Shown here piece after piece: positions 1 to 39,022 of a DNA stretch of 39,022 bases. The stretch spans positions 366 to 39,387 of the forward strand of contig NZAZ01000020.1 in the NCBI GenBank assembly GCA_002686255.1, written 5' to 3'. The DNA is from Rhodospirillaceae bacterium. GTDB taxonomy: Bacteria > Pseudomonadota > Alphaproteobacteria > Rhodospirillales > Casp-alpha2. Under the pieces are notes generated by a model that worked only from the letters and a program-made list of their open reading frames with translations, ran no database searches and was not told the origin of the DNA. Within the stretch, counting starts at the first letter, position 1. Each line of letters starts with the position of its first letter. The position numbers and the translations under genes were made by a program.

Positions 1-270
1 CTTCTCGTTGACCATGGCCAGAAGCTCGTGCACGAAGGGGCGCCGGTTGTCGGGCACCCGCATGTCGAAGGCGCAGCTAAAGTGCATGGCGCCGACTTCG
101 TCGTTCCAGGCGAAAAACAGTGAGTAATCGCACCAGGTGCCGGGAACCTGAAAGGCGATTTCATCGTCGCCGCGGCGGTCGAAGTCCCAGTCGTTGCGCT
201 CCACCAGTCGTTCGACAATATCCAGCGGATTGTCGGAAAAGGTTTCGTGTAGGACGTTGAGTGTCGCCAT
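1..270 (-). CDS. YbjN domain-containing protein (partial, C-terminus off the left edge)
   Basis: The minus strand opens with ATG at 268-270 and reads without a stop to base 1, giving the first 90 residues (MATLNVLHETFSDNPLDIVE...). The pattern of a short N-terminal helix, then W-x-F-D-R-R and the core around F-Q-V-P-G-T-W-C-D-Y matches the YbjN/DUF1790 family as it occurs in alphaproteobacteria. The family adopts a type III secretion chaperone-like fold and its molecular role is not settled. It lies downstream of ubiK on the same strand, an order common in Rhodospirillales, where proC often follows; that gene would be outside the window. The family call rests on recalled sequence pattern and gene order. 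Confidence 0.8.
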   Translation of the reverse strand, partial: MATLNVLHETFSDNPLDIVERLVERNDWDFDRRGDDEIAFQVPGTWCDYSLFFAWNDEVGAMHFSCAFDMRVPDNRRPFVHELLAMVNEK

Positions 271-349
271 GCCGGCTCCCCCTGTTACCGTTGGCGGCGG
301 CTTCCCTATGTCCTTGGCCGCCGCCGAAGTGCCGACAGGAAAGGCATAA

Positions 350-384
350 CCACCATATACGGTTATTGCCACCATATATAGTGG
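350..384. promoter_or_regulatory. Direct repeat and imperfect palindrome, possible operator
   Basis: CCACCATATA occurs at 350-359 and again at 369-378, a 19-base repeat distance (about two helical turns). The second copy extends into CCACCATATATAGTGG (369-384), which matches its own reverse complement at 14 of 16 positions. This AT-rich dyad stands out in GC-rich DNA and lies about 80-115 bases upstream of the YbjN-like gene start. It could be a repressor site or a promoter element for that gene; no regulator is identified. Confidence 0.3.
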
Positions 385-522
385 AACCATGCCCGGTCGG
401 TACTAGGTGTAGCCTGCCCTAAGCCGGACTCGCACGCAAGCGCCGAATGATCCCGAAGGTCAATTTTTTGTGGATAAGCCCCGCCAGGGGGGGCCAGGGG
501 GAAATCAAGGGAAAAACAGGGC

Positions 523-915
523 CTAAGCGCGCTTGCCCTTGGGGGAGAATTTCTTTTTCACCCGTTTTTTTGGCTTGGTTTTCTTCGGCTTCGCCTTGGT
601 GGCGGCCTTGCGGGCGGGTTTTTTCGCCGCCCTGGCCTTGGTTTTTGCCTTGGTCTTGGCGGGGGCCTTGACGCCGAGCTTCTTTTCCAGGTTGCGGACC
701 CGCTTTTCAAGCGCCTCCTGGCCGCTTCGGGCGTTGGCGGCCAATTCCTTAACGGCGTCGAATTCGTCGCGGGGCACCATGTCGGCATCGAGAAGGAAGC
801 GTTCGATCTGTTGGTGGATCAGAACCTCGATCTCGGCCTTGAGGCCGGTGAGCGTCGAAACCGCGCCGCCCGCGACTTTCGCCAGATCGTCGAATATTCT
901 GCTGCGTGTCTGCAT
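523..915 (-). CDS. ubiK: Accessory factor UbiK family protein (BMFP)
   Basis: This 130-residue protein carries the BMFP/DUF526 signature: M-Q-T-R-S-R-I-F-D-D-L-A-K-V-A-G-G-A at the N-terminus, a central helix with hydrophobic residues and a C-terminal coiled coil (E-A-L-E-K-R-V-R-N-L-E-K-K-L, residues 68-81). UbiK in Enterobacteria binds UbiJ and is needed for efficient aerobic ubiquinone synthesis. The family core ends near residue 84; residues 85-130 are an extra Lys/Ala/Pro tail likely to be disordered and strongly basic. On the minus strand the start ATG is preceded by an AGGGAG ribosome-binding site. The YbjN-like gene follows about 250 bases downstream. Family assignment is firm; the role of the basic tail is unknown. 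Confidence 0.88.
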   Translation of the reverse strand: MQTRSRIFDDLAKVAGGAVSTLTGLKAEIEVLIHQQIERFLLDADMVPRDEFDAVKELAANARSGQEALEKRVRNLEKKLGVKAPAKTKAKTKARAAKKPARKAATKAKPKKTKPKKRVKKKFSPKGKRA

Positions 916-1011
916 TTTCGTGACTCCCTCTAGGCTACCGTATAGGTCCCCGGAACCTAGCTCATTATGTTCCCGGCCGCCGGGCGGCGCAACGCTTGTC
1001 CCCCTGGCCGC

Positions 1012-1040
1012 TTGCGGCCACGGGACGGTGCACTTATAAG
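1012..1040 (+). promoter_or_regulatory. Candidate sigma-70-type promoter upstream of the palindromic element and hldD
   Basis: TTGCGG at 1012-1017 and TATAAG at 1035-1040 are separated by 17 bases. A transcript from here would start near 1047, just before the 268-bp palindrome, and run into hldD at 1336. The -35 box is only a moderate match. Confidence 0.4.
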
Positions 1041-1052
1041 ACTCCGAATTTC

Positions 1053-1320
1053 AGTGGATAGAATCTAACTTATGGAACCCATACGATCCCATATCCCGGT
1101 TTCTCGGCAGGAGAACGCCCGCGGGCGATGCGGGGCCATCGGCAAGGGGGCTCGACGCGCCCTAAGAAGCCGGGATATGGGACCCGAAGGGCGGCTTCCC
1201 AAGCCCACCGGATGCGTTGCCCGATGCTTGTGATGCGCCGGCATCACCGCGCATCGCGCGCCTTTCCGGATGAACTTGGGAAGCCGTCGTATGGGGTCCA
1301 TAAGTTAGATTCTATCCACT
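1053..1320. repeat. 268-bp palindromic element with 34-bp terminal inverted repeats and nested stems
   Basis: Bases 1053-1086 (beginning AGTGGATAGAATCTAACTTA) are the reverse complement of 1287-1320 at 33 of 34 positions. Inside, 1087-1104 pairs with 1165-1182 at 17 of 18 positions, and 1192-1203 pairs perfectly with 1275-1286. Smaller stems sit in the two loops (1126-1130 with 1137-1141; the TGATGC/GCATCA hairpin near 1231-1246; CCC-GAA-GGG at 1183-1191). The result is a three-way-junction or cloverleaf fold available to DNA strands or RNA. No convincing reading frame and no target-site duplication are seen. The right end is 15 bases before the hldD start codon. It could be a MITE-like non-autonomous mobile element, a structured leader, or both. 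The rest of the 916-1335 gap holds the ubiK ribosome-binding site, GC-rich hairpins (972-984, 1005-1020) and the candidate promoter. Confidence 0.85.
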
Positions 1321-1335
1321 AAGCGAGACATTTAG

Positions 1336-2322
1336 ATGTATTTGGTTACCGGAGGGGCCGGGTTTATCGGCTCCAACATCGTTTGGGCGCTGGAAAGCCA
1401 AGGCGCCGGCAAGGTGATCGTTTGCGACCGGCCGCGCCAGGCCGACAAATGGCGCAACCTCGCCAAGCGCGAACTGGCCGGTATCGTGCCGCCGGAGAGC
1501 CTGTTCGATTTCCTGGCCGCCAACGCCACCAACATCGAGGCGGTCATTCACATGGCCGCCATTTCGTCGACCATCGAAACCGACGTCGATTTGATCATCG
1601 ACACCAATTTCCGGCTGTCGGTGGACCTTTGGCATTGGTGCACCCAGCAACAAGTAAGGTTCATCTATGCCTCGTCGGCGGCCACCTACGGCGACGGTTC
1701 GCAGGGTTTCGGCGACGACGACTCCGTGGAAGCGCTTTCCCGGCTCAAGCCTCTCAACGCCTATGGCTGGTCCAAGCATCTGTTCGACCGCCGGGTCGCC
1801 CGCATGGTCGCCGACAACGAACCCCGGCCGCCGCAGTGGGCGGGGCTGAAGTTTTTCAATGTCTTCGGCCCCAACGAATACCACAAGGAGCGGATGCAGA
1901 GCGTCGTTTCCCAGGTCTATCTCAATGCTGCAGCCGGCCAGCCGGCGGTGCTTTTCAAGTCCCACAACCCGGACTACGCCGATGGCGGGCAGCTCCGCGA
2001 TTTCATCTGGATCGGCGACTGCATCGATATCGTCACCTGGCTTCTGGAAAACCAGGGCGTCAACGGTATCTACAACTGCGGCACCGGCAAGGCACGGAGC
2101 TTCGAGGACCTGACGAAGGCGGTCTTTGACGCGCTGGGCAAGAAGCCGGACATCAAATACATCGATACGCCGCCTGAAATCCGCGCCAAGTACCAGTATT
2201 TCACCGAGGCCAAGATGGACCGGCTCAGCGCCGCCGGCTATGACAAGCCGTTTACCCCGCTCGAGGACGGCGTCGGTCAGTACGTGACCGGGTTCCTCGA
2301 TACCGATGACCCTTATCGATGA
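1336..2322 (+). CDS. hldD: ADP-L-glycero-D-manno-heptose 6-epimerase (extended SDR)
   Basis: The 328-residue product begins with the dinucleotide-binding motif TGGAGFIG (residues 5-12), has the SSAATYGD segment at 113-120 and the catalytic pair Y143-x-x-x-K147 in YGWSK. The spacing, the F-N-V-F-G-P-N-E-Y-H-K-E-R-M segment and the C-terminal region match HldD/RfaD, which epimerises ADP-D-glycero-D-manno-heptose at C6 to make the inner-core LPS heptose donor. Length is normal for the family. The start is the first ATG, with only a weak ribosome-binding site (AGCGAG) between it and the palindromic element. Lgt follows after 29 bases on the same strand, so co-transcription is likely. No other heptose genes are in the window. 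Confidence 0.92.
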   Translation: MYLVTGGAGFIGSNIVWALESQGAGKVIVCDRPRQADKWRNLAKRELAGIVPPESLFDFLAANATNIEAVIHMAAISSTIETDVDLIIDTNFRLSVDLWHWCTQQQVRFIYASSAATYGDGSQGFGDDDSVEALSRLKPLNAYGWSKHLFDRRVARMVADNEPRPPQWAGLKFFNVFGPNEYHKERMQSVVSQVYLNAAAGQPAVLFKSHNPDYADGGQLRDFIWIGDCIDIVTWLLENQGVNGIYNCGTGKARSFEDLTKAVFDALGKKPDIKYIDTPPEIRAKYQYFTEAKMDRLSAAGYDKPFTPLEDGVGQYVTGFLDTDDPYR

Positions 2323-2351
2323 AGCTGGCCGGTGAAGCGGCCTGACGCACC

Positions 2352-3146
2352 ATGACCTTTGTCATTCCTTTCCCCGTTATCGATCCGGTGCTGATCAGCT
2401 TCGGCCCGTTCGTCATCCGCTGGTACGCGCTGGCCTATATCGGCGGGCTTCTGCTGGGCTGGCGGCTGATGCGCCGCCTGGCCGCGCGTCCGCCGGCTGT
2501 CGCCGATGACGTCGCCGTCGACGATTTCCTGATCTGGGCGACGCTGGGCGTGGTCCTCGGCGGACGGTTCGGCTACGTGGTTTTCTACAACCCCGGATAT
2601 TATTTCGAAAATCCACTGTCCATATTCGCCGTCTGGCGCGGCGGCATGTCGTTTCACGGCGGGCTCCTCGGCGTCATGGCGGCGACGGTGCTGTTCTGCC
2701 GCAAGCGGGGAATAGAGTTATGGCCGTTAGCCGACCGGGTCGCCTGCGTCGCGCCCATAGGGCTGTTTTTCGGCCGTCTGGCCAATTTCATCAACGGCGA
2801 GCTTTTCGGGCGCGTCACCGACGTGCCCTGGGCGGTGGTCTTTCCCCGCGGCGGTCCCGATCCACGCCACCCAAGCCAAATCTACGAGGCCCTGGGCGAA
2901 GGGGCGATCCTGTTCGCCGTCCTGATGTGGCTGGCGGGCAAGGAGACGCTGCGCCGGCGCACGGGCTTCTTGACCGGCGTCTTTTTGGCCGGGTACGGGG
3001 CGGCGCGCACCGTGGCCGAGGTTTTCCGCCAGCCCGACGCGCACCTGGGCTTCTTGAGTTTCGGCACCACCATGGGGCAATGGCTGTCGGTGCCGCTGCT
3101 GGTGGCGGGGCTGGTCCTGATGTTCAGGGCCCGGCCGGAAAACTGA
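2352..3146 (+). CDS. lgt: Prolipoprotein diacylglyceryl transferase
   Basis: The 264-residue integral membrane protein shows the Lgt signatures: GGMSFHGGL around H102, the GRLANFINGELFGR motif around R142, and HPSQIYEA at 173-180. Lgt moves diacylglycerol from phosphatidylglycerol to the lipobox cysteine of prolipoproteins in the inner membrane. About seven hydrophobic segments are visible. Several lipoprotein substrates are encoded in this same window (5172, 6438, 11656 and probably 36948). It is followed after 6 bases by the MidA-like gene and then pgeF, the usual alphaproteobacterial order, suggesting one operon. Confidence 0.96.
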   Translation: MTFVIPFPVIDPVLISFGPFVIRWYALAYIGGLLLGWRLMRRLAARPPAVADDVAVDDFLIWATLGVVLGGRFGYVVFYNPGYYFENPLSIFAVWRGGMSFHGGLLGVMAATVLFCRKRGIELWPLADRVACVAPIGLFFGRLANFINGELFGRVTDVPWAVVFPRGGPDPRHPSQIYEALGEGAILFAVLMWLAGKETLRRRTGFLTGVFLAGYGAARTVAEVFRQPDAHLGFLSFGTTMGQWLSVPLLVAGLVLMFRARPEN

Positions 3147-3152
3147 ATCGCC

Positions 3153-4256
3153 ATGACCTCCCTGGCCGATCACCTGAGGCGCCGGATCGCCGAGGCCGGC
3201 CCCTTGAGCGTCGCCGAATACATGGACGCGGCCCTGACCCATCCCCGGCTCGGCTATTACATGGGCCGTGATCCCTTCGGCCGCGGCGGCGATTTCATCA
3301 CCGCGCCCGAAATCAGCCAGATGTTCGGCGAGCTGATCGGGTCGTGGTGCGCCGTCCAATGGCGGGCCATGGGCGGGCCGGACCCGGTCAACCTGGTCGA
3401 GCTGGGGCCGGGGCGCGGCACGCTGATGGCCGACATGCTCCGCGCCGGGGGCGGCGCCGAGGGGTTCCTGGAATCGTTGTCGGTATCGTTGGTGGAAATC
3501 AGCCCGGCGCTGAAGACATCCCAAGAAGACGCCCTGATGGGGGCCAAGGACGTGCTAAAGGCCCGCACCCTGTATTGGTGGAACGATTTTTCCGAAGTCC
3601 CGGAAGGGCCGCTGCTCATTGTTGCCAATGAATTCCTCGACGCGCTGCCGGTGCGCCAATTCCAGAAGACGCCTCAGGGCTGGCGCGAGCGGATGGTCGG
3701 AGTTTCCGATGACCGGAAAGAATTTCGTTTCATCCTCGCCGACGGTGCACCGGAAGACGGCGCCATCCCGCCGGACCTTTCGGGGGCCGGGGCCGGGGAA
3801 GGCGATATCCTTGAGGCCCGGCCGGCGGCGGCGGCCCTGGCCGAGGCCATCGCCGGACGCCTGGCCCGGCAACCGGGGGCGGCGCTGTTCATCGATTACG
3901 GTCACTCGGAAAGCGCCGCCGGCGATACCCTGCAGGCGGTCAAGGACCATGAATACCGCGATCCCCTGGCCGCGCCGGGCGAGGCGGACCTGACGGCGCA
4001 TGTGGATTTCGCCGCCTTCGGCCGCGCCGCCGCCGGGGCCGGAGCGCGGGTCCTGGGTCCCGTCGGCCAGGGGGCGTTCCTGGAGGCGCTGGGAATCGGA
4101 GTCCGCGGCGAAGCCCTGATGGCAGCGGAACCGGCCCATGGCCGGGAAATCGAAGCCGCCCTTCTGCGCCTCACGTCCGAAGACGCCATGGGGCGGTTGT
4201 TCAAGGTGATGGCGCTGGTCAGCCCCGGCCTGGCGCCGCCGCCGGGGTTCGAGTAG
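3153..4256 (+). CDS. Class I SAM-dependent methyltransferase, MidA/NDUFAF7 (DUF185) family
   Basis: The 367-residue product has the family N-terminus (GPLSVAEYMDAALTHPRLGYY, then GGDFITAPEISQMFGE at about 45-60) and the SAM-binding loop VELGPGRGT at 82-90, followed by NEFLDALPV typical of DUF185 proteins. The eukaryotic relative NDUFAF7/MidA dimethylates an arginine of the complex I subunit NDUFS2; a similar job on NuoD is plausible here but not shown by the sequence. It lies 6 bases after lgt and ahead of pgeF, an arrangement conserved in alphaproteobacteria. Codon use and length are ordinary. Confidence 0.88.
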   Translation: MTSLADHLRRRIAEAGPLSVAEYMDAALTHPRLGYYMGRDPFGRGGDFITAPEISQMFGELIGSWCAVQWRAMGGPDPVNLVELGPGRGTLMADMLRAGGGAEGFLESLSVSLVEISPALKTSQEDALMGAKDVLKARTLYWWNDFSEVPEGPLLIVANEFLDALPVRQFQKTPQGWRERMVGVSDDRKEFRFILADGAPEDGAIPPDLSGAGAGEGDILEARPAAAALAEAIAGRLARQPGAALFIDYGHSESAAGDTLQAVKDHEYRDPLAAPGEADLTAHVDFAAFGRAAAGAGARVLGPVGQGAFLEALGIGVRGEALMAAEPAHGREIEAALLRLTSEDAMGRLFKVMALVSPGLAPPPGFE

Positions 4257-4311
4257 GGACTGCCGCAAAAAGGCCTTATACCAACGCCGCCGTTTGGTGA
4301 ATAATAACGCC

Positions 4312-5079
4312 ATGATCACCACCCAAGCGTTGAACGGGAAAAGCCGGGTCCGGCACGGGTTCTTCACCCGCCAAGGCGGCGTCAGCGAAGGGCTTTTCCG
4401 TTCTCTCAATTGCGGTTTCGGGTCCGGCGACAATCCCGACCACGTCGCCGCCAACCGCTCGCTCGCCATGCGGCGTCTGGGCCTGGAGGGCGACGATCTG
4501 GTGACTCTGTTCCAGGTCCATTCGGCCGACGTGGCGGTGGTCGACAAACCCTGGAAACCGGGCCAAGCCCCCCGCGCCGACGCCGCCGTGACCCGGCGGC
4601 GGGGAATCGCCTTGGGCATTCTGACCGCCGACTGCGCCCCAGTGCTGCTGGCCGACGGCGAGGCGGGCGTCATCGGGGCGGCCCATGCCGGTTGGCGCGG
4701 CGCCTTGGCGGGCATCGTCGAAGCCACCGTCGAGGCCATGTGCGCCACCGGCGCCGAACGGGGCCGGATCAGCGCCGCCGTCGGCCCCTGTATCCAACAG
4801 GACTCCTACGAGGTGGGGGCGGAATTGCACGCCGAATACCTGGACGCCTCGGCTTTGAACGGGGATTTCTTCAAGCCCTCTGACCGCGACGGCCATTTCA
4901 TGTTCGACCTGCCCGGCTATTTGGGCCGCCGCCTGGATGGCCTGGGGCTGAGGTCGGCGGAAGGTTTGGGTGAAGACACCTGCGCCGACGAGACCCGGTT
5001 CTTCAGCTACCGGCGGGCCACCCGGCGCCGGGAAAAGGACTACGGCCGGGGCTTGGCCGCCATCGTCCTGACGGGGTAG
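4312..5079 (+). CDS. pgeF: Peptidoglycan editing factor PgeF (laccase-domain, DUF152)
   Basis: The 255-residue product contains the conserved metal site of the family: H70 in FQVHSADV, C108 in LTADCAPV and H125 in AAHAGWRG, followed by AVGPCI near 155-161. PgeF is a cytosolic amidase that removes L-Ser from mis-made UDP-MurNAc-L-Ser, keeping L-Ala at position 1 of the stem peptide; the family is also known as multi-copper polyphenol oxidase-like. I chose ATG at 4312; an in-frame TTG at 4294 would add six residues with no better homology. It closes the hldD-lgt-midA-pgeF run. Confidence 0.92.
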   Translation: MITTQALNGKSRVRHGFFTRQGGVSEGLFRSLNCGFGSGDNPDHVAANRSLAMRRLGLEGDDLVTLFQVHSADVAVVDKPWKPGQAPRADAAVTRRRGIALGILTADCAPVLLADGEAGVIGAAHAGWRGALAGIVEATVEAMCATGAERGRISAAVGPCIQQDSYEVGAELHAEYLDASALNGDFFKPSDRDGHFMFDLPGYLGRRLDGLGLRSAEGLGEDTCADETRFFSYRRATRRREKDYGRGLAAIVLTG

Positions 5080-5091
5080 GGGAATCGCGTC

Positions 5092-5160
5092 ATGCCCCAT
5101 ATGACCATCCTGGTGATCGCCCTTTTAATTGGATTGATGGTTTCCTGCGCGTTGATGTAG
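5092..5160 (+). CDS. Possible 22-residue hydrophobic small protein
   Basis: ATG at 5092, twelve bases after the pgeF stop, opens a 22-codon frame ending at TAG 5158-5160: an N-terminal MPHMT, then one hydrophobic stretch (I-L-V-I-A-L-L-I-G-L-M-V-S-C-A-L-M). A weak GGGGAA lies upstream. It could be a single-pass miniprotein, a leader peptide for the following lipoprotein gene, or chance. The M-V-S-C resembles a poor lipobox. Not recognised. Confidence 0.25.
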   Translation: MPHMTILVIALLIGLMVSCALM

Positions 5161-5171
5161 GCGATTGGACC

Positions 5172-6185
5172 ATGCGAGTTTTATTCATGCGACCGCGGTT
5201 TTTGGTTCTGGCCCTTGCCCTGGCCCTGGCGGCCTTGACCGCCGCCTGCGGGCCTCTGCCGAGGCCCTTCAAGCCGCCGCCGGAATCCTCCCTCAACCCC
5301 CTGGTCAGGGAAATCGCAACCTCGGGAATCTGGATTCAGACCATCGACGGCATATCGCTGCCGATGTCGAAGCTTTTGACCGAGGCGATGGCCGATGGAT
5401 TCGGGAATTACAGCATCCACACCACAACCGAGGGCCGCGGCAACAGCCGTTACCGGCTGAAGGGACGGGCCAGAATCAACGACGACGACCCGTCGCTTCC
5501 CTATGTGATGCTGATCCATTGGATCCTTTTCGATTACGACGACAAGGTCATCGGCACCGAAACCCAGGGCGTCACCACCACCCGCCGGGATTGGGATTAC
5601 GGCTCGCCCAATGTCATCAAGGAAGTCGGCGACAACGGCTCGAAAATCATCGCCGCCATGATCGACAAGGAGGAAAAGGACCTGAAGCCCGTCCGTCCCC
5701 GGCTGGCCGGACTGTGGGTCAGTCCGGTGACCAACGCTCCCGGCGACGGCAACCGGTCATTGACCCGGGCCATCAAGGCGGCAATCAAGGGCGCCGGAAT
5801 CGCCGTTGCCGAGGAGAAACGTTACGCCGAGTTCATCCTCGACGGCCGGGTCCGCGTGGACCCGCCGAACGACAACCTGCAGCGGGTGGAAGTCGTTTGG
5901 GCGGTGCGGACCCCCGATGGCCGGGAAATCGGCCGCGCCACACAGAAAAACCTGGTCGAGACCGGCACCTTCGCCGGTCCCTGGGGCGAGGTCGCCCAGG
6001 TCGTTGCCGACGCCGCCCTGAAGGGAATCCAAGGCGTGCTTCAGGCCGTCGTGGCGCCCCGTTTCCGCGTCGGGCGGCCAGACCGGGTCCTGAAAACCGA
6101 TATCTCCCCCGGCGGCCGCCAGGAGTCCCTGCCGCCGCCGACACTGCAACTGGAAGGGCTGGAGCCTTCGAATAAGAATCCATAA
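5172..6185 (+). CDS. Lipoprotein with two copies of an unassigned ~110-residue module
   Basis: The 337-residue product has a lipoprotein signal peptide: Arg-rich n-region, Leu/Ala core and lipobox LTAAC with the modified cysteine at C26 (ATG at 5187 is an alternative start). After lipidation it should sit in the outer membrane. Residues about 53-165 and 179-293 read as two diverged copies of one module. The second is best defined: N-A-P-G-D-G-N-x-x-L-T-x-A, then F-I-L-D-G-R-V, V-V-W-A-V, E-I-G-x-x-x-Q-x-N-L-V and a final G-P-W...I-x-x-A-A-x-x-G-I-Q. The next gene (6438) carries the same module twice, so these are tandem paralogs. The layout recalls CsgG/LpoB/TolB-type lipoprotein folds but I cannot assign it to any. 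Function unknown. Confidence 0.85.
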   Translation: MRVLFMRPRFLVLALALALAALTAACGPLPRPFKPPPESSLNPLVREIATSGIWIQTIDGISLPMSKLLTEAMADGFGNYSIHTTTEGRGNSRYRLKGRARINDDDPSLPYVMLIHWILFDYDDKVIGTETQGVTTTRRDWDYGSPNVIKEVGDNGSKIIAAMIDKEEKDLKPVRPRLAGLWVSPVTNAPGDGNRSLTRAIKAAIKGAGIAVAEEKRYAEFILDGRVRVDPPNDNLQRVEVVWAVRTPDGREIGRATQKNLVETGTFAGPWGEVAQVVADAALKGIQGVLQAVVAPRFRVGRPDRVLKTDISPGGRQESLPPPTLQLEGLEPSNKNP

Positions 6186-6437
6186 AATCAATGGATTATA
6201 TCTAAACCGGCCGATCGGCCCCGGTCTTCCCCAACTACCTCCGGCTGCGTTTTCGCCGCCCCGGCATGGATCGGCGTCCCCGTTTTAAGTGAAATGCGGC
6301 CGGCTTTTTGATAGATTCATCTGGGCGATTCGATTCGCGGGTTTTCCGGCTTGAACAGGGATGGGCCGGCTTCCGCGGCTGTTTAAAATTGGCGTTCTGG
6401 GCGCCGGAGAATACCGGGTCCTTCCGCGGTTCAGGGA

Positions 6438-7757
6438 ATGCAACGCTACTTTCGCACACTGCTCATGGCCCTTTTCGCCGCCGTTAGCCTTGGTGCCTGT
6501 TCGGCGGGCGGTCCGGCAACGGCCCCGGGCGGTCCCGCCTCGACGGACGCTTCCCAAGGCTTCGCGGCCGAGGCCGATTCCTCGAAACTGATTTTCGTCG
6601 TCCCCGTCGAAGGCATGTACGGCGCCGCCCGTCTGGTGCTCGCCGACGCCATCGCCGCCTTGCTCCGGGATGCCCGCAAGCCCGCCATCCTGACCGAAAA
6701 AGCCAACAGGATGGGGCCCACCGTCACCGGGCGCATCGTCAAGGTCGAAGAACGCGATTCCGTCGTCTGGGTGACGGCGGTGTGGGAATTGCGCGCTCCT
6801 TACGGGACCGCCATCGCCGAATACCGCCAACAGGTGGTGACCGATTCGCGGCTTTGGATGGCGGGGTCGGCGGAAGCCATCAATCTGCTGGTTTTCGACG
6901 CCGGTCCCAAAATCGTCGCCATGGTGCACGATTACGTCAGGCCCGTGACCTTGGCCCAGGGTGACCAAACGGCGGCCCCGCCGCCGGCCCCGGCGGCAAA
7001 AAAGGCGGCGCCTGGACAATCGAAAAGCCGGGCGGTGGCGGCATTGACGTCCCGGGCGCCCCGGACGCCCCGGACATTGGATAGGAAACCGGCCAAGGAG
7101 GCGGAGAAGAAGGCGCCCAAAAAGGCCAAGAAGGTGAAAATAAAGAACAAACAAAAGCCGAAAAAAATCGCCACGCCGACGGTGTTGAAAAAAATCCCGC
7201 AACCGCCGAAGCGCAAGCCCAAACCGCCGGCCAAGGGAAAACCCATGCTTCTGCCGGTTCCCGGCCAAGGGCCGGACCCCATCATCGCCAATCCGCCGCC
7301 GGTAACCTGGAAGCGGCCGGCATTCCTGATCCGGCAGGTCCAGGGCGCCCCCGGCGACGGCAACGAGGCCCTGACCGGAGCGATGAAGAAGGCCCTTCGA
7401 AAAAGGGACATGACCGTCACCGAGGACCCCCGCCAGGCGGGATTCGTCATCCAGGGCCGGGTCAAGATCAGCGTCCCCGTTGGCGGCCACCAACAGGCGA
7501 AAATCGTCTGGGTCGTCAGCACCCTGACCGGCGAGGAAGTCGGCAAGGCGGTACAGGAGAACGTAGTCAGGGCCGGGAGCCTCAACGGCCCCTGGAGGCG
7601 GACTGCGGAAATCGTTTCCAACGCCGCCGTCGCCGGCATCCAGGAACTGTTCGGCATCGAATCCAAACAATTCTCGCGCCGTTCGGAACTGCCGAAATTT
7701 TCCGGCGGCCCCGACCTGCCGCAAGTGCCGGGCCGCGCGCCCCCACCGCCGAAATGA
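6438..7757 (+). CDS. Lipoprotein paralogous to its upstream neighbour, with a Lys/Pro-rich linker
   Basis: The 439-residue product has a signal peptide with lipobox SLGAC (C21). Residues about 50-163 and 294-407 are two copies of the module also present twice in the gene at 5172. The C-terminal copy has the sharp motif G-A-P-G-D-G-N-E-A-L-T at 303-313, F-V-I-Q-G-R-V at 336-342 and G-P-W near 384-386. Between the modules lies a linker of about 100 residues (180-280) rich in Lys, Pro and Ala, which could bind an acidic polymer or cross the periplasm. ATG at 6438 is close behind an AGGGA. The 252 bases between the paralogs hold no gene that I can support. The repeat copy at 7768 starts 11 bases after the stop. 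Function unknown. Confidence 0.85.
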   Translation: MQRYFRTLLMALFAAVSLGACSAGGPATAPGGPASTDASQGFAAEADSSKLIFVVPVEGMYGAARLVLADAIAALLRDARKPAILTEKANRMGPTVTGRIVKVEERDSVVWVTAVWELRAPYGTAIAEYRQQVVTDSRLWMAGSAEAINLLVFDAGPKIVAMVHDYVRPVTLAQGDQTAAPPPAPAAKKAAPGQSKSRAVAALTSRAPRTPRTLDRKPAKEAEKKAPKKAKKVKIKNKQKPKKIATPTVLKKIPQPPKRKPKPPAKGKPMLLPVPGQGPDPIIANPPPVTWKRPAFLIRQVQGAPGDGNEALTGAMKKALRKRDMTVTEDPRQAGFVIQGRVKISVPVGGHQQAKIVWVVSTLTGEEVGKAVQENVVRAGSLNGPWRRTAEIVSNAAVAGIQELFGIESKQFSRRSELPKFSGGPDLPQVPGRAPPPPK

Positions 7758-7767
7758 CCCGGCCCGG

Positions 7768-7811
7768 TCCTCACTTTCATAATTCCGTGACGCGGTGGAC
7801 GCCCCGGGGGT
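7768..7811. repeat. Interspersed ~43-bp repeat, copy 1
   Basis: The block with core ACTTTCATAAT, a C-rich centre, CGGTGGACGCCC and a G run recurs at 11584-11625 with about five substitutions and one length difference. It begins 11 bases after the stop of the lipoprotein gene. The 276-base gap 7758-8033 also holds the prs promoter candidate and otherwise nothing that I can support. Confidence 0.7.
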
Positions 7812-7873
7812 CGCTTTTCCCTTGGGCCGGCCGGGACCACCCGACAGTGCCGCCCGCGGGGCGGGGAATCCCG

Positions 7874-7902
7874 TTTACAGCGGTATGGCGGGCTGGTAAA
7901 TT
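7874..7902 (+). promoter_or_regulatory. Candidate promoter of prs
   Basis: TTTACA (7874-7879, 5 of 6 to TTGACA), a 17-base spacer and TAAATT (7897-7902, 4 of 6 to TATAAT). Transcription would start near 7909, giving prs a leader of about 125 bases. Confidence 0.45.
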
Positions 7903-8033
7903 TCGCCGCGTCCAAAGCCCCGGGAATTGTCGGAATCATCGGGAAACCACCGATGGCCGCTTGGGAACCTGCCGAAACAGGCCATCTGCCGATCACAGTT
8001 CGCCGCCATTTATGAGTTCATGACCTTAGCAAG

Positions 8034-8966
8034 ATGAAAATTCTTTCAGGTAACAGCAATCGTCCCCTGGCCGAGGCGATTGCCGCCTATATCGACCTGC
8101 CCCTGACCAAAGCTTCCGTGCGGCGGTTTTCGGACATGGAAGTGTTCGTCGAGATCGAGGAAAATGTCCGCGGCGAGGACGTTTTCGTCATCCAGTCGAC
8201 GTCGTATCCCGCCAACGACAACCTGATGGAGTTGCTGGTGGCGCTGGATGCGCTGCGGCGCGGTTCGGCCCGGCGCATCACCGCCGTCATTCCCTATTTC
8301 GGCTACGCCCGCCAAGACCGGAAATCGGGCCCGCGGACGCCGATTTCGGCGAAACTGGTGGCCAACCTGATAACCGAGGCCGGCGCCGACCGGGTGCTGA
8401 CGCTGGACTTGCACTCCGGCCAGATCCAGGGATTTTTCGACATCCCGACGGACAACCTCTACGGCGCCCCGGTGATGGTCAAGGACATCGAGGAAAAGCT
8501 CGACGGCGATGACCTGATGATCGTGTCGCCGGACGTCGGCGGCGTGCTGCGCGCCCGCGGGCTGGCCAAGCGGCTGAACGCGAACCTGGCGATCGTCGAC
8601 AAGCGGCGCGAAAAGGCCGGCGTTTCCGAAGTCATGAACATTATCGGCGACGTCAAGGACCGGCGCTGCGTGCTGGTCGACGATATCGTCGATTCCGCGG
8701 GCACCCTTTGCAATGCCGCCGAGGCGTTGATGGAAAAGGGCGCGACCTCGGTGCACGCGTACGTGACCCACGGGGTTCTGTCGGGCGGCGCCATCGCCCG
8801 GGTGTCGTCGTCGCCGATGGAAAAGCTGGTCATCACCGACAGCATCCAGAGCACCGAGGCCGTCCGCGTCTCGCACAATATCGACCAGTTGACCATTGCC
8901 CCGCTGATGGCCGAGGCGATCCGCCGGATCAGCGAGGAATCATCGGTTTCGAGCCTGTTTGATTAA
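8034..8966 (+). CDS. prs: Ribose-phosphate pyrophosphokinase
   Basis: The 310-residue product matches class I PRPP synthetase end to end: MKILSGNSN at the start, the F-S-D-M-E-V segment, YARQDRK near residues 92-98, the metal-binding [12 protein letters not shown] region and the PRPP loop [11 protein letters not shown] near 220. It transfers pyrophosphate from ATP to ribose 5-phosphate, making PRPP for nucleotide, His and Trp synthesis. The ribosome-binding site is weak. rplY, pth and ychF follow in the order standard in alphaproteobacteria. Confidence 0.96.
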
Positions 8967-9059
8967 TCCATTCGATTGACTTCATTGATTGACCCCAAGG
9001 GCCGGGAAAGGTATGTATCCCCGGCCTCGAGAAAGACGGAAGCCGAGGAGTTTCATGAC

Positions 9060-9827
9060 ATGGCCCAAGCAACGGCACTCGCCGCCGAATTGCGCCAAGG
9101 CACCGGCAAGGGCGCGGCCCGGACGATCCGCCGCGCGGGCCGGGTTCCGGGCGTGATTTACGGCAACAAGGAAGAATCGGTGCTGATTTCCATCGACCCC
9201 CTGGACCTGCTGCACCAGATCAGGGGCCCCGGCTTCTTCGCCCGCGTGTTCGAGATCGAGATCGGCGGCAAAAAACACCGGGTGCTGGCCCGCGACCTGC
9301 AGGTGGACCCGGTCACCGACCGCCCCATCCATGTCGATTTCATGCGCTTCAGCGAAGCCACCCGGCTCAACATCGACGTCCAGGTGGTGTTCGAAAACCA
9401 CGAGGAAAGCCCCGGCATCAAGCGCGGCGGCGTGCTCAACGTCGTCCGTCACACGGTCGAGATGCGGTGCAGGCCGGATTCGATTCCGGAAAGCATCTTC
9501 GTCGACCTGACCGGGCTGGACATCGGCGACAGCGTCCATATCAGCGCCATAAAACTGCCCGAGGACGTGGAACTGACTGTCACCGACCGTGACTTCACCG
9601 TCGCCACCATCGCCGCGCCGACGATCCTGGTCGAGATCGAGGAAGAGGAAGAAGAAGGCGAGGAAGGCGAGGAAGGCGAAGAAGGCGAAGAGGGTGAAGA
9701 GGGCGAAGAGGGCATCGAAGGCGAAGAGGGCGAAGAGGGCGAAGCCGCGGAGGCCAAAGAAGGCGAGGCCAAGGCCGAAGGCGAGGAAAAAGCCAAGGGC
9801 AAAGGCAAAAAGGACTCCAAAGGCTAA
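9060..9827 (+). CDS. rplY: 50S ribosomal protein L25/Ctc with extended acidic tail
   Basis: The 255-residue product has the 5S rRNA-binding L25 domain (ELRQGTGKGAARTIRRAGRV followed by PGVIYG near 10-37) and the TL5/Ctc C-terminal beta domain to about residue 190. It binds 5S rRNA in the 50S central protuberance. I chose ATG at 9060, which has an AGGAG site upstream; the frame is open from a TTG at 8976 but that extension has no family match. Residues about 190-255 form a Glu/Gly tail that switches to Ala/Lys/Gly at the end, longer than in most family members. pth follows after 27 bases. Confidence 0.94.
   Translation: MAQATALAAELRQGTGKGAARTIRRAGRVPGVIYGNKEESVLISIDPLDLLHQIRGPGFFARVFEIEIGGKKHRVLARDLQVDPVTDRPIHVDFMRFSEATRLNIDVQVVFENHEESPGIKRGGVLNVVRHTVEMRCRPDSIPESIFVDLTGLDIGDSVHISAIKLPEDVELTVTDRDFTVATIAAPTILVEIEEEEEEGEEGEEGEEGEEGEEGEEGIEGEEGEEGEAAEAKEGEAKAEGEEKAKGKGKKDSKG
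9640..9744 (+). repeat. In-frame Glu/Gly codon repeat in rplY
   Basis: GAG/GAA and GGC codons repeat with a 9-base period (E-E-G or E-G-E), encoding about ten tandem units. Such tracts can change length by slippage; the frame is intact here. Confidence 0.8.
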
Positions 9828-9854
9828 TCCCCGGCCGCCGGAGGGCACCCTGCC

Positions 9855-10493
9855 ATGCTGTTGCTGGTCGGACTGGGAAACCCGGGCACCGGGTACGCCA
9901 AACACCGTCACAATATCGGATTCATGGCCATCGACACGATCGCCCGCCGCCACGGCTTCGGGCCGTTCCGGGCCAAGTTCCGGGGCCTGGTCGGCGAAGG
10001 GGAAATCTCGGGCCGCAAGGTCCTGGCCCTGAAGCCCGAAACCTTCATGAACGAATCGGGCCAATCCGTCGAAGCCGCGCGCGCGTTTTACAGGATCCCG
10101 CCCGGGGACATCATCGTCTTCCACGACGAAATCGACCTTGCGGCCGGCAAGGTGCGGGTCAAAAGGGGCGGCGGCCATGCCGGGCACAACGGGTTGCGCT
10201 CCATCCATGCCCACATCGGCCCCGATTACGGCCGCGTGCGCCTCGGCATCGGCCACCCCGGGGACAAGGACAAGGTCACGGGGCACGTACTCAAGAACTT
10301 CGCCAAGGCCGACGCCCAGTGGGTGGAAAATGTGCTCGACGCGCTTGCCGAACACGCCGGGCTTTTGATCGAGGGCGAGGATTCCGCCTATATGAGCAAG
10401 GTGGCCCGGGCGGTGACGCCGCCGAGGCCGAAAAAGCCGAAGCCCGCCGAGGCGGCGTCAAAGCAGGAAGAAAACGGCGGCAATGGGGTTTAA
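9855..10493 (+). CDS. pth: Peptidyl-tRNA hydrolase
   Basis: The 212-residue product starts MLLLVGLGNPGTGY and has the catalytic His in KHRHNIGF (H19), N9, the FMNESG loop and the HDEIDL Asp near residue 93, all characteristic of bacterial Pth. It cleaves peptidyl-tRNA released from stalled ribosomes so that the tRNA can be recycled. The last ~25 residues are a Lys/Pro/Ala tail. The ribosome-binding site is GGAGGG. The end overlaps ychF by 11 bases in another frame, implying translational coupling. Confidence 0.95.
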   Translation: MLLLVGLGNPGTGYAKHRHNIGFMAIDTIARRHGFGPFRAKFRGLVGEGEISGRKVLALKPETFMNESGQSVEAARAFYRIPPGDIIVFHDEIDLAAGKVRVKRGGGHAGHNGLRSIHAHIGPDYGRVRLGIGHPGDKDKVTGHVLKNFAKADAQWVENVLDALAEHAGLLIEGEDSAYMSKVARAVTPPRPKKPKPAEAASKQEENGGNGV

Positions 10494-11583
10494 CTGCGGC
10501 ATCGTCGGGCTTCCCAACGTCGGCAAATCGACGCTGTTCAACGCCCTGACCCAGTCCCAGGCGGCGGAGGCGGCCAATTTCCCGTTTACCACCATCGAAC
10601 CCAACATCGGCCGGGTCGCCGTCCCCGACGGCCGCCTGGACGCCATCGCCGACATCGTCAAGCCGCGACAGGTGGTGCCGACGCAGCTCGAATTCGTCGA
10701 TATCGCCGGGCTGGTGAAAGGGGCGTCCCAGGGCGAGGGGCTGGGCAACCAGTTCTTGGGCCAAATCTGCGGGGTCGACGCCATCTGCCACGTGCTGCGC
10801 TGTTTCGACGAAGGCGGCGTCGCCCACGTCACCGGCGCCCCCGATCCCGTCGGCGACGCCGAGACGGTGACCACGGAACTGATGCTGGCCGACATGGAAA
10901 GCCTGTCGCGGCGGTCCGAGGCCCTGGTCAAGAAAACCCGGGGCGGCGACAAGGCGGCGGCGGCGGAATTGAAGTTGGCGGAACAGGCGTCGGGATTGCT
11001 CGAGGTTGGGAAGCCGGCGCGTCTGTTGGAGATGACGGCGGAGGACGCGAAGGTCTTCAAGGGCCTTGGCCTGTTGACGGCGAAGCCGGTGCTGTACATC
11101 CTCAACGTCGACGAGGACGCCGCCGCCGATGGCAACGAATTGAGCGCCCAGGCCGCCGCCATGGCCAAAGCCGAGGGCGCCGGTTGGGTGGTGATCTCGG
11201 CCAGGATCGAGGACGAGGTGGCGCAGCTTTCCGACCCGGCCGAACGGGTGGAGTTCCTTGAAAGCCTGGGATTGGCCGAAACCGGGCTGGCCCGCGTCAT
11301 CCATGCCGGCTACCGGTTGCTGGGGCTGATTACCTATTTCACCGCCAACCCCAAGGAGGCCCATGCCCGGACGCTGCCTTCGGGCGCCACGGCCCTTGAC
11401 GCGGCGGGCCAAATCCACACCGATTTCGCCCGCGGGTTCATCTGCGCCGAGACCATTTCCTGTGACGATTTCATCGGCCTCGGCGGTGAACAGGCGGCCA
11501 AGGACGCCGGCAAGATGCGCCAGGAAGGCCGCGATTATAAACTCCGGGACGGCGACGTGCTGTTGTTCCGGTTTAACGTTTAG
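10483..11583 (+). CDS. ychF: Redox-regulated ATPase YchF (OBG family)
   Basis: The 366-residue product has the P-loop GLPNVGKST at 9-17, FTTIEPN (G2), DIAGLVKGAS (G3) and LNVDED in place of the usual NKxD, the change that makes YchF prefer ATP over GTP. A C-terminal TGS domain ends in GDVLLFRFNV. It is a universally conserved ribosome-associated ATPase linked to translation and oxidative-stress response. It overlaps pth and closes the prs-rplY-pth-ychF cluster. The copy-2 repeat begins at the stop codon. Confidence 0.96.
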   Translation: MGFNCGIVGLPNVGKSTLFNALTQSQAAEAANFPFTTIEPNIGRVAVPDGRLDAIADIVKPRQVVPTQLEFVDIAGLVKGASQGEGLGNQFLGQICGVDAICHVLRCFDEGGVAHVTGAPDPVGDAETVTTELMLADMESLSRRSEALVKKTRGGDKAAAAELKLAEQASGLLEVGKPARLLEMTAEDAKVFKGLGLLTAKPVLYILNVDEDAAADGNELSAQAAAMAKAEGAGWVVISARIEDEVAQLSDPAERVEFLESLGLAETGLARVIHAGYRLLGLITYFTANPKEAHARTLPSGATALDAAGQIHTDFARGFICAETISCDDFIGLGGEQAAKDAGKMRQEGRDYKLRDGDVLLFRFNV

Positions 11584-11625
11584 TCCTTACTTTCATAATC
11601 CCATGACACGGTGGACGCCCGGGGG
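11584..11625. repeat. Interspersed ~43-bp repeat, copy 2
   Basis: This is the second copy of the block at 7768-7811, starting directly after the ychF stop and lying in the short convergent gap before the minus-strand protease gene. Core ACTTTCATAAT and CGGTGGACGCCC are identical between copies. A role as a 3' processing or termination signal, or as a dispersed genomic repeat, is possible. Confidence 0.7.
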
Positions 11626-11655
11626 TACCTGTATCTGGAGAAGGCGAGGCAGGGG

Positions 11656-13002
11656 TTAGGAATCCTCGACGCCGGTCTTGAACCCAAGTCTCAGTTTGTC
11701 CAACGCATCCATGATGGGGATGAAGAAGTTGAGGCCGGAAGAAAACTTCCCTGGTGGGCCGATTCCGGCGTAACTGATTCCGACCAGGTTTCCCTTGGCA
11801 TCGAGCAAGGGCCCGCCGCTGTTGCCGCCTTGGATGTCGACATCGGCCTGGATGTCCTCCATGCCCGAGCGGTTGGTCCTGAACTTACTGACGATTCCCC
11901 GGGTCACCGTTCCCGCCATCTTTTTCTGTCTTGGCGAGCCGATGGCATAAACCTCTTCCGTAACCTTCAACGGCGTGGCGCGGATCGGGATCGGCACGTT
12001 GCCGCTTTTTTCCACCTGGATAATGGCGACATCACGTTTGGGGTGGCGGCGAATGACCTCGCCCAGAATCCTGCGGCCGGTCAGTAGTTTGATCCGCATG
12101 AACTGACCGTTCCCGACGACATGGAAATTGGTCATGATCAGGGTCGGGGTAATGAAAAATCCCGAGCCGAAACTCAACCCGGTTTCGATGGTCACCACCG
12201 ACATGCGGGTTTGGTCGATGGTGTCGGTGATCGGCCGGGTGCGGGGAGGATAGGGCTTAATCAGCAGTTCGACGTCATCCACCTTTCGGATGTCGAGAAT
12301 GGAAGGCGCATCGGCGGAAAGGACATCCACGAATCCCTGGTCCGCCGCCAGGTTGATGACGGCGTTGGCGAAGGCGTTATGAAGAATGACCATCTCGCCG
12401 TCGGCGGCGCCCCTTTCCAAGGTCGCGGCTCCCTGGGTCTTCGTCTCATAGACGACCTCGCGGTTGATAACGGAATACACCTGCCAGAGAACCTTGACGG
12501 CGCCCTTGCCTTTCTGGGTGTTTCTCCGCCATCCGGTCCAGAAATCGATTTCGTCGCAGACGTTGAGTTTGATTTCCTCGATCTGGCCGCCGATCAGGTA
12601 ACTGGGTTTCCTCCGGTCGTCCGAAGCGCCGGCGAACATCTTGTCCGGATTGCCGACGACGTTGAAATTTGCGTTTTTCATTTCCTCGTAGAAAAGGTCG
12701 GCGAATTCGATGTCCCGGGCCAGCACCCGGCCCTGGTTCCAGAAAATGTTCCCGCCGGTCCCGAAACAACCGGTCAGGCCAAAAAATTCGGGGTCATAGG
12801 ATCCGATGGGGGTGCCGCGTTTCACCTTGATACCGACACGATCGAACTTGATCGGTGCGATCTCGGAAGGATCCTTGATCTCAACCGGATCCTGGGTTTT
12901 CACCTCGGGAACCTTAACCGGAATGTTCTGGCACCCGGCAAGGGCGAGGAACAGGAAAATTGCCGTTACCGGAAAAAAAATTCGAACGCCGAAATTTATC
13001 AT
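11656..13002 (-). CDS. Lipoprotein trypsin-like serine protease with an N-terminal unassigned domain
   Basis: The 448-residue product has a lipobox (LALAGC, C24). Residues about 265-435 are a trypsin-like (S1C/DegP-type) domain with a complete triad: H294 in TNFHVVG, D324 in KRDVAIIQV and S395 in GGNSGGPLL. No PDZ domain follows. Residues about 50-235 form a separate domain containing Y-L-I-G-G-Q-I, K-V-L-W-Q-V and E-V-V-Y-E-T-K-T-Q, which resembles the lipoprotein module at 5172 and 6438 in the order of its strands and helices. It is expected to be periplasmic and outer-membrane anchored. Substrate unknown. A promoter candidate lies at 13038-13066, and it is divergent from the dienelactone hydrolase gene. 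Confidence 0.88.
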   Translation of the reverse strand: MINFGVRIFFPVTAIFLFLALAGCQNIPVKVPEVKTQDPVEIKDPSEIAPIKFDRVGIKVKRGTPIGSYDPEFFGLTGCFGTGGNIFWNQGRVLARDIEFADLFYEEMKNANFNVVGNPDKMFAGASDDRRKPSYLIGGQIEEIKLNVCDEIDFWTGWRRNTQKGKGAVKVLWQVYSVINREVVYETKTQGAATLERGAADGEMVILHNAFANAVINLAADQGFVDVLSADAPSILDIRKVDDVELLIKPYPPRTRPITDTIDQTRMSVVTIETGLSFGSGFFITPTLIMTNFHVVGNGQFMRIKLLTGRRILGEVIRRHPKRDVAIIQVEKSGNVPIPIRATPLKVTEEVYAIGSPRQKKMAGTVTRGIVSKFRTNRSGMEDIQADVDIQGGNSGGPLLDAKGNLVGISYAGIGPPGKFSSGLNFFIPIMDALDKLRLGFKTGVEDS

Positions 13003-13037
13003 CCCTCATCCCCGGGTTGTGTTCGCACTTTGTTTTT

Positions 13038-13066
13038 ACCATAAACAATCGCCCAATTGCTGTCGA
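13038..13066 (-). promoter_or_regulatory. Candidate promoter of the lipoprotein protease
   Basis: On the minus strand TCGACA (13061-13066, 5 of 6 to consensus) and TATGGT (13038-13043, 4 of 6) are 17 bases apart. The start would be near 13031, about 29 bases before the ATG at 13002. Confidence 0.4.
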
Positions 13067-13117
13067 GGCGGGGATGCGGGTCCTCTCCCTGAAGGGCTTT
13101 ATCGCCGGGGCCAATCC

Positions 13118-13132
13118 GCGCTACCTTAGCGC
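13118..13132. promoter_or_regulatory. Perfect 15-base inverted repeat upstream of the dienelactone hydrolase
   Basis: GCGCTA-CCT-TAGCGC is a perfect 6-bp-arm dyad 24 bases before the ATG at 13157 and just before the GGGAGG ribosome-binding site. It could be an operator or a leader hairpin. Confidence 0.35.
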
Positions 13133-13156
13133 CACAAAAAACCAAGGGAGGATCAG

Positions 13157-13827
13157 ATGGGCGAGACCATCACCTTAACCGCCGCCGACGGCCATGTTTT
13201 AGACGCCTACCGGGCCGAGCCGGAAGGCGATCCGAAAGGCGCTGTCGTCGTCATTCAGGAAATTTTCGGCGTCAACGTCCATATCCGCGACGTCGCCGAC
13301 CGCTTGGCCGCCGAGGGCTACCTAGCTATCGCGCCGGCCATCTTCGACCGCTTCGAAAAAGGCGTCGAGCTCGGCTACAGCGAGGACAACGTCGCCTTGG
13401 GCCGCGAATACAAGACCAAGGCCAACGACAACCTGGACAACGTGATGGCCGACGTCCGGGCCGCGTGGGAAGCCGCGTCGGAGGCCGGAAAGGTCGGCGT
13501 CATCGGCTATTGCTGGGGCGGTGTGGTCGTCTGGGCCGCCGCCTGCCGGCTCGATTTCGACGCCGCGTCCGGCTATTACGGCGCCGGCATCGTCGACCTC
13601 AAGGACGAAACGCCGAAATGCCCGACGATCCTGCATTTCGGCAAGTACGACGGGTCGATCCCGATGGACGACGTGGACGCCATTTCGGCCGCCCATCCCG
13701 AGGTCACTGTCTACGTCTATGACGCCGGGCATGGTTTTAACTGCGACCGCCGCGACAGCTATAACGAGGAAAGCGCCAGGACCGCGCTGAAGCGCACGCT
13801 CGGGCTGTTCGCCGGGAACCTCGGCTG

Positions 13828-13828
<1 letters not shown>
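13157..13828 (+). CDS. Dienelactone hydrolase family protein
   Basis: The 223-residue alpha/beta hydrolase has the Cys-Asp-His triad of the family: C119 in GYCWGG, D165 in GKYDGSI and H192 in DAGHGF. Classical members hydrolyse dienelactone to maleylacetate in chlorocatechol breakdown, but most genomic homologs act on unknown lactones or esters. No aromatic pathway genes are nearby. The ribosome-binding site is a strong GGGAGG. Its stop overlaps the mtnP start by one base, so it is probably co-transcribed and translationally coupled with methylthioadenosine salvage genes. Confidence 0.9.
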
Positions 13829-14754
<926 letters not shown>

Positions 14755-14770
14755 ACGAGGAGACGACGGC

Positions 14771-15064
14771 ATGGCCAAGGCCTATTGGATCGCCGCCCAT
14801 ATGGACATCAAGGACATGGATAAACTGATGGCCTACGCCGAACGGGCCGGGCCGGTCATCGAGGCCCACGGCGGCAGGTTCCTGGCCCGGGGCGGCCGGG
14901 TCGAGACGATGGAGGGCTACGAGCAGCAGCGCGTCGTCGTCACCGAGTTCCCGAGCCTGGAGGAAGCCGTTGAGTGTTACAACTCGGACGTCTACCAGGC
15001 GGCGAAAGCGAAGCTCGACGGCGGCGTCGAACGCGACATCTGCATCGTCGAGGGGCTGGAATAG
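14771..15064 (+). CDS. DUF1330 domain-containing protein
   Basis: The 97-residue protein (AKAYWIAAHMDIKDMDKLMAY..., then FLARGGRVETMEGYE and VVVTEFPSLEEAVECYNSDVY) is a typical stand-alone DUF1330 member, a ferredoxin-like dimeric alpha/beta-barrel fold of unknown function. It is tightly packed between mtnP (16 bases) and mtnA (6 bases), so it is probably in their operon. Whether it has a part in methylthioadenosine metabolism is not shown by the sequence. Confidence 0.9.
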   Translation: MAKAYWIAAHMDIKDMDKLMAYAERAGPVIEAHGGRFLARGGRVETMEGYEQQRVVVTEFPSLEEAVECYNSDVYQAAKAKLDGGVERDICIVEGLE

Positions 15065-15070
15065 GCGTCC

Positions 15071-16171
15071 ATGAAGGTTGACGGCAAACCTTTCCGCACC
15101 ATCTGGCCGGCCGACGACGGCTGGGCGGTGGAGATCATCGACCAGACCAAACTGCCGTTCGCGTTCGTCACCGTCAGGATGGAAAGCCTCGGCGACGCGG
15201 CCCATGCCATCCGCGACATGGAAGTCCGCGGCGCGCCGCTGATCGGGGCGACGGCGGCCTACGGCATGGCGCTGGCCATGCACGGCGATCCGTCGGACGA
15301 AAACCTTAAAGGTGCGGGGGAGGCATTGATCCAGACGCGGCCGACGGCGGTGAATTTACGCTGGGCCGTCGACGACCTGACGGCGCTGCTTTCCCCCCTG
15401 TCGCCCAACGCGCGGGCCGGGGCGGCCTACAAACGCGCCCAGGAGATATGCGACGAGGACGTCGAGATCTGCTCCGCCATCGGCGATCACGGCAAGCCGC
15501 TGATCGAGGCCGCCTGGAACAAACGCCAGCAGCAAGGGGCGGACCGGGTCAGCGTGCTCACCCACTGCAACGCCGGCTGGCTGGCGACGGTGGACTGGGG
15601 CACGGCGCTGGCGCCCATCTACAAGGCCCACGACGCCGGTATCCCGGTGCACGTGTGGGTCGACGAGACCCGGCCCCGCAACCAAGGCGCCAGCCTGACG
15701 GCGTGGGAACTGGGTCAGCACGGCGTCCCGGCGACGGTGATCGTCGATAACGCCGGCGGCCATCTGATGCAGCAGGGCGAGGTGGACCTGTGCATCACCG
15801 GCACCGACCGCACCACCAGGGCGGGCGACGTGTGCAACAAGATCGGCACCTATTTGAAAGCGTTGGCGGCTGACGATAACAATATTCCCTTTTACGTCGC
15901 CCTGCCGGGGCCGACCATCGACTGGACGCTTGAGGCCGGGTCGGACATCCCGATCGAGGAGCGCGGTTCGGAAGAGGTCGTCCGCATCACCGGCACCACA
16001 TCCAAAGGAAATATCGAGACGGTGACCATCACGCCGGAAGGGACGGCGGTCGCCAACCCGGCCTTCGACGTCACCCCGGCCCGGCTGGTGACGGGGCTGA
16101 TCACCGAGCGCGGCGTCGCCGAGGCGTCGAAGGAAGGGCTGGCCAGGCTTTATCCGGAAAAGACTTCCTGA
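15071..16171 (+). CDS. mtnA: S-methyl-5-thioribose-1-phosphate isomerase
   Basis: The 366-residue product has the eIF2B-like fold of Mtn[14 protein letters not shown] near 53-65, [12 protein letters not shown] near 90-101, the catalytic C166 in [10 protein letters not shown] and D246 in ITGTDRTT. It isomerises methylthioribose 1-phosphate to methylthioribulose 1-phosphate. In the classical salvage route MtnB would act next, but no mtnB, mtnC, mtnD or mtnK is in the window; a fused aldolase follows at 19123 instead. The inverted-repeat-flanked GxxExxY unit begins two bases after the stop. Confidence 0.94.
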
Positions 16172-16172
16172 A

Positions 16173-16636
16173 AACCACAAAGGCACAAAGATACGAAGCT
16201 CCAGAACTTGGATAAATTATGTCTCCTCTTCCCGAACGGACAGAAAAAATCGCCAAGGAGATTGTTGACTCAGCGTTCGCCGTCCATGTAGCGCTAGGGC
16301 CGGGACTGTTGGAATCGGTTTATGAGACATGTCTGGTCCACGAGTTTGAAAACGCGGCATGGCTTTCCAACGGCAATGCAAGTTGCCGATCATCTATGAT
16401 GGGGTCACCATTGACGCCGGACTGCGGTTCGATCTCATGGTTGAAGAGAGCATCATTGTGGAATTAAAAGCAGTGGAAAAGGTTATCCCGTTATATAAGG
16501 CTCAAATTTTGACCTATTTGAAACTGTCCGGTCTTCGTCTTGGCTTTTTAATCAATTTCAATGTTCCCCTTATCAAGGATGGAATAGATAGAGTCATTCT
16601 TTGAAGAGGCCTTTGTTTCTTTGTGTCTTAGTGGTT
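16173..16636. mobile_element. GxxExxY unit bounded by 26-bp imperfect inverted repeats
   Basis: Bases 16173-16198 (AACCACAAAGGCACAAAG...) match the reverse complement of 16611-16636 at 22 of 26 positions. The 464-bp unit holds only the frameshifted GxxExxY gene. Similar AACCACnAAGnCACAAAG sequences are commonly seen beside GxxExxY genes in other genomes (recalled, not checked). It carries no transposase. No target duplication was identified. Confidence 0.6.
16219..16604 (+). pseudogene. GxxExxY family protein, disrupted by a single-base frameshift
   Basis: The first frame (16219-16467) gives TEKIAKEIVDSAFAVHVALG followed by PGLLESVYETCLVHEFE, the family start with the G-x-x-E-x-x-Y motif. 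The rest of the family (GMAFQRQCKLPIIYDG..., LRFDLMVEESIIVELKAVE, then LGFLINFNV) continues in another frame up to 16604. The shift lies near 16350 in GAAAACGCGG; inserting one base after the A run restores a continuous protein of about 128 residues. The family has an endonuclease-like PD-(D/E)XK-type fold by prediction. Either a true loss of function or a homopolymer sequencing error would explain it. Confidence 0.85.
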
Positions 16637-16647
16637 AGAAAAAAATC

Positions 16648-17280
16648 ATGATGAAACTCTACGGCCTGCCGGGCGCGTGCTCGATGGCGCCGCACATCAT
16701 CCTCGAGGAACTGGGTCTCGACTACGAGCTGGTGCTGTGCGATCGCGACAAGCTGAATACGCCCGAGCACCTGGCCGTCAACCCCATGGCCCAGGTGCCG
16801 AGCCTGGCCACCGATGACGGCCTGATGACGGAAAGCGTCGCCATTCTGCTGTATCTCGACGAAAAATACGGCGACGGACGGGTGGCGCCGCCGCCCGGGT
16901 CGTGGGAACGGGGCCAGATGATGATGCGGATGATGTTCATCGCCTCGCAGGAACACCCGGCCTTCGGCCTGTGGCTGCGCCCGTTCCGCTGGCTCGACGA
17001 CGGGGACGAACAGGGGCGCCTGAAGGCGGCGGCCGAGGAACGTTTCGCGATTTGTTTCCGGCGCCTGGAGGGCTGGCTCGAAGGCCGCGACTGGCTGATC
17101 GGCGATCATATGACGCTGGCCGATACGCTGGCCTTCGTCCATGCTCGCTGGGGGCTTCGGGTCGACCCGCCGACGACCGAATACCCGAACATCTGGCGCT
17201 TCGCCCAAAACATGGCCGAGGTGCCGTCGGTCGCCCGGGTAATGGAACAGGAAGGGATTGCGCTGAACGCTACCCCCTAG
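16648..17280 (+). CDS. Glutathione S-transferase family protein
   Basis: The 210-residue product has an N-terminal thioredoxin-like domain (MKLYGLPGACSMAPHIILEELGLDYELV, the cis-Pro segment AQVPSL and TESVAILLYLDEKYG) and an all-helical C-terminal domain with WLIGDHMTLADTLAF. The S-M-A-P pattern near residue 12 puts it near beta-class/bacterial GSTs, but the substrate cannot be read from the sequence. Two adjacent ATG codons (16648, 16651) are possible starts. The gene begins 12 bases after the right repeat of the GxxExxY unit, so its original promoter may have been displaced. Confidence 0.88.
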   Translation: MMKLYGLPGACSMAPHIILEELGLDYELVLCDRDKLNTPEHLAVNPMAQVPSLATDDGLMTESVAILLYLDEKYGDGRVAPPPGSWERGQMMMRMMFIASQEHPAFGLWLRPFRWLDDGDEQGRLKAAAEERFAICFRRLEGWLEGRDWLIGDHMTLADTLAFVHARWGLRVDPPTTEYPNIWRFAQNMAEVPSVARVMEQEGIALNATP

Positions 17281-17364
17281 GCGGGCGGTGACCCTATAAA
17301 TGGGTTTTGTAATTAGAACCGCGCGGCTAAAACCCGCCGCCAGCAAGACTTTGGGAGGAATACC

Positions 17365-18183
17365 ATGTTGATAAAGAAAATCATCGGCGTCTTGTCGGCG
17401 CTGGCGTTTGTGCTGGCGGCCGGTCTCACCGCTGCCGAGGCGGCTGAAATCCAATGGTTCGGGCAATCGGCGCTGAAGATCACGACGCCTGGGGGCAAGG
17501 TGATCATGATCGATCCGTTCATCACCAAGAACCCGAAAACGCCTAAGAAATTGAAGGACCTGAAGAAGCTCGGCAAGGTCGATCTGGTGATGATCACCCA
17601 CGGCCACGGCGACCACATCGGCGACTCGGTCGCCATCGCCAAGATGAACGACGCCAAGATCGTGCTCAACGCCGACATGGGCCGCACCTTTGCCACCAAT
17701 GGCTGGATCGGCATGAAACAACTGGTCCGAATTAATAAATCCGGCCCGGTCAAGCCCCTCGGCGACGGCATCACCATCACCATGGTGCGGGCCGAGCATT
17801 CGTCGGAAGTGGTCTATAAGGACGGCGGCGGAAAGATGAGCATGGAACCCGGCGGCGAGCCGGCCGGCTACATCATCAAACTCGAGGACGGCTACACCAT
17901 CTATCACGCCGGCGACACGGGCGTTTTCGGCGACATGAAGTTCATCGCCGAATACTACAAGCCCGACGTGGCGTTCCTGCCCATCGGCGGCTGGTTCACC
18001 ATGGATCCGGCGCACGCGGCCTATGCGGTCAAGACCCTGCTCAAGACCAAGACCGTGGTGCCGTTCCATTACGGCACCTTCGGGCTTTTGAAGGGCACGC
18101 CGGCGGAATTCAAGGCGGCCTTGGGCAGTTTCCCGACCAATGTCGTGGTTATGAAGCCGGGCGAAACCCGGACGTTCAAATAG
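17365..18183 (+). CDS. Exported metal-dependent hydrolase, UlaG-like metallo-beta-lactamase fold
   Basis: The 272-residue product has a Sec signal peptide (KK n-region, Ala/Leu core, likely cleavage after A26 in AEA) and the metal site THGHGDH at 78-84. Further ligands are in AEHSSEV, the HAGDTG segment and PFHYGTF. The fold is that of UPF0173/UlaG-like hydrolases, which include L-ascorbate-6-phosphate lactonase; a periplasmic location makes a phosphorylated sugar substrate unlikely. The ribosome-binding site is TGGGAGGA. Bases 18191-18307 just downstream carry a remnant of an unrelated gene. Confidence 0.88.
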   Translation: MLIKKIIGVLSALAFVLAAGLTAAEAAEIQWFGQSALKITTPGGKVIMIDPFITKNPKTPKKLKDLKKLGKVDLVMITHGHGDHIGDSVAIAKMNDAKIVLNADMGRTFATNGWIGMKQLVRINKSGPVKPLGDGITITMVRAEHSSEVVYKDGGGKMSMEPGGEPAGYIIKLEDGYTIYHAGDTGVFGDMKFIAEYYKPDVAFLPIGGWFTMDPAHAAYAVKTLLKTKTVVPFHYGTFGLLKGTPAEFKAALGSFPTNVVVMKPGETRTFK

Positions 18184-18187
18184 CCGC

Positions 18188-18307
18188 CTTCCCATCCCGG
18201 CGACGTCCCGGGTCGATCACATGAAGGAAAACATGGGCGCCGCCCGGGGCCGCCTGCCCGACGCCAAAACCCGCCGTCGCATGGTCCGTTACGTCGAAAG
18301 CCTGTGA
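18188..18307 (+). pseudogene. 3' remnant of an aldo/keto reductase gene
   Basis: Reading from 18188 the frame gives L-P-I-P-A-T-S-R-V-D-H-M-K-E-N-M-G-A-A, then R-G-R-L-P-D-A-K-T-R-R-R-M-V-R-Y-V-E-S-L and TGA at 18305-18307. This is the typical C-terminal end of one aldo/keto reductase group (IPATs..H...NM.A..G.LPD...R.RM). The upstream part of such a gene is absent; the frame begins directly after the stop of the UlaG-like gene. No start codon with a ribosome-binding site is convincing. It looks like a deletion scar. The rest of 18308-18403 holds the leader of the nitroreductase gene. Confidence 0.6.
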
Positions 18308-18403
18308 CCGGTAGAGGCACCTTTGCGGATTTTATGGTGGGACGCGCCGCGCCCGCGTCGTAAAGTCCGCCGACGGATTGCCAAGCAAAGGGGAACGGGA
18401 AAC

Positions 18404-19105
18404 TTGAACGCACCAGCCGACAACCCGGACATCGCCGAAACCGTAGAAGAGGCGATCGCTTCCCGGCGCTCGATCCGGCGCTTCCTGCCCGATCCAGTTT
18501 CCCGGGAAACGGTGACTGAACTGCTGGCGCTGGCCAGCCGCGCGCCGAGCGGCACCAACCTCCAGCCGTGGAAGGTCACCGTCGTCGGCGGCGAGGCGAA
18601 AGCGGCGCTGTCGGCGGCGATTCTGGAGGCCCACGACGGCGGTGAAAAGCCCGAGCGGGAATATAACTACTATCCCCTTGAGTTCCCGGAGCCCTACCTG
18701 AGCCGGCGCCGCAAGATCGGCTGGGACCTTTACGGCCTGCTCGGCATCAAGAAGGGCGACAAGGAAAAGATGCACGCCCAGCACGGGCGAAATTTCCTGT
18801 TCTTCGACGCCCCCGTCGGCATGATCTTCACCATCGACCGGATGCTCGAAATCGGCAGCTGGCTCGATTTCGGCATGTTCCTGGAAAACATCATGATTGC
18901 CGCCCGGGGCAAGGGACTCCACACTTGCCCGCAGGCCGCCTTCGCCAACTACCACAGGATCATCCGCGAACGGCTCGCCATACCGGAGGACGAAGTCGTC
19001 ATCTGCGGCATGTCGCTGGGCTATGCCGACCACGCGGCGCCGGAAAACGCCCTGGTGACGGAGCGCGAGCCGGTGGAGAACTTCGCCACGTTCATCGATT
19101 TCTAG
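18404..19105 (+). CDS. Nitroreductase family protein
   Basis: The 233-residue product has the FMN-dependent nitroreductase pattern: EEAIASRRSIRRFLPDPV near 14-31, ASRAPSGTNLQPWKVTVVGG near 46-65, and CGMSLGYAD near the C-terminus. Such enzymes reduce nitro compounds, quinones or enones with NAD(P)H. I chose TTG at 18404 because GGGGAACGGGA lies just upstream; an in-frame TTG at 18323 would add 27 Arg-rich residues without family match. The fused aldolase gene follows after 17 bases, so the two are probably co-transcribed. Confidence 0.87.
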   Translation: MNAPADNPDIAETVEEAIASRRSIRRFLPDPVSRETVTELLALASRAPSGTNLQPWKVTVVGGEAKAALSAAILEAHDGGEKPEREYNYYPLEFPEPYLSRRRKIGWDLYGLLGIKKGDKEKMHAQHGRNFLFFDAPVGMIFTIDRMLEIGSWLDFGMFLENIMIAARGKGLHTCPQAAFANYHRIIRERLAIPEDEVVICGMSLGYADHAAPENALVTEREPVENFATFIDF

Positions 19106-19122
19106 GGGAGGGGGAAAAGCCG

Positions 19123-21165
19123 ATGAAGAACCTGTGGTTCGACCGCGAAGCCCGCTCCTTCGCGCGCCGTTACGCCAAACAGCGCGTCAACAGGGACCGG
19201 GCGCTGCGCGTCTACACGTCCAGGCTTCTGGGCGGCGAGCCCGCCCTGGTGCTGCACGGCGGCGGCAACACGTCGGTGAAGACGATTATGAAAGACCACA
19301 TGGGCCAAGACACCGAGGTGCTTTGCGTCAAGGGCTCGGGCCGGGATATGGCCGCCATCGAACCCGAAGGGCTGCCCGCCGTGCGCCTCGGGCCGCTCAG
19401 GGAAATGGCGGGGCTGAAAAGGCTATCGGATGCGGACATGGTCAACGCCCAACGGGTCAACATGCTCGATTCGACGGCTCCCAACCCGTCGGTGGAAACG
19501 CTGCTGCACGCCTTCCTGCCGCACAAGTTCATCGACCACACCCATGCCAACGCGGTGCTGTCGCTGACCAACCAGAAGGACGGCGAAAAATTATGCCGCC
19601 GCGTGTTCGGCAAGCGAATGGGCCTCGTGCCTTACATCATGCCCGGGTTCGATTTGTCGAGGAAGGCGCTGGAGGTCTATGAGGCGGACCCGAGCGTCGA
19701 AGGGCTGATCGTGTTGAAACACGGCATCTTTACCTTCGGCGACACGGCCAAGCAGGCGTATTCGCGCATGATCGGGATGGTGACCTTGGCTGAGCGGCGG
19801 CTCAAAAAGGGCCGCAAGAAGGTCTTCGCGGCCGGGAAACCGCCGAAAAGGCCGAAAAGGATTGCCCCGGTCCACGACGTGGCGCCGGTCTTGCGCGGGC
19901 TGGTGGCGGCGGTCGGCCCGCGTTTGGTGATGGATTTCCGCGCCGCGCCCCATGTCCGCGACTTCGTCAACGGCCGCGATCTGGGGCGCTACGGCCGCCA
20001 GGGCACGGCGACGCCGGACCACGTCATCCGCACCGGGGCCCATCCCCTGATTGCGCCGGCGCCGGAAATGGGCGGCCTCGATGCCTTCAGGAAGGGGACG
20101 CAAAGGGCGCTGGCGCGTTTCGTCAGCGACAGCCATGCCAATTTCAAGCGCCACAAGCGCCGCCGCAAAACCCGCAAGACCGAGATCGACCCCGTGGCGC
20201 GGGTGATCCTGGTGCCGGGCCTGGGCCTTTTCGGGTTGGGGGAAAGCGCCCCCGATGCCGCCATCGCCGCCGACATCGCCGAGACCACCATCGCCGTTAT
20301 TGCCGGCGCCGAGGCCGTCGGCGCCTACGAGAGCATCCCCGCCGCCGACATGTTCGACGCCGAGTACTGGCCGCTGGAACGGGCAAAACTGGGTGACGGC
20401 GGCCGGGGGACGCTTTCAGGCCATGTGGTGGCGGTGACCGGCGCCGCCGGCGGCATCGGCGCCGCCACCGTCCGCGCCTTCGCCGCCGAAGGCGCCGCCG
20501 TGGCGGTGCTCGACCGGGATGTCAGGGCGGCACGGGCCGTGGCGGCGGAAATTGGCGGGCTCGGGATCGGCTGCGACGTCACCGACGGCCGCGCCGTCCG
20601 CCGCGCCTTCGATCGGGTGGTGAAGGCTTATGGCGGTATTGATATCGTCGTTTCCAACGCCGGCGGCGCCTGGCAGGGGACGATCGGCGAGGTCTCCGAC
20701 AAAATTCTGCGCGACAGCTTCGAGCTCAACTTCTTCGCCCATCAGGCGGTCGCCAAAAACGCCGTCCGCATCATGGAGGCCCAGGGCGCCGGCGGTTGTT
20801 TGTTGTTCAACGCCTCGAAGCAGGCCGTCAATCCAGGCCGTGATTTCGGCCCCTACGGGTTGCCGAAGGCGGCGGCGCTGGCCCTGATGCGTCAGTACGC
20901 GCTCGATTACGGGGATCAGGGCATCCGGTCGAACGCCGTCAACGCCGACCGCATCCGTTCCGGGCTGTTGACCGGCGACATGGTCAAGGCGCGGGCCCGG
21001 GCCCGGGGCGTGAGCCAGGCGGAATACATGAGCGGCAATCTTTTGCGCCAGGAGGTCACGGCCGAAGACGTCGCCCGGGCCTTCGTCGATCTGGCGCTTT
21101 CGCCCAAGACCACAGCCGCCGTGCTCACCGTCGACGGCGGCAATATCGCGGCGGCCTTGCGATAA
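19123..21165 (+). CDS. Bifunctional class II aldolase / short-chain dehydrogenase
   Basis: The 680-residue product is a fusion. Residues about 20-230 are a class II (RhaD/FucA-type) aldolase domain with GGGNTSVK at 46-53, the metal-binding HTH at 139-141 and H200. After a linker of about 200 residues, residues about 430-680 form an SDR domain with TGAAGGIG at 439-446, NAG at 512-514 and the catalytic S565, Y578 and K582. Related fusions act as rhamnulose-1-phosphate aldolase/lactaldehyde dehydrogenase. No rhamnose genes are present here, whereas mtnP and mtnA are 3-5 kb upstream on the same strand. Cleavage of methylthioribulose 1-phosphate to DHAP and methylthioacetaldehyde is therefore a reasonable alternative. 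Start ATG 19123 has a GGGGAGGGGG site. Confidence 0.9.
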   Translation: MKNLWFDREARSFARRYAKQRVNRDRALRVYTSRLLGGEPALVLHGGGNTSVKTIMKDHMGQDTEVLCVKGSGRDMAAIEPEGLPAVRLGPLREMAGLKRLSDADMVNAQRVNMLDSTAPNPSVETLLHAFLPHKFIDHTHANAVLSLTNQKDGEKLCRRVFGKRMGLVPYIMPGFDLSRKALEVYEADPSVEGLIVLKHGIFTFGDTAKQAYSRMIGMVTLAERRLKKGRKKVFAAGKPPKRPKRIAPVHDVAPVLRGLVAAVGPRLVMDFRAAPHVRDFVNGRDLGRYGRQGTATPDHVIRTGAHPLIAPAPEMGGLDAFRKGTQRALARFVSDSHANFKRHKRRRKTRKTEIDPVARVILVPGLGLFGLGESAPDAAIAADIAETTIAVIAGAEAVGAYESIPAADMFDAEYWPLERAKLGDGGRGTLSGHVVAVTGAAGGIGAATVRAFAAEGAAVAVLDRDVRAARAVAAEIGGLGIGCDVTDGRAVRRAFDRVVKAYGGIDIVVSNAGGAWQGTIGEVSDKILRDSFELNFFAHQAVAKNAVRIMEAQGAGGCLLFNASKQAVNPGRDFGPYGLPKAAALALMRQYALDYGDQGIRSNAVNADRIRSGLLTGDMVKARARARGVSQAEYMSGNLLRQEVTAEDVARAFVDLALSPKTTAAVLTVDGGNIAAALR

Positions 21166-21220
21166 GGCCAAATGCCATTAATCTGCTAGTGGATAAGAAA
21201 GGGCAGGAGGAAAAACCATC

Positions 21221-22138
21221 ATGGCTGACAAGGACGATATCAAGACCGGCAAGGATTTCGGCCTCGGCATTCGACAAAAAAACAAGGCCTTTTTCCTCAA
21301 GGGCTCGGGCGCGCTCGACTGGGGCATGCAAAACCGGCTGGCCCGGATCTTCAATCCGAAGAGCGGCCGCACCGTGATGCTGGCCTTCGACCACGGCTAT
21401 TTCCAGGGGCCGGCGAGCGGCCTGGAACGCATCGACCTGTCCATCGCGCCGCTGATCCCTTACGCCGATGTGCTGATGTGTACCCGCGGCGTCCTTCGCG
21501 CCTGCGTCTCATCGGAAACCAATAAGCCCGTGGTCCTGCGCTGTTCGGGCGGACAGAGCATCCTGAGCGAGCTTTCAAACGAAACCGTCGCCGTCGATAT
21601 CGACGACGCCATCCGCCTCAACGCCGCCGCCATCACGACGCAGATTTATATCGGCGCCCCCTATGAGCACCAATCCATCAAGAACCTGATCAAGCTGATC
21701 GACACCGGCAACCGCTACGGCATCCCGACCCTTGCCGTCACCGGCGTCGGCGCCGACATGAAGCGCGACGCCCGGTATTTCGGCCTCGCCACCCGGATCG
21801 CCGCCGAGCTCGGCGCCCATTACGTCAAGAGCTACTTCGTCGAGGAGGGCTTCGAGCAAATCACCGCCGGCTGCCCGGTGCCCATCGTCATCGCCGGCGG
21901 CAAGAAGCTGCCGGAACTGGACGCCTTGACCATGGCCTACAAGGCCGTCGACCAGGGCGCCGCCGGCGTCGACATGGGGCGCAACATCTTCCAGTCCGAT
22001 TGCCCGGTGGCCATGATCCAGGCGGTGAGCGCGGTGGTTCACAAGGGGGAGAAGCCCAAGAAGGCGCTCGATATGTACAACACCCTGAAGGCTAGGATCG
22101 AGGCCAAGGGCAAGGGCAAACGTAAACGCAAGAAGTGA
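21221..22138 (+). CDS. LsrF-like DeoC/FbaB-family aldolase or thiolase
   Basis: The 305-residue TIM-barrel protein matches LsrF (3-hydroxy-5-phosphonooxypentane-2,4-dione thiolase) over its length: [41 protein letters not shown] and the Schiff-base K203 in [11 protein letters not shown], followed by IVIAGGKK for phosphate binding. E. coli LsrF degrades phospho-AI-2, but no lsrK, lsrR, lsrG or transporter genes are here. It follows the aldolase-SDR fusion after 55 bases with a GGAGG site, so an associated role in phosphosugar cleavage is as likely as AI-2 breakdown. The C-terminus is a Lys/Arg-rich tail. Confidence 0.85.
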
Positions 22139-22159
22139 ACGGGAAGGGCGTGGGTTAAT

Positions 22160-22172
22160 CGGCCCGGGGCCG
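22160..22172. terminator. Short GC hairpin between convergent genes
   Basis: CGGCC-CGG-GGCCG lies between the LsrF-like gene and the petC end. It has no T run on either strand, so it is at best a weak or Rho-assisted end point. Confidence 0.2.
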
Positions 22173-22178
22173 TGCGGC

Positions 22179-22958
22179 CTAGTGCTGGTCGCGCCAGACT
22201 TGGCGCTTGAGCGCGTACAGCATCGCCGTCAGCACGATCAGGAACAGCAAAACCTTGACGCCCATGCGCTTGCGTTCCTCCAATTCCGGCTCCGCCGCCC
22301 AGGCCAGGAACGTGGTCACGTCCTCGGAAAGCTGCGCCAGGGTCGGCTTGGTGCCGTCGGCGTATTCGACCGCGTCGTCGGCCAGCGGCGACGCCATGGC
22401 GATCTGGTGATTGGGGAAGTAGACGTTGTACTGCATGCCTTCCATCAACTTCACGCCTTCGGGCGGCTCTTCCTTGTAGCCGGTCAACAGCGCATAGAGG
22501 TAATCGGGGCCACCCTTCCGCGCCTTGGTCATTAAGGACAAATCAGGCGGCAGGGCGCCGTTGTTCGACGCGCGGGCCGCGTTGTCGTTGGCAAAGGGCG
22601 CGGCGAAGCGGTCCGACGGCCTGGCCGGGCGGGAGAACATCTCGCCTTCCTCGTTGGGGCCGTCGGTGACCTCGTATTCGGCGGCGGCGGCCTTGATCTG
22701 GTCCTCGCTGAGGCCGATGCCGGCGAGGTTGCGGTAGGCGACGAGGCTGAGCGAATGACAGGCGGCGCAGACCTCGCGGTAGACCTGGAATCCCCGTTGC
22801 GATGCGCCGCGGTCGTAGGTCCCGAACAGGCCCTGGAAGGACCAGTCCCGGGCTTCGGGCTTGACGTCGGCGGCGGCTAGGGCGTCGCCGGACGGGAAAG
22901 CAAGCGCCGCCGCGAGAGCCAATGCCGGGGCGGAGACAGGGAACCGTTTGATCGTCAT
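22179..22958 (-). CDS. petC: Cytochrome c1
   Basis: The 259-residue product has a signal peptide ([16 protein letters not shown]), the haem c site C64-A-A-C67-H68, the axial Met in the AMASPL segment (M188) and a single C-terminal membrane anchor (about 233-250). It passes electrons from the Rieske centre to soluble or membrane cytochrome c. The start ATG at 22956-22958 overlaps the petB stop by four bases, so translation is coupled. The frame continues upstream antisense-free into petB in another phase but that extension is not part of the gene. Last gene of petABC. Confidence 0.95.
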
Positions 22959-24226
22959 TCGGCCGCCTCCGTCGCCCCGCCGCCTTCCGTCACCGCGGCG
23001 CTGATGCTGTCGGGCAGCGGCTTCGGCTTTTCCAGGATGCTGATCAGCGGGATGAGGATGAGGATATGGCCGAAGTAATACGCCGTCGAGACGCGGCCGA
23101 TCCACAGGAACGGCACGCCGTGGAAAACGGCGTCCGGCGTGTTGGCGCCGACCCAGCCGAGGATGATGCAGTCGACCACGAATACCCAGAAGAACTGCTT
23201 GTAGATAGGGCGGAAACGGGCGCTGCGGACCGGGGAACGGTCGAGCCACGGCAAAAGCAGCAGGACCAGGATCGAGCCGAACATGCCGATGACGCCGCCC
23301 AGCTTGGCCGAAACGAACCATATGTCCGGCACCGCGCGCAGGATCGCGTAATAGGGCAGGAAATACCATTCCGGCACGATGTGGGTCGGCGTCACCATGG
23401 GGTTGGCCTTGATGTAGTTGTCGGGCTCGCTGAAGAAGTTGGGGGCGAAGAAGACGAAGAACATGAAGAAGATCATGAACACGCCGAGCCCGTACAGGTC
23501 CTTCATGGTGTAATAGGGGTGGAAGGGGATGGTGTCCTGCGGCCCCTTGATGTCGACGCCGACGGGGTTGTTGGACTTGTGCACGTGCAACGCCCACAGG
23601 TGCACGAACACCAGCCCGAACAGCACGAACGGCAACAGGTAATGGAAGGCGTAGAAGCGGTTGAGCGTCGGGTTGTCGACCGAGAACCCGCCCCACAGCC
23701 AGGTGACGATGGCGTCGCCGATCAAGGGGATGGCCGAGAACAGGTTGGTGATCACCGTCGCCGCCCAGAAACTCATCTGTCCCCACGGCAGCACGTAGCC
23801 CATGAAGGCGGTGGCCATCATCGCCAGGACTATGAAAACCCCCAGTATCCACAACAACTCGCGCGGTTCCTTGAATGACCCGTAATACATGCCGCGGAAC
23901 ATGTGAATGTAGACGACGATAAAGAACATGGAGCCGCCGTTGGAGTGGATATAGCGCATCAGCCAGCCGTAATTGACGTCGCGCATGGTGCGCTCGACCG
24001 ATTCGAAGGCGTAATCCACGTGCGGCGTGTAGCTCATGGCCAGCACGATTCCCGACGCGATCATGATCACCAGGACGATGCCGGCCAGCGAGCCGAAGTT
24101 CCACCAGTAGTTAAGGTTTTTCGGCGTCGGATACCCGGACCCCACCGATTCGTCGATAAAATGGAAAATCGGCAGCCGGTATTCGATCCACTTGATGACC
24201 GGGTTTTCGTAGAAACGATTGCTCAC
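22955..24226 (-). CDS. petB: Cytochrome b of the bc1 complex
   Basis: The 423-residue polytopic protein has the four haem-ligand histidines H94, H108, H195 and H209 with the canonical 14-residue spacing, and the Qo-site PEWY at 285-288. It oxidises ubiquinol at Qo and reduces quinone at Qi. It is unsplit, as in alphaproteobacteria and mitochondria. It lies 13 bases after petA and overlaps petC by four bases. Confidence 0.97.
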
Positions 24227-24239
24227 GGCCTGGGCGCCC

Positions 24240-24776
24240 CTATCCGATCCGGATCGTGGTGTCGGTCAGGAACGTATAGGCGGGTATCCAGAGGTTTTCC
24301 GGCGCCGGGCCCTTGCGGATACGCCCCGACGAATCGTAGTGCGACCCATGACACGGGCAGAACCAGCCGCCGTACTCGCCCTTCGGGTCGTTCGCCTTCT
24401 GGCCCAGGGGGATGCAGCCGAGATGGGTGCAGATGCCGACCATGATCAGCCATTGGGGCTTTTGCACCCGGTCCTTGTCGGCCTCGGGGTCGATCAGGTC
24501 GTCCAGGGGCACGGCCCCGGCTTCCTTGATCTCGGCCGCCGTGCGGTGGCGGATGAACACCGGCTTGCCGCGCCAGACCACGGTGATGCTCATGCCCTCT
24601 TCGATGGGCTCCAGGTCGACCTCGGTGGTTGAAAGCGCCATCGTATCGGCGGCCGGGTTCATTACGTCGATGAACGGCCATGCGGCCAAGGCGGAGCCGA
24701 CGGCGCCGACGGCGACGGTGGAAAGAAGCAGGAAATCTCGGCGGGTCTTGTCGTCGGTGTCAACCGTATCGGTCAT
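24240..24776 (-). CDS. petA: Ubiquinol-cytochrome c reductase iron-sulfur (Rieske) subunit
   Basis: The 178-residue product has a Tat-like N-terminus (TRRDFLLLS) with an uncleaved membrane anchor, then the 2Fe-2S Rieske motifs C116-T-H-L-G-C121 and C140-P-C-H-G-S-H-Y-D. H118 and H143 are the cluster ligands together with C116 and C140; C121 and C142 form the disulfide. It is the first gene of petABC. A ribosome-binding site GAGGAGAA precedes ATG, and a promoter candidate lies at 24838-24866. Confidence 0.96.
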
Positions 24777-24837
24777 GGGTTCTCCTCACTCCGGCCCCGT
24801 CGGACGCACCCGAACCCCCGATTCCGGTCACCCGCCA

Positions 24838-24866
24838 ACTTTACGAAAGGTCCCGTTCCCAGGCAA
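24838..24866 (-). promoter_or_regulatory. Candidate petABC promoter
   Basis: On the minus strand TTGCCT (24861-24866), a 17-base spacer and TAAAGT (24838-24843) precede the petA start by about 60 bases. Confidence 0.45.
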
Positions 24867-24879
24867 GGATGACAAGGGG

Positions 24880-24917
24880 AAAAATCCGGCGGGAATTAAG
24901 GCCTCACGGCCCGCCGG
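24880..24917 (-). terminator. Minus-strand intrinsic terminator upstream of the petABC promoter
   Basis: 24886-24893 (CCGGCGGG) is the reverse complement of 24910-24917. Read on the minus strand the 8-bp GC stem is followed by ATTTTT. It would stop antisense transcription arriving from the trmL-hemF side before it reaches the petABC promoter. Confidence 0.5.
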
Positions 24918-24941
24918 CGTGGATACGTCAAGCACGAACAG

Positions 24942-24947
24942 TATAAT
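24942..24947 (+). promoter_or_regulatory. Perfect -10 box (TATAAT) upstream of trmL
   Basis: TATAAT at 24942-24947 lies 56 bases before the trmL start; the -35 region (near 24919, GTGGAT) is a poor match. It overlaps a possible alternative ATG at 24946. Confidence 0.4.
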
Positions 24948-25002
24948 GAAAAAAACCCCCACTGGCAAATCGTTTTCGGACCCCCCGGACCTGGATATTT
25001 CG

Positions 25003-25470
25003 ATGAGAATAGCCCTCTACCAACCGGACATCCCCGGCAACGCCGGCGCGGTGATGCGGACGGCGGCGTGCCTGGGTGTCGGCGTCGATATCATCGGGCC
25101 TTCCGGGTTCGCGGTCTCCGACAGGAAACTGCGCCGCGCCGGCATGGACTACCTGGACCGGCTGGACCTTGCCGATCACGTCTCGTGGGAGGCGTACCAG
25201 GACAGCCTTCGGGACCAACCCGGCCGCCTGGTACTGTTGACCACGAAAGCCGAACGGAGCTATTTGCAATTCACTTTCCGGGCCGATGACATATTGTTGT
25301 TGGGCCGCGAAAGCGCCGGCGTGCCGGAAGAAGTCCATGACGCCGCCGAGCACGCCATCAGGGTGCCGATGGCGCCCGGCACGCGCTCGTTGAACGTCGC
25401 CCAGGCGCTGGCCATGGTGCTCGGCGAGGCCCTGCGCCAGACGGAAGGATTCCCGGAGGGGAGGGAATGA
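25003..25470 (+). CDS. trmL: tRNA (cytidine(34)-2'-O)-methyltransferase
   Basis: The 155-residue SPOUT-fold protein starts [20 protein letters not shown], and has the knot motifs [10 protein letters not shown] near 99-108 and [17 protein letters not shown] near 120-136 that bind S-adenosylmethionine. TrmL methylates the wobble C/U34 ribose of tRNA-Leu. I chose ATG 25003 because the family begins there; the frame is open far upstream and ATG 24946 would add 19 residues, but the TATAAT box overlaps that codon. The stop overlaps hemF by four bases. Confidence 0.93.
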
Positions 25471-26351
25471 AGGACGCCGACGACTATGGCAGCGAAGACC
25501 ACCGTAAACGGGCCTCGGTCTGGTTCCAGGCGTTCGGCGACGATTTGTGCCGGGCGTTGGAGGCCTGCGAGGACGGCGTCACCGGACCGAACGGCACCAG
25601 CGCGGGCGAGCCCGGCCGGTTCGAGCAAGCGCCCTGGCGGCGGAACGAAAACAATGAGGACGGGGGCGGAGGCGGCGTCATGTCGGTGATGCGCGGACGG
25701 GTGCTGGAAAAGGCCGGCGTCAACGTTTCCACCGTCTGGGGCGAATTTTCCGAACAATACCGCGGCAAGATTCCCGGCGCCGCCGAAGACCCCCGTTTCT
25801 GGGCCTCCGGCGTGTCGGTGGTCATCCATCCCTGCTCGCCGCTGGTGCCGGCGGCGCACATGAACACGCGTATGATCGTCACCACCCAGGGCTGGTTCGG
25901 CGGCGGCGCAGACCTGACCCCGGTATTCCCCATCGAGGCCGACACCGCCGATTTCCACGGCGCCTACAAGGACGCCTGCGACCGGCACGACGCGGACTAT
26001 TATCCGAAGTTCAAGAAATGGTGCGACGAATACTTCTTCCTGCCGCACCGGGGCGAAGCCCGAGGCGTCGGCGGCATCTTCTACGACAACCTCAATACCG
26101 GCGATTGGGAAAAGGACTTCGCCTTCACCCAGGACGTCGGCCGCGCCTTCCTCGACGTTTACCCGGCGCTGGTGCTCCGACACATGGACGAGGACTGGAC
26201 CGACGACGAGCGCCGGGCGCAGCTCGTCAAGCGCGGACGCTATGTGGAATTCAACCTGCTTTACGACCGCGGCACTCAGTTCGGCCTCAGAACCGGCGGC
26301 AATACGGAAGCCATCCTGATGTCGCTGCCGCCGGAGGTGAGGTGGCCGTAG
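25467..26351 (+). CDS. hemF: Oxygen-dependent coproporphyrinogen III oxidase
   Basis: The 294-residue product has the HemF signatures: [48 protein letters not shown], the [33 protein letters not shown] block and [28 protein letters not shown] at the end. It uses O2 to decarboxylate two propionates of coproporphyrinogen III in haem synthesis. It is coupled to trmL through an ATGA overlap and converges on cca with only three bases between the stops. Confidence 0.96.
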
Positions 26352-26354
26352 GCT

Positions 26355-27650
26355 TCAGCCGTCCTCTTCGAGCAGCGATTTCAGCTTTTCCAGGCATTCA
26401 TCGCGGGCGGCGGCGTAATCGCCGTCCTCCCACCAGTCCTCGACCCGGGCCAGAAGCTCCCCTATGCGGGGGCCTTCGGCAACGCCGAGGGCGGCCACGT
26501 CCTCGCCCCGAATCGGGAACACCACGCCCTGCCAGCCATCGCAGGTTTCCAACAGCCCGATCCACGCCTGCGTCCGTCCCGCCGGCAGCCGCGGCGTGAG
26601 CGACAACTCCCCGGCCCAGGCCAGCAGCGCCAGGTCGCGGACCGTATCGGGGCCGAGGCGGCGGAGTGCCCGGTTGACGGCGGCGGCGTCCGCATCGGGG
26701 CCGATATCCGCCGGCGCCGCCGCCAGGGCCGAAAGACGCCGCGCCTGCGGGTTGGAAAGCTTAAACCGGCCGGCCACCGCTTGCGAGCCTTCGGCGCCGG
26801 TGTCCAGCAGCGCCGCCAGCCGGCGCAGCGGATCGGGGGCCACGGAATCGATCTTGATGGCGCCGGTTTCCAGCCACCCGATCATCCTCAGGCGTCCGAC
26901 GTCTCCGGCCTCGGGCAGGATATGGTCGAAAATACCGAGGCCACGCATCAGCACGGTGATGTCGGCGGGCTCCGGCACCAGCAGGATCTTGAACATTTCG
27001 TCGCGGATGCGCTCACCGGAAAGGCCGGGCAGCTTGTTGGCTTGGTCGCGGCAGGCGGCCATGGCGTCCTGGTCGGGGGGCGGGCGCCCAAAAAGGCCGT
27101 AGAAGCGGAAAAACCGGAGCAGCCGGAGCACGTCCTCCTCGATCCTGTCGACGGCCAGGCCGACGAAGCGGATATTGCCGCACGCCAAATCGCCGATGCC
27201 GTCATGGGGGTCGTAGACGTCGCCATCCGGCGTCGCCGACAGCGCGTTGATGGTGAAGTCCCGGCGCTCGGAATCGATCGTCCAGTCGTCGGTGAAGGCG
27301 ACCTTGGCCCGCCGGCCGTCGGTTTTCACGTCGCGGCGCAGCGTCGTGATCTCGAACTTCTTGTCGCCGACGACGGCGGTGACGGTGCCGTGCTCGATAC
27401 CGGTGGGAACGGCCTTGATGCCGGCCTTTTCCAGCAGCCCGATGACGGTCTTAGGCTTATCCGGGGTGCCGATATCGACGTCCTCGACCGGCCGTTGGGC
27501 CATGGCGTCGCGCACGCAGCCGCCGACGAAACGGACCTCGGCGCCATCGGCCGTCAGCGCCTCGACGACGGTCCGGGTTTCGGGCGCCGTCAACCACGGC
27601 TGGGGCGATATCTTGCCGGTCGGGCCATTGGAGGCGTTCAGGGACACCAT
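26355..27650 (-). CDS. cca: CCA tRNA nucleotidyltransferase / poly(A) polymerase family protein
   Basis: The 431-residue product has the class II nucleotidyltransferase head: GGCVRD at 43-48 and the catalytic D57-x-D59 in EDVDIGT, followed by RRDFTINAL and an RRDxR-like helical neck, then a helical C-terminal body. It adds or repairs the 3' CCA of tRNAs; in alphaproteobacteria a single such protein usually does this. It lies 17 bases downstream of the DUF6111 gene and ends the minus-strand cluster that starts at 29192. Confidence 0.92.
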   Translation of the reverse strand: MVSLNASNGPTGKISPQPWLTAPETRTVVEALTADGAEVRFVGGCVRDAMAQRPVEDVDIGTPDKPKTVIGLLEKAGIKAVPTGIEHGTVTAVVGDKKFEITTLRRDVKTDGRRAKVAFTDDWTIDSERRDFTINALSATPDGDVYDPHDGIGDLACGNIRFVGLAVDRIEEDVLRLLRFFRFYGLFGRPPPDQDAMAACRDQANKLPGLSGERIRDEMFKILLVPEPADITVLMRGLGIFDHILPEAGDVGRLRMIGWLETGAIKIDSVAPDPLRRLAALLDTGAEGSQAVAGRFKLSNPQARRLSALAAAPADIGPDADAAAVNRALRRLGPDTVRDLALLAWAGELSLTPRLPAGRTQAWIGLLETCDGWQGVVFPIRGEDVAALGVAEGPRIGELLARVEDWWEDGDYAAARDECLEKLKSLLEEDG

Positions 27651-27667
27651 GAGTTACCTCGGGACCG

Positions 27668-27970
27668 TCAGTCTTTCTTAAAGTACGGCGGCACGATCTT
27701 TCCGTCCTGCAAGCGGGGTGATTGGTATTCGCCGCTGTCGGGGGGCGCGCCCGTCATCAGGGCGAGGGTAGCCAAGCCGCCCAGCATCAGCACGAAACCG
27801 GCGACCAGGCTCCAGAACAATGGCCCGCGCCGCAACCCCGGCAGGTCGCCGTCGCCCCCGCCGTCGTCCCCGCCCCTGGCCATGTGTTTCTTGCGCGCAT
27901 ACCCCACCCAGGCGATGTAGACCAGGGTCGGCAACGCCAAGGGGAGAATGTATGTCAGAAATATCCTCAT
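27668..27970 (-). CDS. DUF6111 family membrane protein
   Basis: The 100-residue protein has two predicted membrane helices (about residues 5-23 and 53-72) separated by a charged, Gly/Asp-rich loop, and a C-terminal tail ending KIVPPYFKKD. It matches the small DUF6111 proteins regularly found between a CoA pyrophosphatase and cca in alphaproteobacteria. Function unknown. It overlaps the upstream nudix gene by four bases. Confidence 0.82.
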   Translation of the reverse strand: MRIFLTYILPLALPTLVYIAWVGYARKKHMARGGDDGGGDGDLPGLRRGPLFWSLVAGFVLMLGGLATLALMTGAPPDSGEYQSPRLQDGKIVPPYFKKD

Positions 27971-28590
27971 GGCTGGTTCCTCAGAACCTCGTAAAGGTTG
28001 ATCAGCACGCTGGCGGTGGCGCCCCAGATATAATAGTCCCCGAAGGGCATGGCATGGAATTCCCGGGTCCGGCCTTCGAACTCGCGGCTATGGCGCTGGT
28101 GGTTGGCCGGATCGAGGAAAAACGAAAGCGGCACCTCGAACACTTCCTCGACCTCTTCGGGGTCGGGGTTGGTTTCGAAAGGCGGCGTCACCAGGGCGAC
28201 GACGGGGGTGATGGAAAAACCGGTCCGGGTCACGTGCCGGTCGAGGCGGCCGACGATTTCCACGTGCCGGCGGTCGAGTCCGACCTCCTCCTCGGTCTCG
28301 CGCAAGGCCGTTTCCTCCGGCGTGTCGTCGCCGGGGTCCATATGGCCGCCGGGAAAGCTGATTTGTCCGGCGTGATGAAGCAGGTGGTCCGTGCGCTGGG
28401 TGAACATCGCCGTCAGGCCGTCCGGGCGGGTCACCAGCGGCACCAGGACGGCGGCCGGGGTCAGGGTCGCGGCCGGCTCCATGCCCGGGTTAAGGTCATG
28501 GTCGCCCCGCGTCGGCGCGCCTTCGGGGACCGGTCTCCGCAGGCGTTCGATGACCTGTTCAGGGCTTAAGGCGGGCGCCGCGCCGGTCAT
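27967..28590 (-). CDS. CoA pyrophosphatase (NUDIX hydrolase)
   Basis: The 207-residue product has the NuCoA motif LLHHAGQISFPGG near 70-82 running into a full NUDIX box (G-x5-E-x7-R-E-x-x-E-E-x-G, residues about 82-104). Members cleave CoA and its derivatives to 3',5'-ADP and phosphopantetheine. It overlaps both neighbours by four bases, marking a tight operon DUF1285-nudix-DUF6111-cca. Confidence 0.92.
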   Translation of the reverse strand: MTGAAPALSPEQVIERLRRPVPEGAPTRGDHDLNPGMEPAATLTPAAVLVPLVTRPDGLTAMFTQRTDHLLHHAGQISFPGGHMDPGDDTPEETALRETEEEVGLDRRHVEIVGRLDRHVTRTGFSITPVVALVTPPFETNPDPEEVEEVFEVPLSFFLDPANHQRHSREFEGRTREFHAMPFGDYYIWGATASVLINLYEVLRNQP

Positions 28591-29192
28591 GGTCCGCCGT
28601 CCAGTTTGCCGAGGGGGAAAAAGGCGCCGCTGCTCCGGACCCCGAAGGAGGGTTCGCCGTTATGCTTTTCCTCAACGCCCAGGGCCACCAACTCGTAATA
28701 GACGGCGCGCGCAATGCGGGCCTCGACGCCACCGTCCATGACCAGATAGGGCGACGGCTCGCCGGTTTCGGGGTCGATGTCGCAACGGATCGGGTGGTCG
28801 CCGTCGACGGTCACAATTTTGTCAACATTGGTCCTGAGACTAATGATTTGCTCGGCGCCGGCGCCTGACGTGGTAAGTTCCACGGCCATGAACGGCGCGT
28901 CCTCGACCTCGATGCGGCCGACCTCGGCCGGGGTGATCAGCCAGTAATCGCCGGCCTCGTCGCGGCGCAGCACGGTGGAAAACAGGCGCACCAGTTCTTT
29001 GCGGCCGATCGGAGAGCCGTGATGGTACCAGACGCCGTTGCGGTCGATGCGCATATCCAGGTCGCCGCAGAGGACCTGTCCGGGCTTGAGCCGGAACCCT
29101 TTCGGCCCCCGGGCCTGGCCATCGGCGGGGGCCGCCGCCGGGTTCCCGGGGAGGGATGACAAACTGTTGGGTTCGTGCGCGTTTTTGCCCAT
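28587..29192 (-). CDS. DUF1285 domain-containing protein
   Basis: The 201-residue product contains the DUF1285 core (C-G-D-L-D-M-R-I-D-R-N-G-V-W-Y-H-H-G-S-P-I-G-R at about 61-83, then F-S-T-V-L-R-R-D-E-A-G-D-Y-W-L-I-T-P). The fold is known from structural genomics but the function is not. I chose ATG at 29192; a longer frame from 29288 would overlap the divergent moxR coding region. The start codons of this gene and moxR are only 28 bases apart. Confidence 0.88.
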   Translation of the reverse strand: MGKNAHEPNSLSSLPGNPAAAPADGQARGPKGFRLKPGQVLCGDLDMRIDRNGVWYHHGSPIGRKELVRLFSTVLRRDEAGDYWLITPAEVGRIEVEDAPFMAVELTTSGAGAEQIISLRTNVDKIVTVDGDHPIRCDIDPETGEPSPYLVMDGGVEARIARAVYYELVALGVEEKHNGEPSFGVRSSGAFFPLGKLDGGP

Positions 29193-29220
29193 ATTATTAT
29201 GTAACCAGGGAGGCGTTGCC

Positions 29221-30243
29221 GTGAAAGCAACAGCCAAAAACAAAGATAAAGCGATACTAGACAATTCGAACCAGCTTATCGACGCCATAGATCAACTGGG
29301 GCGCGACATCGCCGCCGCCCGGGACGGCATCGGCCGTTTAATCTATGGTCAGTCCCGGGTGGTCGAGGAAACCCTGATCACGCTCCTCGCCGGCGGCCAT
29401 CTTCTGTTGATCGGGGTGCCAGGCCTGGGCAAGACGCTGCTGGTGGAAACGCTCGGCACCGTTTTCGGCCTCGATGACCGGCGCGTGCAGTTCACGCCCG
29501 ACCTGATGCCCGCCGACATCCTCGGTTCAGAGGTGCTGGAGGAATCGGAAAAAGGCCGCCGTGCGTTCCGTTTCATCAAGGGCCCGGTGTTCTGCCAGTT
29601 GTTGATGGCCGACGAAATCAACCGTGCCAGCCCGCGCACCCAATCGGCGCTCCTGCAGGCGATGCAGGAGCGCCGGGTGTCCGTGGCCGGCCAATACCAT
29701 GACCTGCCGGTGCCGTTCCATGTACTGGCGACCCAGAACCCGCTGGAGCTGGAAGGCACCTATCCGTTGCCGGAAGCGCAGCTCGACCGCTTTTTCATGC
29801 AGGTGGACGTGGATTACCCGGATTTGGAAGGCGAACGCCAGATCATCGTCAACACCACCGGCACCATCGTGCCCGAACCGGTCCAGGTGATGGACGCCAA
29901 GGCCCTGATCGAGGCGCAAGGCCTCGTCCGCCACGTTCCCGTCGGCGAAAGCGTGGCCGAGGCGATCCTCGAGCTGGTTCGCGCCGGGCGACCGGAAACC
30001 TCCGACATCGAAGACGTGAAAAAGAACGTTTCCTGGGGACCGGGACCCCGGGCCACCCAGGCGTTGATGCTGGGCGTGCGTGCCCGATCGGTGATCGAGG
30101 GCCGCCTGGCCCCCAGCATCGACGACGTGCTGGCGTTGACGCATCCGATCCTGCGCCACCGCATGGCCCTGACCTTCTCCGCCCGGGCGGAAGGGGTCAC
30201 GCTTAGCGGCATCATCGACCGGCTATGTGACCGGATTGCCTGA
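29221..30243 (+). CDS. MoxR family AAA+ ATPase
   Basis: The 340-residue product has Walker A GVPGLGKT at 65-72, Walker B LLMADEINRA near 130, and the MoxR-type segment TQNPLELEGTYPLPEAQLDRFFM. MoxR ATPases act as chaperones for maturation of partner complexes, commonly with DUF58 and von Willebrand-type proteins, which follow here. I chose GTG at 29221 because AGGGAGG lies 7 bases upstream; the frame is open further but has no family match. First gene of a four-gene operon to 36102. Confidence 0.93.
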   Translation: MKATAKNKDKAILDNSNQLIDAIDQLGRDIAAARDGIGRLIYGQSRVVEETLITLLAGGHLLLIGVPGLGKTLLVETLGTVFGLDDRRVQFTPDLMPADILGSEVLEESEKGRRAFRFIKGPVFCQLLMADEINRASPRTQSALLQAMQERRVSVAGQYHDLPVPFHVLATQNPLELEGTYPLPEAQLDRFFMQVDVDYPDLEGERQIIVNTTGTIVPEPVQVMDAKALIEAQGLVRHVPVGESVAEAILELVRAGRPETSDIEDVKKNVSWGPGPRATQALMLGVRARSVIEGRLAPSIDDVLALTHPILRHRMALTFSARAEGVTLSGIIDRLCDRIA

Positions 30244-30288
30244 TAGATTCCCGGCGGCGGCGGTTCCGGCCGAGGTTGGAAAAGCATC

Positions 30289-31200
30289 ATGACGGCGCGC
30301 GGTTCGCTTAGGCATCATTCTTCGGACCTCCACCACAGAGCGGAGGAACTGGCCGCTCACCTGCCGCCGTTGCTGGTCGCCGCCGAACGGGTGGCGGCAA
30401 CCGTTTCACAAGGCGTTCACGGCCGCCGCCGCGTCGGCCAGGGGGAAACCTTTTGGCAGTTCCGGCGTTATGAATTCGGTGATTCCACGCAGTTGATCGA
30501 CTGGCGGCAATCGGCCAAGTCGCAGCCGGTCTACGTCCGCGAGACAGAATGGGAAGCGGCGCAAAGCGTCTGGCTGTGGCGGGACGGATCGCCATCCATG
30601 TCGTATCGGTCGTCCGATAACCTGCGCAGCAAGATCGAACGCGCCGATATGCTTTTGCTGGCCCTGGCGTCGCTTCTGATCCGGGGCGGGGAACACGTGG
30701 CGATCCTGGGCGCCGGCATGCCGCCGGCGACGGGGCGCGGCATGCTGATCCGGTTGTGGTCGATGATCGAGGTCCAGGACAAAAAGGCGGAAACCCTTCA
30801 TGACAGCCTGCCGGCCTTCGAGCCGCTTCCCCGTTACGGCCGCGTCGTGTTGATCGGCGATTTCCTGTCGCCCCTGGAAGAGATCAGGGAAGCGATAGGG
30901 GTTTTCGCCAACCAGGGCGTCCGCGGGCATTTGCTCCAGGTGCTGGACCCGGCGGAAGAAACGCTGCCGTTTTCCGGCCGCGTCCGGTTCGAGGGCATGG
31001 AGGACGAAGGCGACGTATTGATCGGGCGGGTGGAATCCATGCGCGACGACTATCTTCAAGCGTTCCACCGCCACAACCAGAGCCTCGAGGCGCTGGCCAG
31101 GTCGTTCGGCTGGAGTTACGCCGTCCATCATACGGACCACTCTCCGGAAACATCGCTGCTGGCCCTTTACCTGGTGCTGTCGGAAAAGACCGGTGACTGA
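30289..31200 (+). CDS. DUF58 domain-containing protein
   Basis: The 303-residue product has the DUF58 signature H-G-R-R-R-V-G-Q-G-E-T-F-W-Q-F-R-R-Y near 40-57, then G-D-S-T-Q-L-I-D-W-R-Q-S-A-K and a degenerate von Willebrand-A-like half. It lacks obvious membrane segments. DUF58 proteins are the standard partner of MoxR ATPases. The next gene begins three bases after its stop. Confidence 0.93.
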   Translation: MTARGSLRHHSSDLHHRAEELAAHLPPLLVAAERVAATVSQGVHGRRRVGQGETFWQFRRYEFGDSTQLIDWRQSAKSQPVYVRETEWEAAQSVWLWRDGSPSMSYRSSDNLRSKIERADMLLLALASLLIRGGEHVAILGAGMPPATGRGMLIRLWSMIEVQDKKAETLHDSLPAFEPLPRYGRVVLIGDFLSPLEEIREAIGVFANQGVRGHLLQVLDPAEETLPFSGRVRFEGMEDEGDVLIGRVESMRDDYLQAFHRHNQSLEALARSFGWSYAVHHTDHSPETSLLALYLVLSEKTGD

Positions 31201-31203
31201 GCG

Positions 31204-33987
31204 GTGCTGAGCGTCGGCGCCATATCCTTTGCCGCCCCCTTTGCCCTTGCGGCGCTTGTCGCGTTGCCGGTGATCTGGTGGCTGTTGAGGCTGACGCCGC
31301 CGATCCCGACTACGATCCGGTTTCCCCCGGTATGGCTGCTGTTGGGTTTGAAGAGGCGGGAGGAAAGCTCCGCCAAAACCCCCCTGTGGCTTCTGATCCT
31401 GCGCTTGGTTCTGGCGATGGTGATCATCCTCGCGGTGTCGCACCCGTTGTTGAATGCCGGCGCCCGGTTGACCGGCAAGGGGCCGCTGATCGTCATTATC
31501 GACGACGGCTGGGCGGCGGCCGCCCATTGGCCACAGCGCCGGGCGATGCTGAGTGGCCTCGCCGATCAGGCGGAACGCGACTCCCGGCCGGTGGTGGTGG
31601 TGACCACGGCGCCGGTGGAAAACGAAGCGCCGCCGGGGACGATCCGGATGATAGCCGCCGCCGATGCCCGGCGGCTGTTCCATTCCTTGCAGCCCAAACC
31701 CTGGCCCACGGACCGGCAAACGGCGCTGAAACCGTTGTTGGATGCCTTGTCGAAGCCTGGGTCGAAGCCTGGCGGGCTTGCCGATGCCCGGCCGGGAGAC
31801 GTGGTATGGCTGAGCGACGGCCTGCGGGAAGCCCCCGGCGGCAAGACCATGGCCGACCTTGTTCAGCCGTTGCAGCGGCTGGGCGGGGTCACCGTCGTCA
31901 GCGATCCCCTGCCCCGGCTGGCGCCGGTGCTGCGTCCGCCCCGCGCCGAAGGGGGAACCTTGACCCTGAGAGCCGAAAGGGCGTCGCCCGAGGGCGTGGC
32001 GACGGTCTGGGTCCGGGCCCTCGGCGAGGATGGGCGGTTGTTGGCCCGTGAGCCGCTGGCCTTCGCCGCCGGCAAGACCGGCGCCGAGACCGGCTTGACG
32101 TTGCCGACGGAGTTGTTGAACAAGCTGCAACGGTTGGAGATCGAAAACGCCGGCACCGCCGGGGCCGTGGTTCTGACCGACGAACGTTGGCGCCGCCGCC
32201 CGGTGGGGTTGGTTTCCGGGACCGGCGCCACCGGGGATCAACCGCTGTTGAGCGACCTTTATTACCTGGAGCGCGCCCTTAACCCCTTCACCGAAGTCCG
32301 CCACGGCAGCCTGGAAGACCTTTTGAAACGGCCGCTGGCGGTCGCCGTGTTGGCCGATCCCGGACAGTCGGGAAAAACCGTGCGCCAGGCCCTGGAAAAC
32401 TGGATCCGGGCCGGGGGCACCGCCGTCAGGTTCGCCGGACCCCTGTTGGCGAATGAAACCGGCGACGACGGGGCCAGGGACGGAGGCGGGCCATTGTTGC
32501 CGGTGCGCCTGCGCCAGGGGTACCGGGTCATCGGCGGCGCCATGTCGTGGAGCGAGCCGGCGAAGCTGGCAACCTTCGAAGCCGCGAGCCCCTTCCACGG
32601 CCTTGCCGTTCCCGGCGACGTGACCGTCAAACGTCAGGTGCTGGCCCAGCCGGCCCTCGATCTGGCGGAGAAAACCTGGGCCCGCCTCGACGATGGAACG
32701 CCTTTGGTGACCGCGGAACGGCGCGGCAAGGGCTGGCTGGTGCTGGTCCACACCACCGCCAACGCCCAGTGGTCGAACCTGCCGCTTTCCGGCCTGTTCG
32801 TTGATATGTTGCGGCGCCTGGTGGCGCTGAGCCAAGGCGTCGTCGCCAAGGCCGCCGGTCCGCCACTGGACCCTCTTTCCACCCTCGACGGCTTCGGCCG
32901 TCTGGGGCCGGCCATCGCCAGCGCCCGGTCCATACCCGCCGAGGCATTCGGGAAAACCCGGGTATCGGCGGCGCACCCGCCCGGCTATTACGGACAAAAA
33001 ACGGCCCGAAGGGCGCTCAACCTGTCGGCGGGCCTGGTATCGCCGATCCCCATCGGGCCGCTGCCCGGCGGCGTTTCCCGGGCCGAATACGGCAAGACCC
33101 AGGAAACCGATCTCAGGCCCTGGCTGTTGACCTTGGCCCTGGTGCTGGCGCTGGTCGATTTCGCCGCCAGCCTGAGCCTTCGGGGACTGTTGCATTTCCG
33201 GCCCTGGGTTGGCCCGGTGACGGGGCTGGCGCTTGTGCTGGCGCCGGGCGCGGCCGGCGTGGCCCGGGCCGGCAACCATGCCGGCGCCGATTCCTTCGCT
33301 TTGGGCAACTCTCTGGAAACCCGGCTCGCCTATGTCATAACCGGAAACAGCCAGGTCGACGAAACCAGCCGCGCCGGCCTGACCGGGCTCAACACCATCC
33401 TCAAACGCCGAACCGCGGCCGAATTGGGGCCGCCGCAAGGGGTCGACCCGGCCGTCGACGAACTGGCGTTCTTTCCGCTTTTGTATTGGCCGGTGACGGC
33501 CGACAGCGTCCTCGCCACCGATGCCGCCAAGGCCCGGGTCAACGAATACCTGAAAAACGGCGGCACCATCCTGTTCGACACCCGGAACGCCGGCGGCGGC
33601 GCCGATGTCTCGGCGCTTCGGCGTTTGGCGCGGGGGCTGGATATTCCGCCGTTGGTGCCGATACCGCCGGACCATGTATTGACCCGTTCTTTTTACTTGA
33701 TCCGGGAATTCCCCGGCCGCTGGACCGGCGGCACCCTTTGGGTCGAGCGGGCCGGCGAACGGGTCAATGACGGGGTTTCGCCGGTGATTGCCGGCGGCCA
33801 CGACTGGGCCGCCGCCTGGGCCACGGACGACGCCGGGCGCCCCCTGTACCCGGTGGTGCCGGGCGGTGAGAGGCAACGGGAAATGGCGTTCCGGTTTGGG
33901 ATCAACCTGATCATGTACACCCTGACCGGAAACTACAAAGCCGACCAGGTTCACCTGCCGGCCATCCTCAAGAGGCTGGGCAAATGA
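31204..33987 (+). CDS. BatA-like N-terminal / DUF4159 membrane protein
   Basis: The 927-residue product starts (GTG) with the BatA-type membrane region (PFALAALVALPVIWWLLRLTPP, then IRFPPVWLLLGLK) and a second helix near 62-80. A long middle part carries a GATase-like or vWA-like fold, another hydrophobic stretch lies near 640-690, and the C-terminal ~230 residues are DUF4159 (YVITGNSQVDETSRAGLTGL, then FFPLLYWPV and FDTRN). A 12-base tandem duplication at 31750-31773 gives S-K-P-G-S-K-P-G. Its place after moxR-DUF58 suggests one membrane-associated complex of unknown client. Confidence 0.88.
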   Translation: MLSVGAISFAAPFALAALVALPVIWWLLRLTPPIPTTIRFPPVWLLLGLKRREESSAKTPLWLLILRLVLAMVIILAVSHPLLNAGARLTGKGPLIVIIDDGWAAAAHWPQRRAMLSGLADQAERDSRPVVVVTTAPVENEAPPGTIRMIAAADARRLFHSLQPKPWPTDRQTALKPLLDALSKPGSKPGGLADARPGDVVWLSDGLREAPGGKTMADLVQPLQRLGGVTVVSDPLPRLAPVLRPPRAEGGTLTLRAERASPEGVATVWVRALGEDGRLLAREPLAFAAGKTGAETGLTLPTELLNKLQRLEIENAGTAGAVVLTDERWRRRPVGLVSGTGATGDQPLLSDLYYLERALNPFTEVRHGSLEDLLKRPLAVAVLADPGQSGKTVRQALENWIRAGGTAVRFAGPLLANETGDDGARDGGGPLLPVRLRQGYRVIGGAMSWSEPAKLATFEAASPFHGLAVPGDVTVKRQVLAQPALDLAEKTWARLDDGTPLVTAERRGKGWLVLVHTTANAQWSNLPLSGLFVDMLRRLVALSQGVVAKAAGPPLDPLSTLDGFGRLGPAIASARSIPAEAFGKTRVSAAHPPGYYGQKTARRALNLSAGLVSPIPIGPLPGGVSRAEYGKTQETDLRPWLLTLALVLALVDFAASLSLRGLLHFRPWVGPVTGLALVLAPGAAGVARAGNHAGADSFALGNSLETRLAYVITGNSQVDETSRAGLTGLNTILKRRTAAELGPPQGVDPAVDELAFFPLLYWPVTADSVLATDAAKARVNEYLKNGGTILFDTRNAGGGADVSALRRLARGLDIPPLVPIPPDHVLTRSFYLIREFPGRWTGGTLWVERAGERVNDGVSPVIAGGHDWAAAWATDDAGRPLYPVVPGGERQREMAFRFGINLIMYTLTGNYKADQVHLPAILKRLGK
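31750..31773 (+). repeat. 12-base tandem duplication inside the DUF4159 gene
   Basis: TCGAAGCCTGGG at 31750-31761 is repeated as TCGAAGCCTGGC at 31762-31773, adding four residues in frame (KPGS twice). It has the look of a recent slippage event. Confidence 0.7.
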
Positions 33988-34017
33988 CCGCGCTCCTGCC
34001 GCGAAGGGTTTTGAACC

Positions 34018-36102
34018 ATGGCTGACAGCCTTTCCCTGGCGCCGATGGTTCCGGCCGCGTTGATCGCGGTGTTGGCGGCCGTGGGCCTCGGGCTTGCCGG
34101 GGTGGCGATGGTCAAGGGCGGCGGCGGATGGGCGCTTCGCGTCCTGGCGCTGGCGGTTCTGGTGGCGGCGCTGGCCAATCCGCTGGCGGTTCGCGAAGAG
34201 CACGAACCCCAGCGCGACGTCGCTTTGATCGCCATCGACAGGACATCCAGCCAGGGGGTCGGCGGGCGTAGGGCGGAAACGGCGGCGGCGCTTAAATCCA
34301 TCAGCGAAGGACTGGCGCGGTTCGAGGGCCTGGAGGTCCGCACCATCGAGATCACCGACGACGGCGCCCTCAGCACCGACGGGGACGCCGCCGGCGACAA
34401 AGGCACGCGGTTGTTCGGGGCCCTGGCCCAAGCGGCGGGTGAAATCCCGCGTAAGCGTTTTGCCGGCGCCGTTCTGATCACCGACGGACAAATCCACGAC
34501 GTGCCGGCGGCGCCCCCGGTGCCGGGCCCGGTTCATGTGTTGCTGACCGGCAAGCCCGGGGAATCGGACCGCCGGCTGGTGATCGAACAGACGCCCGGTT
34601 ACGGAATCGTCGGCAAGGAAGTCACCATCCGTTACCGGGTCGAGGACCGTCGGGCCGAAAAAGCGAAAGGGTTCGGGGCCAACCTGGCACGGGTGCGGAT
34701 GGGCTACGACGATAACCAGGAAAGAATCGCCCAAACCCCGGTCGGCAAAAGCGACCAGTTCACTTTCACCCTCGATCACGCCGGGCCGACGGTGGTCGAG
34801 CTTGAGGTCGATGCCGCCCCGGGAGAACTTTCGACCCTCAACAACCGGACGCTAATCAGCATCAACGGGGTCCGGGACCGGCTCCGGGTGTTGCTGGTTT
34901 CGGGACAACCCCACGCCGGTGAGAGGACATGGCGCAATCTGCTCAAATCCGACCCGTCCGTGGACCTGATTCATTTCACCATCCTTAGGCCGCCGGAAAA
35001 GGACGACTTCACGCCGCTTCGGGAGCTGGCGTTGATCGCTTTTCCCATCCAGGAACTGTTCGAGACCAAGCTCCGGGAATTCGACCTCATCGTTTTCGAC
35101 CGCTACGTGGTCCGCGACGTGCTGCCGCCGTCGTATTTGCGCAATATCGTCAACTTCGTGAACGAAGGCGGGGCGCTGTTGTTGGCGGTGGGGCCCGAAT
35201 TCGCGTCGCTGAGGTCGCTTTACCAGACGCCCCTGGGCAAGGTGATGCCGGCGGCGCCGACCGGGAAAGTGCTGGAACGGGGGTTCCGGCCGCGGCTCAC
35301 CGATATCGGCTATCGTCACCCGGTGACCGCGGGCCTGCCCAGAAACGGCACGAAAATTCCCGAGTGGGGGCGCTGGTTCCGCCACATCGAGGCGGTGCCC
35401 AAGAGCGGCCGGGTATTGATGCAGGGCGTGGACGGCAAACCGCTGTTGCTTTTGCAACGCGTCGGCAAAGGCCGGGTGGCGCAGATCCTCAGCGACCATA
35501 TCTGGCTTTGGGCCCGCGGTTTCGAGGGCGGCGGTCCGCAGGCGGAGTTGCTGCGCCGTCTCGCCCATTGGCTGATTAAGGAACCGGATCTGGAGGAAGA
35601 GGGCCTGAAGGCCGAAATCCGCGACGGTCGCCTGATTGTCCGCCGCCGCAGCCTCGAGGAGGAAACGCCGGAAATCACCGTCACCACGCCGTCCGGAATG
35701 ACGCGGACGTTGAGCATCGAAAAAGACGGCGGCGGCAGGCGGGCGGCGTTGGATGTCAAGGAAACCGGCCTTTATAAGGTCACCGACGGCACCCGGACGG
35801 CCCTGGCCACCAAGGGCGCCCTTAATCCGCTTGAATTTCAGGACCTGCGCGCCAGCGCCGACCGCGTCCTTGCCGTGGTCAAGGCTTCCGGCGGCGGCAT
35901 CCACTGGATCGCCAACGGCGTGCCCGAACTCCGGCGCACGCGGCCCGGGCGGGACTCCGCCGGCCGCGGTTGGATCGGCTTTATCGCCAACAAGTCCTTC
36001 GTCGTTTCCGGCTTGGCCCAGGCGCCGCTGCTGCCCGGGTTTTTGGTTTTGATCCTGGTGATGGGCGGCCTGATGATGGCCTGGTACAAGGAAGGGCGCT
36101 AG
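34018..36102 (+). CDS. Large membrane protein of the MoxR operon (vWA-like / glutamine-amidotransferase-like)
   Basis: The 694-residue product has two N-terminal membrane helices (about 9-32 and 38-58) and one near 664-688. The region after residue 70 (V-A-L-I-A-I-D-R-T-S-S-Q) resembles a degenerate von Willebrand-A strand. Residues about 285-480 look like a class I glutamine amidotransferase-like fold (D-L-I-V-F-D-R-Y, then F-V-N-E-G-G-A-L-L-L-A-V-G) without a visible catalytic Cys. It lies 30 bases after the DUF4159 gene. Such proteins usually close moxR-DUF58-DUF4159 operons; the biochemical role is not known. Confidence 0.82.
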   Translation: MADSLSLAPMVPAALIAVLAAVGLGLAGVAMVKGGGGWALRVLALAVLVAALANPLAVREEHEPQRDVALIAIDRTSSQGVGGRRAETAAALKSISEGLARFEGLEVRTIEITDDGALSTDGDAAGDKGTRLFGALAQAAGEIPRKRFAGAVLITDGQIHDVPAAPPVPGPVHVLLTGKPGESDRRLVIEQTPGYGIVGKEVTIRYRVEDRRAEKAKGFGANLARVRMGYDDNQERIAQTPVGKSDQFTFTLDHAGPTVVELEVDAAPGELSTLNNRTLISINGVRDRLRVLLVSGQPHAGERTWRNLLKSDPSVDLIHFTILRPPEKDDFTPLRELALIAFPIQELFETKLREFDLIVFDRYVVRDVLPPSYLRNIVNFVNEGGALLLAVGPEFASLRSLYQTPLGKVMPAAPTGKVLERGFRPRLTDIGYRHPVTAGLPRNGTKIPEWGRWFRHIEAVPKSGRVLMQGVDGKPLLLLQRVGKGRVAQILSDHIWLWARGFEGGGPQAELLRRLAHWLIKEPDLEEEGLKAEIRDGRLIVRRRSLEEETPEITVTTPSGMTRTLSIEKDGGGRRAALDVKETGLYKVTDGTRTALATKGALNPLEFQDLRASADRVLAVVKASGGGIHWIANGVPELRRTRPGRDSAGRGWIGFIANKSFVVSGLAQAPLLPGFLVLILVMGGLMMAWYKEGR

Positions 36103-36162
36103 GTGTTTTGTCCCGGGCCCGGTTCCGATTACCATGGCCCGGTTGGTGGAGAAGTACTGGTC

Positions 36163-36900
36163 ATGAAAATACAGTTCCTGGGATGTGGCGACGCCTTCGG
36201 CGCCGGCGGGCGGTTCAACACCTGTTTCATGGTCGATGCCGCCGGTACGCGGTTTTTGATCGACTGCGGGGCGACGTCCCTGGTGGCCATGAACCGCTTC
36301 GGCGTCGACCCCGATTCCATCGACCAGATATTGCTGACCCACCTGCACGGCGATCACTACGGCGGCGTGCCGTTCCTGCTGGTCTACGCCCATTCGTTTT
36401 CGAAGCGCGAACGGCCGCTGGTTATCGCCGGGCCCGAGACGACGGAACGCCGGGTGATGGAGGCGCTCGAATGCCTCTATCCGGGATCGTCGAAAAACGA
36501 ATGGCGGTTCGATCTCGATTTCCAGGAGTTCGAGGTCGAAAAGGAATGGCGATCGGGCCCGGTTTCCGTGGTTTCCCATCGGGCCGCCCACAGCGCCGGC
36601 GAGGGGCCGGCCCTGGCGCTTCGCATCACCGTCGGCGGCAAGACCGTGACCTATTCCGGCGACGGCGGGTGGTCCGACGGTTTGGCGGCGGCGGCCAAGG
36701 GCGCGGACCTGTTCATCGCCGAGTGCTATTACCACGACAAGGCAATCCCCCACCACATGGACCTGGAAACCCTGACCTAACACCTGGGCGACATCGCGGC
36801 CAAGCGCCTGATCCTGACCCACATGAGCGAAGACATGCTGGAGCGCGCCGAAAGCCTCGATTTCGAGACCGCCGAAGACGGCAAGATCATCGAGATTTGA
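36163..36900 (+). pseudogene. MBL-fold metallo-hydrolase interrupted by an in-frame TAA
   Basis: ATG at 36163 has GGTGGAGAAG upstream. The frame encodes an RNase Z-like MBL protein with THLHGDHYGG near 59-68, SHRAAHSAG and the Y-S-G-D-G-G-W metal Asp. TAA at 36778-36780 ends the frame at 205 residues. The same frame then continues for 39 codons (H-L-G-D-I-A-A-K-R-L-I-L-T-H-M-S-E-D-M-L...) to TGA at 36898-36900. The part after the stop contains the last metal-binding His (LTHMS) of the fold, so the shortened product should be inactive. One base change (for example TAC to TAA) would explain it. A sequencing error or readthrough is also possible. Confidence 0.85.
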
Positions 36901-36910
36901 GGGCTCCCAG

Positions 36911-36941
36911 GGCGGCGGAAACGGCCGCCGGGGGATTTTTT
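36911..36941 (+). terminator. Probable intrinsic terminator after the MBL gene
   Basis: GGCGGC (36911-36916) pairs with GCCGCC (36924-36929), followed after a short G-rich stretch by six T (36936-36941). The T run is 6 bases from the stem, so efficiency is uncertain. It lies between convergent genes. Confidence 0.4.
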
Positions 36942-36947
36942 GGCCGC

Positions 36948-38468
36948 TCATATTCCGAGAATCCATTCCCGCAGCAGGTCCTGCTCGAACGCCTCGGCGC
37001 GCCGGATCCAGTCCTCCGCCGGGGCGGCGATCTCGGGCGATTGAACGTTGGCGGCGGCGTCATAGGCGCGGCGCAGGTCGAAATCGGTGACGAACAGCGC
37101 GAACGCCACCGGCCTGCCGCTGGCGGCGAAAAAGACGCCGACCAGCCCCTTGGCGTATTTGAGCGTCCCCGTCTTGGCCCAAATTCTGAGCGCCGTCGCC
37201 GGGTCGCGGAAGCGCCGGCGCATGGAATCCCTGAGCCCCGAGGCCGGCAACAGCGAAAGATAGTCCCCGCCGCCGTGGCGCCGGTGGACGGCGAAGCGGA
37301 CGATGGCCGCCATCTGCTTAGGATTCACCCGGGCTTTCGATGACAACCCCGAATGGTTGGTCAGGCGAAAGCCGTCCCAGTCGGTATCGGGCAGGCGTTT
37401 TCGCAACCAGCCGCCGAGCAATTCGCTGCCCCGCGACAAATCCCCGGCTTCGCCTTCGAGATGGCGGGCCGCCACCTGGCCGATCAGCTCAGTAACCATG
37501 TTGTTGGAATGCTCGAGCGCCAGCCTGACCACATCGGCCAACGCCAGGCCCCGGATGCCGGCCATCGGGCTGGCATTCCGGGGCGCCGTCCCGGCCCGGG
37601 GTTCGGGCAGCGTCACGCCGAGCATTCGTGCCAGGCGCCGGAAAACCCGGGCCGTGCGCAGCCCCGGCCGCTTGACCGGCAAAAACTCCGCCCCTTCGAC
37701 GGGCGCCGAGGGCGACAACAGCCAGCGTATTTCGTCGCCGGGGGCGACTCCGGGAACGACATTACGTCCACGGCCGGGATCGGCGGCGCTGAGCCCCGGC
37801 CGGGCGTCGCCGAGGGTCGGGGTCTGATAAGCCCGCACCACGCCCTTCTCGCCCCCCGGCTCAAGCGTCGGCCGCCAGTTCAGCAGCGTCTGGTTGAAAT
37901 CCAGCGACAAGGCGCTCAGGCCCGGGTTGTAACGGGCGTTTTCCGGTTGCCGGGCTTCGATCTCGGCAAAAGTCCTGAGCAACGATTGGTCGTAAAAAAA
38001 CTTCCCCGATACGCCGGATACGCCCTGGTCCTTCAGCCGCCGGGCCAGGCCCATCAAGTCCTGAATCGTAAGCAGCGGATCGCCGCCGCCTTGCAGGTAA
38101 AGATCGCCCCCCAAAACGCCCTCATTGTCCCCTTGGGCCACCTTGCCGGTGACCAGCACCCGGGTCCGGAAGCGGTAATCGGCACCGAGGATGCCGAGCG
38201 CCGCCACCGTGGTCGGCACCTTGGCCGTCGAGGCCGGAATGAAAAGCGCGTTTTCATTGCGCCCGGCCAACGGGTCGCCGCTTTCAAGATCCAACAGCGC
38301 ATAGCCGACCCGGGCCCCAAAAAGACCATGTTTCCGGATCAGGGCGTCGACGCCGACAGGCGGCGGCGCCTCGTAGGCCCGGACTTCGGTGATGTTTTGT
38401 CCGGGGGCGGGTAACGCCGGCCCCTGACAGCCCCCCAAGGGGATCACCACCAGGGCGGCGACAACCAC
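36948..38468 (-). CDS. dacB: D-alanyl-D-alanine carboxypeptidase/endopeptidase (PBP4, DacB family), probable lipoprotein
   Basis: The product carries the three penicillin-binding motifs: S-T-A-K in FIPASTAKVPTT (near residue 80 from the GTG start), S-N-N in EHSNNMV and K-T-G in AKTGTLKYAKG. PBP4 enzymes trim or cleave peptide cross-links in periplasmic peptidoglycan. A lipobox-like LGGC lies close to the N-terminus. I give GTG 38468 as the start, but it leaves a signal peptide with no positive charge and no ribosome-binding site. The frame upstream reads N-R-R-L-K-G-W-L-T-K-I-P-N-F-A-K-H, an ideal n-region, preceded by ATA (38520-38522) instead of ATG. Confidence 0.85.
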   Translation of the reverse strand: MVVAALVVIPLGGCQGPALPAPGQNITEVRAYEAPPPVGVDALIRKHGLFGARVGYALLDLESGDPLAGRNENALFIPASTAKVPTTVAALGILGADYRFRTRVLVTGKVAQGDNEGVLGGDLYLQGGGDPLLTIQDLMGLARRLKDQGVSGVSGKFFYDQSLLRTFAEIEARQPENARYNPGLSALSLDFNQTLLNWRPTLEPGGEKGVVRAYQTPTLGDARPGLSAADPGRGRNVVPGVAPGDEIRWLLSPSAPVEGAEFLPVKRPGLRTARVFRRLARMLGVTLPEPRAGTAPRNASPMAGIRGLALADVVRLALEHSNNMVTELIGQVAARHLEGEAGDLSRGSELLGGWLRKRLPDTDWDGFRLTNHSGLSSKARVNPKQMAAIVRFAVHRRHGGGDYLSLLPASGLRDSMRRRFRDPATALRIWAKTGTLKYAKGLVGVFFAASGRPVAFALFVTDFDLRRAYDAAANVQSPEIAAPAEDWIRRAEAFEQDLLREWILGI

Positions 38469-38494
38469 ATGCTTAGCGAAATTCGGAATTTTTG

Positions 38495-38525
38495 TTAACC
38501 AACCCTTTAGTCGCCGGTTTATAAT
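38495..38525 (+). promoter_or_regulatory. Perfect -10 box with a CtrA-like site in the -35 region
   Basis: TATAAT at 38520-38525 has no good -35 hexamer at the normal spacing. Instead TTAA-N7-TTTA (38495-38509) matches the CtrA consensus TTAA-N7-TTAA at 7 of 8 fixed positions and overlaps the -35 region. It drives the gene at 38562. Confidence 0.4.
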
Positions 38526-38561
38526 GTCGTTGACGCCGCAACCATTCGGGAGACCGCACCG

Positions 38562-38930
38562 ATGCCCTTCGTGCGCAAGGACGCCCAGGGAAAGATTCTG
38601 GCCATCTATACCGAACCGGTGCAGGGCGCCCACGAGGTGGCGCCCAACGATCCGGCCTTGGTGGCCTTCATCCATGCCAACATCCCCGCCATCATCACCG
38701 ACGACGAGTGGATGCGGTCGGACCTTGCCCTGGCCCGGGTCATCGAGGACTTGATCGAGGTGCTGATCGACAAGAAGCTGATCATGTTCACCGATTTCCC
38801 CGAAGGGGCGCAGAAGAAGCTGTTGGACCGGCGCGGCTTGAGAAAGGAATTCGGCCTCGTCGAGGATCTTTTCGGCGGCGGCGAGGAACCCTTCGACGGC
38901 GGTGACGGCGGCGAAGGCGGGCTTCTTTAA
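38562..38930 (+). CDS. Conserved hypothetical alphaproteobacterial protein
   Basis: The 122-residue product begins PFVRKDAQGKILAIYTEP, has an acidic helix-rich middle (ALARVIEDLIEVLIDKKLIMFTDFPEGAQKKLL) and ends in a Gly/Asp/Glu tail. I recall such proteins in Rhodospirillales, sometimes labelled tryptophan synthase subunit beta-like, but no enzyme motif supports that name. The ribosome-binding site is GGGAG. The gene is divergent from dacB. Confidence 0.75.
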   Translation: MPFVRKDAQGKILAIYTEPVQGAHEVAPNDPALVAFIHANIPAIITDDEWMRSDLALARVIEDLIEVLIDKKLIMFTDFPEGAQKKLLDRRGLRKEFGLVEDLFGGGEEPFDGGDGGEGGLL

Positions 38931-38989
38931 CAAGTTTTCAAATCCCCCGCTTTCAAATCCCCAATCCCCAAACACCAAGCGCATCGACA

Positions 38990-39022
38990 TTTCCCCCTCG
39001 TTTTCCCCCTCGTTTTCCCCCT
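38990..39022. repeat. 12-base tandem repeat at the window edge
   Basis: The unit TTCCCCCTCGTT is present about 2.7 times and is cut by the window end. Just before it (38935-38966) TTTCAAATCCCC recurs twice. No gene is visible in 38931-39022. Confidence 0.7.

Follow-up and report, generated by a model that had tools for sequence, protein, structure and literature searches.

The 268-bp palindrome that lies just before hldD in the 39,022-nucleotide stretch of DNA analyzed here (the window) is genuine and far beyond chance. We consider it probable that this palindrome is one member of a dispersed family of non-autonomous IS630-type MITEs and that selection maintains its folded interior as a single-strand structure. 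Comparison with other genomes supports the view that copies insert at TA and that their inverted repeats match IS630 transposons of related genomes. As expected of a MITE, the element is bounded by terminal inverted repeats (34-bp arms, 97%), and it is short, non-coding, and multi-copy. No conserved reading frame was found in 101 copies, in which open frames occurred in all six phases and 13 copies had none at all. A coding element had been considered because the AGGAG...GATG of domain A resembles a ribosome site, but it was rejected on the grounds of the apical-loop lengths given below and the unconserved frames.

The arms could be read directly at positions 1053-1086 and 1287-1320, 34 nt each and 97% complementary, as the initial annotation had described them. 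Its two inner pairs were also borne out by direct reading, one of 18 bp at 1087-1104/1165-1182 (17/18, the odd pair being T-G) and one of 12 bp at 1192-1203/1275-1286. RNA folding of positions 1040-1340 gave -174.2 kcal/mol (z -11), and 0 of 100 shuffles equaled it, which upholds the earlier claim that the palindrome is far beyond chance. The predicted fold is a four-way junction with zero unpaired junction bases, and its order is that of a cloverleaf: outer stem P1 (1053-1086/1287-1320), domain A to 1182, a small hairpin (1183-1191), and domain B (1192-1286). The transposon itself most likely spans 1054-1319 (266 bp) and is flanked by the dinucleotides CA (1052-1053) and TA (1320-1321). The left flank was read as a degenerate copy of the 2-bp target, given the 268-bp net insertion relative to the empty leaders of two relatives (G001 and G002), and the right flank rests on direct reading and the empty leaders. 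The left terminal inverted repeat, the 5' strand of P1 (1054-1086, plus), was delimited by arm complementarity, P1 covariation, and IS630 ends, and the right one, the 3' strand of P1 (1287-1319, plus), by arm complementarity. Domain A is a hairpin module at 1085-1184 (plus), of which 1085-1086 also close P1. The small third hairpin of the junction, CCC-GAA-GGG (1183-1191, plus), was found by alignment, covariation, and the predicted fold.

The element lies 5' of hldD, the gene for ADP-glyceromanno-heptose 6-epimerase (1336-2322, plus; TIGR02197, 399.6 bits, above cut-off), and the hldD ATG at 1336 is 15 bases past the end of the arm at 1320, as had been annotated. On its other side, a gene on the minus strand (523-915) encodes a BMFP/UbiK-type protein (PF04380, 78 bits; NCBIfam UbiK model below cut-off) with, by reading, a long lysine/alanine-rich tail. 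A promoter had been proposed at 1012-1040, so that the element would fall within the hldD leader. The -35-like hexamer TTGCGG of this putative native hldD promoter (1012-1017, plus) was kept in 8/9 readable leaders of the genus and TATAAGAC in 9/9, the leader of one relative (G008) being truncated at a contig end. The putative -10-like hexamer TATAAG (1035-1040, plus) follows 17 nt after the -35-like hexamer, and the conserved TATAAG just 5' of the element agrees with the proposed location in the leader, nearly all of which the element would make up. A consensus promoter scan yielded no site at its threshold, this candidate included. The hldD gene was present in 10/10 genomes of the genus, and its leader was short and element-free in 8 of them. 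The two with the element were the window's genome and G008, where a contig end cuts it. Compared with the empty leaders, the net insertion is 268 bp, that is, 266 bp + 2; the left flank is CA, and there is no TA at the corresponding place in the empty leaders. On the simplest reading, the element landed between the hldD promoter and the start codon in an ancestor shared by two species of the genus. This distribution, with further sites empty in relatives, fits the recent arrival suggested earlier. The further suggestion of co-option, as a structured leader or as a small RNA, gains no support: the element is at hldD in only 2/10 genomes, and the predicted accessibility of 1321-1345 differs little between the leader that contains the element (0.38) and one in which its flanks are joined (0.34).

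A search for further copies had been proposed, and it revealed a family. In the draft genome to which the window belongs (3.16 Mb, 167 contigs), the 268 bases had 34 BLASTN matches, which grouping reduced to about 27 places. Three matches spanned the whole query, and the rest were complete with other ends, broken, or at contig ends. Matches to the element were found in 18/41 genomes (its own and 40 relatives). We built a covariance model of domain A (R1; 98 positions) from 32 copies, the window copy among them, and applied it with a threshold of E 1e-6. With its own genome counted each time, R1-positive genomes numbered 59/150 in the order, 20/289 in the class, and 5/398 in the phylum, with misses possible; searches of more than 40 genomes used stricter filters and scored few candidates per genome (27, 14, or 10), so match-free genomes may be misses. 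The core motif was present in at least 116 stretches of named genomes, and the 80 motif matches listed came only from MAGs of Rhodospirillales, Rhodospirillaceae, Alphaproteobacteria, or Proteobacteria/Pseudomonadota. Outside the class, a copy in genome G672 (R1 E 1.1e-12) matched Vibrio campbellii NZ_CP050465.1 (71.5%, 5 places) and V. tritonius pMA35 (67.8%, 4 places), and its predicted fold has the arrangement of the window element. A lone R1 match in genome G778 (E 1.2e-7) was judged doubtful. The core motif was found in no viral contigs, BLASTN gave no match for the window element against plasmids and phages or for three distant copies against plasmids, and no Vibrio-type copy was found in E. 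coli genomes. Within the V. tritonius pMA35 copy (L309 2521-2688), a hypothetical protein, WP_156430415.1, is annotated, which is probably a spurious gene. With many copies at the ends of contigs and one carrying the annotation of a small hypothetical gene, such a family is easy to miss or to misannotate. It is large and apparently undescribed; in a literature search with most subscription journals outside reach, we recognized none of the titles or listed abstracts as describing this family.

Next, we considered the ends of the copies and their targets. From 159 distinct domain A copies, we set aside 31 with no B half in reach and 13 with too little flank and traced the outer stem in the remaining 115, although the tracing runs past the true ends in some rows. 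The ends were mostly of a few types, including TAGTGG..., TAGTAC..., TAGTGTCC..., and TATACCAA..., and typically lay at TA, often inside CTAG. Empty sites in relatives, which the initial annotation had recommended looking for, were found at hldD and at two further loci. At L014, the filled site reads TTTCCCCCC-TA[element]TA-AGTTTATG and the empty site in G008 reads TTTACCCCT-TA-AGTTTATG; the site is also empty in G001, but with TG where G008 has TA. At L011, the filled site reads GACC-TA[element]TT-GGATC, with an imperfect right-hand target copy (TT), and the empty site in G001 reads GACC-TA-TGGATC; the site is also empty in G002 and G008, with several bases missing there. These two comparisons with relatives point to a TA target, imperfectly. 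As in other MITEs, there are empty sites and a target-site duplication, with TA on both sides at L014 but a degenerate right-hand copy at L011 and a degenerate left-hand copy at hldD. A 48-bp relic at L253 1501-1548 (G000:C3:7226-7273) consists of the two terminal repeats directly abutting each other and lacks the core.

We also examined IS630 transposons as candidate mobilizers. PF13358 had 21 matches in 8/14 genomes and none in the window's genome, an incomplete draft. An IS630 transposase in the same genome, as in a RUP-like IS630-mobilized MITE, was therefore not found, and the mobilizer in the window's genome is absent, lost, or unassembled. Matching ends were present at 3 of the 21 PF13358 loci. 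Two of these loci, L277 (from the window's genus) and L285, are 1232 bp and carry NF033545 IS630 transposases, and their ends are identical to the GTGGCCTG-type MITE end at 20, 20, 21, and 22 of 23 positions. Beyond CTAG, 16-18/19 positions are identical, whereas the best of 200,000 random 19-mers reached 13; a second control with 1796 CTAG sites carries little information, since many of these are the family's own ends. At the third locus, L283 (NF033545), both ends matched the window's own terminal inverted repeat (TIR) type at 17/23, and the left end keeps CCCATACG. The IS630 ends of L272, L273, and L278 matched poorly (4-13/23, with L272 read one base off). As expected of a MITE, the family thus has ends in common with autonomous IS elements, at 20-22/23 for one TIR type (L277 and L285) and at only 17/23 for the type found in the window (L283). 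The left end of the L277 transposon (1292-2598) abuts the remains of a TACCAAGG-type family copy, which is not continued beyond a few bases in the right flank. An IS630 transposase supplied in trans would move the element, and a mobilizer in the window's genus would bear AGTGGATAGAATCTAAC ends. Taken together, the multiple copies, the mostly TA-bounded ends, the empty sites, and the matching IS630 ends agree with the initial view of a MITE-like mobile element.

At least four TIR types occur together in the window's genome. On the core tree, the nine TIR classes are clustered, yet they need 32 changes against a least possible 8, a rough figure because the class labels were made by regular expression and are partly wrong (L024, a TACCAA copy, was labeled GTGTCCTG). 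Copy L035 has GTGGCCTG-type ends, yet its core groups with GTGGATA-type cores (support 99/92). These three observations suggest that cores and ends have recombined or that ends have been replaced. Across genera, the interior is recognizably conserved, and the transposon ends are the part that differs.

To describe the core, we used an alignment of 33 near-complete copies (A1) out of 41 cut out, excluding L004-L007, L033, L059, L060, and L066 as partial or interrupted, and a second alignment of 32 rows (A2) that also leaves out L015. RNAalifold on the 33 copies gave 90 pairs, of which 67 had at least one double-sided change; in P1, 27/30 pairs had such changes. On the consensus structure, 95.4% of cells were paired in the 33 copies, compared with 77.2% after shuffling. 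Covariation was 0.483 versus 0.150 (sd 0.006) for shuffled alignments and at most 0.099 with partners slid, values to be read with the caveats that the structure was derived from the same alignment and is favored over slid versions and that relatedness inflates the shuffle comparison. The domain A letters YAGGA, GGCGATG...CATCGKCAAG, and CGACG hardly vary among copies (CAGGA in the window), and the internal-loop letters are nearly invariant. The apical loop of domain A has 6 nt in 121/159 copies and 5 nt in 26/159, with 12 unread. In L002, L003, L047, and L048, the third hairpin is expanded by about 12 or more bases and the junction is kept. Four copies (L059, L067, L082, and L203) have domain B interrupted by an identical or nearly identical palindrome, short and GC-rich (about AAGCGAAGCTCCGGCTTCGCGCAGGC), as though the cloverleaf family were itself the target of another small repeat.

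The two halves of the core resemble each other in opposite senses. On the window, R1 matched 1085-1184 on the plus strand (90.2 bits, E 1.9e-21) and domain B at 1190-1288 on the minus strand (52 bits, E 2.3e-11), and the complement of domain A itself scored 31.1. At E 0.01, an opposite-sense B match was found in 27/33 A1 copies and none in 6/33; it scored above the complement of A in 24 of those 27 copies, in some only slightly, and not in the other 3. No same-sense B match was listed among the 33 copies, and the consensus of domain A and that of reversed domain B have an identical motif order. As judged from these matches, domain B is a diverged reverse-complement copy of domain A.

We then compared G·U with A·C mispairs. 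In domain A, there were 498 G·U versus 58 A·C in 193 distinct sequences, from nhmmer sets that contain matches from both strands, and 55 versus 12 in 30 representatives (<80% identity) after clustering. On the plus strand of domain B, the bias is reversed, with 47 G·U versus 148 A·C (one junction column left out) and 17 versus 37 after clustering (26 representatives); in strict helices, clustered, it is weak (10 versus 17). The outer stem is near balance (27 versus 19; clustered, 5 versus 5). This pattern would fit P1 as double-stranded transposon ends and domain A, perhaps with B in the opposite sense, as a single-strand fold. On the combined grounds of covariation, near-invariant loops, and wobble asymmetry, the core seems to have been under selection for folding as a single strand, probably of RNA. 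Such a conserved, strand-asymmetric, inverted-dimer core with several transposon ends would be beyond the single-sequence view of the initial annotation.

A MITE that works only as DNA, its arms kept alike by replication template switching or cruciform action and with no RNA role, is a rather unlikely alternative. Template-switch correction of imperfect palindromes is known, and the near-perfect outer stem with nearly symmetric mispairs would suit it. However, as far as we can see, neither process predicts the near-invariant internal-loop letters or the excess of G·U over A·C in domain A. The strand asymmetry would fit single-stranded DNA as well as RNA, and the inverted hairpin pairs resemble REP dimers as described in the part of PMC3733652 available, which raises the idea of a hairpin that a Y1/RAYT-like enzyme, or another one that reads hairpins, recognizes as the element moves, in REP or attC style. 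We find this idea improbable, because TA targets and IS630-type ends point to double-strand cut-and-paste; the TA-bounded IS630-type ends also argue against an attC site.

Dedicated roles in gene control fare worse. A cis-regulatory, riboswitch-like hldD leader is suggested by an element that follows a conserved promoter-like site and occupies the leader until 15 nt remain before the ATG, yet this reading is scarcely credible: the empty leaders in most of the genus largely refute it and led us to reject an hldD-specific riboswitch, copies lie at many other places, and the window had no Rfam match that reached a gathering score. A known RNA family was likewise rejected, since a permissive Rfam scan of 14 other loci, including one doubtful copy (L295), gave only weak matches far below gathering scores, none of them credible. 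The initial annotation had held that a single copy with no relatives and no conserved pairing in orthologous hldD leaders would argue against both an element family and a functional RNA; for the family, that outcome is absent, but the orthologous hldD leaders are mostly without the element. A bidirectional terminator or attenuator spread by transposition, to which the very stable stem and the many copies adjoining gene ends would lend themselves, is very improbable. In keeping with the initial annotation, which recognized no terminator in the element, there are 0 terminator-like sites (a G+C-rich stem and then a T run) in 900-1400, and an intrinsic terminator was rejected. By heuristic ORF calls, the 85 copies with enough flank comprised 29 tandem, 13 divergent, and 7 convergent settings and 36 copies overlapping ORFs, the last being in many cases short frames within the element and in others long ORFs whose called start enters it. 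Convergent neighbors thus flank only 7/49 classifiable copies, and in 17/29 tandem copies the remaining gaps sum to ≤60 bp, short and operon-like. Therefore, insertion in operon-like gaps is tolerated. With the missing terminator-like site and the near-equal accessibility, this tolerance would favor a self-contained fold that spares its neighbors over a terminator.

We accordingly return to the IS630-type MITE with a folded core. The outer stem, hairpin domain A, the small hairpin, and domain B would meet at a four-way junction, and selection would act on this core as a folded single strand, most likely the RNA made from copies that lie in transcribed regions. Since each half is an inverted copy of the other, a similar hairpin module would be presented whichever side transcription enters from. 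Our best guess at its use is that a self-contained fold with read-through makes insertions inside transcription units tolerable, and a host factor may be bound at the conserved internal loops. More tentatively, and as a possibility that we would not yet favor, the family may be a mobile, orientation-neutral structured RNA: a conserved module, protein-binding or otherwise active, whose duplication in inverted form lets either strand encode it. Such a module would spread through Alphaproteobacteria and Vibrio by adopting the ends of one IS630 transposon after another, and its insertions into leaders and operons would thereby be tolerated or regulated.

The nearest described kind that we found is RUP (repeat unit of pneumococcus) with IS630-Spn1, by which RUP was proposed to be mobilized (PMC2229807 and PMC3049150, in the parts available). 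Like the cloverleaf element, RUP is non-autonomous and intergenic, with IS630-like ends, a TA target, and a folded transcript (same parts of PMC2229807 and PMC3049150). Unlike it, RUP is 107 bp, occurs in pneumococcus and close streptococci, and is enriched between convergent genes (PMC3049150, in part). Nezha, a cyanobacterial MITE, is alike in its proposed mobilization by a resident IS (ISNpu3-like; PMC3049150, in part) and differs, by description, in its hosts. Correia/NEMIS and ERIC are also TA-ended repeats with folding transcripts, but by description they are about 100-200 bp, and the part of PMC2229807 available does not mention such a core. REPs are palindromic and often dimers, and their CGTC type is mostly alphaproteobacterial; however, they are 20-40 bp units tagged GTAG or CGTC, whereas the element is a 266-bp unit with IS630-type ends (PMC3733652, in part). 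CIR of Caulobacter/Brucella is an alphaproteobacterial intergenic repeat with two arms, but its 5' and 3' ends are unpaired, whereas those of the element are paired by P1 (PMC2229807, in part). Compared by description with RUP, the element is longer at 266 bp and differs in its many alphaproteobacterial genera plus Vibrio, its inverted-dimer four-way junction, and its several TIR types.

MITEs are usually viewed as shrunken insertion sequences with disposable interiors. In the family described here, the interior is conserved and the ends differ, and the core shows strong covariation and a strand bias indicative of a role as a single strand. Should the core function as RNA, the family would constitute a class of structured RNAs dispersed by transposition, and the question of why so many bacterial repeats fold would become testable.
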